From NCBI RefSeq assembly GCF_006442975.2, contig NZ_CP083954.1, positions 5,587,501 through 5,651,500 on the forward strand: a DNA stretch of 64,000 nt, given 5' to 3'. This DNA is from Mesorhizobium sp. B2-1-1 (GTDB lineage: Bacteria > Pseudomonadota > Alphaproteobacteria > Rhizobiales > Rhizobiaceae). The notes under the pieces are model-generated. The model did not search any database. It saw only the letters and a program-made list of their open reading frames with translations, and was not told the DNA's origin. Below are positions 1 through 64,000 of the stretch, piece after piece. Positions within the stretch are counted from its first letter, which is position 1. Every line of letters starts with the position of its first letter. Made by a program: the position numbers and the translations under genes.

Positions 1-404
1 ACGATCTCGACGGACAAGTCGGCCTGCCGCGCAACGAGCGCGGAGATGGCATCGGTGAGCAGCGGCACCGCGCCCATGATGACGCCGGCCGCCACCCGCC
101 CGCCCTGGCCACGCATGATTCCGACGATCTCGTCGCGCAGGTGCGCGAGATCCGTCTGGATCAGACGCGCATAGCGGATCACGCAATGGCCGACGGCATT
201 GGGCTCCAGGCCCCGGTTGGTGCGAACGAACAGCGGCGTGCCGAAGGTCGTCTCGATTTCCTGCAATGCCTTGCTCGCGCCCGGTTGCGTCAACGCGACC
301 TGCTGCGATGCCTTCAAAAGCGAGCCGTGCTCGCCCAGCGCGACTAGGAGCCGCAGCTGTTTCAGGTGGAGCCTGGAAATGATCGAGTGGAGCGGTGGGG
401 TCAT
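1..404 (-). CDS. LysR-family transcriptional regulator, N-terminal part (runs off left edge)
   Basis: Reading the minus strand from the ATG at 404 gives an open frame to the window edge, so the 3' end is missing. The visible 134 residues begin MTPPLHSIISRLHLKQLRLL. They contain a typical LysR winged helix-turn-helix at about residues 14-73, with the motifs ALTQPGASKALQEIE and LFVRTNRGLEPNAVG. The start of the effector-binding domain follows (GGRVAAGVIMGAVPLL). The style resembles GbpR-type regulators of sugar uptake genes, but the ligand cannot be judged from this fragment. It points away from the tetronate operon and is separated from it by about 700 bp. Confidence 0.88.
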   Translation of the reverse strand, partial: MTPPLHSIISRLHLKQLRLLVALGEHGSLLKASQQVALTQPGASKALQEIETTFGTPLFVRTNRGLEPNAVGHCVIRYARLIQTDLAHLRDEIVGIMRGQGGRVAAGVIMGAVPLLTDAISALVARQADLSVEI

Positions 405-924
405 GCCTGGATTGCGTAAATGTTATATCGAGATCACATCGACCGCAAGGATTTCAAATGAAGATCATTGGCGGTTTCGCCACCGAACAGCGGAACCCGC
501 GTGGGGCCAACCCCGCCGCTGTACCAACAGCGCGTCGGGCGAACCAGGACCCGCCAGTGCGTGGAAGGCCTCGGCGCTCGACGGCCGCGAAGGCGCCGAT
601 CGTCGTTCCGACAGTGCCGTGGGTCGCAGCAAGATGCGTAAGCTCGTCTGCCAAGTCGGCCGCCGTCTCGTCATCCCGGGCAAGCCCCCAGGGCATCGAG
701 AACTCCGACGACGCTCGCCTCGTCAGAAGATCCTCCGCGGGCCGAGTTGCCAGCCAGCGCCAAGCCAATTCGGCCGGCGGGACCGACGTCGTCTCCAGGT
801 CGCGTCAGCAGAACGGCATCACGAAGTGCCGCTTCATCGTCTACACCCCCACTGCCGCGCCGTTACCGCCGCCGCAGAAAGTTTTTTGACGAAAACTGCT
901 CGTTTTCAATCTCTCCGACCAAGA
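405..924. other. Intergenic region without a convincing gene
   Basis: About 520 bp (700 bp including the operator region to the right) lie between the LysR start and deoR. Open frames exist on both strands, but their translations are rich in Arg, Ser, Pro and Ala with no recognisable domain. No frame combines a good ribosome binding site with plausible composition. It may be decayed coding DNA, since the base composition remains high in GC until about 890. I see nothing that can be named. Confidence 0.5.
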
Positions 925-965
925 TTGACCACATTGATTAGTATATTCGGTCAAAAATCGGTCAA
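925..965. promoter_or_regulatory. Candidate DeoR operator: GGTCAA repeats upstream of deoR
   Basis: TTGACC at 925-930 is followed by two direct GGTCAA copies at 949-954 and 960-965. The two direct copies are 11 bp apart, about one helical turn, in a locally AT-rich stretch. A similar direct pair lies upstream of pdxA2 at 3142-3157. Members of the DeoR family commonly bind short tandem repeats, so autoregulation by the product of the next gene is the inferred role. Confidence 0.45.
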
Positions 966-1112
966 AATAATTCTAACGAAGCCAAAACGGTGGGAATTCG
1001 CCCACCAAGATGACAAACGATTGGGCTTGCTGGAAGGATTCATGATATTTGCGGCAGATCGCTCGCCGTGATTCAGGCGAGCGCGTTTGCGACGCCGTGC
1101 GGAGATACAAAC

Positions 1113-2012
1113 GTGGCTAGGAATGTCCGAAAATCAGCGGTGGAGGACATGGCGCCCTCGGCGTCCGCCGGGTCACGGGAAGACGATGGCGGGCGCGGAC
1201 GGGTCGATTTGATTCCAGCCAAGCGTCATGCCTTCATTCTCGAATGCCTCAAACGGCAAGGAGCTGTAGGCGTTCAGGAACTCATCGATCTCATCGGCGC
1301 ATCGCCTTCGACCATCCGGCGCGATCTCGAGATGCTTGAACGGCAGGGAGCACTGGAGCGAACGCATGGCGGGGCGATGCTTCAGCGCACGGAACTCGCC
1401 ACCTTCGAGCCGGATCTCGCCACCGCGGCGCATTTCGCCAGGGCAGAGAAAGAGGCCATCGGTGCCGCCATGATGTCGGAACTCCGCGCCGGCCAAAGCG
1501 TCATTTTCGACGCAAGCACGACCGTGCTGGAAGTCGCCCGCGCCATCGCCGCGGCGCCTATTCCGCTTACCGCCGTTACCAACAGCCTCGCGATCGCGCA
1601 GATACTTGCAACCGTGCCGGAAGTACGCCTCGTCATGCTTGGAGGCACCTGCAAGCCAGGCTCACTGACCCTGGTCGGCCAGCCCGGCGAGAATTTCCTG
1701 CGAACCATCCACGCCGATGTGGCCATTCTTGGGACCCATGCCATCACCGGAGACATGCTCACGGAGACCTCGCTAGAGGTTGCGGCGATGAAGCAGGCGA
1801 TGATCGCGGCGGCGCGCCGTGTCGTCGTGCTTGCGGACAATTCGAAGTTCACTGCCCCCAATTTCTGCACCATCTGCCGTCTGGCCGATATCCACCAGAT
1901 CATTACCGACGAGGGCATCGATCAAGCTCACCTCACCAATCTTCGGACGCTCGATGTGAACGTCCGCGTCGTGCGCGTCAGCCGTCCAGGTTCTTCAGTT
2001 GAGCGCTCTTGA
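1113..2012 (+). CDS. DeoR/GlpR-family transcriptional regulator
   Basis: The protein has an N-terminal DeoR helix-turn-helix (RHAFILECLKRQGAVGV, then SPSTIRRDLEMLERQGAL and the family signature THGGAM). A DeoR sensor domain of the phosphosugar-isomerase fold follows (FDASTTVLEVARAI, VTNSLAIAQIL, LADNSKFTAPNF). Such proteins normally repress sugar catabolic genes and respond to a phosphorylated intermediate. The GTG at 1113 was chosen because GGAG lies 8 nt upstream; GTG 1068 and ATG 1149 are in-frame alternatives. The start of the DUF1537 kinase gene overlaps its end by 14 nt, so the two are probably translationally coupled. It is the likely local regulator of the tetronate genes. Confidence 0.85.
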   Translation: MARNVRKSAVEDMAPSASAGSREDDGGRGRVDLIPAKRHAFILECLKRQGAVGVQELIDLIGASPSTIRRDLEMLERQGALERTHGGAMLQRTELATFEPDLATAAHFARAEKEAIGAAMMSELRAGQSVIFDASTTVLEVARAIAAAPIPLTAVTNSLAIAQILATVPEVRLVMLGGTCKPGSLTLVGQPGENFLRTIHADVAILGTHAITGDMLTETSLEVAAMKQAMIAAARRVVVLADNSKFTAPNFCTICRLADIHQIITDEGIDQAHLTNLRTLDVNVRVVRVSRPGSSVERS

Positions 2013-3099
2013 GGGCGTGGATATCCGGGTCGTAGCCGATGACCTGACCGGCGCCCTGGACAGCGCGGTTTCCTTCGCATCGCCCGGCCACGGCATTGGG
2101 GTGAGCTGGCGACTGGACGGTCCGTTTTCGGAGCGCATGGCTGTCGATGTCGCCACACGAGAGGGCGCCGAGGCGACGGCCGTCGCCAGGCACCGGGCGC
2201 TCGCGCCATGGCTCGCCGCCGGACAGCTGAGTTTCAAGAAGATCGACAGCCTTTTGCGCGGTCACGTCATCGCCGAAATAGAAGCCTGCATCGTCGAGGG
2301 GACGTACCAGCGCGTTGTGCTGGCGCCTGCTTTCCCGTTTCAGGGGCGCGTTACGCGCGTCGGACGCCAATGGCGGCTCGATCGCCCCGAAATGGTAGGT
2401 CCCGACCTCCTCGCCGACCTCGGCCAGCGCTTTTCGGTCGGGCGTTCAACACCGGGGGCACGGTCGGCTCATTTCATCACCCTCTACGACGCCGAAACGG
2501 ACACGGACCTGGACAAGATCGTCGCAACGGCCGGAATGCCGGAGGCACGGATCTTGTGGGTCGGTACAGGCGGCTTGGCGGCGGCACTCGCCCGGCACAT
2601 GAAAGCACCGCAGAAGCCTGCTCTTGCGTTATCCGGGCCGTTCCTTGGCCTTGTCGGCACAAATCACGAGATCACGGCGGGACAGGTGGCCGTCTTTGCC
2701 GCCGGGCATGCGGATGCGCATATCGTCGTCGAACGCGACATCGACAAAGCGAAAAAGCGCTTGGCGGAGCGTATGATGCAAGGCGCGCCATCAATTGTCA
2801 GCGTCGCTGCATCGGGTGATCGCCACGCGGTGGCGGATCATATCGGCAAGGTGTTTGCCTCGCTTCTCGAAGGTTTGCCAAGGCCCGGCACGTTGCTCGT
2901 CACTGGCGGCGAAACATTGCGGTCGGTGTGCGACAGCCTAGGCGCCGTCGAACTCACGGTCGAAAGCGAGATCGAGCCGGGGCTGCCGGTTTCCGTCATC
3001 AAAGGCGGCGTTTTCGAGGGGCTGGCCACGATTTCGAAATCGGGCGCGTTCGGCGACAGCGCCCTGCTCTGCAGGCTTGCCGCTCTCGCGCGTCCCTGA
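1999..3099 (+). CDS. Four-carbon acid sugar kinase (DUF1537 family, D-threonate/erythronate kinase-like)
   Basis: The protein has 366 residues starting at a TTG. The N-terminal substrate-binding domain opens with the DUF1537 signature VVADDLTGALDSAVSFA (residues 10-26). The FKKIDSLLRGHV motif follows near residues 75-86. The C-terminal nucleotide-binding domain carries LLVTGGETLRSV. The family phosphorylates C4 acid sugars such as D-threonate or D-erythronate at the 4-OH. The following pdxA2 gene supplies the dehydrogenase that normally oxidises the product. Its length is shorter than the roughly 420 residues usual for DtnK/OtnK types. The substrate stereochemistry cannot be decided from sequence alone. 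Confidence 0.85.
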   Translation: MSALEGVDIRVVADDLTGALDSAVSFASPGHGIGVSWRLDGPFSERMAVDVATREGAEATAVARHRALAPWLAAGQLSFKKIDSLLRGHVIAEIEACIVEGTYQRVVLAPAFPFQGRVTRVGRQWRLDRPEMVGPDLLADLGQRFSVGRSTPGARSAHFITLYDAETDTDLDKIVATAGMPEARILWVGTGGLAAALARHMKAPQKPALALSGPFLGLVGTNHEITAGQVAVFAAGHADAHIVVERDIDKAKKRLAERMMQGAPSIVSVAASGDRHAVADHIGKVFASLLEGLPRPGTLLVTGGETLRSVCDSLGAVELTVESEIEPGLPVSVIKGGVFEGLATISKSGAFGDSALLCRLAALARP

Positions 3100-3141
3100 T
3101 CAAAACGATCGCCGGCGAAGCCGCGGTACATCCGCCTTGCC

Positions 3142-3157
3142 GGTCAAATAGCGTCAA
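3142..3157. promoter_or_regulatory. Second candidate DeoR operator upstream of pdxA2
   Basis: GGTCAA at 3142-3147 is followed 10 bp later by CGTCAA at 3152-3157, both in the same direction as the repeats at 949-965. The site lies in the 194-bp gap between the kinase gene and pdxA2, where a separate promoter would be expected. The match suggests co-regulation of the two transcription units by the DeoR protein. Confidence 0.4.
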
Positions 3158-3293
3158 AAAGCACTGCGAAGCCGGGTGTGGTCGAGATTTCAGCCCGCAA
3201 AGGGAGAGATGCGAGCCCGATCAGCCGTGAAGTTTGATTGCGAATGATCGCGAAAGAAAACTATTGCGCATATATGGCCAGAAGGATTAGAAG

Positions 3294-4355
3294 ATGATCA
3301 CAATTGACCGATATGGAGTGTTTATGTCTGGTCCAAGGCTCGGCATCACTATGGGTGATCCCGCGGGCATCGGCCCCGAGATCATCGCGAAGGCATGCGC
3401 ACGGCTGAAACCGCGCCTGGCCGACGGGTCACTGTCGCTTCTCATCATCGGCAGCGCCACCGCGATGCGCGCGATGGAGTCCATTTCAGGACGTATCGAG
3501 CGGGAAGAACCGTCGGCTTCGGCCGCCAGACCTTTTCCGCCCGTGGCCATTCTTGAGGCCGGACCAGAGCGGACACCCATAGAGACAGGCGTCATGTCGG
3601 CCGAAGGCGGGCGCCTTGCCTACCTGGCCATCGAGAAGGCTGTTCGCCTGGCCCAGGCCGGCTCGATTGCGGGTATCGTTACGGCCCCCCTCAACAAGGA
3701 AGCGCTCAACCTGGCCGGCTATCACTATGCCGGCCATACCGACATGCTGGCAGAACTGACAGGCGCACGCGATTCCGTGATGATGCTTGCCCATGGGGAT
3801 TTTCGCGTCAGCCATGTCTCGACCCATGTGGCGCTGGCTCAGGTTCCATCGAAACTGACCGAACCCCGATTGCGGCGGGTGATCCAGTTGACCGTCGAGG
3901 CATTGCAGGGCCTCGACATTGCGCATCCGCGCATTGCGATTGCCGCGCTCAACCCGCACGCTGGCGAAGGCGGCATTTTCGGTCGTGAGGACATCGACAT
4001 CACGACCCCGGTCGTCGCCTCTTACACATCGCCCGATTTCACCGTGGTTGGACCTGTTCCGGGCGACACGGTCTTCGTCAAGCTACGTGCGCGTCAGTAT
4101 GACGCGGTGGTCGCGATGTATCACGATCAGGGCCATGTTCCGGTGAAACTGCTCGGCTTCAATGTCGATCCCGCGACCGGTGAGTGGAAAGCGCTCTCCG
4201 GTGTCAATGTGACGCTCGGCCTTCCGATCATCCGCACCTCCGTGGACCACGGCACGGCCTTCGATATCGCCGGCAAGGGCATCGCCAACGAGGACAGCCT
4301 GGTCGAGGCGATCGAGTTCGCCGTCCAGATGGCCGCGGCAAAATCCAAACCTTAG
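3294..4355 (+). CDS. pdxA2: 4-phospho-D-threonate / D-erythronate 3-dehydrogenase (PdxA2 family)
   Basis: This PdxA-fold protein of 353 residues has the opening motif LGITMGDPAGIGPE, the HYAGHTDMLAEL segment, and metal/substrate histidines in MLAHGDFRVSHVSTHVAL and MYHDQGHVPVKLLGF. It ends with DHGTAFDIAGKG. Biosynthetic PdxA oxidises 4-phosphohydroxythreonine. PdxA2 paralogues next to DUF1537 kinases oxidise and decarboxylate 4-phospho-tetronates to dihydroxyacetone phosphate and CO2, using NAD. Context favours the catabolic role. ATG 3294 has AAGGA 7 nt upstream; ATG 3324 (MSGPRLGITMGD), with GGAG 5 nt upstream, is equally plausible. Confidence 0.85.
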   Translation: MITIDRYGVFMSGPRLGITMGDPAGIGPEIIAKACARLKPRLADGSLSLLIIGSATAMRAMESISGRIEREEPSASAARPFPPVAILEAGPERTPIETGVMSAEGGRLAYLAIEKAVRLAQAGSIAGIVTAPLNKEALNLAGYHYAGHTDMLAELTGARDSVMMLAHGDFRVSHVSTHVALAQVPSKLTEPRLRRVIQLTVEALQGLDIAHPRIAIAALNPHAGEGGIFGREDIDITTPVVASYTSPDFTVVGPVPGDTVFVKLRARQYDAVVAMYHDQGHVPVKLLGFNVDPATGEWKALSGVNVTLGLPIIRTSVDHGTAFDIAGKGIANEDSLVEAIEFAVQMAAAKSKP

Positions 4356-4396
4356 GCACCGGCACGCCTGCAACGCACGAAGAAGCGGATCGAACC

Positions 4397-5881
4397 ATGG
4401 CTGTAGAGAAGTCCCATCTCATGCTGATCGACGGCAGATTTGTCACCGGCGAAGCCGGCACGCGCCCGGTGATCAACCCGGCCAACGGCAAGGTTTTTGT
4501 CGACGTGCCCGAGGCAAGTCCGGATCAGGCTCGCCAGGCGATAGAGGCAGCCCGTAAGGCGCAGAAAGCCTGGGGGCTCAAATCACCCCTCGCCCGTGCG
4601 GCGATCATGAAGCGGATCGCGGTCTTGATCCGGCAGAACACCCGACATCTGGCCGAGGTGGTCGTCAGGGAACAAGGCAAGCCGATCAATGAGGCCATGG
4701 GTGAAGTGGGCGGTGCGGCCGAGTTCTTCGACTACTACGCCGAGTTTGCCCGCCGCATTCAAGGTGAGATCCTGCCATCCGACTACGCGGGAGAGCAGGT
4801 CTGGATCCAGCGCGTACCCGTAGGCGTCGTCGCCGCCATCATTCCCTGGAATTATCCGAGCGCCCTGGTCAGCCGAAAGGTGGCGCCCGCCATGATCGCC
4901 GGCGACACCATCGTCCTCAAACCGCATGAAGACACGCCGCTTTCGGCGCTCGAAATGGCTCGCATCTTTGTGGAAGCGGGCGTGCCGGACGGCGTCGTCA
5001 ACATCATAACAGGACGAGGCGAAACCATAGGCGAGGTGCTGTGCACGGAACCCGGCGTCGACCTCATCACCATGACCGGAAGCGTGCCGACCGGCAAGCG
5101 CATCATGGCGAATGCTTCGCGCAACCTGACGCCCGTTTCGCTGGAGCTTGGCGGCAAGGCACCCTTCATCGTCCTGGCCGATGCCGATCTCGACCTGGCG
5201 GTGCGGTCGGCGGCCACTTCGCGCTACATGAATTGCGGGCAGGTCTGCATATGCAACGAACGCACGCTCGTTCACCGTTCGATTTACGATCAGTTCGTCA
5301 CGCGCTTCGTGGAGTTCTCGAAGTCGCTGGTCGTCGGTGACCCGATGCAGGCGAATACCGATATCGGTCCCAAAGTCAGCCGTGAGGAATTGGAAAAGGT
5401 CGAGGTGGTCCTGGCGGAAGCCGTCGCGGGCGGCGCGAAGCTGGCGCTGGCCGGCGGACGCCCGGCCAAGGCGCCGATCGACGGCGGCTACTGGCTCAAT
5501 CCGACCGTATTGACCGACGTGACGCCCGACATGCCGATCATGACGCGGGAAATCTTCGGCCCGGTCGTGCCGATCATGCCCTTCGACACCTTCGAGGAGG
5601 CAGTCAGCATCGCCAATACCAGTCGCTATGGCCTGTCGGCCTATCTTTTCACCAACGATCTTGGTCGCATCATGAAGGCCGTCAACGAGGTTTCGTTTGG
5701 CGAAATCTATGTGAACCGGATCGGGCCAGAAATGCTGCAGGGCTTCCATGTCGGCTTCCGCGAGAGCGGATTGGGCGGTGACGACGGCGTACACGGGCTC
5801 GAGAGCTACATGCGCAAGAAGACGGTCTACGTGAATTACTCGGGTGCCGCCACGGCGGCATTGATGCCTTACGGGCGCTGA
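4397..5881 (+). CDS. NAD-dependent aldehyde dehydrogenase (AldA-like)
   Basis: The protein has 494 residues, normal for the ALDH superfamily. Key motifs are IIPWNYPSALV (cofactor-binding entry), LKPHEDTPLSA, TGSVPTGKRIM, the general base Glu250 in SLELGGKAPFIVL, and catalytic Cys284 in NCGQVCICNERT. EIFGPVVP lies further on. Overall it resembles E. coli AldA (lactaldehyde/glycolaldehyde dehydrogenase). It begins 41 nt after pdxA2. In this operon it may oxidise an imported aldotetrose or another hydroxyaldehyde to the acid taken by the kinase; that role is inferred. The frame is open upstream to 4184 inside pdxA2, but the ATG at 4397 is the sensible start. Confidence 0.88.
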   Translation: MAVEKSHLMLIDGRFVTGEAGTRPVINPANGKVFVDVPEASPDQARQAIEAARKAQKAWGLKSPLARAAIMKRIAVLIRQNTRHLAEVVVREQGKPINEAMGEVGGAAEFFDYYAEFARRIQGEILPSDYAGEQVWIQRVPVGVVAAIIPWNYPSALVSRKVAPAMIAGDTIVLKPHEDTPLSALEMARIFVEAGVPDGVVNIITGRGETIGEVLCTEPGVDLITMTGSVPTGKRIMANASRNLTPVSLELGGKAPFIVLADADLDLAVRSAATSRYMNCGQVCICNERTLVHRSIYDQFVTRFVEFSKSLVVGDPMQANTDIGPKVSREELEKVEVVLAEAVAGGAKLALAGGRPAKAPIDGGYWLNPTVLTDVTPDMPIMTREIFGPVVPIMPFDTFEEAVSIANTSRYGLSAYLFTNDLGRIMKAVNEVSFGEIYVNRIGPEMLQGFHVGFRESGLGGDDGVHGLESYMRKKTVYVNYSGAATAALMPYGR

Positions 5882-5957
5882 ACAGCGCCCAGCCAGTACG
5901 ACCAGCCAGGTCGCTACCCGGCCGCAATGGCCGTTTCATCTCATCGGGAGGAATAAA

Positions 5958-7100
5958 ATGCACTATCGTGGATTCATGGCGGCGGCTTTGGCCGTGGCAC
6001 TATCAGGACTGGCCGCATCTTCGGCGATCGCCGACGACACCATTCCACCGGAAGCAAAGGCATTGCTTGAGCCGTTGCCCCTGTCGCCGAGAGGCCAACC
6101 CGTTCCGGGCTTCCCTGACGGTCCACCGGCGGTGTCGCCAGACGTGCTGAAATTCTCCGATGCCGATCTTGCAAAGCTGAAGGCCGGAAAGTTCACCGCC
6201 GGGCTGGTGATGCACACGATGGATGCCGGCTGGCCTCAATTGCAGGTGGCCGGGATCTCGAACACGCTCAAGGACCTTGGCATCGAGGTTGTCGGAACCA
6301 CCGACGCCAAGTTCCAGCCCGGCCAGCAGATCAGCGATCTCGAGCAGATGATCGCACGCAAGCCGGATGTGATCTTCTCGATCCCGATCGATCCGAAGTC
6401 CGAATCCGAAGCCTACAAGAAGGCGGCGGCAGCCGGCATCAAGCTGGTTTTCATGGACAATGTTCCGGTCGATATGGCGCCGGGCAAGGACTATGTGTCC
6501 GTTGTCGCTTCCGACAATGAGAAGAACGCCTATTTCGCCGCGCAGGAACTTGTCGGGGCCATTGGCGGCAAGGGCGAGGTCGGCATCATCACGCTGGTCT
6601 ATGACTATTACTACTCTGTCGCGGCCCGCAAGGTCGGCGCACTCAAGGCATTCGGCGAACACCCCGACATCAAGGTCGCGGACGTCGGTACCTTCACCGC
6701 GCCTGAGAAGGCCTACGAGGTCGCCACCGCCATGTTGACGGCGCATCCCGACATGAAGGGCATTTTCGTTGCCTGGGACACGCCTGCGCAGCAGGTCGTG
6801 GCCGCGGCCAAGACACTCGGCCGCGACATTGTCATCACCACGAATGACATTGCCGCAGACAGCGCGCTGAACGTTGCACGTGGCGAGTTTCTGGCCGTGG
6901 GTGCGCAACGCCCCTACGACCAGGGTGTCGCGGAGGCCAAGGCGGCCGCGCTTGCACTGCTTGGACATGACGTCCCGCCGTACATTTCGGTACCGACGTT
7001 GCGCGTCAAGAAGCTCGACCTTCTCAGTGCCCTCAAGCAGGTCACCAAGGAAGATGCGCCGGCTTCGGTGGTGAAAATCTGCAACGGCGAGTGCTTCTAG
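5958..7100 (+). CDS. Sugar ABC transporter substrate-binding protein (RbsB-type)
   Basis: The protein has 380 residues with a clear signal peptide (MHYRGFMAAALAVALSGLAASSAIA). A periplasmic-binding-protein type I fold follows: GLVMHTMDAGWPQLQVAGI, ARKPDVIFSIPIDP, VFMDNVPV, VSVVASDNEKNAYFAAQ. A strong site, GGGAGGAATAAA, precedes the ATG. The roughly 45 residues between the signal peptide and the first core strand (proline-rich PLSPRGQPVPGFPDGPPAV) are longer than in ribose-binding proteins. It is the receptor for the ATPase and permease downstream. Its ligand is inferred to be the four-carbon sugar or acid processed by the upstream enzymes. Confidence 0.9.
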   Translation: MHYRGFMAAALAVALSGLAASSAIADDTIPPEAKALLEPLPLSPRGQPVPGFPDGPPAVSPDVLKFSDADLAKLKAGKFTAGLVMHTMDAGWPQLQVAGISNTLKDLGIEVVGTTDAKFQPGQQISDLEQMIARKPDVIFSIPIDPKSESEAYKKAAAAGIKLVFMDNVPVDMAPGKDYVSVVASDNEKNAYFAAQELVGAIGGKGEVGIITLVYDYYYSVAARKVGALKAFGEHPDIKVADVGTFTAPEKAYEVATAMLTAHPDMKGIFVAWDTPAQQVVAAAKTLGRDIVITTNDIAADSALNVARGEFLAVGAQRPYDQGVAEAKAAALALLGHDVPPYISVPTLRVKKLDLLSALKQVTKEDAPASVVKICNGECF

Positions 7101-7200
7101 AGCAGTTCACCGTTTCACGGAAACGGCGAACCGCTCTGTCTCTTTGTTTTTGCGCAATTCCAGACGGAAAACCGTACACACTTTTCCTGGAATTGCTCTG
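7101..7200. repeat. Dispersed palindromic intergenic repeat with stem-loop after the binding-protein gene
   Basis: Just after the stop at 7100, GTTCACCGTTTC and GAAACGGCGAAC form a 12-bp stem with one mismatch and an ACG loop. A second imperfect inverted repeat follows (CAATTCCAG ... CTGGAATTG). A diverged copy with the same order of blocks is at 24572-24655, and the CAATTCC block recurs near 61820. It resembles the RIME-like mosaic repeats of rhizobia. In this position it would also act as an intercistronic mRNA hairpin. Confidence 0.65.
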
Positions 7201-7265
7201 GCTCCTTCTTTCGCCGGCGGGCCGCAGCAGTCCGCCGGCGCTCCCCGAGCGATCGAGAAATCGTC

Positions 7266-8849
7266 ATGGCCGAAGCGAAAACTTCAACGTCCCAGCGCCC
7301 TATCGTAACGATGCAACGCATCGGCAAGTCGTTTGGCGCGAACCGCGTGCTGTCGGACATTTCGTTCGAGGTCAAGGCCGGCGAAACGCATGCACTGCTC
7401 GGCGAAAATGGTGCGGGCAAGTCGACGCTCATGAAGATCCTCATGGGCGCGTATCGGACGGACGAAGGCCGGATTCTGTTCGACGGCGAGGATGTCACCG
7501 CCCTGTCGCTTCGAGAGAGGATCGATCGCGGGATCGCAATGATCTTCCAGGAGCTGAGCGTCTTGCCGAACCGTTCGGTTGCCGAAAACCTGTTTATCCT
7601 TCGCGAGCCGCTCGCCTTCGGCCGACGTGTCGATGCCAGAAAAATGCTGCGCGAGGCCCGGGCTCTGATCGGGCGATATGCCTTCTCGCTCGATGCTTCG
7701 GCACGTGTGGGCGACCTGGCGTTCGCTCAGCGCCAGATGGTCGAGATTCTCAAAGCGATCTCGCGGGGCGCCAAGCTGCTCGTAATGGACGAGCCGACTT
7801 CGTCCCTGACCATCCATGAGGAGGAAACGCTTTTTCGGACAATCGGTCAGCTCAAGCAGAACGGAATCGGTATCGTCTACATCAGCCATCGCATGGCCGA
7901 TGTGCTGCAGCTTTCGGATCGCATCTCGATCATCAAGGATGGACGTCTGGTCGGTCCGCTCGATCCGGAGAAGACGTCCATCGAGGATATCGCGGCGTTG
8001 ATGTCCCGGCCCAAGGTCCAAACGCCTTCCCCCGCCGCAGCCGCGCCAGCAAATCGGCAGCCTGCAACGCCCGCCGGGACGCCGGCTCTTGAGGTCCGTG
8101 ACCTTGCCACCTCGCGCAAACTGTCCGGCGTGTCGTTCTCGATCGGCCCGGGCGAGATCGTCGGCCTTGCCGGGCTTGTCGGCAGTGGCCGCTCGACCCT
8201 GGGCAAGGCCTTGTTCGGCATCCTTCCGGATGTAACCGGCCACATCGCCGTCGGGAGCGACCCCGTCCAGCCGGGCAGTGTCAGCAGGGCCATCGCTGCC
8301 GGTATCGCGCTTGTCCCCGAAGACCGTCGGCTCGAAGGTCTTGTGGGTGGACGTTCGATCGAGGAGAACCTCGCACTTCCCCGCCTTTCCGAGTTCTCGC
8401 TGGCGGGTCCGTTCGGGCCGATGGCGAAGGCCCGGATAACGGCTCTGTTCAGACAATACCGGGACGATCTCAGTATCCTGTGCCGCGGTCCCTTACAGAA
8501 AGCCCAGGAGCTTTCGGGCGGCAATCAGCAGAAGATCGTCTTCGCCAAATGGCTGGCCATGAAGCCGAAGCTGTTGATCCTCGACGAACCAACCTCCGGC
8601 GTCGACATCAATGCCAAGCGCGATATGCGCGAACTTGTGCGCCGCACGGCCGGCGAAGGCGTCGCCGTGCTGCTCATTTCTTCGGAACTCGAAGAACTCC
8701 TGGATTTGTCCGATCGCATTCTGGTGATGGCGCAAGGGCGGATCACGCGCAGCATCGATCGCGCGGACGACGAGACAAAACTTCGCGCGTTGCTGCAGGC
8801 CGAGGCGGCCAGACAAGCCAGTGCGCGCGCCCAGGGAGTTGCAGCATGA
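7266..8849 (+). CDS. Sugar ABC transporter ATP-binding protein (RbsA-type, two ATPase domains)
   Basis: The protein has 527 residues with two nucleotide-binding domains. The first has Walker A GENGAGKST and Walker B LLVMDEPTSSL. Its signature region is AFAQRQMVEI, which departs from LSGGQ as is usual for domain 1 of this family. The second has the degenerate Walker A GLVGSGRST, the signature LSGGNQQKIVFAKWL and Walker B LLILDEPTSGVD. An Ala/Pro-rich linker joins the halves near residues 255-275. It powers uptake through the permease whose start overlaps its stop by 4 nt. The CUT2 arrangement (one double ATPase, one homodimeric permease) fits ribose-like or polyol substrates. Confidence 0.92.
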   Translation: MAEAKTSTSQRPIVTMQRIGKSFGANRVLSDISFEVKAGETHALLGENGAGKSTLMKILMGAYRTDEGRILFDGEDVTALSLRERIDRGIAMIFQELSVLPNRSVAENLFILREPLAFGRRVDARKMLREARALIGRYAFSLDASARVGDLAFAQRQMVEILKAISRGAKLLVMDEPTSSLTIHEEETLFRTIGQLKQNGIGIVYISHRMADVLQLSDRISIIKDGRLVGPLDPEKTSIEDIAALMSRPKVQTPSPAAAAPANRQPATPAGTPALEVRDLATSRKLSGVSFSIGPGEIVGLAGLVGSGRSTLGKALFGILPDVTGHIAVGSDPVQPGSVSRAIAAGIALVPEDRRLEGLVGGRSIEENLALPRLSEFSLAGPFGPMAKARITALFRQYRDDLSILCRGPLQKAQELSGGNQQKIVFAKWLAMKPKLLILDEPTSGVDINAKRDMRELVRRTAGEGVAVLLISSELEELLDLSDRILVMAQGRITRSIDRADDETKLRALLQAEAARQASARAQGVAA

Positions 8850-9793
8850 AACCGTCCCCTATGCCCTCGCACGCAAATGCGATAAATTTTTTCCGCGATC
8901 ACATCACCTATGTGATCTTCCTGGCGATAACCCTCTACTTCGTCCTGTTTGCTCCACACTTCGCGTCTGTGTCGACCGCAAGCGCGGTTCTGCGCATCAC
9001 GGCCATCGTTTCGGCAATGGCGATCGGCATGACATTCGTCATCATCTGCGGCGAAATCGACCTGTCGGTAGGATCGGTTGCAAGTTTTTCGGGGATGATC
9101 GGAGCGCTGCTGCTCGGCCAGGATGTTCCCACCTACGTCGCAGCTCTTCTGGTGCTGGCAGCCGGCGCAGCGATCGGGGCCACCTCCGGCATCCTTGTTA
9201 CAAAAATACGCATTCCATCGTTTCTTGTGACCCTTGGCATGCTGTCGATCTTTTCCGGACTGGCGCTGACGATCACCGGCACCCGGCCAGTGTCGATCGT
9301 CGACGATGATTTCTCGAACCTGTTCTGGAACGGTAGTTTTCTGGGCGTGCAGGCGCCAATCTGGTGGACAATCGTCCTAACTTCCGTCGGCTATTATCTT
9401 CTGCACCAGATGCCCTTCGGCAGGCGTGTTTATGCGACTGGTGGAAACCCTGTAGCCGCCCGCTTTTCCGGGGTGCGGACGGACAGCGTCAAAATTTTCG
9501 CCTTTGTGCTGTCCGGCATGATGGCATCCCTTGCAGGGATGATGCTCGCGGCCCGCTCCACCGCCGGCAATCCCAGCCTGGGGGCGGGTCTCGAACTCGA
9601 CGTCATCGCGGCCGTGATCATAGGCGGGACAAGTCTCTTCGGCGGCTATGGATCGATCGTCGGTTCTGTCGTCGGAGCAATCTTCATAGGAATTCTCGGA
9701 TTCGGTCTTCTCGTGCTCGGTCTTTCGACCAGCATCCAGGAGGTGATCAAGGGCGCTATCATCATCATTGCCGTCTCGTTGAACCGGCGTTGA
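8846..9793 (+). CDS. Sugar ABC transporter permease (RbsC-type)
   Basis: The protein has 315 residues and is almost wholly hydrophobic, with about eight to ten membrane segments. RbsC-family landmarks are GMTFVIICGEIDLSVGS, the cytoplasmic ATPase-contact stretch GGNPVAARFSGV, and VIIGGTSLFGGYGSIVGSVVGA. The ATG overlaps the ATPase stop (ATGA), indicating translational coupling. It completes the transporter of the tetronate operon. The frame is open much further upstream inside the ATPase gene; the start at 8846 is chosen by homology pattern and overlap. Confidence 0.9.
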   Translation: MKPSPMPSHANAINFFRDHITYVIFLAITLYFVLFAPHFASVSTASAVLRITAIVSAMAIGMTFVIICGEIDLSVGSVASFSGMIGALLLGQDVPTYVAALLVLAAGAAIGATSGILVTKIRIPSFLVTLGMLSIFSGLALTITGTRPVSIVDDDFSNLFWNGSFLGVQAPIWWTIVLTSVGYYLLHQMPFGRRVYATGGNPVAARFSGVRTDSVKIFAFVLSGMMASLAGMMLAARSTAGNPSLGAGLELDVIAAVIIGGTSLFGGYGSIVGSVVGAIFIGILGFGLLVLGLSTSIQEVIKGAIIIIAVSLNRR

Positions 9794-9910
9794 AAGCAGC
9801 AGAGTTCCATGACCCGACGAAACGCGCGCGTTCCACGCGTTGACTGATGAAATCGCGCCGTGCCCACCTGAGATTTCTCCACCGGCTTCACGGCCCGCTC
9901 GGCGCCTGCG

Positions 9911-11131
9911 CTAACCAGCTTCGTTGGCCAGGTGATCCTTCATGAGGTCACCATAGGGTTCAACATTGAATGCCGTTGGAAAATTCTCGGGCTTATAGGC
10001 CGGGATCGCCGCCTTCCGATCCAGAACCGACTGATGGACCAGCGGCCGCCGTTCCTGTCGCTCGATCGTGCGCGGCTCGGCTTGCGGTAGGTAGAAGCCG
10101 AGGACGGATTTTCGCTTCCATTCACGCCATTTGACGGACTTTGGGATCCACTCGAGCGGCTTCCAGCCCACGGTCATTGAATCATGCACGATCCCCAACG
10201 GATCGGGGCTGACGAACGTCATCGTCCCCTCGCCCTTCCCTTCCCCGAAGACAAGCCGCTCCAGCATGCGGGAATTGGTCTGCAATCCAAATGCTTTGGC
10301 CTGATCAACCATCCAGTCGAGCGGAAATTTGGATATGGCGCTTTCCTCTTCAGGATAGCCACCGCCGACATCGGAATGAGATCCGGCGAACCAGACTTGT
10401 TTGATATCCTGCTCTTTTGCCGGCGAAATCTTGTCGAAAGGATTTTCGACGAATGGCTGCGGCTCGACCCACCGGTTCAGCCGGAACATGCGACGATGCT
10501 CATCGATCGCAATTGCATGTCGAAAGACTTCGACGCTCGGGTTGGTCCTCGTATGCGGCAGTGTGAGGAGCTGTGGTAGAAGCCGGTCGCTTCGCGGCAC
10601 GATGATCGACGCCACGGTGTCCCAAACACCAAGAAATCTGATGCGCGCGTCCCGGGCTCCTGAAACCTTGGAAAAGTGCCAGGCAACGCTAAGGTCGTGC
10701 TCATCGCTGGCTTGCTTGTAAGAGCTTACGGCATACTCAACGATGTTGAGTTGGTCCGGATGCAGCAGGCCGATCATGTGGATCAAGCCCGCAACGGCGC
10801 GGGCTGTATAGGCTCCGCGGCTGAAGCCAAAGAGGAAGATTACGTCCCCTTCGACGTAGTGCATGCAGATGAAGGCGTAGGCGCCGGCGATTTCGGCGTC
10901 GAGACCATATCCAGTTGCGAGCTCGAACACGGATTTCGCGTTCTGGCGCCATCGCGTCCAGGCATCGCTGGCACCGATGGTTCCTATGCCGGCGTCATAA
11001 TAGACGCGCTGCTCCTCATTCTTCTTCAGGATGCGGAACAACTTCAAGACATTCGAGAGATTGCGCTCGATCTGGTTTCCCGTTCCATCGCAGCAGACAA
11101 CGATGTTTTTGCCAGTCCGCTTCAACGCCAC
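9911..11131 (-). CDS. DUF2235 alpha/beta-hydrolase (Tle1-like putative phospholipase)
   Basis: The protein has 406 residues. It begins NIVVCCDGTGNQ, the DUF2235 opening motif, and carries the nucleophile elbow GFSRGA in IFLFGFSRGAYTARAVAGL. Later acidic and histidine candidates are GVWDTVAS and FAGSHSDVGGGYP. The family includes Tle1 type VI secretion phospholipases and many standalone bacterial hydrolases. No VgrG, PAAR, adaptor or immunity gene is adjacent, and no signal peptide is seen, so an effector role is not supported here. It stands alone, convergent with the tetronate operon and downstream of the sugar-acid gene block. Confidence 0.82.
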   Translation of the reverse strand: MALKRTGKNIVVCCDGTGNQIERNLSNVLKLFRILKKNEEQRVYYDAGIGTIGASDAWTRWRQNAKSVFELATGYGLDAEIAGAYAFICMHYVEGDVIFLFGFSRGAYTARAVAGLIHMIGLLHPDQLNIVEYAVSSYKQASDEHDLSVAWHFSKVSGARDARIRFLGVWDTVASIIVPRSDRLLPQLLTLPHTRTNPSVEVFRHAIAIDEHRRMFRLNRWVEPQPFVENPFDKISPAKEQDIKQVWFAGSHSDVGGGYPEEESAISKFPLDWMVDQAKAFGLQTNSRMLERLVFGEGKGEGTMTFVSPDPLGIVHDSMTVGWKPLEWIPKSVKWREWKRKSVLGFYLPQAEPRTIERQERRPLVHQSVLDRKAAIPAYKPENFPTAFNVEPYGDLMKDHLANEAG

Positions 11132-11266
11132 CGCCTTTGAAGGTCCAGTTCAGACCAACCGACTTTGACCCAAGCTGTGGATCACATCAACAGGCGTCTG
11201 ACAATGGATACCGATGAGAATGTAGCGGCGCGGTCGGCGTGGTTCCGGTGGCGAAAGAAGAGGGCT

Positions 11267-12466
11267 TCAATCAAAGAAGCCCGTATCCTCTTCCCTGAGA
11301 TACTTCCTGGCTGCTTCGGCGTCGATATCGAGGCCCAGTCCCGGCGCTTCCAGCAGGTCCACCATGCTGTCCTTCACGATCTGCGACGGCAGGCCGATCA
11401 CGAGATCCTCCCACCAGGGGTCAGAGGCGCTCGGATATTCGAAGGCAATGTAGTTGGCGGGCAAGGTGGCGCAAACGGTGATCAGGGCGCCGAGGCCCAG
11501 CAGGCCGTTGGCGGTGCCGTGCGGCGCCATCAGGATGGAGTGCATATAGGCGTGCTCGGCGACCCATTTGAGTTCGGCAATACCGCCGATATCGGCAGGA
11601 TCGGGGCCGATGACGCGCACGGCCTGCGTCTCGATCAGCTCCTTGAAATTGTGCCGCAAGTAGATCTGCTCGCCGGTATGGATCGGCGTCGAGGTGGAGG
11701 TTGTCAGCTCCCGATAGGCCTGCGGATTGACCCACGGCACATAGTCGCCGGTCAGCATGTCCTCGAGCCACATCAAATTGTACTTCTCCACCGCGCGAGC
11801 GAACTTGATCGCATCGGGCAGCATCCAGCCCGGGCCGCAGTCGAGCGCCAGGCTGACCTTGTCGCCCAGCACTTCCTTCATGGCGATCACGCAGTCGAGC
11901 ATGTGGTTGAAACCGCGCTCGCTGATCACGCCCTGATCCATGGCACCGTGATAGCCGGCCTTCTTCTGCGTCACGCCATAATGGAAGTCCTCGATGCTGT
12001 CCTTCATGTTCGAGTGGAACGAGATTCCTTGCTTGACCATGAAGAAGTTCTGCGGCTGCTCCATCATCCATTTGACGTCGGCCGCATAATCCTCCGGCCG
12101 GTCGCCCGCGCGTTTCCGGCGGATCGAGCCGTTATAGACGCGCACCTTGTCGCGCACCTTGCCGCCGAGCAGTTTGTAGGCCGGCACGCCAGCGGCCTTG
12201 CCGGCAATGTCCCACAGCGCATGCTCGATCGCGGAGACGGCGGCGCCATAGGGCTTGAACGAACCTCGCTGGCGGATATTCAGCATCACCCGCTCGACGT
12301 CGGTCGGATCCTCGCCGATCAGCGCCTCGCGGAAATGCAGCACAAAGGGCTTGAGATAGGTCTTTGTGAACTCGACCTCGCCAAGGCCATGGAGGCCCTC
12401 GTCAGTGACGACGCGAACGATGGGATGCCGCCCGATGACGGCGCAGCGCAGGTCGGTGATCTTCAT
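11267..12466 (-). CDS. Enolase-superfamily sugar-acid dehydratase (MR/MLE family), paralogue 1
   Basis: The protein has 399 residues. It has the enolase-superfamily capping domain (KITDLRCAVIGRHPIVRV ... GLGEVE), then ALWDIAGKAAGVPAYKLLGG. The barrel has metal-ligand candidates LALDCGPGW (Asp), MWLEDML (Glu) and IHTGEQIYL (Glu), and a histidine in MAPHGTANGLLG. The segment VKQGISFH is where catalytic Lys residues lie in relatives. Such proteins usually dehydrate aldonic or aldaric acids to 2-keto-3-deoxy acids. It starts 9 nt after the NIPSNAP gene and is the last gene of the gntR-led operon. The substrate is unknown. Confidence 0.85.
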   Translation of the reverse strand: MKITDLRCAVIGRHPIVRVVTDEGLHGLGEVEFTKTYLKPFVLHFREALIGEDPTDVERVMLNIRQRGSFKPYGAAVSAIEHALWDIAGKAAGVPAYKLLGGKVRDKVRVYNGSIRRKRAGDRPEDYAADVKWMMEQPQNFFMVKQGISFHSNMKDSIEDFHYGVTQKKAGYHGAMDQGVISERGFNHMLDCVIAMKEVLGDKVSLALDCGPGWMLPDAIKFARAVEKYNLMWLEDMLTGDYVPWVNPQAYRELTTSTSTPIHTGEQIYLRHNFKELIETQAVRVIGPDPADIGGIAELKWVAEHAYMHSILMAPHGTANGLLGLGALITVCATLPANYIAFEYPSASDPWWEDLVIGLPSQIVKDSMVDLLEAPGLGLDIDAEAARKYLREEDTGFFD

Positions 12467-12475
12467 GGCACAGTC

Positions 12476-12802
12476 CTATTTCACAGACGAGAAAGCTGTC
12501 GGTGTGAGCAGCTGGCTGGCGATATTGGCAACGATCTGCCCGTCACGCTCAGACTCGTCCCGGGCCCTGTGCCATGCCGGATCGGTGACGAAAGCCGCCC
12601 ATTTCGCCTCACGCTCGGCCAGCGATTCCCAGGCGAGGAAATAGGTAAGGCGATTGCTGTTTTCGCCGATCGCCGTGGTGAAAAACCCGGCTTGGCGGAT
12701 GCCATGCCTCTCCCAGATGGCCAGCGTTTGGTCGGAAAAGCGCTTGAGCAAAGCCGGCAGCCTGCCCGGCAGGCAGTCATAGATACGCAGTTCGTAGATC
12801 AT
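12476..12802 (-). CDS. NIPSNAP-family protein
   Basis: The protein has 108 residues starting MIYELRIYDCLPGRLPALLKRF, followed by WERHGIRQAGFF and LTYFLAWESLAERE. This is the dimeric alpha/beta-barrel pattern of NIPSNAP proteins. The frame extends 16 codons further upstream, but the ATG at 12802 matches the family start. Small proteins of this kind often sit in sugar and aromatic acid catabolic operons. No reaction is established, and here a helper or isomerase-like role is only a guess. It lies between two dehydratase genes. Confidence 0.8.
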   Translation of the reverse strand: MIYELRIYDCLPGRLPALLKRFSDQTLAIWERHGIRQAGFFTTAIGENSNRLTYFLAWESLAEREAKWAAFVTDPAWHRARDESERDGQIVANIASQLLTPTAFSSVK

Positions 12803-12825
12803 GGTTTCGTCCGTTTCTTTCTTCG

Positions 12826-12843
12826 CCTCTCCCCTCGGAGAGG
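12826..12843. repeat. Small intercistronic hairpin
   Basis: CCTCTCC at 12826-12832 and GGAGAGG at 12837-12843 form a perfect 7-bp stem with a 4-nt loop, in the 100-bp gap between the NIPSNAP gene and dehydratase paralogue 2. It is similar in style to the CTTCTCCCC...GGGGAGAAG repeats found around rhaI. Confidence 0.45.
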
Positions 12844-12904
12844 GCGACACGAATGGTCGGTCGTTGGCCCTGTGAGCTTGAGGAATGAGGGCTGGGCGTC
12901 TGGG

Positions 12905-14266
12905 CTAACTCCAGGTCCGGTCCCAGCTATATTCATTGTCCCAATGCTCGGTGGATTGCCAGATGCCGGTGACACCCGGCTGCAGATGCTGCGAGATCAC
13001 CTCGTCTACGACGTCGTCGATCCCCAGACCCGGCTTGTCCGGAACAGTGATGAACCCGTCCTGCACGAGCGGCTTGGGAAGGCCGGTGACGATATCGTCC
13101 CACCAGTCGACATCGGCGGAGTGGTATTCGAGCGCCATGAAGTTCTCGGTCGCGGTGGCGACATGGGCCGCGGCCATCGCGGCGATTGGACTTTCGGCCA
13201 TGTGGATGGCCATGGCAACGCCGTGATCCTGCGCCATGTCGCCGATCTTCTTGGTCTCCAGGATGCCCCCGCTGGTGAGCAGGTCCGGGTGGACAATGGA
13301 GAGGCCACCGCTCTTGAGCAGAGGCTCGAACCCCTCCTTGAGGTAGATGTCCTCGCCGGTGCAGATGGGCACCGTGGTGGCGTCCTGCAACTGCCGGTAC
13401 TGCTCGGTGTACTGCCAGGGGATTACATCCTCGAGCCAGGCCGGCACGTATTTTTCAATTCGCCTGGCGAGCCGAATGCAGTTCTGGAGTGAGATGTGGC
13501 CGACGTGGTCGATAGCGAGCGGGATCTCCATGCCGATGACCTCGCGAACCTCGGCAATGTACTGCTCGAGCAGGTCGAGGCCCTTGTCGGAAAAATGGAG
13601 GCCGGTAAACGGGTGGGCGACATTATGCAGGTCGTAGGCCGCGTTGCGGGCGCGCCGCTCATCAACGGTCTTGAGCGGGCCGCGGGCGGGATGAACGCGG
13701 TAGCCTTCGAGTGAGCCGGCAGGAGACACGACCGCGCCGGGCACATCCGCGATCTGCATCAGCCCCAGATCCATCTTGAGGAAGGTGAAGCCGAGCTCCA
13801 TGCGCTGCTTGAGGCGCTTGCCGGTCTCTGTGCCGCTCGGCACGGTTGCATCGGTATCGCAATAGAGGCGCACCTTCTCCCGAAACCGGCCGCCGAGCAT
13901 CTGGTAGATCGGAACGCCATAGGCCTTGCCGGCGAGATCCCACAGCGCGATTTCGACCGCCGAGACGCCGCCACCTTGCCGGCCGTGCCCGCCGAACTGC
14001 TTGATCCGGCGAAACAGGCGATCGATGTTGCAGGGATTCTCGCCAAGCAACCGGCTCTTCAGCATCAGCGCGTAGGTGGCGCTGGCCCCGTCGCGCACCT
14101 CGCCAAGCCCGACGATGCCCTGGTTGGTGTAGATCTTGAGCAGCGCCGTTGTGAACGGTGCGCCGACGATTTCAGCCACCCGCATGTCGGTGATGCGAAG
14201 ATCGGACGGCTTGGAGTTCATGTTCACCCGATCAAGGGCTTCGTCGGCTCCACCGGTCTTGGGCAT
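12905..14266 (-). CDS. Enolase-superfamily sugar-acid dehydratase (MR/MLE family), paralogue 2
   Basis: The protein has 453 residues, longer than its neighbours because of an N-terminal lead and an insertion near residues 180-210. Barrel motifs are [11 protein letters not shown] (Lys region), [11 protein letters not shown] (Asp-His), [11 protein letters not shown] (Glu), [12 protein letters not shown] (Glu) and [16 protein letters not shown] (His). [20 protein letters not shown] links the two domains. The ATG at 14266 follows GAGGAT; a GTG one codon earlier is possible. It probably dehydrates an aldonate or uronate-derived acid. It lies third in the operon after gntR and paralogue 3. Confidence 0.85.
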
Positions 14267-14332
14267 CACTTATCCTCGTTTTGGTAGGCGGGCTTTTCGG
14301 CGGCATGCAGCCCCGACATGAGGCGACATGCG

Positions 14333-15499
14333 TCAGCCCAGCTCAATCTCGTGGGCTTGCAGGTACTCGCGGTCCATCTCGATGCCGAGACCGGGCCTCG
14401 ACGTCAGTTTGAGGCTGCCGTTCGAAACGTCGAGCGGTGTGTCGATGAGATGATCGTATTTACCCAGGTTCCACTCCGACGTCTCGAGCTTGTAGAAGTT
14501 AGGAACTGTCATCATCACCTGCGCCCCCGCCACCACGTTGATCGGCCCCGCGGCGTCATGCGGCGAGACCGGGACGTAGTAGGCTTCGCACAGGGCAGAG
14601 ATCTTCTTGAGTTCGGTAATGCCGCCGGTCCAGGTGACGTCAGGCATGATGTAGTCAGCGAGCTTGTTTTCGAGCACCGGCACGAAGTCCCACTTGGTGT
14701 GGCCGCGCTCTCCCCAGGAGATGGCGGCGCTGACCTTCTCACGCACCTGCTTGAGGGCATTGAGGCTCTCGGGCGGGCAAGGCTCCTCGAACCAGTCGAT
14801 CTGGCCGGCTTCCTCGAGGCTTCGGCAGAGGCGAATGGCGGTTGGAACATCGAAACGGCCGTGCGCATCGATGAGAATGTCGACATCAGGGCCCGCCGTT
14901 TCGCGGATCAGAGCCGTGAGTTCGGCCGCTTCGCGCTCGTCCTTGCGAGTCATGCTGCCATCGAGGTAGCCGTCCCGCTGTTCGCGCGACACGCCATCGG
15001 CGCCACGTCGCTGATGCGGGAAAGGATCAAACTTGAGCGCGGTGTGTCCGGACTCGACGATGTCCCGAATTTCGCGGACCACCGCCTCCTTGCTGGTAAA
15101 TTTGGACTGGTTGGGATGGGTGTAGAGCGCGATTTCATCGCGCACCGGCCCGCCCAGCAGCTCGTAGATGGGCTTGCCCAAAACTTTGCCCCGGATGTCC
15201 CAGAGAGCTATGTCGATGGCGCTCACGCATTCGACCGCGGCGCCGCGGCTGCCCATATAGGTGAAGCTGCGGAAAATCTTGTGCCAGAGATGCTCGATCC
15301 GGGCCGGGTCCTCGCCGGTCACGGCGGCGCCGATCTGCCGTAGGATCGTGCAGAGCGCGCGGTTGGCGAGCTTGGTGGTGGTCGTGATCTCTCCCCAGCC
15401 GCTCACCCCCTCGTCGGTCGTCATTTCGACGAACAGGTACTCTCCCCAATAGGACGCATCGGACTTGATCAGCCACGGCCGAATGCTCGTAATTTTCAT
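14333..15499 (-). CDS. Enolase-superfamily sugar-acid dehydratase (MR/MLE family), paralogue 3
   Basis: The protein has 388 residues starting MKITSIRPWLIKSDASYWG. It contains GVSGWGEITT and ALWDIRGKVLGKPIYELLGG. The barrel holds HTALKFDPFPH (Lys region), DILIDAHGRFD (Asp-His), WFEEPCPPES (Glu), ISWGERGHTKWDF (Glu) and PVSPHDAAGPIN (His-Asp), a near-complete acid-sugar dehydratase active site. It is the first enzyme gene after gntR, with a gap of about 50 bp, and probably shares that promoter. The substrate is not identifiable by eye. Confidence 0.86.
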   Translation of the reverse strand: MKITSIRPWLIKSDASYWGEYLFVEMTTDEGVSGWGEITTTTKLANRALCTILRQIGAAVTGEDPARIEHLWHKIFRSFTYMGSRGAAVECVSAIDIALWDIRGKVLGKPIYELLGGPVRDEIALYTHPNQSKFTSKEAVVREIRDIVESGHTALKFDPFPHQRRGADGVSREQRDGYLDGSMTRKDEREAAELTALIRETAGPDVDILIDAHGRFDVPTAIRLCRSLEEAGQIDWFEEPCPPESLNALKQVREKVSAAISWGERGHTKWDFVPVLENKLADYIMPDVTWTGGITELKKISALCEAYYVPVSPHDAAGPINVVAGAQVMMTVPNFYKLETSEWNLGKYDHLIDTPLDVSNGSLKLTSRPGLGIEMDREYLQAHEIELG

Positions 15500-15551
15500 G
15501 TCAGCTACCTCTGTCTGATCGTCTGGCTAACGATGTTCTGGATCGCGCATT

Positions 15552-16262
15552 CTATCCGGCCCGAGCGGCGTTGCGCGCACGCATATGTTCGAGGATGTGC
15601 CGGCCGGAGCCCTCGACATGGCGAGCAACGAGTTCGGCCGCCTTGTCGGCATCTCCCGCCTTTACCAGCGCGATGAGCTCGCGGTGCTCGCGAATGATCG
15701 CGGCACGCCGGGCAAGCGTGAAATTGAAACGCCGGCTCACGGCTCGCAGCACTTCACGATGCTTCCACCAAAGCTCGGCGGCATGGCGGTTGTAATGCCG
15801 CTGGTACATCACGGTGTGGAAGGCGGTATCCAGCTCGCTGTGCCTGAACGTATCGGCGAAGTTGTTCTCTTCAATCAGGTCCTGGAGACGTTGGAGTTCG
15901 GCGATGTCCTCGCCGGTGGCCATATTCACAAACCATCGCGTCAGGGCCGGCTCGATCAGAACGCCGATCTCATAAATGTCGCGGACAAACTCCTGATCGA
16001 TAGGCCGGACGCGCGCCCCGCGGTTGGGGAGAAAGGTGACAAAGCCTTCGCCGCGCAACAGCTGCAAGGCTTCGCGCACGGGGTTGGTCGAGGTGCCGTG
16101 GCGCCGGGCGAGATCAGTGACCACGAGCCGTTCGTTGGCGGCAAGCCGTCCCTCGATGATGTCTTCCCTGATCAGCTCATAAAGCGAGGCGCCCTCGCTG
16201 GACGCCCCTATGGGGTCAATCCCCACCGGTGGCTTGGCTTTGAAATCGTTTGGTTCGGCCAA
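15552..16262 (-). CDS. GntR-family transcriptional regulator (FCD/FadR subfamily)
   Basis: The protein has an N-terminal GntR winged helix (SLYELIREDIIEGRLAANERLVVTDLARRHGTSTNPVREALQLLRGEGFV). A helical FCD ligand domain follows, with the metal-binding style LDTAFHTVMYQRHYN and EHRELIALVKAGDADKAAELVARHVEGSG. The TTG at 16262 was preferred because GGGGAG lies 7 nt upstream; a GTG nine codons earlier (16289) is possible. FCD regulators typically repress sugar-acid genes and respond to the substrate or a pathway intermediate. It sits between the two divergent operons and probably controls both. Confidence 0.88.
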   Translation of the reverse strand: MAEPNDFKAKPPVGIDPIGASSEGASLYELIREDIIEGRLAANERLVVTDLARRHGTSTNPVREALQLLRGEGFVTFLPNRGARVRPIDQEFVRDIYEIGVLIEPALTRWFVNMATGEDIAELQRLQDLIEENNFADTFRHSELDTAFHTVMYQRHYNRHAAELWWKHREVLRAVSRRFNFTLARRAAIIREHRELIALVKAGDADKAAELVARHVEGSGRHILEHMRARNAARAG

Positions 16263-16324
16263 GGCCCGCTCCCCTGGGTTAATACACACCCTTTCCGATT
16301 AGCACGCAAAGTTTCGATAAACAA

Positions 16325-16372
16325 TGTACGATCTAACGCGTTGACAGGCAATTCATGATCTGAAAACGTACA
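16325..16372. promoter_or_regulatory. Candidate regulator sites in the divergent gntR / transporter promoter
   Basis: TGTACG at 16325-16330 and CGTACA at 16367-16372 are inverted copies flanking a TTGACA (-35-like) hexamer at 16341-16346. They lie in the 214-bp gap between gntR and the binding-protein gene. GntR-family operators are short palindromes with this character, so these are candidates for its binding sites. Confidence 0.35.
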
Positions 16373-16476
16373 AGGCTCCCGAACGGGTACACAGATACAA
16401 AGACGTCCTGCGATCAAACGAGCAAGACCGCTTTGCCTCGCCGCAAAGCGGCATGGGAGAACCAGGGAGGATACCT

Positions 16477-17955
16477 ATGACGAGGATTATACTCGGCAGT
16501 GCGGTCCTGCGCGGCACTGTCGTCAGCGTTTTGGCGGCATCGCTGATGTCCACATCGGCGCTGGGCGCGCCGCCGGTCGACCTCAGCAAGTGGTCGCCGG
16601 AATATGTCCGCGCCATTGCGGGCACACAGGATTTCGACACGGCGGCCGATTGTGCCAAGGTCACCCCGCTGGACTACAAGGGGCGACTGACCTTCTGGTA
16701 TCAGGGCGTTTTCGAGGGCGACCCCGACCTCCTGCGCCAATACTACAAGGAATTCTTCGAAACCTTCCGCAAGACCTATCCAAACATCCAGCTCGAGGAA
16801 CAAGCCCTCACCTATAACGATCTTCTCGACAAGTTCCGCACCGCGCTCCTCGGCAATGCCGCGCCGATGGCGGTCCGCTTGCAAATCCTGGGTGGTACCG
16901 AATTCGCTTCAAAAGGCTATCTGCAGCCGCTGAAGCCCGAGGATGTGGGCTATTCGACCGAGGACTTCTGGCCCGGCGCCATGAAGGCCGTGACCTGGGA
17001 CGGGGTGACCTACGGCATTCCAACCAACAACGAAACGATGGCGTTCATCTGGAACGCCGACATCTTCAAACGCGCCGGCCTCGATCCGGACAAGCCACCG
17101 GCAACCTGGGACGACGTCATCAAGTATTCCAAGCAGATCCACGACAAGCTCGGCATTGCCGGGTATGGCCTCGTGGCTCGCAAGAATGCCGGCAATACGC
17201 CGTATCGCTTCATGCCGCAGCTATGGGCCTATGGTGGCGGCGTCTTCGACGAAGCGGCGGCAAACCCGACCTATGAGCAGGTCGAGCTGGACAGCCCGCA
17301 GAGCAAGGCGGCGCTGCAGGCTTCCTACGACATGTATGTTCGCGACAAGTCGGTTCCGGTTTCGGCACTCACCAACCAGCAGGCCGATAACCAGCCCCTG
17401 TTCGTCGCCGGCCAACTCGGCATGATGATCTCGCACCCCTCCGACTACAATGTCATGCTCGACCTGCAGAAGAAGGCGACGGGCACCGACAAGGACAAGG
17501 CGCAGACCGTCATAGACAACATGCGCTACGGCCTGATCCCGGCTGGGCCCGACGGCAAGCGCGCGGTCGTGTTCGGCGGCTCGAACATCCACATCCTGAA
17601 GCCCGAATATGTCGAAGGCGGCAAGGTAGACGAGCCGGCCGCGAAGGCTATCATCTGCATGTGGACGAGCCCTGAATGGTCGCTGAAGATGGCCTATGCC
17701 GGATCGAATCCCGGCAACCTGAACGGCTTCAAGACCAAATGGATGAAGGAACGTCTGGACAACATCAAATTCCTCGATGTCACGACCTCGATGCTGCCAT
17801 ACGGCATCCCGTTCCCGGCGCTGCCGCAGGCCCCGGAGATCATGAACATCATCGTCCCGGACATGCTGCAGAATGCCCTGACCGGAGCGATGACCGTCGA
17901 CCAGGCGGCGGACGACGCGGCCCAGAAGGTGAAAGACCTGATGGGCGGGCTCTAG
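16477..17955 (+). CDS. Carbohydrate ABC transporter substrate-binding protein (CUT1 type)
   Basis: The protein has 492 residues starting at an ATG preceded by AGGGAGG. A signal peptide is visible (VLRGTVVSVLAASLMSTSALG). Binding-protein features of the solute-binding family 1 type are LTFWYQGVFEGDPDLL, TYGIPTNNETMAFIWNADIFKRAGLDPDKPPATWDD, PYRFMPQLWAYGGGVFDE and FVAGQLGMMISHPSDYN. It is larger than typical maltose-binding proteins. It delivers the sugar or sugar acid to the two permeases downstream. The dehydratases around it suggest an acidic or oligomeric sugar, but the ligand is not determined. Confidence 0.9.
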   Translation: MTRIILGSAVLRGTVVSVLAASLMSTSALGAPPVDLSKWSPEYVRAIAGTQDFDTAADCAKVTPLDYKGRLTFWYQGVFEGDPDLLRQYYKEFFETFRKTYPNIQLEEQALTYNDLLDKFRTALLGNAAPMAVRLQILGGTEFASKGYLQPLKPEDVGYSTEDFWPGAMKAVTWDGVTYGIPTNNETMAFIWNADIFKRAGLDPDKPPATWDDVIKYSKQIHDKLGIAGYGLVARKNAGNTPYRFMPQLWAYGGGVFDEAAANPTYEQVELDSPQSKAALQASYDMYVRDKSVPVSALTNQQADNQPLFVAGQLGMMISHPSDYNVMLDLQKKATGTDKDKAQTVIDNMRYGLIPAGPDGKRAVVFGGSNIHILKPEYVEGGKVDEPAAKAIICMWTSPEWSLKMAYAGSNPGNLNGFKTKWMKERLDNIKFLDVTTSMLPYGIPFPALPQAPEIMNIIVPDMLQNALTGAMTVDQAADDAAQKVKDLMGGL

Positions 17956-17977
17956 CCTGCGCCTGACCCACGACCTG

Positions 17978-18004
17978 ACCGGCTGCGCTGACAGCGCAGC
18001 CGGT
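17978..18004 (+). other. Perfect 12-bp intercistronic stem-loop after the binding-protein gene
   Basis: ACCGGCTGCGCT (17978-17989) and AGCGCAGCCGGT (17993-18004) pair perfectly around a GAC loop. No T-run follows, so it is not a classical terminator. Its place between the binding-protein and permease genes fits an mRNA-stabilising or partial-attenuation hairpin that raises the binding protein over the membrane components. Confidence 0.7.
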
Positions 18005-18033
18005 TCGTTCCGAAGAAACAAGGGCATACCATC

Positions 18034-18993
18034 GTGACGATCGTGACCGGCAAGGCCGAGGCGCGCCGAAAATTGCAACCCGGCAGGTCCGGTGCGCTGC
18101 GGGATATCTGGGAGCATCGCGCCGACTACGCGTACGTGCTGCCCGCGATCGCCGTGATGCTCATCGTCATCGCCTATCCGATCTACTACACGATCGAGCT
18201 GTCGTTCTATAAGACGCCACCCGGCTTGCAGCTTCGTGACAAGACCTTCATCGGCTTCGACAACTACACGGCCATCCTCACCAGCGAGGTGTTCTGGAAA
18301 GTCACCTGGAACACGCTGATCTGGACATTCGGGTCCACCTTCATCTCCTTTGTCCTGGGGTTTGCCACTGCGCTGGCGCTCCACCGCGACTTTATCGGCC
18401 GCGGTGTGCTGCGCGCTATCCTGATCATTCCCTGGGTCATCAGCGCGGTCGCCGCCTCCTATATCTGGAAGTGGATCTACCATTCGGATTTCGGCATCAT
18501 CGGCGCAGTGCTGGTCGGCCTCGGATTGGCCGACCGACCGCCGAATTTCATCGACAACGTCAGCACGGTTCTCCCCTCGCTGATCGTCGTCAATATCTGG
18601 CGCGAGTTTCCGTTCGCCATGATCATGATGATGGCGGGCCTGCAGACAGTCCCCGAGCAGTTGCTGCTCGCCGCGAAAGTTGACGGAGCCAATGCCTGGC
18701 AGCGCTTCTGGCACGTCACCTTCCCGCATCTGCGCAACGTCTCGGTGGTGACGATCCTGCTGCTGGCAGTGGCCAACTTCAATTCCTTCATCATCCCCTG
18801 GATCATGACCGGCGGCGGGCCGTCGAATGCATCGCATATCTGGATCACCCATATTTACGAACTCGCCTTCGGCCGGCAGCGCTGGGGCGTGGCATCGGCC
18901 TATTCGGTGCTCCTGTTCATCATCCTGATGACGCTGGGCTACTTCTACGTCCGTGCGCTGAGCGGCAACGAGCGGAAGGAGGGCGGCGCATGA
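18034..18993 (+). CDS. Carbohydrate ABC transporter permease (MalF-type)
   Basis: The protein has 319 residues from a GTG start. About six membrane segments are seen, beginning YVLPAIAVMLIVIAYPIYYTIELSFY. The EAA loop contacting the ATPase is LLAAKVDGANAWQRFWHVTFPHLR. It forms the heterodimeric channel with the following permease, whose ATG overlaps its stop by 4 nt. It is part of the sugar-acid uptake operon. Confidence 0.92.
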   Translation: MTIVTGKAEARRKLQPGRSGALRDIWEHRADYAYVLPAIAVMLIVIAYPIYYTIELSFYKTPPGLQLRDKTFIGFDNYTAILTSEVFWKVTWNTLIWTFGSTFISFVLGFATALALHRDFIGRGVLRAILIIPWVISAVAASYIWKWIYHSDFGIIGAVLVGLGLADRPPNFIDNVSTVLPSLIVVNIWREFPFAMIMMMAGLQTVPEQLLLAAKVDGANAWQRFWHVTFPHLRNVSVVTILLLAVANFNSFIIPWIMTGGGPSNASHIWITHIYELAFGRQRWGVASAYSVLLFIILMTLGYFYVRALSGNERKEGGA

Positions 18994-19880
18994 GCGCGAT
19001 TGCCGAGACGGTCTCCCGAGGCCAGACCCGTCGCCGTATGCGCGTCGACGGATGGCGGTGGGCCGGTCGCATCTTCCTCGTTTTCATGCTGCTTTATACG
19101 GCGTTGCCGATGATCTGGATGCTGATCACCTCGATCAAATCCGGGTTCGCGGCGACGCAATTCCCGCCGCAATGGTGGCCGGACGAGCCGACCCTCGCCA
19201 GCTATCGGAAATTGCTCGATCCGCAGAACAGCGTCGGCCAGGACTTCCTCCGCTTCTTCTGGAACAGCCTGTTCGTGTCGACCGTCACGACAATCCTTTC
19301 CGTAATCGTGGCTGTCCCCGCGGCCTACGCTTTTTCGCGCTTCAGTTTCCCCGGACGGAACTTCCTGTTCTTCGCCGTTTTGCTGCGCAACATGTTTCCG
19401 GCAGTGATCTTTCTCGTGCCGCTCTTCATCCTGATGCGCGCGATCGGCCTGGTGAACACGCACGGCTCGCTCATTCTCACCTATCTGACGTTCGGGCTGC
19501 CGCTGGCGATCTGGCTGCTCAAGGGCTTTTACGACAACATCCCGGTGCAACTCGAGCAGGCGGCGCGCATCGACGGCGCAACGCGGTTCCAGGCCTTCAT
19601 CCTGATCGTGATGCCGCTCTCGACGCCCGGGATCATCGCCACCGCGATCTATTCCTTCATCGGCGCCTGGAACGAATACATCTACGCCTACACCTTCCTT
19701 TCCAAGAACGAGCAATTGACACTGCCGGTCGGCATCCAGCGCTTCTTCTCGGAAAACACGACGGACTTTCCGGGCTTGATGGCGGCCAGCTTCATGATGA
19801 GCGTGCCCGTCGTGGTGCTGTTCCTCGTCCTGCAACGATACTTCGTACGCGCCCTTACAGAAGGCGCGGTCAAGCACTAG
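18990..19880 (+). CDS. Carbohydrate ABC transporter permease (MalG-type)
   Basis: The protein has 296 residues. The first membrane segment is IFLVFMLLYTALPMIWMLITSI. About six segments are seen in all, with the EAA loop LEQAARIDGATRFQAFILIVMPLSTPGIIATAIYSFIGAWNE. It pairs with the MalF-type subunit, with which it overlaps (ATGA). The gene is followed by a 114-bp palindromic repeat and then the ATPase gene of the same transporter. Confidence 0.92.
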   Translation: MSAIAETVSRGQTRRRMRVDGWRWAGRIFLVFMLLYTALPMIWMLITSIKSGFAATQFPPQWWPDEPTLASYRKLLDPQNSVGQDFLRFFWNSLFVSTVTTILSVIVAVPAAYAFSRFSFPGRNFLFFAVLLRNMFPAVIFLVPLFILMRAIGLVNTHGSLILTYLTFGLPLAIWLLKGFYDNIPVQLEQAARIDGATRFQAFILIVMPLSTPGIIATAIYSFIGAWNEYIYAYTFLSKNEQLTLPVGIQRFFSENTTDFPGLMAASFMMSVPVVVLFLVLQRYFVRALTEGAVKH

Positions 19881-19994
19881 GGCCGGATGATTTCAGGTCG
19901 AACCGGTCTGACATCTGAATCCGGCTCTAAATCAAGGAGATAGAGCATGATGCCTGCCGAAAACCGCTTCACACTTTTCGGCATCATGTTCTAG
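19881..19994. repeat. Composite palindromic intergenic repeat inside the transporter operon
   Basis: Two imperfect inverted-repeat units lie back to back between permease and ATPase genes. The first has GCCGGAT at its left and ATCCGGC at its right (19882 to about 19926). The second runs from AGCATGATGCC through a CGCTTCACAC loop region to CGGCATCATGTT (about 19944-19991). The second unit has the look of the abundant rhizobial intergenic palindromes. It does not disrupt a gene, but it separates the ATPase from the permeases by 124 bp. Confidence 0.65.
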
Positions 19995-20004
19995 GGAGTT
20001 GCCA

Positions 20005-21102
20005 ATGGCCCACGTGGTCCTCAAAGATCTCGTCAAGACCTATGGCGGCTTCAAAGCTGTCAACGATGTTTCGCTGACGGTCAATGACGGCGAGTTCGTT
20101 GCGCTGGTCGGCCCTTCAGGCTGCGGCAAGACAACCACGCTCAATCTCGTCGCGGGGCTGACCTCGATTACATCGGGCGACATCGTCATCGGAGACCGGG
20201 TGGTCAATGATCTCGACCCCAAGGACCGGGACATCGCAATGGTGTTCCAGAACTACGCGCTGTACCCGCAGAAATCGGTCTACAAGAACCTGGCGTTCCC
20301 GCTGCAGATGCGGAAACTCTCCAGGGACGAGATCGACAAGAAGGTCAGGGAAGCGGCGCGCGTTCTCGACATGACGCACCTGCTCGAGCGCAAACCGCGG
20401 GAACTTTCGGGCGGGCAGCAGCAGCGCGTCGCCCTTGGCCGTGCCCTCGTCCGCGACCCCGCTGTGTTCCTCATGGACGAGCCGCTCTCCAACCTCGACG
20501 CCAAACTGCGCGTGCAGATGCGATCCGAGATCAAGCGCTTCCACCAGGACCTCAAGGCAACGATCATCTATGTGACGCACGACCAGCTCGAAGCCGTGAC
20601 CATGGCCGACAAGATGGCGGTGATGAATGGCGGCTATCTGCAGCAATACGATTCACCGGCGCAGGTCTTTGCCCATCCGGTCAACATGTTCGTCGCCAGC
20701 TTCATCGGCAGCCCGGCGATGAGCCTCATCCCGCTGGAGGCTTCGACGGCCAACGGCAGCACCGCATTGACCAGCGCGGAAGGCTGGACGCTTGAGCTGT
20801 CGCAACTCAACGCGCGCAAGGTCCAGGGAGCGACCACCAAGAAGGTCGTGCTCGGCGCGCGGCACTCGACGATCAAGCTGCACAAAAGCGCGGTCCCGGG
20901 CGCCATTCCGGCCAAGGCCTATACGGTGGAGCCGACCGGAGACGTCACCTTCGTGCAAGCATTCCTGTCGGGCGCCATCGTCAACATCAGCGTGTCGCCC
21001 AACGTCGCCGTCAAACCTGATGAGCGGATCTGGCTCGAGTTCGACCAGGAGCGGATGCATCTGTTCGACGGCGAAACTGAAATGGCCCTCAAGGCCGACT
21101 GA
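20005..21102 (+). CDS. Carbohydrate ABC transporter ATP-binding protein (MalK/UgpC-type)
   Basis: The protein has 365 residues. It shows Walker A GPSGCGKTT, Q-loop MVFQNYALYP, signature ELSGGQQQRVALGRALVRDP, Walker B VFLMDEPLSNLD and switch VTHDQLEA. The C-terminal regulatory OB-fold domain ends FDQERMHLFDGETEMALKAD. The ATG is preceded by AGGGAG. It energises the CUT1 transporter encoded just upstream and starts after a dispersed repeat. Confidence 0.93.
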   Translation: MAHVVLKDLVKTYGGFKAVNDVSLTVNDGEFVALVGPSGCGKTTTLNLVAGLTSITSGDIVIGDRVVNDLDPKDRDIAMVFQNYALYPQKSVYKNLAFPLQMRKLSRDEIDKKVREAARVLDMTHLLERKPRELSGGQQQRVALGRALVRDPAVFLMDEPLSNLDAKLRVQMRSEIKRFHQDLKATIIYVTHDQLEAVTMADKMAVMNGGYLQQYDSPAQVFAHPVNMFVASFIGSPAMSLIPLEASTANGSTALTSAEGWTLELSQLNARKVQGATTKKVVLGARHSTIKLHKSAVPGAIPAKAYTVEPTGDVTFVQAFLSGAIVNISVSPNVAVKPDERIWLEFDQERMHLFDGETEMALKAD

Positions 21103-21133
21103 GACAGGGGATGCGCGTGGAACGCGGGCGTGG

Positions 21134-22297
21134 ATGACCAAGAACCTGAAGATCACCGCGATCAAGCCCTACCCGGTATGGGTGGGAACGCGCAACCAGA
21201 TGCTCGTCAAGGTCGAGACCGACCAGGGTATCTTCGGCTGGGGCGAGAGCGGCTTGAGCGGTCGCGAGAAAGCCGTAGCCGGCGCGGTCGAGCACTATCG
21301 CGAGTTTCTCATCGGCCGCGACCCGATGCAGATCGGCCTGATCTGGCAGGAGGTTTATCGCAGCCAGTACTTCGAAGGAGGCCGGGTCCTGCAGGCGGCG
21401 ATTTCCGCCATCGACATCGCCCTTCATGACATCAAAGGCAAGGCGCTGGGGGTGCCCGTCTACGAGCTGCTTGGCGGCAAGCAGCGCGACCGCGTGCCCA
21501 CCTTCGCCTCGACCGGAGACGAGGCCGAGGGCGATGTTGCGATCGAACGCGCCCGCGAACTGCGCGCGCAGGGCTGGCAGGCGATCCGCTTCTTCCCCAT
21601 CGGACAAAGCAGCAAGGACGTCTTCGAGCCGCGTGAATCGATCGGCCCTACCGCGAGCATGCTGAACAAAGCGCGCGAGGCGCTGGGCGATGAGGTGGTG
21701 CTCGGCGTCGATTATCATCATCGGCTGTCGGTGGCCGAGGCGGCGAGCTTCTGCAACAAGCTTGGCCGCGGCGTGCTTGATTTCCTCGAGGAGCCAATAC
21801 GGGCCGAGACACCAGAGGCGTACGAGTCCCTTCGTACGATGACCGACATCCCCTTTGCCATCGGCGAGGAATTTGCCAGCAAGTGGCAGTTCCTGCCTTA
21901 CATCGAGCGCGGCATCCACCAGTTCAACCGGCTCGATGTCTGCAATGTCGGCGGGCTCACCGAGGCGATGAAAGTCGCCGGCTGGAGCGAGGCGCACTAT
22001 GTGGACCTGATGCCGCACAATCCCCTTGGCCCCGTGTGCACGGCCGCAACCGTGCATCTCGCCGCCGCGGTGCCCAACTTCGCGTGGCTCGAGACCAGGA
22101 TCCCCGAAAGGAAGCTGGGTTTCGACAATTCCGACTTTTTCCCCGTACAGCCAAGGCTCGACGGGACCGATTATCCGGTCAGCGACCTGCCGGGGCTCGG
22201 CGTCGAGGTCAATGAAGCGGCGGTCCAGGCGCAGAGTTTCCGTTTCTGGGAAGCGCCACATCTCAAGCGCCGCGACGGCTCTGTCACCAACTGGTAA
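21134..22297 (+). CDS. Enolase-superfamily D-galactonate dehydratase-like enzyme, paralogue 4
   Basis: The protein has 387 residues. It starts MTKNLKITAIKPYPVWVG, with GWGESGLSGREKAV and AISAIDIALHDIKGKALGVPVYELLGG. The active-site region carries LGVDYHHRLS (Asp-His), FLEEPIRAETPE (Glu), FAIGEEFASKW (Glu) and the PHNPLGPVCTAA motif typical of galactonate-dehydratase-type enzymes. The dehydration product, a 2-keto-3-deoxy acid, could be split by the aldolase-like protein encoded 24 nt downstream. It is only remotely similar to the three paralogues on the other strand. The exact substrate remains open. Confidence 0.86.
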   Translation: MTKNLKITAIKPYPVWVGTRNQMLVKVETDQGIFGWGESGLSGREKAVAGAVEHYREFLIGRDPMQIGLIWQEVYRSQYFEGGRVLQAAISAIDIALHDIKGKALGVPVYELLGGKQRDRVPTFASTGDEAEGDVAIERARELRAQGWQAIRFFPIGQSSKDVFEPRESIGPTASMLNKAREALGDEVVLGVDYHHRLSVAEAASFCNKLGRGVLDFLEEPIRAETPEAYESLRTMTDIPFAIGEEFASKWQFLPYIERGIHQFNRLDVCNVGGLTEAMKVAGWSEAHYVDLMPHNPLGPVCTAATVHLAAAVPNFAWLETRIPERKLGFDNSDFFPVQPRLDGTDYPVSDLPGLGVEVNEAAVQAQSFRFWEAPHLKRRDGSVTNW

Positions 22298-22321
22298 TTC
22301 AATTTCAACCGGAGTCCGAAA

Positions 22322-23062
22322 ATGACGCATACTCCCGATATCACGCGGCCGCCCAAGGACCTGATCGACGCGCTAAGGGAGATCGGCGCCGCCACGGTCG
22401 CGGGCACACTTGGCCACATGGGCTTTCGCAATCCGCACATGGTCGGCCCGGTGCCGCAGAACCATGGGAAGTCGATCGTCGGGCCGGCACTGACATTGCA
22501 GTTCATGCCGCAGCGACCGGACCTCTTCACCGAGGGAGAATATGCCGATCCGGAGACGCAACTTCACAGACATGTGCTCTACCATGCCCAGGAGGGCGAC
22601 GTGGTAGTCGTCGACGCGCGCGGCGACATGAGCTCCGGTGTCTTCGGCGATATGATGTCGACCTATTTCAAGGGCAGAGGCGGCGCGGGCATCGTCATCG
22701 ACGGGTGCATGCGCGACCGGCCCAATGTCGAAAAGCTCGACCTGCCTCTTTGGCTGCGCGGCTGGACGCCAAATTATCATGTGCAGACCAGCATCTATCC
22801 CAATGCGGTCAACGTTCCGATTGCCTGCGGCGGTGTCACGGTGATCCCCGGCGACATCATTGTCGCCGATGACGACGGGGTGGTGGTGCTGCCCGTCGCA
22901 ATGGCCTCGAAGGTCATCGAAGAATCCCAGAAACATCACGATTGGGAGGAATTCTCACGAATGAAACTCATGGGGGGCGCGCCGTTGCAACGCTACTATC
23001 CACTGCACCCAAGCGCGAACGACGAGTACGAGGCTTGGCGGAAAGCCAACGCCAAACCTTGA
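22322..23062 (+). CDS. RraA / HMG-aldolase-family protein (putative 2-keto-3-deoxy acid aldolase)
   Basis: The protein has 246 residues. It contains AATVAGTLGHMG, GPALTLQFMP, the core GDVVVVDARGDMSSGVFGDMM and VIDGCMRDRP, in which the conserved Arg-Asp pair binds metal and pyruvate in this fold. VIPGDIIVADDDGVVVLP follows. Members include 4-hydroxy-4-methyl-2-oxoglutarate aldolases and sugar-acid aldolases; RraA itself is a non-catalytic RNase E regulator. Its place after a dehydratase suggests retro-aldol cleavage of the keto-deoxy product to pyruvate plus an aldehyde. It is the last gene of the transporter operon. Confidence 0.83.
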   Translation: MTHTPDITRPPKDLIDALREIGAATVAGTLGHMGFRNPHMVGPVPQNHGKSIVGPALTLQFMPQRPDLFTEGEYADPETQLHRHVLYHAQEGDVVVVDARGDMSSGVFGDMMSTYFKGRGGAGIVIDGCMRDRPNVEKLDLPLWLRGWTPNYHVQTSIYPNAVNVPIACGGVTVIPGDIIVADDDGVVVLPVAMASKVIEESQKHHDWEEFSRMKLMGGAPLQRYYPLHPSANDEYEAWRKANAKP

Positions 23063-23108
23063 TAGACAGGATGAGCTGACAGTCGCCAGCGCGCGTCAGC
23101 CATTCCCC

Positions 23109-23232
23109 CTAATTTATCCTGGCGCCGCGCTGTGCGTCGAACAGGTGCGCCTTGCGCATCATCATCTCCAGCCCGATCTCCTGATCAGGTTTGAATGGCG
23201 GCCGATCCCGGCTCTCCGCCCGCTCGTTGACC
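23109..23232 (-). pseudogene. C-terminal remnant of a MalK/UgpC-type ABC ATPase
   Basis: On the minus strand, about 40 codons before the TAG at 23109-23111 read RAESRDRPPFKPDQEIGLE, then MMMRKAHLFDAQRGARIN and stop. This is the usual end of the OB-fold domain in sugar ABC ATPases. No upstream start, Walker or signature motif is present, so only the tail survives. It suggests that another sugar transporter once occupied this site and was deleted up to about 23232. Confidence 0.6.
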
Positions 23233-23421
23233 TAAGCTGGGTTTAATCCCTGGCCACTCCAGACCTGTCCCTGCCGAAAGCTGGCGGCTTTTGCATCGGG
23301 AGATACCTGACCGCGCTGGTGGCGACACATTACCGTAACGGAAGCGGTCCTATCATCATTCGGTGATTTTGGGCGGGGGCCGGGATCGTCGGCCGGGACC
23401 GTCAAGATTAGGGGACCTGAT

Positions 23422-23664
23422 ATGGCCACGCAGCTTTGTCACATAGAGACAGCATTCTCGGGAGCGGGCTCGGCAATGGCTCCAAAGTTCGCGGAATCAT
23501 GCGCTTGGGCGAATGCACGAGGCGTAACAATCTATCAGCGTTCAAAAACGGTATGGATCGCGGCCGGCGGCTATCGAGGCCGCGATTTGAAAGTAAAGGG
23601 ACGGTCGCCTGCCACCGCGCTCGCACTATGGATCGAGGCTGTCCAGTACAGAGGTTCGACATGA
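23422..23664 (+). CDS. Small hypothetical protein
   Basis: The predicted protein has 80 residues, beginning MATQLCHIETAFSGAG and including KTVWIAAGGYRGRDLKVKGRSPATALALWIEAVQY. AGGGGA lies about 6 nt before the ATG. The sequence is balanced and soluble and has no membrane segment. The pattern of strand residues followed by a helix is compatible with a small alpha/beta domain. It matches no family I recognise. It stands alone in sparse DNA after the ATPase remnant, so it could be recently acquired or the last gene of a deleted region. Confidence 0.4.
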   Translation: MATQLCHIETAFSGAGSAMAPKFAESCAWANARGVTIYQRSKTVWIAAGGYRGRDLKVKGRSPATALALWIEAVQYRGST

Positions 23665-24210
23665 GGCTGACCAACGAGGCGTCCAAGGCACGCAAGGAGA
23701 TCAGCATCCATCGTATCGCCGCCCTGATACCAGCTTAGGATATCGCAGGCCGTCGCCGAAATTGGATCCCCGGCCGAGCTTTGTCCATGCGATCAGCCCG
23801 GCCGCTTTGGTCGAGCTGGTTCATCATGAGCCCGCGAGCGCCAGCATGACGCTCGCCCCAAGTGCGGAACACATCTGGCTCAACATCAAGCGGCCCCCTG
23901 GAGTTGAAAATTTTACGCGGCCGCGCCTGGCGCCGCGGCTCCGGTCGCGTAAAAATGCTTCTGCCGAAGCCGAATCAACTCAGCCATCATGTTTTCTCCA
24001 GAAGAAACGCCCATATAAAAACAGGTTGGCGGGCCGTTGCCATTCGGGCAGACACCGCTGGAGTTGCGGCGGTGATCCGAACCCGACAAAACGGTTGGCG
24101 CGCGCTGCCGGAACGGTTTGATATCGCGGTCAACACGTAGGGAGAAACACGCGATCGGGTTGCGCTCGGCATGTGTTGATGGTTTGTTGCCGGTCAGCGG
24201 AGAACGAGTG
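23665..24210. other. Sparse intergenic region
   Basis: About 550 bp between two small hypothetical genes. Short open frames occur on both strands, but none shows a domain, a good ribosome site and balanced composition together. The stretch has lower GC islands (around 23900-23920 and 24000-24030) and reads like decayed DNA. I see no insertion-sequence ends or tRNA. Confidence 0.45.
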
Positions 24211-24555
24211 ATGCGAGAATCCATCGGTCAAGACGAATACGGGTCGACCAGCCCCTTCGATCCGGATGACCTGCCGAATTTGAATGCGATCGGACCGGCC
24301 ATGGGCAGCGGCAATGACTTCGAGAGATACGCGGTCGCCGTCATAATCGTGTTCGGCGCCCTGATCATAGGCGGGCTGATGGCCGCGTCGATGACCTTCG
24401 GCCACCGCAACGGTTTCCTGTTCGCGCTCGGCGGCGCCACATCGGCCTGGATATCGGGAAACGCGCTTCTGCTCGACCGGCCGCGCATCTACGCACTGTT
24501 CGTCGGCATCGCGGCCCTGATGCTGATCGCATCCACCGTCACGCTGATTTCGTGA
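24211..24555 (+). CDS. Small integral membrane protein, unknown function
   Basis: The predicted protein has 114 residues. The ATG at 24211 is preceded by GGAGAACGAGTG. The N-terminal 45 residues are polar and acidic (SIGQDEYGSTSPFDPDDLPN). Three hydrophobic segments follow: VAVIIVFGALIIGGLMAASM, FLFALGGATSAWISGNALLL and YALFVGIAALMLIASTVTLI. I recognise no family. It stands alone, next to a dispersed repeat and convergent with the gamma-glutamyltransferase gene. Confidence 0.5.
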   Translation: MRESIGQDEYGSTSPFDPDDLPNLNAIGPAMGSGNDFERYAVAVIIVFGALIIGGLMAASMTFGHRNGFLFALGGATSAWISGNALLLDRPRIYALFVGIAALMLIASTVTLIS

Positions 24556-24571
24556 CGGCTTGATCGTCAAT

Positions 24572-24655
24572 TAGAGCGGTCGTTTCACGGAAACTCAGGC
24601 CGCCCTGTCTTTTCGTTTTCGACGCGATTTCGGACGCGGGTTCACACGCTTGCGG
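24572..24655. repeat. Diverged copy of the 7101-7200 intergenic repeat
   Basis: The blocks run in the same order as at 7101-7200: AGAGCGGTCGTTTCACGGAAAC, then a GTCTTTTCGTTTT stretch, then CGCGATTTCGGACGC and TTCACACGCTT. The palindromes are less perfect than in the other copy. It lies between the ends of two convergent genes. Confidence 0.5.
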
Positions 24656-24671
24656 AGTGCGCCCAGTCCCA

Positions 24672-26411
24672 TCAATAGCCGAGCGCCTCGCCGGAAGCAG
24701 CGCGGCTGTCGATGGCGCCATTGTAGCGCGCGCCGCCGCCCTTCCCGATTTCCTCCAGGCTCTTGCCGCCGACCAGGATGCCCGCCGCCTGGCCCCAGGT
24801 CTTGTCGCTGAGATCGAGATGATAACCCATGCCGGCCAGCAGCCTTTCGGTGTCCGGCGACAGTCCGAACGGCTCGATATAGACTGTGTCGGGCAGCCAT
24901 TGATGATGGATGCGCGGCGCGTCGATCGCCTCCTGGATGTTCATGCCGTGGTCGATGACGTTGACGATGGCTTCCAGCGTAATGGTGATGATGCGCGAAC
25001 CGCCGGGGCTGCCGATGACCATGAACGGCTTGCCGTCCTTGGCCACCACGGTCGGGCTCATCGACGACAGCGGCGTCTTCTTCGGCTGGATGGCGTTGGC
25101 CTCGCCCTGGACCAGGCCGTAGAGGTTGGGCACGCCGGGCTTCTGGGTGAAATCGTCCATCTCGTTGTTGAGCAGGATACCGGTGCCGTCGGCGACGACG
25201 CCGGCGCCAAACGAGCCGTTGAGCGTGTAGGTGACCGCGACCGCGTTGCCGTCCTTGTCGATGATCGAATAGTGGGTCGTCTCCTTGCTCTCGCCGAACC
25301 CCTTCGGCATCAGGTCCTGAGAGACGCCGGCCCGGAACGGGTCGATCTTGTCGCGAATGTCCTTGGCGTAGGCCTTGTCCAGCAGTTTCGAGACCGGATT
25401 GTCGACGAAATCGGGATCTCCGAGCGCCGAGTTGCGATCGACATAGGCGTGGCGCATGGCTTCGATCATGACATGCACGGTCTCTGCCGAACCGGCGCCG
25501 AGATAGGACAGCGGGTAGCCTTCCAGCACGTTGAGGATTTCGCAGATGATGACGCCGCCGGAGCTTGGCGGCGGCGAGGAAATGATCTCGTAGCCGCGAT
25601 AGGAACAGGTCACCGGCTTGAGCTCGCGCACCGCATATTGTTCGAAATCGCCCTTGGCCAGGATACCGCCCTTGGCGCCGCTTGCCTTGACGATGGCATC
25701 GGCGATGGCGCCCTTGTAGAAGGCGTCGGGGCCTTTTTCGGAAATCGCCGAGAGCGACGCGGCTAGGTCGGGTTGGACCAGCCGCTCGCCGATGCCATAG
25801 GGCTTGCCATCCGGCTTCAGGAATATGGCCGCCGCAGCTGGATCCTTCGCCAGCCTGTCGGCACCTCCGGCAAACGAGGCGGCGTCACCCTGATTGAGGA
25901 TGAACCCGTCCTTGGCATAGCGAATGGCCGGCGCCATGAGGTCCTGCCGGGACAAGGTGCCGTATTTTTCGCGCGCCATCTCGAAACCGGCGACGGAGCC
26001 CGGCACGCCGACGGCGAGGTAGCCGTCGAGGCTGGCGCCTTTCACCGGTTTGCCGTCCTTGTCGAGATACATGGTCTTGGTCGCGGCCAGCGGCGCACGT
26101 TCGCGGAAATCGAGGAAGGTCGACTTGCCGTCCTTGAAGCGGACAGTCATGAAGCCGCCGCCGCCGATATTGCCGGCGTTGGGATAGACGACGGCGAGCG
26201 CATAACCAACAGCGACCGCCGCATCGACGGCGTTGCCGCCCTTCTTCAGGACTTCAACGCCCACCTCCGACGCCAGATGCTGCGCGGTGACAACCATGCC
26301 GTTCTCGCCCTTGACAGGCGCTGGCGAGGCGGCGATGGCGGCCGCCCATGGCGCGAAAGCGATCGTGAAGGAGAGGCTGACGGCGATCAGCGTGCGGCGA
26401 GTGATATGCAT
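24672..26411 (-). CDS. ggt: Gamma-glutamyltransferase
   Basis: The protein has 579 residues from the ATG at 26411, which follows AGGAGC; an upstream frame extension is ignored. A signal peptide (RRTLIAVSLSFTIAFAPWAAAIA) marks it as periplasmic. The large-subunit motifs are NAVDAAVAVGYALAVVYPNAGNIGGGGFM and LDFRERAP. The autocleavage site with the catalytic threonine is KETTHYSIIDKDGNAVAVTYTLN. Small-subunit motifs are LLNNEMDDFTQKPG and SSMSPTVV. The enzyme cleaves and transfers gamma-glutamyl groups of glutathione and related peptides. The gene is monocistronic by spacing. Confidence 0.93.
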   Translation of the reverse strand: MHITRRTLIAVSLSFTIAFAPWAAAIAASPAPVKGENGMVVTAQHLASEVGVEVLKKGGNAVDAAVAVGYALAVVYPNAGNIGGGGFMTVRFKDGKSTFLDFRERAPLAATKTMYLDKDGKPVKGASLDGYLAVGVPGSVAGFEMAREKYGTLSRQDLMAPAIRYAKDGFILNQGDAASFAGGADRLAKDPAAAAIFLKPDGKPYGIGERLVQPDLAASLSAISEKGPDAFYKGAIADAIVKASGAKGGILAKGDFEQYAVRELKPVTCSYRGYEIISSPPPSSGGVIICEILNVLEGYPLSYLGAGSAETVHVMIEAMRHAYVDRNSALGDPDFVDNPVSKLLDKAYAKDIRDKIDPFRAGVSQDLMPKGFGESKETTHYSIIDKDGNAVAVTYTLNGSFGAGVVADGTGILLNNEMDDFTQKPGVPNLYGLVQGEANAIQPKKTPLSSMSPTVVAKDGKPFMVIGSPGGSRIITITLEAIVNVIDHGMNIQEAIDAPRIHHQWLPDTVYIEPFGLSPDTERLLAGMGYHLDLSDKTWGQAAGILVGGKSLEEIGKGGGARYNGAIDSRAASGEALGY

Positions 26412-26563
26412 GGCGAGGCTCCTGGCGGGGGAACGCCTAGGAAACCGTGTTGGGGTGATCGAGTCCACTAACAATTGAGGGAGCACGAGAAAGAGCCCCC
26501 ACCCGGATTGCCATCCGACCTCTTCCCTAGTGGAGAGGAGGCCGTCAGCGCTCGCGCCAGTCT

Positions 26564-26610
26564 CTTCTCCCCAGCGGGGAGAAGGTGGCCGCGAAGCGGC
26601 CGGATGAGGG
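26564..26610. repeat. Palindromic repeat (CTTCTCCCC / GGGGAGAAG type)
   Basis: CTTCTCCCC at 26564-26572 pairs with GGGGAGAAG ending at 26584. A second stem, GGCCGC-GAA-GCGGCC, follows at 26587-26601, and then CGGATGAGGGG. The same unit, inverted, is at 27951-27998 on the other side of rhaI. It is just downstream of the rhaI stop and could also aid termination. Confidence 0.6.
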
Positions 26611-26623
26611 GGCGGGCTCGGCC

Positions 26624-27916
26624 TCAGACAATGCCACCGCTGCCGCCGGCAACGGCCGGGCGTTCCGCCGCGACCTTGGCGCGGTAGCCTGCCGCCCGGT
26701 AGGCGGCGACCGGGTCGATGGCGCCGCCGGTGTTCAGCCGCGCCATGGCCAAGATCGGCTCGACATCGGTGCGGTAGGCTGATTTTAGCGTCTGCGTTGC
26801 CATCAGCGCGTCATTGCCGTCCTGAAAACCTTCAAGCGCCTTGCGGTCCACCAGCAGCGCCTGCGCGTAGGCGCGCTGCACCTCGACCGCGGACAGCATC
26901 AGGCTCTCGATCGGATCGGTGACGTTGTGGCTCTGGTCGAGCATATGGGCCGGATCGAAGCCGTCGGCGCCGGACAGTTCGGCGTCGACCAGTTCGTTGA
27001 AGACCAGGAACAGCCGGTAGGGGTCGATCGAACCGGCATCGAGGTCGTCGTCGCCATATTTCGAATCGTTGAAGTGGAAGCCGCCGAGTTTCCTGAACTG
27101 GATCAGCCGCGACACGATCATCTCGATGTTGACGTTGGGCGCGTGGTGGCCGAGATCGACCAGGCAGAAGGCCTTGTCGCCGAGTTCCTTGGCAATAATG
27201 TAATTGGTGCCCCAATCCTGCACGACGGTGGAATAGAAGGCAGGCTCGTATATCTTGTGTTCGGTGAACAGCTTCCAGTCAGCGGGCAGCCCGACATAGA
27301 CCTCTTTCATGGCATCGAGATAGCGCTCGAACGCCTTGGCGAAGTTGACCTGGCCGGGGAAGTTCGAGCCGTCGCCGATCCACACCGTCAGCGCCTTGGA
27401 CCCAAGCGTCTTGCCGATCTCGATGCATTCAAGATTGTGCTCGACCGCTTGCCGGCGCGTTCCGGCATCGGCATGCGAGAGCGAGCCGAATTTGTAGGAC
27501 AGCTTTTGGTCCCTGGCGTCGGAGAACGTATTGGAGTTCATGGCGTCGAAGCCGAGGCCGAAACGCGAGGCCGCCTGCTTCAGCCGGTTCGGGTCGGCCT
27601 TGTCCCAGGGAATGTGCAGCGACACCGTCGGTGTCGCCTGCGTCAATTGCTTGATGACGGCGCAATCCTCGATCTTGTCGAAGATGTCGCGCGGTTCGCC
27701 GGCGCCGGGGAAACGGGCAAAGCGCGTGCCGCCGGTACCGACACCCCAGGAGGGGATCGCCACCGCGAATTTCTCGACCTTGTCTCGGATCGCGTCGATG
27801 ACGATGCCGCGACGGTCGAGCCGTTCGCCGAGCGAGGCGTAGTCACGCTCGAGGTCGGCCTTGCGCGCGGCGTTGTTTTTTTCGACGACGTCGGCCGAGA
27901 TGATGGTTTCGGACAC
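26624..27916 (-). CDS. rhaI: L-rhamnose isomerase (rhizobial RhaI type)
   Basis: The protein has 430 residues. It is a xylose-isomerase-fold enzyme with PTVSLHIPWDK, GFDAMNSNTF, LTVWIGDGSNFPGQ, LFTEHKIYEPAFYST, CLVDLGHHAPNVNIEMIV and GGFHFNDSKYGDDDLD, which hold the metal-binding Glu, Asp and His residues. It converts L-rhamnose to L-rhamnulose. It lies downstream of rhaD on the same strand, matching the rhaDI order known from Rhizobium leguminosarum. The two genes are separated by a palindromic repeat. Confidence 0.93.
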   Translation of the reverse strand: MSETIISADVVEKNNAARKADLERDYASLGERLDRRGIVIDAIRDKVEKFAVAIPSWGVGTGGTRFARFPGAGEPRDIFDKIEDCAVIKQLTQATPTVSLHIPWDKADPNRLKQAASRFGLGFDAMNSNTFSDARDQKLSYKFGSLSHADAGTRRQAVEHNLECIEIGKTLGSKALTVWIGDGSNFPGQVNFAKAFERYLDAMKEVYVGLPADWKLFTEHKIYEPAFYSTVVQDWGTNYIIAKELGDKAFCLVDLGHHAPNVNIEMIVSRLIQFRKLGGFHFNDSKYGDDDLDAGSIDPYRLFLVFNELVDAELSGADGFDPAHMLDQSHNVTDPIESLMLSAVEVQRAYAQALLVDRKALEGFQDGNDALMATQTLKSAYRTDVEPILAMARLNTGGAIDPVAAYRAAGYRAKVAAERPAVAGGSGGIV

Positions 27917-27950
27917 TGCTGTTCCTCCCAGATTTCGTTCGGCTGGCGCT

Positions 27951-27998
27951 GCCCCTCATCCGCCTGCCGGCACCTTCTCCCCGTGAACGGGGAGAAGG
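27951..27998. repeat. Palindromic repeat between rhaD and rhaI
   Basis: GCCCCTCATCCGCCTGCCGG is followed by the hairpin CCTTCTCCCCG-TGAA-CGGGGAGAAGG (27973-27998). It is an inverted copy of the unit at 26564-26610, so rhaI is bracketed by two copies. The repeat falls in the 87-bp gap of the rhaDI operon. Confidence 0.65.
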
Positions 27999-28003
27999 AA
28001 GGC

Positions 28004-30106
28004 CTAGCGCGTAAAGCTTTGCGCGTTACCGGCGTCGACATTGACGATGTTGCCGGTCGACTTGGCCGACATGTCGGAGGCGAAGAAATAGATCGCTTCG
28101 GCGATGTCCTCGGGAAACACCGAGCGCTTCAGCATCGAGCGCGAGCGGTAATGTTCCTCGAGGTCGTCGGTCGACATCTTGTAGGCGGCGGCGCGCTGTT
28201 CCTTCCACTCGCCGGACCAGATCTTGGAACCGCGCAGTACGGCGTCCGGATTGACGACGTTGACCCTGATCTGCGCCTCCGCGCCCTCCAGCGCCAGGCA
28301 GCGGGCGAGATGGATCTCGGCGGCCTTGGCGGTGCAATAGGCGGCAGCGTTCGGCGAGGCGGCAAGGCCGTTCTTGGAGGCGACGAAAACGACGTTGCCG
28401 CCGATCTTCTGCACCCTGAACAGCCGGAACGCTTCCCGAGAGACCAGGAAATATCCCGTCGACAGGATGTCCATGTTCTTGTTCCACAGCGCCAGCGTCG
28501 TGTCCTCGATCGGCGCCGAGGAGGCGAGGCCGGCGTTGGAGACCAGAATATCAATGCCGCCGAACTCGACCGCCGTTTCGGCAAAGCCGGCGACGACCTG
28601 ATCCTCCGACGTGACGTTGATGACCACGGGGCGGACAAAATCCTTGCCATAGGCCTTGGCCAGTTCGTCGTTGGCGCTGGCAAGTGCTGTCTCGTCGATG
28701 TCGGCGAGCACCACGCAGGCGCCTTCGCGCAGCAGCCGGCTCGCCGTCGCGCGGCCGATGCCGCCCGCGCCGCCAGTGACGAGCGCGATCTTGCCGGCAA
28801 GAGCCTTGGGCTTCGGCATGCGCTGCAGCTTCAGATCCTCGAGCAGCCAGTATTCGATGTCGAAGGCTTCCTGCGCAGGCAGGCCGACATAGGAGGAGAC
28901 GGTCGAGGCGCCGCGCATGACGTTGATGGCGTTGACGTAGAACTCCCCCGAAATGCGCGCCGTGGCCTTGTCGCCGGCGAAGGTGAACATGCCGACGCCG
29001 GGCATCAGATAGACCACGGCATTGGGATCGCGGATGGCGGGCGAGTCCGCATGCTTGCAGCTGTCATAATAGGCCTGGTAACCTACGCGGTATTCGGCAA
29101 TGTCGTCGGCCAGCCGCGCGATGACGGCATCGACATCGGGCTTGGCCGGATCGAACTCGATGACCAGCGGCCGGATCTTGGTGCGCAGGAAATGGTCCGG
29201 GCATGAGGTGCCGAGTGCCGCCAGCGGGCGCAGATCCCTGGAATTGACGAATTCGAGCACGGCGGCGGAATCGTCGAAATGGCCGAGCTTATGGCTCTTT
29301 TCCGAGATCAGGCCGCGGATCCTCGGCATCAGCTTCGCGGCGATGGCGCGGCGTTCGGCGGGGTCGAGCGACTTGACCGCTTCGCCACCGAAAATGGCGA
29401 CACCCTCGGAACGCCGCTCGAACCACTCGATCGCCTGGTTGATCACCGAGATCGTCGTTTCGTAGCATTCCTTCGGGCTGTCGCCCCATGTGAACAGGCC
29501 GTGGCTTTCCAGGATGACGCCCTTGGCGGCTGGATGGTCGAGGCAGAATTTCTCCAGCCACAGGCCAAGTTCGAAGCCCGGCCGCTTCCACGGCAGCCAG
29601 CCTATGGCGTCGCCGAAGATTTCCTTCGTCAGGGCCTTGGAATCTTTGGCGGCAGCGATGGCGATGATGGCGTCGGGATGCATGTGATCGACATAGGGCT
29701 TCGGCACGTAGGCATGCAGCGGCGTGTCGATCGAGGCCGCGCGCGGATTGAGATTGAAGGTGCAGTGGGGCAGATAACCCACCATCTCGTCTTCATGCTC
29801 GACGCCGCGATAAAGGCCTTTGAGGGCTCGCAATTTGTCCATGTAGAGCGTGGCAAAACCATCAAGCTTGATCGAAGCGCTGTCGCCGCCGGAGCCCTTC
29901 ACCCACAGCACTTCCACGTCCTGTCCGGTGAGCGGATCCTGTTGCCGGATTTTCGACGATGTGTTGCCGCCGCCGTAATTGGTGACACGCTTGTCGGAGC
30001 CGAGCGTGTTCGAACGATAGACCAGAAGCTCGGGATCGCTCATCCCCCTTGCCTTCGCATCATCCCAAAGATTGGCGAGGCGCGAGCCGGAGCGCTTGTC
30101 GAGCAT
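28004..30106 (-). CDS. rhaD: Bifunctional rhamnulose-1-phosphate aldolase / lactaldehyde dehydrogenase (class II aldolase-SDR fusion)
   Basis: The protein has 700 residues with two domains. Residues 1 to about 420 are a class II aldolase/adducin domain (TNYGGGNTSSKI, LWVKGSGGD, HMHPDAIIAIAAA, ILESHGLFTWG). From about 430 to the end is a short-chain dehydrogenase (GKIALVTGGAGGIGRATA, VSNAGLASSAPIEDT, AAYCTAKAAEIHLARCLALEG). In rhizobia this RhaD splits rhamnulose-1-phosphate to dihydroxyacetone phosphate and L-lactaldehyde; the SDR half probably oxidises the lactaldehyde. It is divergent from the rhaR-led operon. Confidence 0.93.
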   Translation of the reverse strand: MLDKRSGSRLANLWDDAKARGMSDPELLVYRSNTLGSDKRVTNYGGGNTSSKIRQQDPLTGQDVEVLWVKGSGGDSASIKLDGFATLYMDKLRALKGLYRGVEHEDEMVGYLPHCTFNLNPRAASIDTPLHAYVPKPYVDHMHPDAIIAIAAAKDSKALTKEIFGDAIGWLPWKRPGFELGLWLEKFCLDHPAAKGVILESHGLFTWGDSPKECYETTISVINQAIEWFERRSEGVAIFGGEAVKSLDPAERRAIAAKLMPRIRGLISEKSHKLGHFDDSAAVLEFVNSRDLRPLAALGTSCPDHFLRTKIRPLVIEFDPAKPDVDAVIARLADDIAEYRVGYQAYYDSCKHADSPAIRDPNAVVYLMPGVGMFTFAGDKATARISGEFYVNAINVMRGASTVSSYVGLPAQEAFDIEYWLLEDLKLQRMPKPKALAGKIALVTGGAGGIGRATASRLLREGACVVLADIDETALASANDELAKAYGKDFVRPVVINVTSEDQVVAGFAETAVEFGGIDILVSNAGLASSAPIEDTTLALWNKNMDILSTGYFLVSREAFRLFRVQKIGGNVVFVASKNGLAASPNAAAYCTAKAAEIHLARCLALEGAEAQIRVNVVNPDAVLRGSKIWSGEWKEQRAAAYKMSTDDLEEHYRSRSMLKRSVFPEDIAEAIYFFASDMSAKSTGNIVNVDAGNAQSFTR

Positions 30107-30203
30107 GGGTAATCCTCCCTTGAAGCGCGGACGGTGCGCTCCTCTTTTCGTCGGGAATGTCTACGCAAGGCGTGGCTTTGTCAATCACAAACGATCAACA
30201 TCA

Positions 30204-30236
30204 ATCATATTGCACTGCACAATGAAATTATATGAT
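30204..30236. promoter_or_regulatory. Candidate RhaR operator in the rhaD-rhaR divergent promoter
   Basis: ATCATAT at 30204-30210 and ATATGAT at 30230-30236 are perfect inverted copies 19 bp apart, in an AT-rich stretch between the two divergent starts. The TGCACTGCAC block lies between the arms. Position and symmetry fit a DeoR-type operator controlling both rhaDI and rhaRSTPQUK. Confidence 0.4.
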
Positions 30237-30293
30237 CGGAAATGATTGACACTGCGCGATTTCTAATGCCAGATGGCCATGCAGGGAGGAACC

Positions 30294-31097
30294 ATGCACG
30301 AAAAAGAGCGCCACAGGATCATTCTGTCCGCCGTCCAGGAAAAGCCTGTGGTGACGGTGCAGGAAATGGTCGACCTGACGGAGTCTTCCGAGGCGACGAT
30401 CCGGCGCGATATCGCGGCCCTGCACGTGCAAAAGCGACTGCGCCGGGTGCGCGGCGGCGCCGAGGCGATCACGCCGCCACAGTTCATCGGCCTTGCCGGC
30501 AGGCCTTTTTCCGTCAACGAGACGCTCAATGCCGCGCAGAAGCGGGCGATAGCGCGGGAAGCGGTGGAACTCTGCAAGGACGGCGAGCCGATCATCATCA
30601 ACGGCGGCACCACCACCTTCCAGATGGTGCATTTCCTGACCGGCCGCCGCATGCCGATCTTCACCAATTCCTTCCCGATCGCCGAAAGCCTGCTCAAGCA
30701 CTCCAAGAACACGGTGATGCTGTCCGGCGGCACCATCTACCGCGAGCAGAACATCATCCTGTCGCCCTTCGACAATGACGTGACGCGCAATTTCTACGCG
30801 CGCCGCATGTTCATGGGCGCCCAGGGGCTCGGGCCGCTCGGCCTGATGGAAGGCGATCCGCTCTTGATCCAGGCGGAACAGAAGCTGATCGATCAGGCCG
30901 ACGAGTTGGTGGTGCTGGTCGATTCTTCGAAATTCCGCAAACGCTCCAGCCTGATCCTGTGCGGCCTGTCGCGCATCGCCACCGTCATCACCGACGACGG
31001 CATCGAGGACCGCGAGGCAAAGATGCTCGAAACAGCGGGGGTAACGCTGATCGTCGCCCGCAAGTCGGCAAAGGAAGAATCTTCGCTGCAAGCCTGA
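30294..31097 (+). CDS. rhaR: DeoR-family regulator of rhamnose catabolism
   Basis: The protein has 267 residues. The ATG at 30294 follows GGGAGGA. The DeoR helix-turn-helix is HRIILSAVQEKPVVTVQEMV then SSEATIRRDIAALHVQKRLRRVRGGAEA. The sensor domain has INGGTTTFQMVHFL, IFTNSFPIAESLL, VMLSGGTIYREQN and VLVDSSKFRKRSSLILC. In R. leguminosarum rhaR is the negative regulator of the rha genes. It heads the rhaSTPQUK operon, with rhaS starting 56 nt downstream. Confidence 0.9.
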   Translation: MHEKERHRIILSAVQEKPVVTVQEMVDLTESSEATIRRDIAALHVQKRLRRVRGGAEAITPPQFIGLAGRPFSVNETLNAAQKRAIAREAVELCKDGEPIIINGGTTTFQMVHFLTGRRMPIFTNSFPIAESLLKHSKNTVMLSGGTIYREQNIILSPFDNDVTRNFYARRMFMGAQGLGPLGLMEGDPLLIQAEQKLIDQADELVVLVDSSKFRKRSSLILCGLSRIATVITDDGIEDREAKMLETAGVTLIVARKSAKEESSLQA

Positions 31098-31153
31098 GAC
31101 ACCCTCACGCCCGCAGCGGCGATGGAATGCAACGCTCAAGGGAGGAATATTCG

Positions 31154-32149
31154 ATGAGCTTTCTGAAGAAACTGATGGTTACGGCGGCCTTTTCCGCCGC
31201 CATGGTCGTGAATGCCGCCTATGCCGAGAACGTCAAGATCGCGCTGGTGGTGAAGTCGCTCGGCAACGGCTTCTTCGACGCCGCCAACAAGGGCGCCGAA
31301 GAGGCGGCCAAGGAACTGGGCGATGTCGACATCATCTACACCGGCCCGACCAAGGCGACCGCCGAAGCGCAAATCGAGGTGGTCAATTCACTGATCGCGC
31401 AAAAGGTCAACGCCATCGCCATCTCGGCCAATGACGCCGACGCGCTGGTGCCGGTGCTGAAGAAGGCCATGGAGCGCGGCATCACGGTCATCTCCTGGGA
31501 TTCGGGCGTCGCCAAGGAAGGCCGCCAGCTTCACCTGAACCCGTCCGATACCGGCCTGATCGGCGAGACCATCATCAAGCTCGCCGCCGACTATTTGCCT
31601 GAGGGCGGCGACGTCGCCATCCTGTCGGCCTCCTCGACCGCGACCAACCAGAACGCCTGGATCGACGCGGCCAAGAAGGTGCTGCCGGAGAAATTTCCGA
31701 AGATCAAGCTCGTCGCCACCGTCTATGGCGATGACGATTCGGCCAAGAGCACCGACGAAGCCAAGGGCCTCTTGAAGTCCTATCCGAACCTGAAGGCGAT
31801 CATCGCGCCGACCACTGTCGGCGTCGTCGCCGCTGCCCAGGTCGTCACCGATGAGAAGCTGATCGGCAAGGTCAACGTCACTGGCCTCGCGCTGCCGTCG
31901 GAGTTCAAGAAGTTCATCGACAACGGCGCTTCACAGGCCGTGGCTCTTTGGAACCCGATCGACCTCGGTTACTCCGCCGTCTACCTCGCCCATGATCTGG
32001 CGGTGAAGAAGGAAGAGGCCAAGCCCGGTGCGACGCTGTCGATCGGCCGCGTCGGCAAGGTCACGCTCGACGACACCAATTCGGCTGCGATGGCTCCGCC
32101 CTTCCAGTTCGACAAGACCAACATCGAGAAGTTCTCCAAGATCTACTGA
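31154..32149 (+). CDS. rhaS: Rhamnose ABC transporter substrate-binding protein
   Basis: The protein has 331 residues. A ribosome site GGGAGGAATATTCG precedes the ATG. A signal peptide (LKKLMVTAAFSAAMVVNAAYA) is followed by a type I sugar-binding fold: VKIALVVKSLGNGFFDAANKGAEEAAKE, INAIAIS-type segment VNAIAISANDADALVPVLKKA, ITVISWDSGV and AIIAPTTVGVVAAAQVV. It binds L-rhamnose in the periplasm for RhaT/P/Q. A strong stem-loop follows the gene. Confidence 0.93.
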   Translation: MSFLKKLMVTAAFSAAMVVNAAYAENVKIALVVKSLGNGFFDAANKGAEEAAKELGDVDIIYTGPTKATAEAQIEVVNSLIAQKVNAIAISANDADALVPVLKKAMERGITVISWDSGVAKEGRQLHLNPSDTGLIGETIIKLAADYLPEGGDVAILSASSTATNQNAWIDAAKKVLPEKFPKIKLVATVYGDDDSAKSTDEAKGLLKSYPNLKAIIAPTTVGVVAAAQVVTDEKLIGKVNVTGLALPSEFKKFIDNGASQAVALWNPIDLGYSAVYLAHDLAVKKEEAKPGATLSIGRVGKVTLDDTNSAAMAPPFQFDKTNIEKFSKIY

Positions 32150-32168
32150 TCCGGAGCTTCAAGCTGAC

Positions 32169-32192
32169 GCGGCGGGGTTCACGCCCCGCCGC
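32169..32192 (+). other. Intercistronic stem-loop after rhaS
   Basis: GCGGCGGGG (32169-32177) and CCCCGCCGC (32184-32192) form a perfect 9-bp GC-only stem around a TTCACG loop. No T-run follows. It lies in the rhaS-rhaT gap, where it can protect the rhaS message or reduce expression of the downstream transporter genes. Confidence 0.7.
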
Positions 32193-32230
32193 AACTTCAA
32201 ACGCACCTTGTTTCAGGGCTTGATACGACC

Positions 32231-33768
<1,538 letters not shown>

Positions 33769-33772
<4 letters not shown>

Positions 33773-34746
33773 AAACTTTGCTGAAATATCGCGAAATCTG
33801 GTTGCTGGCGGCGATCGTCGTGCTGATCGGGCTGATCTCGACGCGTTTTCCCGCCTTCGCCGACCCCGGCAATTTGCGCCAGGTGTTCAACGACACCTCG
33901 ATCCTGATGATCCTGGCGCTCGGGCAGATGGTGGTCATCCTGACCCGTTCGATCGACCTGTCGATGGCGTCGAACCTCTGCTTTACCGGCATGGTGGTGG
34001 CGATGCTGAACGCCGCTCACCCGGCGATCCCGATCCCGCTGCTGATCGTCATTGCCCTGGTCGTCGGCCTGGTGCTCGGCGCCATCAACGGCCTTCTGGT
34101 GTGGCGGCTGAACATCCCCTCGATCGTGGTGACATTGGGCACGCTGACCATCTATCGCGGTGCCACCTTCGTCCTGTCCGGCGGCGCCTGGGTCAATGCC
34201 GACAAGATGAGCCCCGAGTTCATCGGCTTCCAACGCGCGGCCTTCCTCGGCATTCCGGTGCTGTCCTGGATCGCCATTCTGGTCATCGCGCTGTTCTTCA
34301 TCCTGATGACGCGCACCGCGCTCGGCCGCTCGATCTATGCCATCGGCGTCAATCCGACGGCGTCGGTCTATGCCGGCATCGATGTCGGGCGGACGAAATT
34401 CATCGTCTTCTGCATCTCCGGCATGATCGGCGGGCTCGCTGGCTATCTCTGGATCTCACGATACGTGATCGCCTCGGTCGAGGTCGCCAACGGCTATGAG
34501 CTCAACATCATCGCCGCCTGTGTCATCGGCGGCATCTCGATTGCCGGCGGCATCGGTTCGGTCGGGGGCGCGGTGTTGGGGGCGCTGTTCCTGGGCATCA
34601 TCTCCAACGCGCTGCCGGTCATCAACATCTCGCCCTTCTGGCAGATGGCGATTTCGGGCAGCGCCATCATCCTCGCCGTCGTGCTCAACGCGCGCGGCGA
34701 ACGCCAGCAGGGCCGCATCATCCTGAGAAAAATGGAGGCGGCATGA
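33769..34746 (+). CDS. rhaP: Rhamnose ABC transporter permease
   Basis: The protein has 325 residues from the ATG overlapping the rhaT stop. It is hydrophobic with about eight or more membrane segments, containing GQMVVILTRSIDLSMASN, GAINGLLVWRLNIPSIVVTLGT, the loop GVNPTASVYAGIDVGRTKF and CVIGGISIAGGIGSVGGAVLGA. It is one of two permeases of the RbsC family that form the channel with RhaQ. The 4-nt overlap with rhaQ indicates coupled translation. Confidence 0.92.
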
Positions 34747-35738
34747 GCGACGTCCCTGCCCCGCGCCACATTCCGGACCGGCTCGACAAGCCGTTTCGTT
34801 CGGCGATCTTTTCCTGGGAAGCGCTGCTGGTCGTGGTGGCCCTCGCCATCTTCGCCATCAACAGCTTCGCCTCGCCCTATTTCCTCGACCCTTATTCGCT
34901 GTCGGACCTGACCTTCAACTTCACCGAGAAGGGCCTGATCGCCTTCGCCATGGCGCTGCTGATCATTTCGGGCGAGATCGACCTGTCGGTCGCCGCCATC
35001 ATCGCGCTGGCCTCGACCATGATGGGCATGGCGGTGCAGGCCGGCGCCGGAACGCCGGTGCTGGTGGCGATCGGCATCGTCGTCGGGCTCGGCTGCGGGG
35101 CCTTCAACGGCCTTCTGGTCACGAGGCTTGGCCTGCCCTCGATCGTCGTCACCATCGGCACGATGAGCCTGTTTCGAGGCATCGCCTTCATCATCCTCGG
35201 CGACCAGGCCTACAAGGGTTATTCCGAGAGCTTCGCCTTCTTCGGCCAGGGTTATGTCTGGTGGGTGCTGTCGTTCGAGCTGGTGCTCTTCCTCATCGCC
35301 GCCGTCATCTACTGGTTCGCGCTGCACCGCACGAGTTTCGGCCGCCGCGTCTTCGCCATCGGCAACAATCCGGTCGCGGCACAGTTTTCCGGCGTGCGAG
35401 TCGGCCGCATCAAGTTCATCCTGTTCTGCCTGACCGGGCTGATGTCCGGCATCGCCTCTGTGCTGATCACCTCCCGGCTCGGTTCGACCCGTCCCTCGAT
35501 CGCGCAGGGCTATGAGCTGGAAGTCATCACCATGGTGGTGCTTGGCGGCGTCAGCATCCTTGGCGGCGCAGGCAGCATTGTCGGCGTCGTGCTCGCCGCC
35601 TTCATCATGGGGCTGGTGACCTTCGGGCTCGGCCTGCTCAACGTGCCCGGCATCGTCATGTCGATCTTCATCGGCCTGCTCCTGATCATCGTCATCGCGC
35701 TGCCGATCGTCTGGCGGCGGCTGCGCGGGGGACGCTGA
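34743..35738 (+). CDS. rhaQ: Rhamnose ABC transporter permease
   Basis: The protein has 331 residues. RbsC-family landmarks are [67 protein letters not shown] and [22 protein letters not shown]. It starts in a 4-nt overlap with rhaP and its stop shares one base with the rhaU start. It forms the channel with RhaP. Confidence 0.92.
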
Positions 35739-36055
35739 TGGCCGAAAAATACGCGTTCAAGATGATGCTCAAGCCCGGCATGAAGGCGGAATACAAGAAG
35801 CGTCACGACGAGATATGGCCATCGCTGGTCGCGCTGTTGAAGCAGGCCGGGGTTTCCGACTATTCCATCCATCTCGACGAGGAGACCAACATCCTGTTCG
35901 GCGTGCTGTGGCGGCGGGACGACCATGGCATGGCCGACCTGCCGAAGCATCCGGGGATGCAGCGCTGGTGGGCAGACATGGCCGACCTCATGGAGACCAG
36001 GCCTGACAATGAGCCGGTGGCCGTGCCCTTGGAAACCATGTTCCACATGGCATGA
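35738..36055 (+). CDS. rhaU: L-rhamnose mutarotase
   Basis: The protein has 105 residues, the family length. It contains [47 protein letters not shown] and [12 protein letters not shown], with the conserved active-site His and Trp residues. It interconverts the alpha and beta anomers of L-rhamnose, supplying the form used by the isomerase. It is embedded between rhaQ and rhaK with overlaps at both ends. Confidence 0.95.
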
Positions 36056-37428
36056 GTGCCCCGCGCCACATCGCCGTCATCGACATCGGCAAGACCAACG
36101 CCAAGGTGGCGCTGGTCGACCTCGCCACGCTGCGCGAGGTCGCGCTGCGCCGAGTGGCGAACGCGCCGGTGCGGCAAGCCCGCTACCCGCATCACGACGT
36201 CGAGGCGCTGTGGGCCTTCATCCTCGACAGTCTTGCCGATCTCAACCGCGAACAGACCATCGACGCCGTTTCGATCACTACCCATGGCGCGACGGGCGCT
36301 CTGGTTGAGGCCTCCGGCGAACTGGTGTTGCCCGTGCTCGACTACGAATTCGACGGCCCCGAGGAACTCGCGGCCGAGTATGACGCGATCCGTCCGCCCT
36401 TCGCTGAAACCGGCACGCCGCGGCTGCCGCTCGGCCTCAATCTCGGCGCGCAATTCTTCTGGCAGCAGAAGCGCTTTCCGACGGAATTCGCCAGGGCAAC
36501 GGCGATGTTGATGTATCCCCAATATTGGGCGCTGCGGCTGACCGGCATCGCCGCCAACGAGGTGACCTCGCTCGGCTGCCACACCGATCTGTGGAACCCG
36601 TGGAAAGCGGATTTTTCGGCAATGATCGACCGCCTCGGTTGGCGCGCGTTGATGGCGCCGGTGCGGCCGGCAAGGGACCGGCTCGGCCCGCTCCTGCCGG
36701 CGCTTGCCGAGCGAACGGGGCTCGATCCGCGGACGCCTGTGTTCTGCGGCCTGCACGATTCCAACGCCTCGCTGTTGCCGCATCTTCTCGCCGACGCGCC
36801 GCCTTTCAGCGTCGTCTCGACCGGCACCTGGGTGGTGTCGATGTCGGTCAGCGGCAGATCGGTGGCGCTCGACCCGGCGCGTGATACGCTGGTCAACGTC
36901 AACGCGCTGGGCGATCCCGTGCCATCGGCGCGCTTCATGGGCGGCCGCGAATTTTCCGTGCTGACGGATGATCAGCCGGAGAACTGGACCGAAGACGATG
37001 TCGGGGCCGTGCTGGCAAAAAGGACGCTGCTGCTGCCATCGACACAACAGGGGTCGGGACCGTTCCCGCATCATGCGGCGGCGTGGCTCAACGCTGACGG
37101 CATGAACAGCGGCCAGCGCTTTGCCGCCATCTCTTTCTATCTGGCGCTGATGACGGCGACCTGCCTCGATCTGATCGGCGCCGACGGCCCGACCATTGTC
37201 GAAGGCCCTTTCGCCCGCAACCGGCTCTTTGTCGGCATGCTGGCGGCGGCGACCGCCAGAAGCGTCGTCGCCTCCGAAGCCGCGACCGGCACCAGCATCG
37301 GCGCCGCGTTGCTGGCATCGGACAAGGCTGAGGCGCATGGCAAGGGCTTGAGACAAGAACCGCCGGTCGACCCCGCCTTGACGGATTATGCAAGCACCTG
37401 GCGTGCGGCGGTCGAAGGGCGGGGCTAA
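36052..37428 (+). CDS. rhaK: FGGY-family sugar kinase required for rhamnose use
   Basis: The protein has 458 residues. The N-terminal FGGY domain starts [18 protein letters not shown], with [12 protein letters not shown] and [14 protein letters not shown]. The C-terminal domain has [30 protein letters not shown] and [19 protein letters not shown]. It phosphorylates L-rhamnulose. In R. leguminosarum RhaK is also needed for transport, consistent with its place inside the transporter operon. It overlaps rhaU by 4 nt and is convergent with the next gene, 16 bp away. Confidence 0.93.
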
Positions 37429-37444
37429 CTACGGATCCGCTTGC

Positions 37445-38695
37445 CTAAACTTCATAGACCAGCCCCTGTGGATCGATCTCGGGCTTTCGGCCGGCGACGA
37501 GGTCGGCGAGGAATTTGCCCGAGCCGCAGGCCATGGTCCATCCGACATGGCCGTGGCCGGTGTCGAGATAGAGATTTTTGTAGCGGGCCCGGCCGATGAC
37601 CGGCACGGAATTGGGCATCATCGGCCGCAGGCCCGCCCAGAACATGGCCTTCTTCTCGTCGAAGGCGCCAGGGAAAAGATCCTTGCCGGTGCTGATGATG
37701 GTGTTGAAGTCAGCGGGCTTGAAGCTTCGGTCAAAGCCGGTGAACTCGGCCGTCGAGGACATCCGCAAGCGGTTGCCCAGCCTGGAATAGCCGATCAACC
37801 GGTCCTCGTCGGCGCCACCCATAGTCGGCCCCTTGCTTTCGTCCTCCAGGGGGATCGTCGCGGTATAGCCTTTCACCGGATAAACCGGCAGGTCGATGCC
37901 GTAGCGGCGGCCGAGTAGGCCGCTTTCCGGGCCCATTGCGATGACAACCGCATCGCCGGCCACCGGGCCTGACGAGGTGATGACGGCCCGCACCCTGTCG
38001 CCTTCGATATCGAAACCTTCGACCGTGGTGCCGAACCGGAACTCGGCGCCAAGCCTCTCGGTCGCATAGGCGGCGAGCCTGTCGACAAACAGTTTGGAAT
38101 CGCCAGTCTGGTCAGTGGGCGAATAAACCCCGCCGGCTATCTTGTCCTTCACCCCGGCAAGCCCCGGCTCCAGTTCGACCAGCCGGTCGCGCCCGACGAT
38201 CTCGATCGGCAAGCCATGCTCGGCAAGATAGCGATAATTGTCGGTCCCGGTGTCGAGACTCTTCTGCGAGCGGAAGAAGTAGAGGATGCCCTTCTTGCGC
38301 TCGTCATAGTGGATGCCGGTCGCCTCCGACAGCGCATTGATGCAGTCGCGCGAATAGAGCGCGAGCCGCAGCTTGATGTCGGTGTTGGCGCGCAGGCGCG
38401 CCACCGTGCACTGGCGCAGGAAGCGCAGGCTCCAGGCGAGAAAATAGGGATCGAAGCGCAGTCGCACCTTGATGCCGAGATCGTGGTTGTAGAGCCCGCG
38501 CAGGAAGGTCTTCAGCGCCGCCGGGGAAGCCCAGGCGGTGGCATCGCCCGGCGACACCAGCCCGGCATTCGACTGGCTGGTGCCCCGCGCCGGCGCCGGA
38601 TGACGCTCGATGACGGTGACCTCATGGCCGTCGCTCGCCAGATAGTAGGCGGCCGCCGTGCCGACGACGCCGGCCCCGAGCACCGTTATCTTCAT
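37445..38695 (-). CDS. D-amino acid dehydrogenase, small-subunit type (DadA-like FAD oxidoreductase)
   Basis: The protein has 416 residues starting MKITVLGAGVVGTAAAYYLASDGHEVTVIERH, a classic FAD-binding beta-alpha-beta motif. SNAGLVSPGDATAWASP, GGVYSPTDQTGDSKLFVDRL, the FAD-domain strand GDAVVIAMGPES and the C-terminal GRARYKNLYLDTGHGHVGWTMACGSGKFLADL follow. The family oxidises D-amino acids to keto acids, passing electrons to the membrane chain. The ATG at 38695 follows GGGGGG; upstream frame extension is not used. No alanine racemase gene is adjacent. Confidence 0.88.
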   Translation of the reverse strand: MKITVLGAGVVGTAAAYYLASDGHEVTVIERHPAPARGTSQSNAGLVSPGDATAWASPAALKTFLRGLYNHDLGIKVRLRFDPYFLAWSLRFLRQCTVARLRANTDIKLRLALYSRDCINALSEATGIHYDERKKGILYFFRSQKSLDTGTDNYRYLAEHGLPIEIVGRDRLVELEPGLAGVKDKIAGGVYSPTDQTGDSKLFVDRLAAYATERLGAEFRFGTTVEGFDIEGDRVRAVITSSGPVAGDAVVIAMGPESGLLGRRYGIDLPVYPVKGYTATIPLEDESKGPTMGGADEDRLIGYSRLGNRLRMSSTAEFTGFDRSFKPADFNTIISTGKDLFPGAFDEKKAMFWAGLRPMMPNSVPVIGRARYKNLYLDTGHGHVGWTMACGSGKFLADLVAGRKPEIDPQGLVYEV

Positions 38696-38801
38696 GTCGT
38701 CCCCCCAAAAAAGGTCGAACCGGGCAGCGCGCTTCCGCACCCTCCGCGAACGCTTCCATAGCGCTTCGCGGAGCGGCTTGCGAGCCCTTGGGAAAACCCG
38801 C

Positions 38802-39797
38802 TCAACCGCGTGCGGAATTCTTCCCCGTTAGGATACGCTCCCAGGCGAGCGCATCTGCAACGATCTGGTCGAGATCGTCGCGTTGCGGCGTCCAGCCGAG
38901 TTCCGTCCGGGCGAGATCGGAATTGGCAACCACCGCGGCGGCGTCACCGGGGCGGCGCTCGCCCGTCCTGACCTCGAAATCATGGCCGAAGGCGCGGCGC
39001 ACGCTCTCGATCACCTCCAGCACCGAATAACCGTGGCTGTAGCCGCAATTGGCGACGAGACTCGCGCCCCCGGTGCGCAGCCGCTCAAGGGCCAGGCGAT
39101 GCGCCGCGGCCAGGTCGCTCACATGGATGTAGTCGCGCATGCAGGTGCCGTCCGGCGTCGGATAATCGGTGCCGTACACCTGCATGAACGGCCGCTTGCC
39201 GAGCGCCGTCTCGCAAGCGACCTTGATCAGATGCGTGGCGCCCGGCGTCGACTGGCCGGTGCGCCCCCTGGGATCGGCGCCCGCGACGTTGAAATAGCGC
39301 AGCGCCGTATAGCGCAAACCATGCGCGATCGCCGCATCGCGCAGCATCCATTCGCTCATCAGCTTGGAGAGGCCGTAGGGCGATTCCGGCGCCAGGCGGG
39401 CATCCTCGCGCACCGGTTCCAGCCCGGCGCCGCCATAGACGGCAGCGGTCGAGGAGAAGATGAAGTTCTGCACGCCCTCGCGCACCGCCGTTTCGATCAG
39501 CGTGCGCGTCTTGCAGGTGTTGTTCTCGTAGTAGCCGAGCGGATCGGCGACGGATTCGGGAACGACGATCGAGCCGGCGAAATGGATGATCGCGTCGACA
39601 TTGTTGTCGCGGATGATGGAGCCGACCAATTCCTTGTCGGCGACGTCGCCGACGACCAGCTTTGCCTCCGGTGCCACCGCCCATTCGAAACCGGTCGAAA
39701 GCCGGTCGAGAACGACCACGCTTTCGCCCGCATCCAGCAATTCCCAGACCATATGGCTGCCGATATAGCCGGCGCCGCCTGTCACCAAAACCGTCAT
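38802..39797 (-). CDS. galE: UDP-glucose 4-epimerase
   Basis: The protein has 331 residues. The NAD-binding N-terminus is MTVLVTGGAGYIGSHMVWELLDAG. The catalytic region has FIFSSTAAVYG and the Tyr-x-x-x-Lys of SPYGLSKLMSE. Substrate-binding motifs are LRYFNVAGADPRGRTGQ and YPTPDGTCMRDYIHVSDLAAAH. It interconverts UDP-glucose and UDP-galactose for exopolysaccharide and LPS synthesis and for galactose use. The frame opens five codons earlier, but the ATG at 39797 matches the family start. Confidence 0.93.
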   Translation of the reverse strand: MTVLVTGGAGYIGSHMVWELLDAGESVVVLDRLSTGFEWAVAPEAKLVVGDVADKELVGSIIRDNNVDAIIHFAGSIVVPESVADPLGYYENNTCKTRTLIETAVREGVQNFIFSSTAAVYGGAGLEPVREDARLAPESPYGLSKLMSEWMLRDAAIAHGLRYTALRYFNVAGADPRGRTGQSTPGATHLIKVACETALGKRPFMQVYGTDYPTPDGTCMRDYIHVSDLAAAHRLALERLRTGGASLVANCGYSHGYSVLEVIESVRRAFGHDFEVRTGERRPGDAAAVVANSDLARTELGWTPQRDDLDQIVADALAWERILTGKNSARG

Positions 39798-40074
39798 TCC
39801 GCATCCTCGCATTCAAGATCTATCGGAAACTGTCTCAACACCCGCTCTACTGGAAAGCCCGCCCTATGACCAATAAAACCCTACGTAACCGACTTGGCCG
39901 GCATATAGCATCATGTCGAAACAAAAGCGCCCTACAGGCCGTTATCGCCAGGAAATAGGCCATGATCCGCCCCTCGTTAGGAACAGGTGCGGGGCGTGGC
40001 ATTTTGACCAAAACGGGCCGGTGGACGGCCAATCGGGCAATGATTATGATCCAGCCCAAAACTGGGAAGCCGAC

Positions 40075-41355
40075 ATGAATTATCAGCGGTTCTTCGAGGA
40101 CGCGATCGACCAGCTCCATGCGGAACGACGCTACCGCGTCTTTGCCGACCTCGAGCGCATAGCGGGCAAATTTCCGCGTGCCATCTGGCGCGCCAACGGC
40201 CGCGCAGAGGAAATCACCGTCTGGTGCTCCAACGACTATCTCGGCATGGGCCAGCACCCGGATGTCATCGCAGCGTTCCAGAACGCGGCGGGCCGGATGG
40301 GTTCGGGCGCCGGCGGCACCCGCAACATCTCCGGCACCAGCAATCCGCTGGTCGAACTCGAGCATGAGCTCGCCGACCTGCACGACAAGGAAGCCGCGCT
40401 CGTCTTCACCTCCGGTTTTGTCTCCAACGAAGCCTCGATCTCGACCATCGCGCGGCTTTTGCCCAACTGCCTGATCATTTCGGACGAGCTCAACCATGCC
40501 TCGATGATCGAAGGCGTGCGGCGCTCGGGCGCGGAAAAGAAGATTTTTCGCCACAACGATGTCGCGCACCTGGAAAGCCTGCTGCAGGCGGCGGGCCGCG
40601 AGCGCGCCAAGCTGATCGTGTTCGAGAGCGTCTATTCGATGGATGGCGATATCGCGCCGATCAGAGAGATCGTCGACCTCGCCGAGCGCTATAACGCCAT
40701 GACCTATATCGACGAGGTCCACGCCGTGGGCATGTACGGTCCGCGCGGCGGCGGCATCACCGAGCGGGAAGGCCTCGCCGACCGCATCGACATCATCGAG
40801 GGCACGCTCGCCAAGGCTTTCGGCACGCTGGGCGGCTACATCACCGGCACGAGCGCTGTCATCGACGCCGTGCGCTCCTATGCGCCGGGCTTCATCTTCA
40901 CCACCGCGCTGCCGCCGGCCATCGCCGCCGCTGCCACCACCTCGATCCGTCATCTCAAGCGCTCGCAGGCCGAGCGTGACGCCCAGCAGCAGCAGGCGAC
41001 GCGGACCAAGCAGATCCTCTCCGCCGCCGGCCTCCCGGTGATGGACTCGGCGACCCACATCGTGCCAGTGCTGGTTGGCGACCCCGAGCTTTGCAAGATG
41101 GCAAGCGACCGGCTGCTCGGCGTGCACGGCATCTACATCCAGCCGATCAACTATCCGACCGTGCCGCGCGCGCACGGAGCGGCTGCGCGCATCACGCCGA
41201 CGCCGTTCCATTCGGATGCGCTGATCGCCGAGCTGCAGGACGCCTTGGTCGAGACCTGGGACGCGCTCGGCATTTCCTATGGTTCAGCAGGACGACCTTC
41301 CGTGGCCAAGACCGACCGGATCATTCCCCTGCTGGTGCCCAAGTCAGGCGGCTGA
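40075..41355 (+). CDS. hemA: 5-aminolevulinate synthase
   Basis: The protein has 426 residues, a PLP-dependent alpha-oxoamine synthase. Motifs are [61 protein letters not shown] and the PLP lysine Lys247 in [13 protein letters not shown]. It condenses glycine with succinyl-CoA, the first haem step in alphaproteobacteria. The frame is open upstream to 39913, but ATG 40075 ([11 protein letters not shown]) matches HemA starts. It is divergent from galE across 277 bp, in which I see no clear FNR/FixK box. Confidence 0.95.
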
Positions 41356-41429
41356 AACCCGTTTGAAACTCCACTCCGGCGGCCGTCTGGGGCGCCGGAG
41401 CGACTTTCAATTCGGGCTTCGTCAACCTC

Positions 41430-42596
41430 TCAAACAGCCGTCATCCACTTCGCCAGCCGGTGCGCCGCCTCCTCGAGCTGGTCGAGGCGGCGGTGGAAGC
41501 ACAGCCTGAGGAAGGCTTCGCCGCCCGGGCCGAAGGCCGTGCCCGGCGCCAGGCCGACATTGGCCTTGTCGACGATCTCGAAGGCGGCGCTGCGCGAATC
41601 GGTGATGCCGTCCACCCTGAAGAACAGATAGAAAGCACCTTGCGGCACAGTGAACCGGGCGCGGTCGGTGGCGCCGAGAATGCCGCAGACCAGATCGCGC
41701 GCCTTTCTTGCCCTCTCCACCTGTCCGGCGACGAAGACATCGCCTTCATCGAGCGCCGCGACCGCGCCGCGCTGCATGAACTGGGCGACACCTGAATTCG
41801 AATACTGGATCAGGTTCTCGAACACCTGCTGCAAGCTCGGATGGGTCTTGATCCAGCCGACGCGCCAGCCGGTCATCGCCCAGTTCTTGGAGAAGCTGTT
41901 CACGAACAGGATGCGGTCCTCTGCGGTCGCGATGTCGAGGAAGGACGGCGCGCGGCCTTGGCCATAGTGGAACAGCGAATAGATCTCGTCGGCGATGATC
42001 CAAAGGCCATTTGCCCGGGCGAGATCGAGAATGGCGCGCAAAGTCTCATGGTCGGCGGTCCAGCCGGTCGGATTGGACGGCGTGTTGATGAACAGCGCCC
42101 TGGTCCTGGGCGTGATGGCGGCCGCGATCTTCTCGACGTCGCACGACCAGCCATTGCCGGATTGATCGAGCGTGACCGGCACCGGCACTGCACCGGCGAT
42201 GGCGGCGGCGGCGTCGAAATTCGGCCAGGCGGGCGACAGATAGATCACCTCGTCGCCGGCACCGGCGAGCGCGTCGAGCGCAAGCTGGATCGCATGCATG
42301 CCCGAGCCGGTGACGATGAATTCGTCCTCGGCGAAGTGTTTGCCGAAATGCCTCTGGTAATAGCGGGCAAGCGCCTGCCTGAGATCGGGGATGCCCCTCT
42401 GCCAGGTGTAGAACGTCTCGCCACCGGCCAGCGCCTTCGACGCGGCATCGGTGATGAAGGACGGCGTCGGCAGATCGCCCTCGCCGGCCCAGAGCGGGAT
42501 CAAGCCGTCGCGCAGCCTGCCATAGTTGACGACGGCGACGATACCGCTTTCGGGCGCAGCCAAGGCCTCGGGGCGCAGGTTCTGGATCAGGGTCAT
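41430..42596 (-). CDS. Class I/II pyridoxal-phosphate aminotransferase
   Basis: The protein has 388 residues of fold-type I, AAT family. It contains YTWQRGIPDLRQALARYY, TGSGMHAIQLALDAL, FINTPSNPTGW, WIIADEIYSLFHYG and the PLP lysine Lys237 in FVNSFSKNWAMTGWRVGW. The C-terminal arginine motif is AFLRLCFHRR. Relatives transfer amino groups between aspartate or aromatic amino acids and keto acids. Its substrate cannot be set from sequence. It is convergent with hemA and apparently monocistronic. Confidence 0.88.
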   Translation of the reverse strand: MTLIQNLRPEALAAPESGIVAVVNYGRLRDGLIPLWAGEGDLPTPSFITDAASKALAGGETFYTWQRGIPDLRQALARYYQRHFGKHFAEDEFIVTGSGMHAIQLALDALAGAGDEVIYLSPAWPNFDAAAAIAGAVPVPVTLDQSGNGWSCDVEKIAAAITPRTRALFINTPSNPTGWTADHETLRAILDLARANGLWIIADEIYSLFHYGQGRAPSFLDIATAEDRILFVNSFSKNWAMTGWRVGWIKTHPSLQQVFENLIQYSNSGVAQFMQRGAVAALDEGDVFVAGQVERARKARDLVCGILGATDRARFTVPQGAFYLFFRVDGITDSRSAAFEIVDKANVGLAPGTAFGPGGEAFLRLCFHRRLDQLEEAAHRLAKWMTAV

Positions 42597-42652
42597 GGGC
42601 AGGTCCGTTCGAACAGGGATAGCATGCCGGCTGTTCTACTACGGGCGAAAGC

Positions 42653-42685
42653 AAAAAACCCCGGCCGTGAACGACCGGGGTTTTG
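42653..42685 (-). terminator. Rho-independent terminator of mscL
   Basis: Read on the minus strand, AAAACCCCGG at the mscL side pairs with CCGGGGTTTT around a short loop, and the hairpin ends in a run of six T. It begins about 20 nt after the mscL stop at 42707. The + strand lacks an equally good T-run and no + gene ends here. Confidence 0.85.
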
Positions 42686-42706
42686 GTCCAGAAGAACCTG
42701 ATGTCT

Positions 42707-43129
42707 CTATCTCCTGGCAAGCAGATCGCGGATTTCGGTCAGAAGCTGCACATCGGCAGGCGGCGGCGCGGCGGCAGGCGCGGGCTTTTCGGCCTCCAGG
42801 CGCCTGCGCAGGTTGTTCACCGCCTTGACCATCAAGAAGATGATGAATGCGAGGATGAGAAAGTTCAGCACGACCGTGATGAAGCTGCCATAGGCGAAGA
42901 CGGCGCCCTCTTTCTTTGCCTCCGCCAGCGTGCCCGAGTGGACGTTCGAGGACAGTCCGAAGAAGTAGTTGTTGAAGTCCAACCCGCCGAAAATCGCGCC
43001 CACGATCGGCATGATGATGTCGTTGACAAGGGAATCGACGATCCTGCCGAAAGCAGCGCCGATGATGACGCCGACGGCCAGGTCCATCACATTGCCCTTG
43101 GAAATGAATTCCTGGAATTCTTTCAGCAT
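42707..43129 (-). CDS. mscL: Large-conductance mechanosensitive channel
   Basis: The protein has 140 residues. It starts [20 protein letters not shown]. The pore-lining first helix is [25 protein letters not shown] periplasmic loop follows ([15 protein letters not shown]), then a second helix ([23 protein letters not shown]) and the C-terminal charged helix with a Pro/Ala linker. It opens under membrane tension to release solutes after osmotic downshock. GGAGGG precedes the ATG at 43129; the longer open frame upstream is ignored. Confidence 0.95.
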
Positions 43130-43351
43130 TTCGACCCTCCTTGCCATGATCGGCCGCGTTCTCCAGCGCCGGCCAAGCCCACAATAGCAAAAACCTCCGG
43201 TTGCAAAACCGGAAAAAGGGCCAAGGCACCGGTTTGTTTTTACCCGCATCATCAGACGTCCATGCGCCGAACGCCGCGATGGACTCAGCTTCCAAGCTGT
43301 GGTTGCGTGCGGTGAGCGGGCGTCGAGCCGGCCAGGGAGGAAGCGCGAGCC

Positions 43352-46300
43352 GTGCAGGGCTTGTTCATCGTTGTCATCGCGATCGCTTATGTGACGCTTC
43401 TGTTCGCCATCGCCAGCCTTGGCGACCGCCGCTCGGCCAGCTCCGGGCCCGGTCGCGCACGTCCGTTCATCTACGCGCTCAGCCTGGCCATCTATTGCAC
43501 CTCCTGGACGTTTTTCGGTTCTGTCGGCCTGTCTTCCGAGCGCGGCCTGGAGTTCCTAGGCATCTATACCGGCCCGGTGCTGGTGTTCGTGTTCGGTTTT
43601 CCCTTGCTCAACCGTCTCGTGCGGCTGGCCAAGACCGAGAAGATCACCTCGATCGCCGACTTCCTCGGCGCGCGCTATGGCAAGAGCTTCACCGTGGCCG
43701 CCATCGCCACGCTGATCGCGACCATCGGCGCGGTGCCCTATATCGCGCTGCAGCTGAAGGCGATCTCCGGTTCCGTCAGCCTGATGGTCGAGCATTACAC
43801 CGGCTCGCCGCCCTCGTTCGACCCCTTCGTCAGCGACATCTCGCTGGTCGTCGCCATGCTCCTGGCGCTGTTCGCGGTGCTGTTCGGCACGCGCCACGCC
43901 GACGCCACCGAGCACCAGGACGGGCTGGTGCTGGCGGTGGCGGTCGAAACCGTGGTCAAGCTTGCCGCCTTCCTGGCGATCGGCCTGATGGTCACTTTCC
44001 TGATCTTCGGCGGGCCCGGCGACATGTTCGGCAAGCTGGCCGAAAACGGCCAGGTGCGGCAGGCGATGGGCTATTCGACGTCGCTCGCCACCTGGCTGGT
44101 GCTGACCTGCCTGAGTGGCTTCGCCATCATCCTTCTGCCCCGGCAGTTCTACGTCACCATCGTCGAGAACCGCAGCGAGGCGGAACTGCGCACCGCGACA
44201 TGGGTGTTTCCGCTCTATCTGGTGGCGATCAACCTGTTCGTGCTGCCGATCGCCTTCGCCGGACTGTCGCTGGTCGGCACGAAGACGAGCAGCGACCTAT
44301 ATGTGCTGTCGCTGCCCTTGTTCGGCGGTCACGATTTCCTGGCCATGGCTGCCTTCATCGGCGGCCTGTCGGCGGCCACCGCCATGGTCATCGTCGAGAG
44401 CGTGGCGCTGTCGATCATGATCTCCAACGACCTCATCATCCCGCTGTTCGTGCGGCGGCTGCTGAGGACGACGTCTTCCGAAAACGAGGACTGGTCGACG
44501 CTCATCCTCAACGTGCGGCGGGCATCGATCTTCATCATGCTTTTCATCGCCTTCCTCTACTATCGCGAGAGCACCGACAGCGCGCGGCTGTCGTCGATCG
44601 GCCTGATGTCGTTCGCGGCGATCGCGCAATTCGCGCCGGCGCTGATCGGCGGGCTGATCTGGCGCGGCGCCAATGGCAGGGGCGCGGCCCTCGGCATGGT
44701 CGCCGGCATCCTGATCTGGGGCTACACGCTGCTGTTGCCATCGCTCGTCGCGCCCGAAACCGGCATATTGGTGCATGGCCTGTTCGGCTTCGAAGCGCTG
44801 CGGCCGCAGGCGCTGTTCGGAACCGTTGCGGAGCCGTTGAACCACGGCGTGCTGTGGAGCCTGTCGATCAACGCACTGTTTTTCGTACTGGGCTCGCTGT
44901 CACGCGCCGCGGTGCCGCTGGAGCGCATCCAGGCGTCGATCTTCGTGCCGCGCGAAGCCGGGCCGATGCCCAGCCTGCGCCGTTTCCGTACCGCCGTCAC
45001 CGTCAACGACCTGAAGGACACCATCGCGCGCTATCTCGGCGTCCAGCGCACCGAGCGGTCGTTCCAGTCCTTCGAAAAGACCACCAACGTCATCCTGCAT
45101 GGCAATGAGCAGGCCAGCATGGACGTCATCCGCTTTTCCGAGCAGCTTTTGGCCAGCGCCGTCGGCTCTTCGTCGGCGCGGCTGATTCTGTCGCTGCTGT
45201 TTCGCCGCCACGACCGCGAATCCAGGGATGCCTTCCGGCTGCTCGACGACGCCACGGAAGCATTGCAACACAATCGCGACCTGTTGCAGATCGCGCTCGA
45301 CCAGATGGAACAGGGCATCACCGTCTTCGACCGGGATTTCAGGCTGATCTGCTGGAACCGCCAGTACCGGGAGCTGTTCGACCTGCCCGACGACATGGGC
45401 CAGGTCGGCGTCTCGCTCGACCAGATCCTGCGCCATCTGGCGGAGCGCGGCGATATCCCGACCGACCAGCGGGTGACGATGCTCAACCGGCTGACCAGCT
45501 TCGTCAGCCCCTGGCAGATGGAACTGAAGACCAGCGGCCGGATCCTGGAGCTGCGCTCCAACCCGATGCCGGACGGCGGCATCGTCGCCACCTATGCCGA
45601 CATTTCCGGCCGCGTCGAGCAGGACCTGGCGCTGAAGCGGGCGAACGAGTCGCTGGAACAGCGGGTGAAGACCCGCACCATCGAACTGACCAGGGTCAAC
45701 GAGGAGTTGACCCGGGTCAACGAGGAACTGGCGCAGGCGCAGATGCTTGCCGAGGAGGCCAATCTGGGCAAGACGCGCTTCCTCGCCGCGGCCGGCCACG
45801 ACATCCTTCAACCGCTCAACGCCGCCAGGCTCTACTGCTCGTCGTTGATCGAAAAGGCCGGCAAGGGCCCGGCCGGCAAGGCCGCGGTCAACATCGACTC
45901 CTCGCTGGAATCGGTCGAGACCATTCTGGGCGCCGTGCTCGACATTTCCCGCCTCGATGCCGGTGCCATGAAACCGGACGACACGGCCTTCAACCTAGAC
46001 GCATTGCTGCGCCAGATCGGCAATGATTTCCGGCCGCTTGCCGCGGAAAAGCAACTCAAGCTGACGATCATGCCCTCGTCGCTGACAGTGATGACGGATC
46101 GCAACCTGTTGCGCCGCCTGATCCAGAACCTCGTTTCCAACGCCATCAAATACACACGTCACGGCCGCATCCTGGTTGGCGTGCGGCGGCGCGGCGAACT
46201 GGCGGAAATCCAGGTGATCGACACTGGCATCGGCATTGCCGGCGACAAGCTGAACACGGTGTTTCGCGAATTCACCCGGCTGGACGAAGGCGCGCGCGAG

Positions 46301-46858
46301 GCCGAAGGCCTCGGCCTCGGCCTTTCGATCGTCGATCGCATCGCGCGGGTGCTGAGGCTTGAAATCCGTATTTTCTCCAATCCGGGCAAGGGCACGCGCT
46401 TTTCCGTCATCCTGCCGGTGGCGGCCGTGCAGGAACCGAAACGCGAGGTCGAAACCAGGGCGCCGGCCCGCGCGGCGGCTTCGCTGGCCGGACTGAGCGT
46501 GCTGTGTATCGACAACGACGCCCGCATCCTGGAAGGCATGCGGCTGCTGCTCGAAGGCTGGGGCTGCGCCGTCGAGACCGTGTCCGGCACAACGAACCGG
46601 GATATCGCGATCCGCCGCCCGGACATTGTCCTTGCCGACTATCATCTCGATGGCGAAACCGGCCTCGACGCCATCGTCGGGCTGCGAGCGATCCACGGCG
46701 ACGACCTGCCCGCCGTGCTGGTCACCGCCGACCGTTCCAACGAGGTACGCACGGCGGCGGCCGGGCTCGACGTCCCGGTGATCAACAAGCCGCTCAAACC
46801 GGCCGTGCTGCGCTCGATGATGGCCAGGGTCAGGCCGCTGGCGCCGGCGGCGGAGTAA
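43352..46858 (+). CDS. Solute:sodium symporter-fused hybrid sensor histidine kinase
   Basis: The protein has 1168 residues from a GTG preceded by GGGAGG. Residues 1 to about 500 form a PutP/SLC5-like transporter domain with around 13 membrane segments ([34 protein letters not shown]). A PAS-like domain follows ([21 protein letters not shown]), then a coiled coil rich in Glu and Leu near 745-800. HisKA has His816 in [16 protein letters not shown]. The HATPase has [18 protein letters not shown] and [14 protein letters not shown]-terminal receiver domain has Asp1096 in [14 protein letters not shown]. Similar proteins regulate carbon use. The ligand is unknown; the LuxR regulator encoded nearby is a likely partner. 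Confidence 0.92.
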
Positions 46859-47031
46859 CTGTCAGATCTGCTTCATTTCGGCCCCGCCGACGGCGCCCAG
46901 GCTTCGAGATAGGCGCAAAACATGTCGGCCATCGCTTCGGCATGGCTTCTATCTCTGCCGACGGGCGAGGCGTTTCCGAAAAACTGGTCGCCGGGCCGAC
47001 ATCCGCATAACCATCCGCCAGGTTCGGGCGC
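46859..47031. other. Gap between convergent kinase and regulator genes
   Basis: The 173 bp hold a minus-strand open frame directly continuing the luxR frame after its TGA. It reads CRPGDQFFGNASPVG and then AEAMADMFCAYLEAWAPSAG before a TGA at about 46875. The composition looks protein-like, so it may be the tail of a lost gene. No independent start with a ribosome site is visible. Confidence 0.3.
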
Positions 47032-47691
47032 TCAGCTCACCGGCTGCAGCGGATCGCTGCCGATCTTGGACAGCAGGATCACCGCCTGGGTGCGGCTGTC
47101 GACGCCGAGCTTCTGCAATATCGCCGAGACATGCGCCTTGATCGTCGCCTCTGAGACGCCGAGCTCATAGGCGATCTGCTTGTTGAGAAGGCCTTCCGCC
47201 AGCATGCCGAGCACGCGGGTTTGCTGCGGCGTGAGCGCCTGCAAGCGCTTGATCAGGTCCGATATTTCGGGATCGCGCTCGACACCGAGATCGATGCCGG
47301 CCGGTGCCGCGATATCGCCCGCAAGGACCGATCGCACGGCGTCGCGGATTTCCTCCATGCTGGCCGATTTGGAGATGAAACCGGACGCGCCGAGGTCGAG
47401 CGCGCGCCGGATGGTCGCCGGGTCGTCATGGGCGGAGACCACCACCAGCGGCGCCGCCGGATGGATGCCGCGCAACGAGATCAGGCCGGAAAGGCCGCTC
47501 GCGCCCGGCATCGACAGGTCGAGCAGCACCAGATCGACCTCCTCGTTGGCCACGACCAGCGCCTTGGCGCTTTCGAAATCGCCGGCTTCGTGAATAGCGG
47601 TGACATTGCCGATGCCGGCAAGCGCTTCGCGCAACGCACCGCGAAACAGCGGGTGATCGTCGGCGATGACGAAAGAATAGCCTGATGGCAA
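47032..47691 (-). CDS. LuxR/NarL-family response regulator
   Basis: The protein has 219 residues. The receiver domain opens YSFVIADDHPLFRGALREAL, with phospho-acceptor Asp58 in VDLVLLDLSMPGASG and VVVSAHDD and GASGFISKSASMEEI later. The C-terminal GerE/LuxR helix-turn-helix is LTPQQTRVLGMLAEGLLNKQIAYELGVSEATIKAHVSAILQKLG. The TTG at 47691 was preferred because GGGGAGGG lies just upstream; an earlier TTG 18 codons upstream is possible. It is convergent with the hybrid kinase gene, 173 bp away, and is its probable phosphotransfer partner. Confidence 0.88.
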   Translation of the reverse strand: MPSGYSFVIADDHPLFRGALREALAGIGNVTAIHEAGDFESAKALVVANEEVDLVLLDLSMPGASGLSGLISLRGIHPAAPLVVVSAHDDPATIRRALDLGASGFISKSASMEEIRDAVRSVLAGDIAAPAGIDLGVERDPEISDLIKRLQALTPQQTRVLGMLAEGLLNKQIAYELGVSEATIKAHVSAILQKLGVDSRTQAVILLSKIGSDPLQPVS

Positions 47692-47817
47692 ATATCCCTC
47701 CCCGGATCCCTTGATGGTCTTCTGTTTTCTCGGGACCTGATGCAACGATTATGAGGCGCTTCGCGCTGTTTTCAAGCAGCAAAGCCGGCGCACCGGATTT
47801 CCCCAGACGGCCTGTCT

Positions 47818-48252
47818 TCAGGTCTTCTGCGAGTTGGGTTTGGCGCCGTCGCCGCTGTCCTTGTCCATATCTTTGACGATGCCCATGAAGCCCTTCAGGA
47901 AACGCTCCATGTAGCTCATCGTCTTGTTGAAATCCTCCTCGCTCGGCAATGTCGATTCGAGGCGGGCCGAGAGCGAATTCTCGAGCCTGGTGACGCGCTC
48001 GTCCATGGCTTTCATCGAGGTTTGCAGGCGATCGACCTCGTCCTGGAAGGCAGCGCGTTCATCGGCCGCCATCTTGCAGACGAGTTGGCCGGAGCGCTCC
48101 TCGCAGATCGACATCGCGCCCGTCTGTGTGTCCATGCGGACATAGCCGTTGGCGGATTTCTCCAGACGGTAGCGGTCGGCCTCCTCGGAAAAGGCGGACG
48201 CCGCGACCAGCGAAACGAGCGCGGCGGGGATCAAGATGTGCTGCAGACGCAT
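47818..48252 (-). CDS. Exported coiled-coil protein of unknown function
   Basis: The protein has 144 residues from the ATG at 48252, which follows GGAGG. A signal peptide (MRLQHILIPAALVSLVAASAFS) is followed by a short domain with two cysteines (MSICEERSGQLVCKM). A long amphipathic helix follows (FQDEVDRLQTSMKAMDERVTRLENSLSARLES), then a predicted helical tail ending polar. The cysteine pair may form a periplasmic disulfide. I do not know its role. The gene is divergent from the DUF952 gene, with a 107-bp gap. Confidence 0.7.
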   Translation of the reverse strand: MRLQHILIPAALVSLVAASAFSEEADRYRLEKSANGYVRMDTQTGAMSICEERSGQLVCKMAADERAAFQDEVDRLQTSMKAMDERVTRLENSLSARLESTLPSEEDFNKTMSYMERFLKGFMGIVKDMDKDSGDGAKPNSQKT

Positions 48253-48359
48253 GTTGTCCTCCATGGCCAAAGCCTGAGATATCGCATGTTTGCGCCGGAA
48301 ATGGGGAAGATCCTTGGCACGGCCTTCCCCGCACGGCTGGTTCGGACTATAGCGCAACC

Positions 48360-48710
48360 ATGTCTCAGATTATCTACAAGATAACCCCGGAAGGGCCTTG
48401 GCGCGAGGCCGAAGCGAACGGCCGCTTCACCGGAGCGCCGATCGATGTCGCCGACGGCTTCATCCATTTCTCCACGGCGGCACAGGTCAAAGAGACGGCG
48501 GCGAAACATTTTGCCGGCCAGGCGGGGCTTCTGCTGGTCGCCATCGACGGGACCAGCCTGGGCGATGCGCTAAAATACGAGGCCTCCCGCGGCGGCGCGC
48601 TGTTTCCGCACCTCTACGGCGTGCTCGACCTGAAAGCCGTGCTGTGGGTTCGGCCGCTGCCGCTCGGCGCCGACGGCACCCACCAGTTCCCGGCGCTGGA
48701 GGCCGAATGA
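48360..48710 (+). CDS. DUF952-family protein
   Basis: The protein has 116 residues. It contains IIYKITPEGPWREAEANGRFTGAPIDVADGFIHFSTAAQVKETAAKHF and FPHLYGVLDLKAVLWV, the characteristic DUF952 pattern with a conserved Asp-Gly-Phe-Ile-His-Phe. Its function is not established. It is translationally coupled to pyrD, whose ATG overlaps its stop by 4 nt, an arrangement I recall as common in rhizobia. Confidence 0.9.
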   Translation: MSQIIYKITPEGPWREAEANGRFTGAPIDVADGFIHFSTAAQVKETAAKHFAGQAGLLLVAIDGTSLGDALKYEASRGGALFPHLYGVLDLKAVLWVRPLPLGADGTHQFPALEAE

Positions 48711-49786
48711 GCGTGCTCGACCGGATTGGCCAGAAGCTGCTCTTCACGTTCGACCCGGAAACCGCGCATGGCCTGTCGATCGCGGCGCTGCGCTGCGGCC
48801 TGCCGGTCGGCGCACGGACGGCGCGCGACGCACGGCTGAAGGTCAGCCTCTGCGGCCTCGATTTTCCCAATCCGCTCGGCATGGCTGCCGGTTATGACAA
48901 GAATGCGGAGGTGCCCGATGCGCTTCTCGGCCTCGGCTTCGGCTTTGCCGAGGTCGGCACGGTGACGCCGCTGCCGCAGCCTGGCAATCCGAAGCCGCGC
49001 ATCTTCCGGTTGCCGGCGGATGAAGCGGTGATCAACCGGCTCGGCTTCAACAATGAAGGCCATGCGGCCGCCGAGAAACGCCTGGTCGGCCGCGAGGAGC
49101 GCTCCGGCATCGTCGGCGTCAACATCGGCGCCAACAAGGACAGCGCCGACCGCGTCAACGACTATGAGCGCGGTGTCATCCGCTTCGCGCCTTACGCCAG
49201 CTATCTCACCGTCAATATTTCCTCGCCCAATACGCCCGGCCTGCGCACCATGCAGGCGCGCGAACAGCTTGGCGAGCTCCTGTCGCGCGTCATGGCCGCG
49301 CGCGCGGCGGCGGCAAGGCAGCCGCCGGTGTTTCTCAAGATTGCGCCGGACCTGGTCGAAGCCGAGCTGGAAGACATCGCCGCCGAGGTCACCCACAACG
49401 CCATAGACGGCATCATCGTGTCCAACACCACCATTTCTCGCCCGGCGCTACGCTCCAGCGGCGCGGCAAGCGAGACCGGCGGGCTTTCCGGCCGGCCGCT
49501 ATTCGAGCGCTCGACCATCGTGCTGGCCCGTATGCGCAGGCTGCTGGGGCCGGACATGGCCATCATCGGCGTGGGTGGGGTCAACTCCGCCGAGACGGCG
49601 CTCGAGAAGATCCGCGCAGGCGCGGATCTCGTCCAGCTTTACACCGGCATGATCTATGCCGGGCCGGCGCTGCCGGGACGCATCGTCGCCGGCATGGCGC
49701 GTTTCGCCGAGACGGAACGGCTCAACTCCATCAGCGATTTGCGCGACCGCCATCTCGACCAATGGGCTTCAAGGCCGCTCAACTGA
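48707..49786 (+). CDS. pyrD: Dihydroorotate dehydrogenase (quinone), class 2
   Basis: The protein has 359 residues. The N-terminal membrane-associating helix (FDPETAHGLSIAALR) marks class 2. FMN and substrate motifs are NPLGMAAGYDKNAEVPDALL, GTVTPLPQPGNPKPR, RLGFNNEGH and NISSPNTPGLR with the catalytic serine. VSNTTISRP and IIGVGGVNSAETALEKI follow. It oxidises dihydroorotate to orotate in pyrimidine synthesis, passing electrons to ubiquinone. Its last 8 nt overlap the end of the convergent MATE gene. Confidence 0.96.
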   Translation: MSVLDRIGQKLLFTFDPETAHGLSIAALRCGLPVGARTARDARLKVSLCGLDFPNPLGMAAGYDKNAEVPDALLGLGFGFAEVGTVTPLPQPGNPKPRIFRLPADEAVINRLGFNNEGHAAAEKRLVGREERSGIVGVNIGANKDSADRVNDYERGVIRFAPYASYLTVNISSPNTPGLRTMQAREQLGELLSRVMAARAAAARQPPVFLKIAPDLVEAELEDIAAEVTHNAIDGIIVSNTTISRPALRSSGAASETGGLSGRPLFERSTIVLARMRRLLGPDMAIIGVGGVNSAETALEKIRAGADLVQLYTGMIYAGPALPGRIVAGMARFAETERLNSISDLRDRHLDQWASRPLN

Positions 49787-51212
49787 ATGCCGTCCGCAGC
49801 CGCAACCGCAGGATGGCCAGCAGGCTGAGGCCACGCACCAGCAGGAAGACATGCAATGCCGCCCACAGCCCATGATTGCCGAAAGCGGGCGCCAGCGTAA
49901 TCAGCGCGGCGGCGAAGGCCAGGAAAGACAAAAGCATCATGTTGCGCATGTCGCGCGACCAGGTCGCGCCGATGAAGACGCCGTCCATCTGGAAAGCCAG
50001 CACGCCGCTCAGTGCGGTGAAGGCCGCCCAGGGCAGGTAGGTGTCGGCCACCGAGCGGACTTCCTGCGACGTTGTAACGACGGCAACCAGATTGGCACCG
50101 GCCAGCAGAAGCACCAGGGTTGCGGCGCCCGCCAATCCGAACCCCCAGAACAGGGTCAACCGCACCGCGCGCCGGAACGGGTGCTCAGCCCGCGCACCGA
50201 CGGCGCGGCCGGCGAGCTGTTCCGCGGCGGTGGCGAAACCGTCGAGGAAATAGCCTGCGACGAGGAAAAAATTCATCAGCACGGCGTTGGCGGCCAGCGT
50301 AACCGTGCCGAATTGCGCACCTTGGCGGGTGAACAGCCCAAAGGCGGCAAGCAGCGAGAACGAGCGGATCATGATATCGCGGTTGAGCGACAGCATGCGC
50401 AGGAACGCGCTCATGTCGAGCAGGCGTTGGCGTGGCACGGGCGGGCTTGCACTGAACCGCCTGATGACGATGGCGAGGCCAAGCAACATGGCCAGGAATT
50501 CGCCGGTGACGGTTGCCCATGCGACGCCGGCGACGCCCCAGCCAAGCTCCAGCCCAAGCAGGATGCAGAGCGCGATGTTGATGCCGTTCAGCACCAGCTG
50601 CAGAACCAACCCGAGACCGCCCTCGCCTCGGCCGAGGACATAGCCTAGAATGGCGTAGTTGATCAGCGAGAATGGTGCCGCGAGCAATCTGATGCCGATA
50701 TAGACGCCCATCGCCTCGCTGACGCGCGGCCCGGCATCCATGAACCACCGCCCGCCGGCCGCGATCAGCGGCGAAAGCGCAGCCAGCACGACGCCGGCGA
50801 CAACAGCGATCAGCACGGCGCGCCAGAACACCGCCTGTTCCTCCAGCGCGTCGTTGCGCCCGAAAGCCTGGGCGACCAGACCGGTGGTGCCGGAGCGCAG
50901 GAAATTGAAGGTGGTGAAGACGACGTCGAAGACCAGCGCGCCTGCCGCCAGGCCGCCAAGCAAGGCGGCGTCGCCGAGCTGTCCGACAACAGCCGTATCG
51001 ACCATGCCGAGCAGCGGCGTCGTCAGGTAGGCGAGCGTCATCGGCACGGCGATGACGAGCACCGTGCGGTTGGTGACGACAAAGGATCCGGGAACGATTG
51101 GGGATCCGGCGTCGGCTGGGATTGCACCCTTCTCCAAAGAATTGCTGCCTTGCTGATTGCGGCTTGATCGAACAGCCGGTGTGCCCCATTTTCCGGCCAC
51201 CGCGCAATCCAT
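49779..51212 (-). CDS. MATE-family efflux transporter (DinF-type)
   Basis: About 450-477 residues with twelve predicted membrane segments. Motifs are LVIAVPMTLAYLTTPLLGMVDTAVVGQLGDAALLGG, FRSGTTGLVAQAFGRNDA, ATVTGEFLAMLLGLAIV and GYFLDGFATAAEQLAGRAVG. The family exports drugs or metabolites in exchange for protons or sodium. The start is uncertain: ATG 51212 is given, but TTG 51137 is closer to family length, and the open frame runs much further upstream without plausible coding sequence. It overlaps the end of pyrD. Confidence 0.88.
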   Translation of the reverse strand: MDCAVAGKWGTPAVRSSRNQQGSNSLEKGAIPADAGSPIVPGSFVVTNRTVLVIAVPMTLAYLTTPLLGMVDTAVVGQLGDAALLGGLAAGALVFDVVFTTFNFLRSGTTGLVAQAFGRNDALEEQAVFWRAVLIAVVAGVVLAALSPLIAAGGRWFMDAGPRVSEAMGVYIGIRLLAAPFSLINYAILGYVLGRGEGGLGLVLQLVLNGINIALCILLGLELGWGVAGVAWATVTGEFLAMLLGLAIVIRRFSASPPVPRQRLLDMSAFLRMLSLNRDIMIRSFSLLAAFGLFTRQGAQFGTVTLAANAVLMNFFLVAGYFLDGFATAAEQLAGRAVGARAEHPFRRAVRLTLFWGFGLAGAATLVLLLAGANLVAVVTTSQEVRSVADTYLPWAAFTALSGVLAFQMDGVFIGATWSRDMRNMMLLSFLAFAAALITLAPAFGNHGLWAALHVFLLVRGLSLLAILRLRLRTAFS

Positions 51213-51269
51213 CCTTGCCATGGCGGCCAACCGAAATTCCGGTCTGGCGCGAGCCGCCGGATCCGGTCC

Positions 51270-52172
51270 ATGTCCCTCCAGATCGTCCATCATCCCGACT
51301 ACGACGCCGGCTTCGCCGTCAACCATCGCTTTCCGATGAGCAAATATCCGCTGCTGATGGAAGCCTTGCGCGCACGCGGACTGGCCGTGCAGGGGGCGCT
51401 CAGCATGCCGGAAGCGGCACCCGCACCATGGCTGAAGCGTGCCCATGCGGCTGATTATGTCGACCAGGTCATCAGCTGTTCGGTGCCGGAAAAGATCGAA
51501 CGCGAGATCGGCTTTCCGGTCGGCCCGCGCGTCTCGCTGCGCGCCCAACTCGCCACCGGCGGCACAGTACTGGCGGCCCGGCTGGCCTTGCGCCACGGCA
51601 TTGCCTGCAACACCGCCGGCGGCAGCCATCATGCGCGCCGCGCGCAGGGCGCGGGCTTCTGCACCTTCAACGACGTCGCCGTCGCTTCGCTGGTGCTGCT
51701 TGCCGAAGGCGCGGCGCGGAACATACTCGTGGTCGATCTGGATGTGCATCAGGGCGACGGCACGGCGGATATCCTGGCTGGCGATCAGCGCGTGTTCACC
51801 TTCTCCATGCATGGCGAGCGCAACTACCCCGCGCGCAAGATCGCCTCCGACCTCGATGTCGCACTGCCCGACGGCACGGGCGATGCCGCCTATCTCGAAA
51901 GGCTGGCCGCCATCTTGCCGGAACTGTCCGCCCATGCGCGCTGGGACATCGTTTTCTACAATGCCGGCGTCGACGTCCATGCCGAGGACCGGCTCGGCAG
52001 GCTGGCGCTTTCAAACGACGGGCTTCGCGCCCGCGACGCCATGGTGATCGGTCACTTCCGCTCGCGCGGCATCGCGCTATGCGGCGTCATCGGCGGCGGC
52101 TATTCGACCGACGTGGCCGCGCTCGCGGCGCGCCATGCCATTCTGTTCGAGGCGGCGGCGGACTACGCCTGA
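51270..52172 (+). CDS. Histone deacetylase-family protein (acetylpolyamine amidohydrolase-like)
   Basis: The protein has 300 residues. It contains NHRFPMSKYPLLMEALR, the zinc-site histidines in NTAGGSHHARRAQGAGFCTFND, DLDVHQGDGTADIL with metal ligands, and FSMHGERNYP and FYNAGVDVHAEDRLGRL. Bacterial members deacetylate polyamines or acetyl-lysine; the true substrate is unknown. It is divergent from the MATE gene and nearly abuts the convergent DUF6460 gene. Confidence 0.9.
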   Translation: MSLQIVHHPDYDAGFAVNHRFPMSKYPLLMEALRARGLAVQGALSMPEAAPAPWLKRAHAADYVDQVISCSVPEKIEREIGFPVGPRVSLRAQLATGGTVLAARLALRHGIACNTAGGSHHARRAQGAGFCTFNDVAVASLVLLAEGAARNILVVDLDVHQGDGTADILAGDQRVFTFSMHGERNYPARKIASDLDVALPDGTGDAAYLERLAAILPELSAHARWDIVFYNAGVDVHAEDRLGRLALSNDGLRARDAMVIGHFRSRGIALCGVIGGGYSTDVAALAARHAILFEAAADYA

Positions 52173-52175
52173 CCG

Positions 52176-52493
52176 CTATTTCCTGTAGTTGGCGATTCTG
52201 AGCAGGATGAACGCCGGAACCACGATCGCCGCACCCAGCAGAATATAACCCAGGAAGCGGTCGATGGCATGGAAGCCCAGATTCCAGAGATCCAGGAAGA
52301 ATTTGCGGATGCCATAGAGCACGTCCATCGGCGACCAGCCGAAGGCGGTCATGACGAGGCCGACGAGGAACGACACCACCAGCAACTTCAGGAGTACCCT
52401 GAGCGGGGTGTCGCCGAGAAAGCGCGTCAATGCGGACAAGACCTGTCTCCGGCTCTGATCGCCCGATTCGGCGACAGGATCAGAAATACGCAC
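52176..52493 (-). CDS. Small membrane protein (DUF6460-like)
   Basis: The protein has 105 residues from a GTG; a TTG six codons earlier is possible. A polar N-terminus (SDPVAESGDQSRRQVLSALTRF) is followed by two hydrophobic helices, VLLKLLVVSFLVGLVMTAFG and FLGYILLGAAIVVPAFILLR, separated by WSPMDVLYGIRKFFLDLW. The pattern matches the alphaproteobacterial DUF6460 proteins as I remember them. Function is unknown. It is convergent with the HDAC-like gene, 3 nt away. Confidence 0.7.
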   Translation of the reverse strand: MRISDPVAESGDQSRRQVLSALTRFLGDTPLRVLLKLLVVSFLVGLVMTAFGWSPMDVLYGIRKFFLDLWNLGFHAIDRFLGYILLGAAIVVPAFILLRIANYRK

Positions 52494-52603
52494 TTGGCCG
52501 CCCCGCTTCAAGCCGGGCGGGCCAAGGCTCTGAACCTGGCTGACAAAGCCTATGACGGCCGGTCCGGCGGTGCCGCCGGCTTTTCATGATAGGAATTTTT
52601 TCC

Positions 52604-52632
52604 TTGACGGGGTGAGGGCAACTATGGTAGAT
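52604..52632 (+). promoter_or_regulatory. Candidate sigma70 promoter of the glycosyltransferase cassette
   Basis: TTGACG at 52604-52609 and GTAGAT at 52627-52632 are separated by 17 bp, in the 387-bp gap before the glycosyltransferase gene. The leader of about 250 nt to the ATG contains no convincing gene. The -10 box is a weak match. Confidence 0.4.
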
Positions 52633-52880
52633 ATTTGGCTATGGTGCTGAGTTGCGCCAGGGACCCGCCGCACAGGCGGGTTTATCCGTTCAAGGCTCCG
52701 TCAACAGCGCGCAGTCGAAGGCTCCGAAGGAACTCGTTAACGCGGATCGTGCCCTGGTACCAAGCCGGCGACCATAGGCGCATGGCAGGCGAGCAGCCGG
52801 TGGCGGCTGATCGCGGCCGGCTTATCTGTTTTCTAACCAATTGCCGCTATTGCCATTCCTGGAGCGGGAGCCAGGCTTTG

Positions 52881-53909
52881 ATGGAAGCGGAAAAAATCGG
52901 CGCGCGCCGCGCGGTCATGCTTTCGGTTGTCGTGCCGTGCTATAACGAGCGGGACGGCGTGGCTGAGCTTCACCGACGCGTCACCGCCGCTTGCCTGGCG
53001 CAAAACCCTTCCTACGAGATCGTGCTCGTCATCGACGGGGCGACCGACGGCACCCGCGAGGCCGTTTTCGAACTGGCGCAAAAGGACGACCATGTCGTCG
53101 CCATCGACCTTGCCCGCAACTATGGCCACCAGATCGCGCTGAGCGCGGGGCTGGAGTTCTGCCGGGGCCAGCGCATCCTCATTCTCGATGCCGATCTCCA
53201 GGATCCGCCTGAACTGCTCGGCGCGATGATGGCCAAGATGGATGAAGGCTTCGATGTCGTTTACGGTCAAAGGGCCAAGCGTGATGGCGAAGGCTGGTTC
53301 AAGCTGGCTTCCGCGTCGATGTTCTACCGGCTGCTGCGCCGGATGGTCGACGTCGAGATCGCGCCGGACACCGGTGATTTCAGGCTGATGAGCCGCCGCG
53401 CCCTCGACCATCTGAACGCCATGCCGGAGCGCTACAGGTTCATTCGCGGCATGGTGAGCTGGATTGGGCTGAGACAGGCCGCCTTCTCCTATGAGCGGCA
53501 ACGGCGTTTCGCCGGCGCCACCCACTATCCGCTCAAGAAGATGGTCCTCCTGGCTGTCGATGCGATGACCAGCTTTTCCATCGCGCCGTTGCGGTTTGCC
53601 TCGCTTCTGGGAATGCTTTCCGGCGTGCTGGGGATGGTCGTGCTCGGTTATACGCTGCTCGAATGGTCGCTGGGAAACGTCCTGCCGGGCTGGACCAGCC
53701 TTGCCGCGATCATGCTGATCCTGGGCAGTGTTCAGCTTCTGGTGCTCGGCATATTCGGCGAATATCTCGGCCGGATGTACATGGAGACGAAGCGGCGGCC
53801 GCTCTATTTCGTCAACGAGATCGTTTCGCGAAGCGATGTGGCCGTCGAAAACCAGGACCTGCCTGTCCACCGCCTCCAGGAAATGGTGAAGAGAGCCGCG
53901 CGTGGCTAA
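52881..53909 (+). CDS. Family 2 glycosyltransferase, GtrB/DPM1-like
   Basis: The protein has 342 residues. The GT-A domain starts LSVVVPCYNERDGVAELHRR and has LVIDGATDGT and the catalytic DADLQDPPELLGAM. GDFRLMSRRALDHLNAMPERYRFIRGMVSWIG follows. Two C-terminal membrane helices (LLGMLSGVLGMVVLGYTLLEW and SLAAIMLILGSVQLLVLGIFGEYL) are typical of enzymes that move a sugar from a nucleotide donor onto undecaprenyl phosphate. It begins the cassette with a membrane protein and an acyltransferase. Its likely role is supplying a lipid-linked sugar for surface-glycan decoration. Confidence 0.9.
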   Translation: MEAEKIGARRAVMLSVVVPCYNERDGVAELHRRVTAACLAQNPSYEIVLVIDGATDGTREAVFELAQKDDHVVAIDLARNYGHQIALSAGLEFCRGQRILILDADLQDPPELLGAMMAKMDEGFDVVYGQRAKRDGEGWFKLASASMFYRLLRRMVDVEIAPDTGDFRLMSRRALDHLNAMPERYRFIRGMVSWIGLRQAAFSYERQRRFAGATHYPLKKMVLLAVDAMTSFSIAPLRFASLLGMLSGVLGMVVLGYTLLEWSLGNVLPGWTSLAAIMLILGSVQLLVLGIFGEYLGRMYMETKRRPLYFVNEIVSRSDVAVENQDLPVHRLQEMVKRAARG

Positions 53910-53960
53910 GGCGACGATCGACCGGCCGCAACGGGACCTCTCGACCGGAACGAACGCGAA

Positions 53961-55469
53961 ATGGCCGGGAGCCGCGACATGAACCAAGCCACGGCAATCG
54001 CGATGGCTACGCCGTCGCTCGAGGATGCACAGCGCAGCAGGCTGTTGTTCTGTCTTTTCTGCGCCTGCACCGTTGCCTACGTGCTGATGAGGCATGCCAA
54101 CTCCCTCCTTCTGGATCCTGACAGCTGGTGGCAGGTGAAGGTCGGGCTGGATTTCCTGACGAACCGGACATTTCCGACCGTCGACCCCTATTCCTATACC
54201 TTCGCCGGCCAGCCCTGGATCGCCAAGGAATGGCTGGGGCAGGTGCTTCTGGCGCTCGCCTATGGCGCCGGTGGCTGGAATGGCGTCGTCACGCTGATCA
54301 TCGCCACGATCGGCCTGACAGTCTTCCTGATGGGATGGTTCCTCAGCGCATGGCTGAAGCCGGTGTTAGCGGTGGTGCTGGCTTTCGTCGCGGCTTTCCT
54401 TGTCGCCCCGATCTATACGGCGCGCCCCCACGTTTTCACGTTGCCGATCATCGTCATTTGGACGGCAATGCTGTTTCGCGCGGCGCAGGAGGAAAGAGCG
54501 CCATCCCCGTGGCTGCTCGCGCTCGTCGTGTTGTGGGCGAACCTGCATGCCACATTCACCTTGAGCTTCGTCATCGCCGGCTTTGCCGGTCTGTATCTCC
54601 TGTCGCGCATAGGCCTGTCGAAACCGGTTCTCCTGGCGAAATGGGTCGCGTTCGGCCTGCTCTGCCCAGTGGTCAGCCTGGTCCATCCCTATGGCGTCAA
54701 GGCCATCCTGGCGACGCTTACCGTCGCCTATGGCAACGAGGCGGTGCCGCTAATCCTGGAATGGCGGCCCTTCAACGCCCAGGAAGAGCTCATCAAGGAA
54801 GCCGTGATGCTGCTGGCGCTTTTCGGGCTGTTGGTGTCACGGCTGCGGATCGGCTGGGCCAAGGCGCTGTTCATCCTCTTCACCTTGCATGCCTATCTCA
54901 GTCACCAGCGGTTCATGTACCTGTTCTTCCTGCTGGTTCCGCTGGTGATCATGGTTGAGGTCGCACAGCAATATCCCGCACTTTCAGCCGCGACCTGGCT
55001 GGCGCAAAAGCGCGACGGATTGGAAAAAGTCCTCGCCAGGCATTACTACGCCATCTCAGGCGCGGTGGCCGTCCTGCTGATCGGCGCGGTCTCGGTCCTC
55101 GGCAGCGTCCAACAGATCGCGCCGAGCCCGAAGACGTCCGCCAGCGGAGCACTCGCCTTCGCAAGGGATCAGCAGCTGTCCGGCAACGTGCTGAATTCCT
55201 ACAATTTCGGCGGCACGCTGATCTTCCACGGGATCAAGACCTACATCGACGGCAGGACGGACCAGCTGTTCCTGGACGGGTTCACGAAAACCGACGACGC
55301 GACCGGACACAGTGACGGCAAACCACTGCTCGAGGCCCGGCTGAAGAAATACGCCATAGGCTGGGCGCTGCTCGCGGCCGGCGACACCCGCATTCCCTTC
55401 TTCGAGGAATTGGGCTGGAAGCGGGCCTACGCGGACGAATACGCCGTGATCTACCTGCCCGGCGCCTGA
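53961..55469 (+). CDS. Polytopic membrane protein, GT-C-like
   Basis: The protein has 502 residues with about ten membrane segments. An early loop contains LLDPDSWWQVKVGLDFLTNRTFPTVDPYSYTFAGQPWIAKEWLGQ, where acidic residues after the first helix recall GT-C glycosyltransferases. The C-terminal periplasmic domain (GNVLNSYNFGGTLIFHGIKTYIDGRTDQLF) is soluble. I recall hypothetical relatives but no proven reaction. A second possible start is ATG 53979 (MNQATAIAM). It follows the GtrB-like gene by 51 nt, so transfer of the lipid-linked sugar is a reasonable guess. Confidence 0.72.
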   Translation: MAGSRDMNQATAIAMATPSLEDAQRSRLLFCLFCACTVAYVLMRHANSLLLDPDSWWQVKVGLDFLTNRTFPTVDPYSYTFAGQPWIAKEWLGQVLLALAYGAGGWNGVVTLIIATIGLTVFLMGWFLSAWLKPVLAVVLAFVAAFLVAPIYTARPHVFTLPIIVIWTAMLFRAAQEERAPSPWLLALVVLWANLHATFTLSFVIAGFAGLYLLSRIGLSKPVLLAKWVAFGLLCPVVSLVHPYGVKAILATLTVAYGNEAVPLILEWRPFNAQEELIKEAVMLLALFGLLVSRLRIGWAKALFILFTLHAYLSHQRFMYLFFLLVPLVIMVEVAQQYPALSAATWLAQKRDGLEKVLARHYYAISGAVAVLLIGAVSVLGSVQQIAPSPKTSASGALAFARDQQLSGNVLNSYNFGGTLIFHGIKTYIDGRTDQLFLDGFTKTDDATGHSDGKPLLEARLKKYAIGWALLAAGDTRIPFFEELGWKRAYADEYAVIYLPGA

Positions 55470-55671
55470 TCCGCGACGCCAGCCCAAACCGGCTTCGGCC
55501 CTCCAGCATTCGCCTTGACACCGATGTTGCGGTGCAGCAAATTGCACCGGAGAGGACGAACAAAGTGGGATCGAGAATCAAGGCTTTCTCGCATCGCGGC
55601 AATGCCGCCGCATGGGCCGGTGAACCGGGTGCGCCACGACTGCCGCCGGCCACGGCGCGCGAACCGGCCGC

Positions 55672-57564
55672 ATGAACTACAGACGCGACATCGACGGCCT
55701 GCGGGCCATAGCGGTGCTGCCTGTCGTCCTCTTTCATTTCGGCTTGTCCGCCATCCCAGGCGGCTTCACCGGCGTCGACATCTTCTTCGTCATATCGGGC
55801 TATCTGATCAGCGGCAGCCTGCTCGACGATCTCGAACGCGGCCAGTTTTCGATCGGCCGCTTCTATTGGCGCCGCGCGCGGCGCATCCTGCCGGCGCTGA
55901 CCTTCGTCATCGTGCTCGCAGGCACTGCCGCCTGGTTCATCCTTTTGCCATCGGACCTGCACGAATTCAGCCTCAGCGTCATCGCGGCCTCGACCTTCTG
56001 GTCGAACATCTATTTCTGGAAGACGACGAACTATTTCTCGATCGACGCCGAGCTGCGGCCGCTGCTGCACACATGGTCGCTCTCGGTCGAAGAGCAATAT
56101 TACATCTTCGCGCCGATACTGGTGTACCTGATCTATCGCTATGCCTCGAAACGCTGGCTGACGATATTGCTGCCGATCGCGATCGGCAGTTTCGCCTTGG
56201 CGGTCATGGCGACCTCGATGGCGCCCACGGCGGGTTTCTACCTGTTGCCGACGCGCATCTGGGAACTGGCGCTGGGGGCCATGCTGATGCTGAGAAAGCC
56301 GCCGGCACTTGCCAGCCGGCCGGCAATGGAACTGATCGGCCTCGCCGGCTTTGCCATGGTCGCCTTCGGCTTCGTCACGATTTCGGAGAGCGACCCCTTT
56401 CCGGGCTACAATGCCTTGTTCCCCTGCATCGGCACCGCCCTGCTCATCTATGCCGGCCACGAAAGGGCGGGCGAACAGGGGCCGGCAACCATCGCCACGC
56501 GGGTGTTGCAGTTTCCTCCGCTGGTCTGGATCGGCCTCATTTCCTATTCGCTCTACCTCGTTCATTGGCCGATCAATTCCTTCGTCCATTACGTTTCGCT
56601 GAAAGCCATCGGCGTGCCGACGATCATCGCCATGACCGTGGCAAGCTTCGCCCTGGCGGCGTTCTCGTGGACATATGTCGAGCAGCCGTTTCGGCGGAAA
56701 CGGGCCTACACCGCACCGCTGCCTATCTTCGCCTTTTCCGCGACGGCAATCGTCCTGCTCTGCGTCGGCGGCGTGGCCGGGGCGCTCGGCAACGGTTTTC
56801 CGCAACGCTTCCCGGACTTTTCAACGGAACGGATCCAGGTTGGCGACTGGCGCAACGGCATCTGCTTCAACGAAGGCTCGAACCGGATCGAGGACTGGAA
56901 CCTTGCCGCCTGCACCCGAACGAGCGGCTTTGCCACCAATGTGCTGTTATGGGGCGATTCCTTCGCCGCCCACTATGTCTCGGGACTTGAAGCCAACGCC
57001 CAGAAAATCCAGGCTAACGTCATCCAATACACCTATGCCGGCTGCCCCCCGGACCTGACCTATTTTTCCTATGCCCGACCTGCCTGTACCAGCTTCAACG
57101 AGCGGGCCCTGTCGATCATCCGCGAAGCCAACATTCAGGCCGTGATCCTGAGTGGCCGATGGACCGACTACGAGGTCAGGGGCTTCGGCGGTCTCCAGAA
57201 GACGATCGACCGGCTTCGCCAGATGGGCGTCAAGGTCTACGTCATCGGCCAGTCTCCCGAATTCATCGCCGACGTCCAGAAAATCGCCTTCTTCGCAAGA
57301 CGAGGAGATACCGCGAACATGTCCTGGCCGATGGCCATGGATCCGGACATCAACAAGCGGGTTCTGCCCTTCGTCAAAGGCGCTGACTTCATAGACCCGC
57401 TGACCTATCTGTGCGACGCCGCAGGCTGCTCGTATGCCGATGCCGGCAACAAGCAATTTCTCTATTTCGACTATGGTCACTTCTCTTCGGCGGGCGCAGC
57501 ACTCGCCATCTCGAGATACTGGCCGAGCTTTGCAGCCGGCACCGAGATCGCGAAAGTGAAATAG
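55672..57564 (+). CDS. OafA/YrhL-type acyltransferase with C-terminal SGNH domain
   Basis: The protein has 630 residues. Residues 1 to about 365 are an acyltransferase-3 membrane domain (YRRDIDGLRAIAVLPVVLFHF, GGFTGVDIFFVISGYLIS, the RRARRILPAL stretch, HTWSLSVEEQYYIF, YSLYLVHWPI). From about 420 a periplasmic SGNH hydrolase-like domain has the serine motif LLWGDSFAAHYVSGL and a late YFDYGHFSSAGA with Asp and His. Such fusions O-acetylate surface polysaccharides. It lies 202 bp after the membrane-protein gene and probably modifies the glycan made by this cassette. Confidence 0.9.
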   Translation: MNYRRDIDGLRAIAVLPVVLFHFGLSAIPGGFTGVDIFFVISGYLISGSLLDDLERGQFSIGRFYWRRARRILPALTFVIVLAGTAAWFILLPSDLHEFSLSVIAASTFWSNIYFWKTTNYFSIDAELRPLLHTWSLSVEEQYYIFAPILVYLIYRYASKRWLTILLPIAIGSFALAVMATSMAPTAGFYLLPTRIWELALGAMLMLRKPPALASRPAMELIGLAGFAMVAFGFVTISESDPFPGYNALFPCIGTALLIYAGHERAGEQGPATIATRVLQFPPLVWIGLISYSLYLVHWPINSFVHYVSLKAIGVPTIIAMTVASFALAAFSWTYVEQPFRRKRAYTAPLPIFAFSATAIVLLCVGGVAGALGNGFPQRFPDFSTERIQVGDWRNGICFNEGSNRIEDWNLAACTRTSGFATNVLLWGDSFAAHYVSGLEANAQKIQANVIQYTYAGCPPDLTYFSYARPACTSFNERALSIIREANIQAVILSGRWTDYEVRGFGGLQKTIDRLRQMGVKVYVIGQSPEFIADVQKIAFFARRGDTANMSWPMAMDPDINKRVLPFVKGADFIDPLTYLCDAAGCSYADAGNKQFLYFDYGHFSSAGAALAISRYWPSFAAGTEIAKVK

Positions 57565-57672
57565 CAGGCGGAACCGGCATGCGGCGCGCCGGTCGCTGGG
57601 ACGGTACCGTGTGGAAAGTGAGCCGCTTTGCGATTGCCCGATGGCCAGCCCTCATGGTAACGAGGCTGCTGC

Positions 57673-57746
57673 GCGGGTATGATGTAATGGTAGCCTGTCA
57701 GCTTCCCAAGCTGAACGCGCGGGTTCGATTCCCGCTACCCGCTCCA
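57673..57746 (+). tRNA. tRNA-Gly (anticodon CCC)
   Basis: The 74-nt cloverleaf has acceptor arms GCGGGTA and TACCCGC, discriminator T and an encoded CCA. The anticodon stem is TCAGC/GCTGA with loop TTCCCAA, giving anticodon CCC. The T arm is GCGGG-TTCGATT-CCCGC. It serves as the integration site of the element to its right, and its 3' half is duplicated at 61712-61760. Confidence 0.95.
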
Positions 57747-57747
57747 G
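57699..57747 (+). repeat. Left attachment site (attL), 49-bp direct repeat
   Basis: From the anticodon stem to one base past the CCA, 49 bp are identical to 61712-61760. The bases just outside differ (T/C on the left, C/T on the right). Downstream similarity continues in diverged form: GCAAGGG recurs at the same offset after both copies. Confidence 0.92.
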
Positions 57748-57797
57748 CATATGCCGCAAGGGTTTGCGCCTGATTTGGCGAGTGCCGAAAACCAGCG

Positions 57798-57818
57798 GTT
57801 TTACAGGTAGTTTTACAC
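57798..57818 (+). promoter_or_regulatory. Candidate integrase arm-type sites, left end
   Basis: GTTTTACAG at 57798-57806 and GTTTTACAC at 57810-57818 lie between attL and the int stop. The same word in the same orientation occurs twice near the right end (61623-61631 and 61675-61683). Paired arm sites close to each att core are typical of tyrosine-integrase elements. Confidence 0.5.
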
Positions 57819-57825
57819 AGAACGT

Positions 57826-58815
57826 TCACTTTTTGGCCTGATCGAGTTTTCGGATGCGCTCCTTGATTGCGGCTCCGCGGCTCACATAACGCCTTATGAT
57901 GCGCGAAACATGGTCCTCTTCCCAGCCCATGATCTCGGCGATCTCGCGCTCGGTCAGGCCGGCGGTGTAAAATTTGGTCGCGGCCGTGCCCCGAAGATCA
58001 TGGAAGTGCAGGTCAACGCCTTTCGGCCATGCGATCTTCTTGGCGTCGGAGAACGAGCTGGCCAAACCGTTGACGGTCCACGGGCGCTTCTTGCTGCTGG
58101 TCAGGATAACCGGTGAGCGCTTCGGTATCCGCCCGAGGGCGTCGCGCAGTTCCTGATAGAGCGGAATGATGGCTTCGCGCTGGTGTCTGCTTTTGCCGGT
58201 GGTGATGGTTATGGCATCCTCGTCGACATGGGACCATGATAGGCGGATGAGATCGCCTACCCGAAGACCAGTGCATGCAGCCAGATCGACGGCATGAGCA
58301 ATTTCGGCCGAGCACGTCTTCTTCAGATGCCCGACGTCGCTGTCTGTCCAGATGATCTCCGAGCGAGAGCCGCTGTAAAGCTGTTTGACGCCTTCGCAAG
58401 GGTTCGAGCCAATCTTGCCGAGTGGATCGACCGCGTATGAGAGCACGCGAGAGAGAACCTGCATGCCGTAGTCGGCAGACCTGGGCGTCTCGGCATATGC
58501 CGCGCGCCACCGGCGGATTATTGGTCTGATCTTTTCCGGCCGATCGAACTGGGCGATGCGCAGTTCCCCGAAATGGCCGGCAATCCGGTCGAGCCAGGGA
58601 CCCCAGTTGCGTCGCGTCGACTCGGCGAGTTTCTTGTAGTCGGCGCTCGCCTTGTATTGCGTGACCAACGATCGAAAGCGGTTGTTGTCAGGCGACGTGC
58701 GGCTGGCAATCGCCTCATTGTAGGACGCGAAGAACTCCGGTGTGCTCCGCATCCCAACAAGGCGCGGACCACCGCGCCAAGCATACCAATAGACATTACC
58801 CTTAGCCTTGGGCAA
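57826..58815 (-). CDS. int: Tyrosine recombinase / integrase
   Basis: The protein has 329 residues. The N-terminal arm and core-binding regions (to about residue 150) include RNWGPWLDRIAGHFGELRI. The catalytic domain has Arg185 in CTGLRVGDLIRLSW, Lys208 in TTGKSRHQ, His272-x-x-Arg275 in FHDLRGTAATKFY, Trp298 in IMGWEEDHV (where a His is common) and the nucleophile Tyr310 in IIRRYVSRG. It catalyses integration into and excision from the tRNA-Gly gene 80 bp away. The start is a TTG with no clear ribosome site, so the true start could differ. Confidence 0.93.
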   Translation of the reverse strand: MPKAKGNVYWYAWRGGPRLVGMRSTPEFFASYNEAIASRTSPDNNRFRSLVTQYKASADYKKLAESTRRNWGPWLDRIAGHFGELRIAQFDRPEKIRPIIRRWRAAYAETPRSADYGMQVLSRVLSYAVDPLGKIGSNPCEGVKQLYSGSRSEIIWTDSDVGHLKKTCSAEIAHAVDLAACTGLRVGDLIRLSWSHVDEDAITITTGKSRHQREAIIPLYQELRDALGRIPKRSPVILTSSKKRPWTVNGLASSFSDAKKIAWPKGVDLHFHDLRGTAATKFYTAGLTEREIAEIMGWEEDHVSRIIRRYVSRGAAIKERIRKLDQAKK

Positions 58816-58841
58816 TTATCAGTCTAGGGTTGTGCTTCTAG

Positions 58842-59044
58842 GTTGACGGCGCAACCGCAAACAGTCAACTTGGATCCGAAAACTGTCAACCTACGGCCAT
58901 CAAACAGGCCATTTCGGTCATCAGGCCGCCATCTGTCAACCAAAACGACAACCAAAACAGCCAAAACCCGCGGCTAAGTTGTCGTAACTTTACATTTGGT
59001 TGACACATTTGAGCCGATTCCAGCTTTTTCAGATCAACGTCAAC
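58842..59044. promoter_or_regulatory. Cluster of six GTCAAC/GTTGAC motifs upstream of int
   Basis: The motif occurs at 58842 (GTTGAC), 58864, 58885, 58935 (all GTCAAC), 58999 (GTTGAC) and 59039 (GTCAAC). Oriented alike, several extend to TGTCAACC followed by A or T. About 0.1 copies would be expected by chance in 203 bp. The location just before int suggests operators for the element's HTH protein, or binding sites of a directionality factor. Confidence 0.5.
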
Positions 59045-59092
59045 ATCTTGATCGGCTAATGGACCGATCAGTAAAGACACATAAAAGGTCCA
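59045..59092. other. Non-coding stretch of the element
   Basis: An AT-richer leader between the GTCAAC cluster and the small minus-strand frame. Including the cluster, the region 58816-59092 shows no convincing gene. Confidence 0.4.
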
Positions 59093-59296
59093 CTAGCGAG
59101 CGGGAACAGCTTCGACCGACCAGTGAAGCGTAGCATCTACCGGAACGCGTAGTGACTCGCTGTTTACGAATGATGAGACCCCTTGCACCGCAAGCTCCAA
59201 AACATATTCCGCAGACTTGACGGCACAGTTCGTTATCGACTTGGCGCCGGATGCAAAGACATCGGATCGACCATCGTGAAATGATGCAATGTGCAT
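59093..59296 (-). CDS. Possible small protein of the element, unknown
   Basis: The predicted protein has 67 residues, MHIASFHDGRSDVFASG followed by ITNCAVKSAEYVLELAVQGVSSF and ending TLHWSVEAVPAR. The composition is protein-like with a plausible helix in the middle. There is no clear ribosome site before the ATG. I recognise no family. It follows the HTH gene on the same strand at about 170 bp, so it might be the last gene of a short operon or a chance frame. Confidence 0.3.
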   Translation of the reverse strand: MHIASFHDGRSDVFASGAKSITNCAVKSAEYVLELAVQGVSSFVNSESLRVPVDATLHWSVEAVPAR

Positions 59297-59370
59297 AATC
59301 GCGATGTCTTAGGCGTTTTAGAACGAATAGACGGACCAATTAGGGAAGGAGGCGTCCGGGCGCGCCTTCA

Positions 59371-59469
59371 TTATTTCGCCCACAACTCCGGAGTCCCGTT
59401 ACCTCCTTCGGCCCGATTATCAGCAATCCGGCGCCAACTCTTGATGGATAGGTCTTGCTCGCCGCTCAT
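59371..59469 (-). CDS. Possible 32-residue micro-protein coupled to the HTH gene
   Basis: The ATG overlaps the stop of the HTH gene in an ATGA arrangement. The peptide is MSGEQDLSIKSWRRIADNRA followed by EGGNGTPELWAK. Inside it the minus strand carries AAGGAGGTAAC, a very strong ribosome site, which suggests that another short frame follows. No family is recognised and coding is unproven. Confidence 0.25.
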   Translation of the reverse strand: MSGEQDLSIKSWRRIADNRAEGGNGTPELWAK

Positions 59470-59876
59470 TTGCCGAATATCCCTCGGAGAGCAGACCGCG
59501 CCTTCGAGGTGAGGCTTGGATTGGTCTGATCGGACGCGCGGCGAATTTCCTCGAGCCATGCCACTTCGTTCTCGGTGACCGGCGTCCCGAAGATCTGCCG
59601 GACGGCAAGCTCGGTGGTGTCGCCGCCGAGCTGCTCGATCGCCAGCTGGAATAGCATCACGGGATCGCAGTCGAGGGCAGTCGCCAAAGCCGACACCCTG
59701 TCGAGAGGCAGCTTTGCCGTGCCGGCCTTGATCATGGCGAGCATGTTGGGGTTGACGAATCCGGCTTCGGCGGCAATCGCAATCTGGGTCTTCTTCGGCC
59801 TCAGCTCGAGGATGCGCTTTTCAAGATACTTTGCGAGCCTGGTGCCTGCGAAGGGCTTGCCGGAGCGGTTACTCAT
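59466..59876 (-). CDS. HTH (XRE-like) DNA-binding protein of the element
   Basis: The protein has 136 residues from the ATG at 59876, which follows GAGGAAAG. The helix-turn-helix is LRPKKTQIAIAAEAGFVNPNMLAMIKAG, then LPLDRVSALATALDCDPVMLFQLAIEQ, a Cro/C1-like arrangement. The C-terminus (TPVTENEVAWLEEIRRAS) is helical and polar. It is divergent from abiEi across 183 bp and is the best candidate for the repressor of the element and for binding the GTCAAC motifs. The open frame upstream of the ATG is ignored. Confidence 0.82.
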   Translation of the reverse strand: MSNRSGKPFAGTRLAKYLEKRILELRPKKTQIAIAAEAGFVNPNMLAMIKAGTAKLPLDRVSALATALDCDPVMLFQLAIEQLGGDTTELAVRQIFGTPVTENEVAWLEEIRRASDQTNPSLTSKARSALRGIFGK

Positions 59877-60059
59877 CGTCACTTTCCTCTGAAATCGCAT
59901 CTTCGATGTGCTGCTAATTTCTTTATAGCGACGGTCTGTCGGGGATTTCGTGGGGGGTGACGGGTATTCAAGCGAGCCAGCTCTCGCAGAGGATAAAGTC
60001 ATTACGGAGAGCAATTGTATGTGATATAACCTCTTCTATTACGCCTAGACGTCGAGGAT

Positions 60060-60680
60060 ATGTCACACAAGCCTACACAACGCGATCAAGCCCGTGCACT
60101 GCTGCTGGATGGCAGTCTGGTCCGTCTGCGCGACCTGACCGGGGCGGGAGTGAGTCCGGAGACAATGGCCCGTCTGGTTCGCGAGGGTGAGGTCGTGCGG
60201 CTCGCGCGTGGCCTCTACCAACTGGCAGAAGCCATGCCAGATGCGCGTCGCTCAATCGCTGAAGCTTCGGCGCTGGTTCCCAAAGGGGTGGTCTGCCTCA
60301 CCTCAGCGCTGCAATTCCACGATCTGACGCTGCAGATGCCCTCAGCCATCTGGATGGCCATTGATCGAACGGGTTGGAAACCGAAAGTCGACTATCCGCC
60401 CATCCGTTTTGTCCGCTTCAGTGGCCATGCCCTCACGGAAGGCATCAAACGGCACCGCATCGAAGGCATCGACGTTCCAGTGTTCGAGCCCGCAAAAGCC
60501 ATCGTGGACTGCTTTCGCTACCGCAACAAGATTGGACTCGACATCGCGATCGAGGGGCTCCGAGAAGGGCTCAGGACGCGCCAGGTCACGCCGGATCAAC
60601 TGTGGAAATTCGCCCAGTCTGGCCGGGTCTGGTCGGTGATGCGCCCCTACGTCGAGGCAATGGTCGCCAATGGCGCGTGA
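60060..60680 (+). CDS. abiEi: AbiEi-family antitoxin (type IV toxin-antitoxin)
   Basis: The protein has 206 residues. An N-terminal winged helix (VRLRDLTGAGVSPETMARLVREGEVVRLARGLYQL) is typical of AbiEi, which represses its own promoter. It continues with ALVPKGVVCLTSALQFHDLTLQMP, then the C-terminal antitoxin domain (VRFSGHALTEGIKRHRIEGIDVPVFEPAKAIVDCFRYRNKIGLDIAIEGL). AbiE systems give abortive-infection phage defence and stabilise mobile DNA. The start follows GAGG at short spacing. It overlaps the toxin gene by 11 nt. Confidence 0.9.
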   Translation: MSHKPTQRDQARALLLDGSLVRLRDLTGAGVSPETMARLVREGEVVRLARGLYQLAEAMPDARRSIAEASALVPKGVVCLTSALQFHDLTLQMPSAIWMAIDRTGWKPKVDYPPIRFVRFSGHALTEGIKRHRIEGIDVPVFEPAKAIVDCFRYRNKIGLDIAIEGLREGLRTRQVTPDQLWKFAQSGRVWSVMRPYVEAMVANGA

Positions 60681-61569
60681 GCTTCGCAACGTTGGCGCCT
60701 CGGTCAGAGCCCGCCTGCTCGATCGCGCTCGCGAGGAGCGGGCCGACTTCCAGCTGCTGCTAACACGGTATGCGCTTGAGCGGCTACTCTACAGGCTCAG
60801 CATATCCACCGAACGCGAGCGCTTTCTCCTGAAGGGCGCGATGCTGTTTGCGGCCTGGCTCGACAATCCCTTCCGCCCTACGCGCGACCTGGATCTTCTC
60901 GGAAGCGGCGATGCAGGTGTCGCCACAATGGTCGAGTGCTTCCGAGCAATCTGCTCGACACCTGTGGAGGATGACGGTGTCGAGTTCGACGTTGCTGGAC
61001 TTACGGCCGAGCCGATCCGCAATGACGCGGAGTATGCCGGCGTTCGTGTCAGGACTGCCGCGACGATTGCCGGCGCACGTGTGCCCATTCAGGTCGACGT
61101 CGGCTTCGGTGACGTGGTGACGCCGGCGCCGGTCGACCTTGAATACCCAACCTTGCTCGACTCGCCACCGCCCCGCCTTCGCGCCTACCCGCCGGAGACG
61201 GTCGTTGCGGAAAAATTTGAGGCCCTGGCAAGGCTGGGCGTCGCCAATAGCCGCATGAAGGACTTCTACGACCTGTGGATGATCGCAAGGACCTTCAGCT
61301 TTGAAGGGAGCGTTCTTTCCTCCGCGATCAGACGAACGTTCGAGCGACGCCAAACGGCCTGGCCAACCGAGATACCGACAGGACTGAGCGTTGCCTTCGC
61401 AGCCGCAAAGAGCGGTCAGTGGCGGGCTTTCCTGACGCGGGAGCGTATGGCGGCGGCGCCCGGCGATTTCACTACCATCATCGATGGCCTGCGGGTGTTC
61501 CTGGCACCGCTTCTGACTGAAGGACCGCACACCGGCCGGTGGCCGCCGGGCGGGCCGTGGACTGAATAG
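60670..61569 (+). CDS. abiEii: AbiEii-family nucleotidyltransferase toxin
   Basis: The protein has 299 residues. Nucleotidyltransferase motifs are KGAMLFAAWLD near residue 55, then TRDLDLLG (71-78) with the metal-binding Asp pair. PIQVDVGFGD follows near 139-148, and the late motifs VVAEKFEALARLG (from about 178) and SRMKDFYDLW (194-203) complete it. AbiEii-type toxins are nucleotidyltransferases, some of which modify tRNA acceptor ends. In a tRNA-seated element this gives addiction and phage defence. Translation is coupled to abiEi by overlap. Confidence 0.92.
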   Translation: MARELRNVGASVRARLLDRAREERADFQLLLTRYALERLLYRLSISTERERFLLKGAMLFAAWLDNPFRPTRDLDLLGSGDAGVATMVECFRAICSTPVEDDGVEFDVAGLTAEPIRNDAEYAGVRVRTAATIAGARVPIQVDVGFGDVVTPAPVDLEYPTLLDSPPPRLRAYPPETVVAEKFEALARLGVANSRMKDFYDLWMIARTFSFEGSVLSSAIRRTFERRQTAWPTEIPTGLSVAFAAAKSGQWRAFLTRERMAAAPGDFTTIIDGLRVFLAPLLTEGPHTGRWPPGGPWTE

Positions 61570-61711
61570 CGTCTCTGCTGCCAAGTTTGGGCATAGGCTA
61601 TAGCGCGAGGATGGCGCTCACGGTTTTACAGCGTCATTGATTTCATTGGATAATTTCTGGTCGAGAATCAGCTCGTTTTACAGCTAAGCCACTGGATATA
61701 AGCATCACGTC
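61570..61711. promoter_or_regulatory. Right end of the element with candidate arm-type sites
   Basis: No gene lies between the abiEii stop and attR. GTTTTACAG occurs at 61623-61631 and again at 61675-61683, in the same orientation as the left-end copies. The stretch is AT-richer than the surroundings. Confidence 0.5.
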
Positions 61712-61760
61712 CAGCTTCCCAAGCTGAACGCGCGGGTTCGATTCCCGCTACCCGCTCCAG
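61712..61760 (+). repeat. Right attachment site (attR), tRNA-Gly 3'-half remnant
   Basis: The 49 bp are identical to 57699-57747 and include the anticodon arm from CAGCTTCCC, the T arm and the acceptor 3' strand with CCA. The 5' half of a tRNA is absent, so this is the displaced end of the original gene. GCAAGGG-GCTTGCA-CCCTTGC follows at 61769 and could be the old tRNA terminator. Confidence 0.92.
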
Positions 61761-61782
61761 TCTGCGCAGCAAGGGGCTTGCA

Positions 61783-61866
61783 CCCTTGCCAAGCCGCTCC
61801 AACTACCGGTTTCTCGCGCAATTCCGGGAAAACCGCTCCAGCCGTTTTCCCGGTATCGTTTTAGAG
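61783..61866. repeat. Palindromic intergenic repeat next to attR
   Basis: Contains CGCAATTCCGGGAAAACCG, then CGGTTTTCCCGG-like inverted sequence (GCCGTTTTCCCGG), ending in a GTTTTAGAGC block. The CAATTCC / AAAACCG words match the repeat at 7101-7200. The last bases overlap the stop codon of the small secreted protein encoded on the minus strand. Confidence 0.45.
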
Positions 61867-62199
61867 CCAAACACTGACCCAGACGCGCCTGCGCCAGCAG
61901 CGGACATGGCGGCGGCCGCGGCGCCAATAGCTGCGGCAGACCCTGCGCCAGGCGCGGCGGCGCCCATGACGACGGTGCCGGCGATGCCACCGGCGATGCG
62001 AGATCTGCTCCACCTCGGCTTGATCGTCTCCTTCGAAGACGGCCGCATCAGCCCTGTCGAGGTCGTCCTTGTCGAGCTCGTCAAGGATTCCGTTGCCGTT
62101 CGGGACCCCGGCAACTGCTGTGCCGGGCCTGGCCAGGCCTGCAAAAGCAACGGCCCCCGCGACGCCAAGCATTCCAGTAAGAAACAACCGACGTTCCAT
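61861..62199 (-). CDS. Small exported Arg/Trp/His-rich protein
   Basis: The protein has 112 residues from the ATG at 62199, which follows GGGAG. A signal-type N-terminus (MERRLFLTGMLGVAGAVAFAG) is followed by an acidic middle (NGILDELDKDDLDRADAAVFEGDDQAEVEQ). A strongly basic tail repeats Arg-Arg with Trp, His and a few Cys (RRAWRRVCRSYWRRGRRHVRC). I recall similar small proteins scattered in rhizobial genomes, with no known function. The tail could bind nucleic acid, polysaccharide or membrane. The plus-strand frame over it is a shadow. Confidence 0.6.
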   Translation of the reverse strand: MERRLFLTGMLGVAGAVAFAGLARPGTAVAGVPNGNGILDELDKDDLDRADAAVFEGDDQAEVEQISHRRWHRRHRRHGRRRAWRRVCRSYWRRGRRHVRCWRRRVWVSVWL

Positions 62200-62308
62200 C
62201 AAAATCTCCCGAGTTGTTTATCATCGGCGCATCGTTCCCCGGCTCAAAACGAGCTCCGGCGCGAACGCCGATTGGCCTTTGAACGCACTTACCTGGTTTT
62301 TGTTCCGG

Positions 62309-63298
62309 TCATCCCACTTCGCGCAGGATGAAGTCATGCAGCATCTTTGCCGCCGGCGACAGGGCGCGGTTCTTCACTGTGATCAGGCTGTAGGGCCGGA
62401 CCTCGATGTCGAATTCGGTCTGGACGACATCGATGGCGCCGGCCAGCCCTTCGGGATTCTGGATGAATTTCGCCACCTGGATCGAGACCGGCGCGATGGC
62501 GTCGGAGTGCGCGACCATGACCAGGGTCAGGAGCAGCGAACTGGTGTTGAGGATGCGGTCCGGCAGCGCGATGTTGCGGTTCAGGAAATTGCTCTCCATG
62601 GCCTGGCGCAGCGGCGAGCCGCCGGACTGGAAAACCCAGTCATAGGCCGCGGTCTCCTCCAACCGCACCGCCTTGCCCTCGGTCAGCGGATGGCCCCGGC
62701 GCACGATCAGGCAGGCTTTCTCGACGCCGATCACACGGGACTCGAACAGCCGCGGGTTGAGATCGTCGGGGATGCGCGCGATGATGAAGTCATGGCGCGA
62801 CGCGATCAACTCGCGCGCGAGCACGTTGGAGGTCTCGACCTGCATGGTGATCTCGATGCGCGGGTAGATGCGGCGGATTTCGCGGATCGCCGGCACCGCG
62901 AGCTCGATCGCGGGCGCCGTCACCGCACCAAGGAACACCGAGCCGCCCTTGCCCGCCTTGAGTTCGGAGATCTCGCGATCGACCTCGCGCATCTCCAAGA
63001 GGATGGAGCGCGCGCGCCTGGCGAGCGCCTTGCCATAGGGCGTCAAGGTGACGCCGCGCGGCAGCCTTTCGCAGAGCGTGACGTCCAGCACGGCTTCCAT
63101 CTCGGCGATCATGCGCGAGGCCGCCGGCTGTGAGATATTCATGACCTGGGCGGCGGAACTGACCCGGCCGTGATCGTCCAGTGCAACGATCATGCGCATA
63201 TGGCGCAGGCTGAGGCCGCTGCGCAGCAGGGTCTCACCGTCACCGGGGAGCACCTCGTAACCTTCTGAAATCCCGCCAGGATTGCGCAACGTTGCCAT
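62309..63298 (-). CDS. gbpR: LysR-family regulator GbpR
   Basis: The protein has 329 residues from the ATG at 63298. The N-terminal HTH is LRHMRMIVALDDHGRVSSAAQVMNISQPAASRMIAEMEAVL with LPRGVTLTPYGKALARRARSILLEM. The effector domain includes FLGAVTAPAIELAVPAIREI and ESRVIGVEKACLIVRRGHPL. In Agrobacterium GbpR regulates chvE/gbp and responds to L-arabinose, D-galactose and similar sugars. The divergent chvE 290 bp away supports the name. A perfect palindrome lies 44 bp upstream of the start. Confidence 0.9.
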   Translation of the reverse strand: MATLRNPGGISEGYEVLPGDGETLLRSGLSLRHMRMIVALDDHGRVSSAAQVMNISQPAASRMIAEMEAVLDVTLCERLPRGVTLTPYGKALARRARSILLEMREVDREISELKAGKGGSVFLGAVTAPAIELAVPAIREIRRIYPRIEITMQVETSNVLARELIASRHDFIIARIPDDLNPRLFESRVIGVEKACLIVRRGHPLTEGKAVRLEETAAYDWVFQSGGSPLRQAMESNFLNRNIALPDRILNTSSLLLTLVMVAHSDAIAPVSIQVAKFIQNPEGLAGAIDVVQTEFDIEVRPYSLITVKNRALSPAAKMLHDFILREVG

Positions 63299-63341
63299 TG
63301 ATTTCCCTTCGCTCCCAATGCCCTTGAGTTTAGCGTCAACG

Positions 63342-63359
63342 TATACCAGTTTCGGTATA
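63342..63359. promoter_or_regulatory. Palindromic operator TATACC-N6-GGTATA in the gbpR-chvE promoter
   Basis: TATACC at 63342-63347 and GGTATA at 63354-63359 are perfect inverted repeats with a 6-bp spacer. The length and the T-to-A end symmetry match a LysR recognition site. It lies close to gbpR, as expected for autoregulation, and about 230 bp before the chvE start. Confidence 0.6.
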
Positions 63360-63587
63360 GCAATCATCAAAGATCGCATTTGACAGTTATGGCAAAGGGA
63401 CACACCCTTCGCGCGTCCTGGGGCGTGCCAGTCGATGACGAGGAAAATCGTGTCGATTGAAATCAGTCCCAGGGCCGATTGGGAGGATACCGGAGATCGA
63501 TAGACGACAGCGGCGCTTGCGCTCCTGCTCGCCTGCGCGGCCCGCGAAGCCCCGAGGTGTCGCGTCCATCAACCAGGGAGAGTAATT

Positions 63588-64000
63588 GTGAAGATCATCA
63601 AGACGCTGGCCGCCGTCGCGGCCCTTGGCATCGCTGCCATGACCTATTCGGCGCACGCCGCCGACAAGGGTCTCGTCGGCGTGCTGATGCCCACCAAGAC
63701 CTCGCAGCGCTGGATCAACGACGGCGATGCCGTCAAGTCCCAGCTCGAGGCTTTGGGCTATACGGTCGACCTGCAATATGCGCAGGACGACATCCCCAAC
63801 CAGCTCAGCCAGCTGGAAAACGAAATCACCAAGGGTCCGAAGGCGCTGATCATCGCCTCGATCGACGGCACCACCCTGTCGGATGCGCTGCAGAAAGCCG
63901 CTGACGCCGGCGTCGTCGTCGTCGCCTATGACCGCCTGATCAAGAAGACGCCCAATGTCGACTACTACACCACGTTCGACAATTTCGGCGTCGGCGTGAT
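63588..64000 (+). CDS. chvE: Sugar-binding periplasmic receptor ChvE (5' part, runs off right edge)
   Basis: The GTG at 63588 follows AGGGAGAG. The visible 137 residues have a signal peptide (MKIIKTLAAVAALGIAAMTY, ending SAHAA). They continue GLVGVLMPTKTSQRWINDGDAV, QYAQDDIPNQLSQLENEITKGPKALIIASIDG and VVVAYDRLIKKTPNVDYYTTFDN. This is the ChvE / multiple-monosaccharide-binding pattern. ChvE binds galactose, arabinose and glucose for uptake, and in Agrobacterium also assists VirA. The ATPase and permease genes (mmsA/B, gguA/B) would be expected beyond the window. Confidence 0.93.
   Translation, partial: MKIIKTLAAVAALGIAAMTYSAHAADKGLVGVLMPTKTSQRWINDGDAVKSQLEALGYTVDLQYAQDDIPNQLSQLENEITKGPKALIIASIDGTTLSDALQKAADAGVVVVAYDRLIKKTPNVDYYTTFDNFGVGV

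Follow-up and report, generated by a model that had tools for sequence, protein, structure and literature searches.

A small AbiE-carrying element in tRNA-Gly(CCC) of Mesorhizobium sp. B2-1-1 is a probable deletion derivative of larger defence-type islands

Introduction

Can a 4-kb element that carries an integrase gene and an AbiE pair in a tRNA gene of Mesorhizobium sp. B2-1-1 still move by itself? The locus lies in a 64-kb stretch of the chromosome, referred to here as the window, and all coordinates are positions in it. A first-pass annotation, made from the letters of the window, had described the element as close to the smallest possible self-integrating defence islet and as a candidate satellite. 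AbiE systems are known both as plasmid stabilisers and as phage-abortive systems (PMC3985639), and in Streptococcus suis AbiEi lowers the excision of an ICE (PMC11062541). In Mesorhizobium, a survey reported ICEs that lack symbiosis genes next to tRNA genes, tRNA-Gly among them (PMC8627217), and mutants in the AbiEi of the Mesorhizobium huakuii 7653R AbiE pair are altered in nodulation (PMC8436566). No earlier report of the element was found among the titles and abstract beginnings of the open PMC literature, and "Gly" at the start of a word was absent from the available part of a Sinorhizobium meliloti hot-spot paper (PMC11476347).

Results

The features of the locus are given in Table 1. The two copies of the repeat are identical (49/49 bp), are spaced by 4,013 bp and correspond to positions 27-74 of the tRNA plus one base. 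The integrase gene adjoins the tRNA end of the element (79 bp gap). Among 30 loci tried in relatives, one (G026) had the same tRNA site precisely empty. The locus therefore bears the marks of a tRNA-integrated genomic island: the 3' part of the tRNA is directly repeated at both ends, an integrase gene adjoins the tRNA, and a relative has the site empty. Because of this empty site, and because the dS of the element genes lies below that of the flanks (see below), the tRNA-Gly(CCC) locus is a genuine integration site. The first-pass annotation was thus right about the target gene (exact repeat, ARAGORN tRNA, exact empty site), and its proposed comparison with related strains yielded a locus without the intervening DNA.

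Table 1. Coordinates of the element and its surroundings in the window
Feature	Positions	Strand	Remarks
Acyltransferase/SGNH gene, left flank, outside the element	55672..57564	+	
tRNA-Gly(CCC), intact, target gene	57673..57746	+	ARAGORN; sole tRNA found in window
attL core, copy 1 of 49-bp repeat, tRNA 3' half	57699..57747	+	
Probable arm-type integrase site GTTTTACA	57798..57805	+	+99 from attL core start
Probable arm-type integrase site GTTTTACA	57810..57817	+	+111 from attL core start
Tyrosine integrase (int) remnant, 329 codons	57826..58815	-	Phage_integrase, Pfam E 3e-17
Probable deletion junction, inside int	58810..58811	.	End of DNA similarity to 32-kb G036 island
Region between int and HTH gene without substantial match, 601 bp	58811..59411	.	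146 genus genomes, 397 order genomes, plasmid collection
XRE-like HTH protein, 136 aa	59466..59876	-	HTH_3 E 1e-4, slightly under Pfam cut-off
AbiEi antitoxin, 206 aa	60060..60680	+	AbiEi_4 E 3e-10
AbiEii nucleotidyltransferase toxin, 299 aa	60670..61569	+	Pfam E 8e-47; PADLOC E 1e-149, residues 1-298
Probable arm-type integrase site GTTTTACA	61623..61630	+	-89 from attR core
Probable arm-type integrase site GTTTTACA	61675..61682	+	-37 from attR core
attR core, copy 2 of 49-bp repeat	61712..61760	+	
LysR-family gene, outside the element; flanks the site on the right in the genus	62309..63403	-	

The element is present once in its genome; the second genomic match is the 49-bp core alone, in tRNA-Gly(TCC) (90%). 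When 36 relatives of the same genus were compared, the tRNA and the right flank were on one contig in 31, and in 21 of these the two were 2 kb or less apart (calculated from the match positions). Of 21 named relatives of the element, 20 lie beside tRNA-Gly(CCC) and one beside tRNA-Gly(TCC).

All of the genes that had been reported between the repeats (int, the HTH gene and abiEi/abiEii) were recovered with Pfam and PADLOC, the HTH assignment with the reservation noted in Table 1. The abiEi and abiEii frames overlap by 11 bp. With the NCBIfam models, AbiEi was matched below threshold (E 0.13) and AbiEii gave no match at E<=1. Motifs I-IV of AbiEii were recognised by eye (KGA-x15-DLD, AEKFEAL, KDFYD), following the published definitions (hG[G/S], x15 DhD, K motif, +DxxD), and the A in the second position is a change known in some homologues (PMC3985639). 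The locus thus has the bicistronic arrangement, AbiEi plus a DUF1814/AbiEii nucleotidyltransferase, of an AbiE type IV toxin-antitoxin system. In such systems AbiEi neutralises toxicity without direct contact with the toxin. Comparison with G168, a relative that carries AbiE at the same site, gave dN/dS values of 0.14 (AbiEi) and 0.16 (AbiEii), which show purifying selection on the pair; in sequence the pair is intact.

As had been reported, transfer and replication genes are lacking: no relaxase, T4SS or replication family was matched by any of the four gene products (Pfam, PADLOC, PHROGs, NCBIfam). The satellite proposal found no counterpart in PHROGs, in which none of the four products matched a satellite function. 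Phage satellites of the PICI and P4-like types carry replication, capsid-remodelling or packaging-hijack genes. The HTH protein had no excisionase match in family profile searches, and no RDF was recognisable in the element. The closest relative of the HTH protein (91% identical) is encoded close to attR in G115, an island whose cargo includes type I restriction, Zorya and HipBA; the HTH protein of the G036 island is only 50% identical.

The integrase has its catalytic part in frame and lacks the native first ~12 residues. In the G036 island the integrase frame runs on to MVTLELKGLHRV; the window frame instead meets TGA TAA, directly before the TTG at 58815. The start followed by LKG is kept in 29 of 33 relative integrase loci, the other four alignments beginning inside broken genes and some loci being near-duplicates, and in a 24-row alignment LKG is absent from the window row alone. 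In a predicted model of an intact relative (mean pLDDT 82, but 52 over residues 1-10), the first strand comprises residues 10-14. The window also lacks the gene that overlaps the int start in relatives. A DNA-pattern search identified such an open frame in 12 of 24 loci; the other 12, two of them from contigs represented twice, lay outside the pattern. One version of this gene matches the excisionase family PHROG 66 (E 7e-6), and a second type had no match in PHROGs or Pfam. No second integrase of the same family was found elsewhere in the genome at E<=1e-20.

The description "self-integrating" is therefore not supported: neither an integrase with its native start nor a recognised excisionase or RDF, as an autonomous element should have, was found. 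Having lost its beginning, the integrase would be inactive, and the element is probably unable to move by itself now. A complete autonomous minimal element, with an integrase that works from the TTG and an HTH protein or host factor that serves excision, is improbable. In its favour, neither the att cores nor any of the four arm words is damaged, and the family does include an element of such size with a complete integrase, the 2.3-kb L124 from a Hyphomicrobiales MAG. The integrase frame is otherwise free of stops and frameshifts, with a low pairwise dN/dS (0.09 versus G036), so that either the start was lost recently or some protein is still made from the TTG. Against autonomy, the native N-terminus, the overlapping gene and their DNA are gone, no ribosome-binding sequence was seen by eye before the TTG, and even L124 keeps a small overlapping gene (71 aa). 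Nor is the element the smallest possible: besides L124, G168 holds a 1.9-kb unit made of AbiE, the right arms and attR, with no integrase and the left arms lost.

The larger relatives indicate what the element probably derives from. Its left end is 95% identical in DNA to that of the 32-kb G036 island, up to window position 58810, and its right end is 92% identical to DNA ~29 kb from that left end, at the same tRNA; the LysR-family gene follows beyond the right end, as in the window. The cargo of the G036 island comprises AbiE, a SIR2 protein, transposases and genes for type I restriction, and relatives at tRNA-Gly(CCC) reach tens of kilobases. The relatives have the int start and only the window has lost it, which speaks against an ancestral small form from which the big islands grew by later gains; that idea was rejected. 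The 601-bp region that follows the junction had, besides itself, one 34-base match in the genus genomes, one 27-base match in the order genomes and none in the plasmid collection; its 67-aa ORF gave no tblastn match in plasmids, and it contains a cluster of TGTCAAC/GTTGACA words (58837-59010). This unmatched DNA, together with the 50% identity of the G036 HTH protein, implies a history of recombination as well as deletion.

Divergence from the closest relatives is lower in the element genes (dS 0.14-0.20) than in the flanks: int dS was 0.17 (G036) and 0.14 (G163), AbiE dS was 0.16-0.20 (G168, G036), and the flanking genes of G036, G163 and G168 gave 0.50-0.74. As judged from these substitution rates, the contrast shows that the element genes moved between species. 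For G097, G159 and G115 the int divergence equalled or exceeded that of the flanks, and recent transfer is therefore indicated for the closest relatives only.

The word GTTTTACA, picked after inspection of the element ends, occurs twice inside each end and nowhere else in the 64 kb (0.15 expected in shuffles). In relatives it stands at +99/+111 and -90/-38, the right pair of the window being shifted by 1, and these spacings are common to larger islands and the Mesorhizobium phage vB_MseS-P1. Both words were present at 8 of 12 left ends, one at three and none in G168; at the right, both were at the expected place in 8 of 10 ends, and G097 and G155 had one there. The left pair was found at 14 of 21 named loci, a single word at three and none at four, all Bradyrhizobium. 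The words are probably integrase arm sites; as a universal feature they were rejected, given the ends with one word or none. By eye, the Bradyrhizobium loci without GTTTTACA have GTTTTGT/GTTTTGC variants. The G155 core has 5 mismatches, and its element is therefore probably in another tRNA-Gly.

Temperate phages also use integrases of this family, and a prophage remnant, rather than a defence-island remnant, was weighed as well. The integrases of vB_MseS-P1 (66%) and of the Rhizobium RHph_Y1_20 phage group (62%) belong to the family, and these phages (41-46 kb genomes) have a small gene overlapping the int start and arm words at +99/+111, as in the window. In vB_MseS-P1, where two core copies adjoin, the words also lie at -90/-38 relative to the other copy; the Rhizobium phage has a single word at -102 on its other side. 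Relatives of the integrase are encoded on 7 IMG/VR contigs, and phage-like genes were seen by eye in G001 (same tRNA) and G155 (another core). However, both ends of the element are closest to the G036 island, 10 of whose proteins gave no structural or packaging family in PHROGs, and the closest HTH relative belongs to the restriction/Zorya/HipBA island, which makes a prophage origin very unlikely.

A toxin-antitoxin pair or its remnant was found at 5 of 10 right ends (window, G036, G168, G159, G115); at those of G163, G001, G032, G097 and G155 none was detected by eye or by family scans of part of the genes. A rule that a toxin-antitoxin pair always stands beside attR was accordingly rejected.

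Discussion

The element is likely a deletion derivative of a family of larger, defence-type islands that insert in tRNA-Gly(CCC), with AbiE retained. A phage-type tyrosine integrase would have joined attP to attB through a core of 48-49 bp, which is the 3' half of the tRNA and has the probable GTTTTACA arm sites on both sides. A later deletion, from int codon ~12 rightwards, would have taken the beginning of int together with the excisionase-like gene that overlaps it, and any cargo up to the HTH-AbiE module, which sits at the attR end and would have been spared. The remainder would be attL with its arms, a headless int, HTH, AbiE, and the right arms with attR, now presumably fixed unless an integrase arrives from outside. 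Selection has kept the AbiE pair: its loss may harm the cell (type IV toxin-antitoxin addiction), or the pair may stop phages by abortive infection; a role in phage defence is possible, and AbiE is also tied to element maintenance (PMC3985639, PMC11062541).

Several known systems resemble this arrangement in part. The type IV AbiEi/AbiEii pairs of ICESa2603rplL, ICESsuHN105 and SXT (MosAT) likewise lie within integrative elements; those carriers are conjugative, whereas here a 4-kb remnant has no recognised transfer genes and AbiE lies beside attR. HipAB stabilises a tRNA-Trp-integrated island of Shewanella putrefaciens, CGI48/GI21, through another toxin, at another target and from GI21 inserted within CGI48 (PMC8978831); similarly, the G115 relative has HipBA where the window element has AbiE. 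The Mesorhizobium ICE/IME survey began from conjugation and relaxase genes, which the window element lacks, and its available part gives no anticodon for tRNA-Gly (PMC8627217). M. huakuii 7653R has an AbiE pair too, with an AbiEi of 221 aa versus 206 aa here, and the available part of that report describes no mobile element (PMC8436566).

A CIME keeps its att sites and has lost integration and transfer functions (PMC5704250). In the window element the att sites and arm words are kept, most of the int frame remains, truncated, and neither an ICE nor an IME was identified as its parent. A CIME-like unit, immobile alone and moved in trans by a phage or island of the same integrase specificity, is compatible with the deletion-derivative explanation; that the element is mobile in trans at present is possible, though doubtful. 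The intact cores and arm words, the latter common to phages, argue for it, as does G168, where AbiE persists at this site with attR and the right arms but without an integrase. Conversely, the genome has no second family integrase at the threshold used, the phage cores differ from the window core at 9 (vB_MseS-P1) and 8 (RHph_Y1_20 group) of 48 positions, and G168, without left arms, would itself be fixed.

More speculatively, and with rather little probability, AbiE beside attR may be an anchor that outlives its island: with loss of AbiE penalised, deletions that shrink the island would stop short of it, and toxin-antitoxin cassettes between att sites would remain. These would retain the arm sites of an integrase family that phages and islands share, and temperate phages with the same attP could move them in trans, as hitch-hikers that encode no enzyme for the purpose.

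For the deletion-derivative explanation, the case replaces the claim of a smallest self-mobile defence islet with one of polarised island decay, in which the toxin-antitoxin pair stays. A second outcome is the outline of an integrase/attP family (core, four arm words, overlapping excisionase-like gene) that, in Mesorhizobium and other Hyphomicrobiales, is common to temperate phages and defence islands. This outline makes trans-mobilisation directly testable, and GTTTTACA at fixed offsets offers a simple signature for such islands and their relics.

An integrative element in decay

The element at 57673..61760 of the window (G000:C1:5587501-5651500; genome size 6.18 Mb) is real and well delimited; it belongs to a known kind but has decayed. 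The coordinates and gene content in the first-pass annotation were correct (tRNA, 49-bp repeat, integrase, HTH gene and AbiEi/AbiEii were all present). Its description as a minimal autonomous defence element was not borne out: the start of the integrase gene (int) and an overlapping gene have been lost.

Features of the element and its target site (window coordinates)
Feature	Position	Strand	Remark
tRNA-Gly(CCC)	57673-57746		
Exact 49-bp repeat (core), two copies	57699-57747 / 61712-61760		
Phage-type integrase	between repeat copies	-	
XRE-like HTH gene	between repeat copies	-	
AbiEi + AbiEii	between repeat copies	+	genes overlap by 11 bp

Target site occupancy

The tRNA and the right-flanking LysR gene shared one contig in 31 of 36 same-genus relatives (G006, G007, G013, G014 and G024 were not placeable in the distance count). 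The interval was ≤2 kb in 21 of the 31 and larger (about 2.7 to 80 kb) in 10. Comparison of this locus in relatives, as the first-pass annotation had proposed, revealed a precise empty site in G026: the joined flanks of the window aligned through the junction in a single alignment (1,306 columns, 76%). This was the only such case among 30 loci tried, the others diverging just past the tRNA. In G005, about 80 kb separates tRNA and flank (G005:C1:4939855-5019596) and no relative of the window integrase was found at E≤1e-20. Another element may therefore be using the site. A single GTTTTACA near the left-arm place was seen in three short intervals (0.2-2.7 kb; L010 in G012, L012 in G029, L013 in G019), which are possible relics of past integrations.

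Attachment sites

The word GTTTTACA occurred four times in the 64-kb window, always within the two ends of the element (expected count 0.15; maximum of 1 in 100 shuffles, a post hoc test of a motif picked after inspecting the ends). Measured from the core start, the left words lie at +99 and +111 and the right words at -89 and -37; the offsets of relatives were +99/+111 and -90/-38, with exceptions. Rhizobium and Agrobacterium loci whose integrases are 60-66% identical have the same left pair after their tRNA. In Mesorhizobium phage vB_MseS-P1, read by eye, the core lies in two successive copies at the origin of the record, and words lie at +99/+111 relative to one copy and at -90/-38 relative to the copy 45 bases upstream; the core differs from that of the window at 9 of 48 positions (8 in a Rhizobium phage). 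Position and conservation suggest that these words are arm-type binding sites. L121 (Bradyrhizobium neotropicale) is likewise short and att-flanked, with 4.3 kb between tRNA and attR, and its integrase is broken; the arm words of this element were read by eye as GTTTTGCAG, not GTTTTACAG. TGTCAAC/GTTGACA words were clustered in both orientations at 58837-59010 of the window.

Integrase truncation

Intact relatives begin with MVTLELKGLHRV or similar. The start and LKG were kept in 29 of 33 integrase loci (some near-duplicates); the other four alignments begin within broken genes. The window frame runs into TGA TAA immediately ahead of TTG-CCC-AAG; similarity to G036 at the DNA level ends at 58810. 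In a structure model of an intact relative (mean pLDDT 82, but 52 across residues 1-10), the first predicted strand spans residues 10-14.

In the 12 of 24 loci recognised by DNA pattern, an open frame runs over the start of int, the overlap being 14 nt in 11 of them. Counted from its likely start, this frame has 102 codons in loci L090 and L093 and 68 in locus L035. The L093 product matched two PHROGs, 25900 (a transcriptional regulator; E 9e-11) and 66 (an excisionase; E 7e-6), with Pfam and NCBIfam models sub-threshold only; that of L035 had no family match in PHROGs or Pfam. A small annotated gene overlaps int in both phages and is gone from the window.

Integrase distribution and divergence

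The integrase was matched at E≤1e-20 in 19 of 146 genus genomes: besides the window, 10 carried a 68-97% identical relative (in pieces in G163 and G021) and 8 a distant one. Among 21 loci in named genomes (Mesorhizobium, Rhizobium, Agrobacterium, Bradyrhizobium and unclassified Hyphomicrobiales), 20 adjoin tRNA-Gly(CCC) and one tRNA-Gly(TCC). The Mesorhizobium carriers were M. sangaii (G097), Mesorhizobium sp. AR07 (G159), Mesorhizobium sp. 65-26 MAG (G115), M. tamadayense (G163), M. atlanticum (G032) and M. amorphae (G001). Relatives were also found in 14 phage records (8 at ≥60% identity), 7 viral contigs and 15 plasmid records (all <60% identical). By this distribution, the integrase is of phage type and prefers a single target.

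Between window and relatives, dS was 0.173 (G036) and 0.144 (G163, partial) for int, and 0.162/0.178 (G168) and 0.202/0.180 (G036, partial) for AbiEi/AbiEii, versus 0.495-0.737 for the flanks of these three genomes (LysR and the 53961 gene; LysR only in G163). Judged from these values, close relatives therefore share the element through transfer more recent than the split of their genomes. The int genes of G097 and G159 diverged like flanks (dS 0.57 and 0.51), and that of G115 more (1.44).

Larger and smaller relatives

Lengths from attL to attR were 32 kb (G036), 15 kb (G163), 23 kb (G115), 15 kb (G001) and 45 kb (G032); the G159 island measures about 61 kb from its end coordinates. The G115 island carries type I restriction genes (HsdR, HsdS), a complete ZorA-ZorB-ZorC-ZorD, an HTH 91% identical to that of the window, and HipBA before attR. 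The four Zor genes of this island (loci L091/L092) form a Zorya type I set, and a candidate defence gene (PDC-S36) sits within the restriction locus. The G036 island encodes HsdM, HsdS, HsdR split over two ORFs, a helicase/REase_MTES_1575 protein, SIR2_2, transposases, an HTH and AbiE with AbiEii in pieces; no phage structural family was found among 10 proteins scanned. The G163 island differs (10 proteins scanned: DUF4438, trypsin-like and LuxR-type matches, 7 without match).

At the tRNA of G168, 1.9 kb remains with AbiE (94%), right arms and attR; integrase, HTH and left arms are all missing. L124 (Hyphomicrobiales MAG) is a 2.3-kb element in tRNA-Gly(TCC), measured up to attR: shorter than that of the window, yet with a complete integrase, a 71-aa gene overlapping it and one cargo ORF (222 aa). 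In L083 (G118) the HTH gene is present with an AbiEi that is intact (86% aa), the two divergently arranged as in the window; AbiEii was not found at E≤1e-20, which leaves an antitoxin without its toxin.

Retention of AbiE

AbiEii keeps, by eye, all four published motifs (PMC3985639), and the pair is therefore probably active. Pairwise dN/dS, which reflects the two branches over most of their history instead of their current condition, was 0.14-0.16 for AbiE (G168, G118) and 0.09 for int (G036). Published AbiE pairs stabilise plasmids and abort phage infection (PMC3985639), AbiEi reduces ICE excision in S. suis (PMC11062541) and HipAB stabilises a tRNA island (PMC8978831). Because AbiE outlasted other genes in two different remnants (window, G168), maintenance or addiction is somewhat favoured over phage defence as an explanation of its survival here. 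What counts against maintenance or addiction is that G036 and G159 carry a broken AbiEii, so AbiE is not indispensable.

No account was found, in the literature searched, of the attP outline, the polarised truncation or the size series from 1.9 to about 61 kb at one tRNA.
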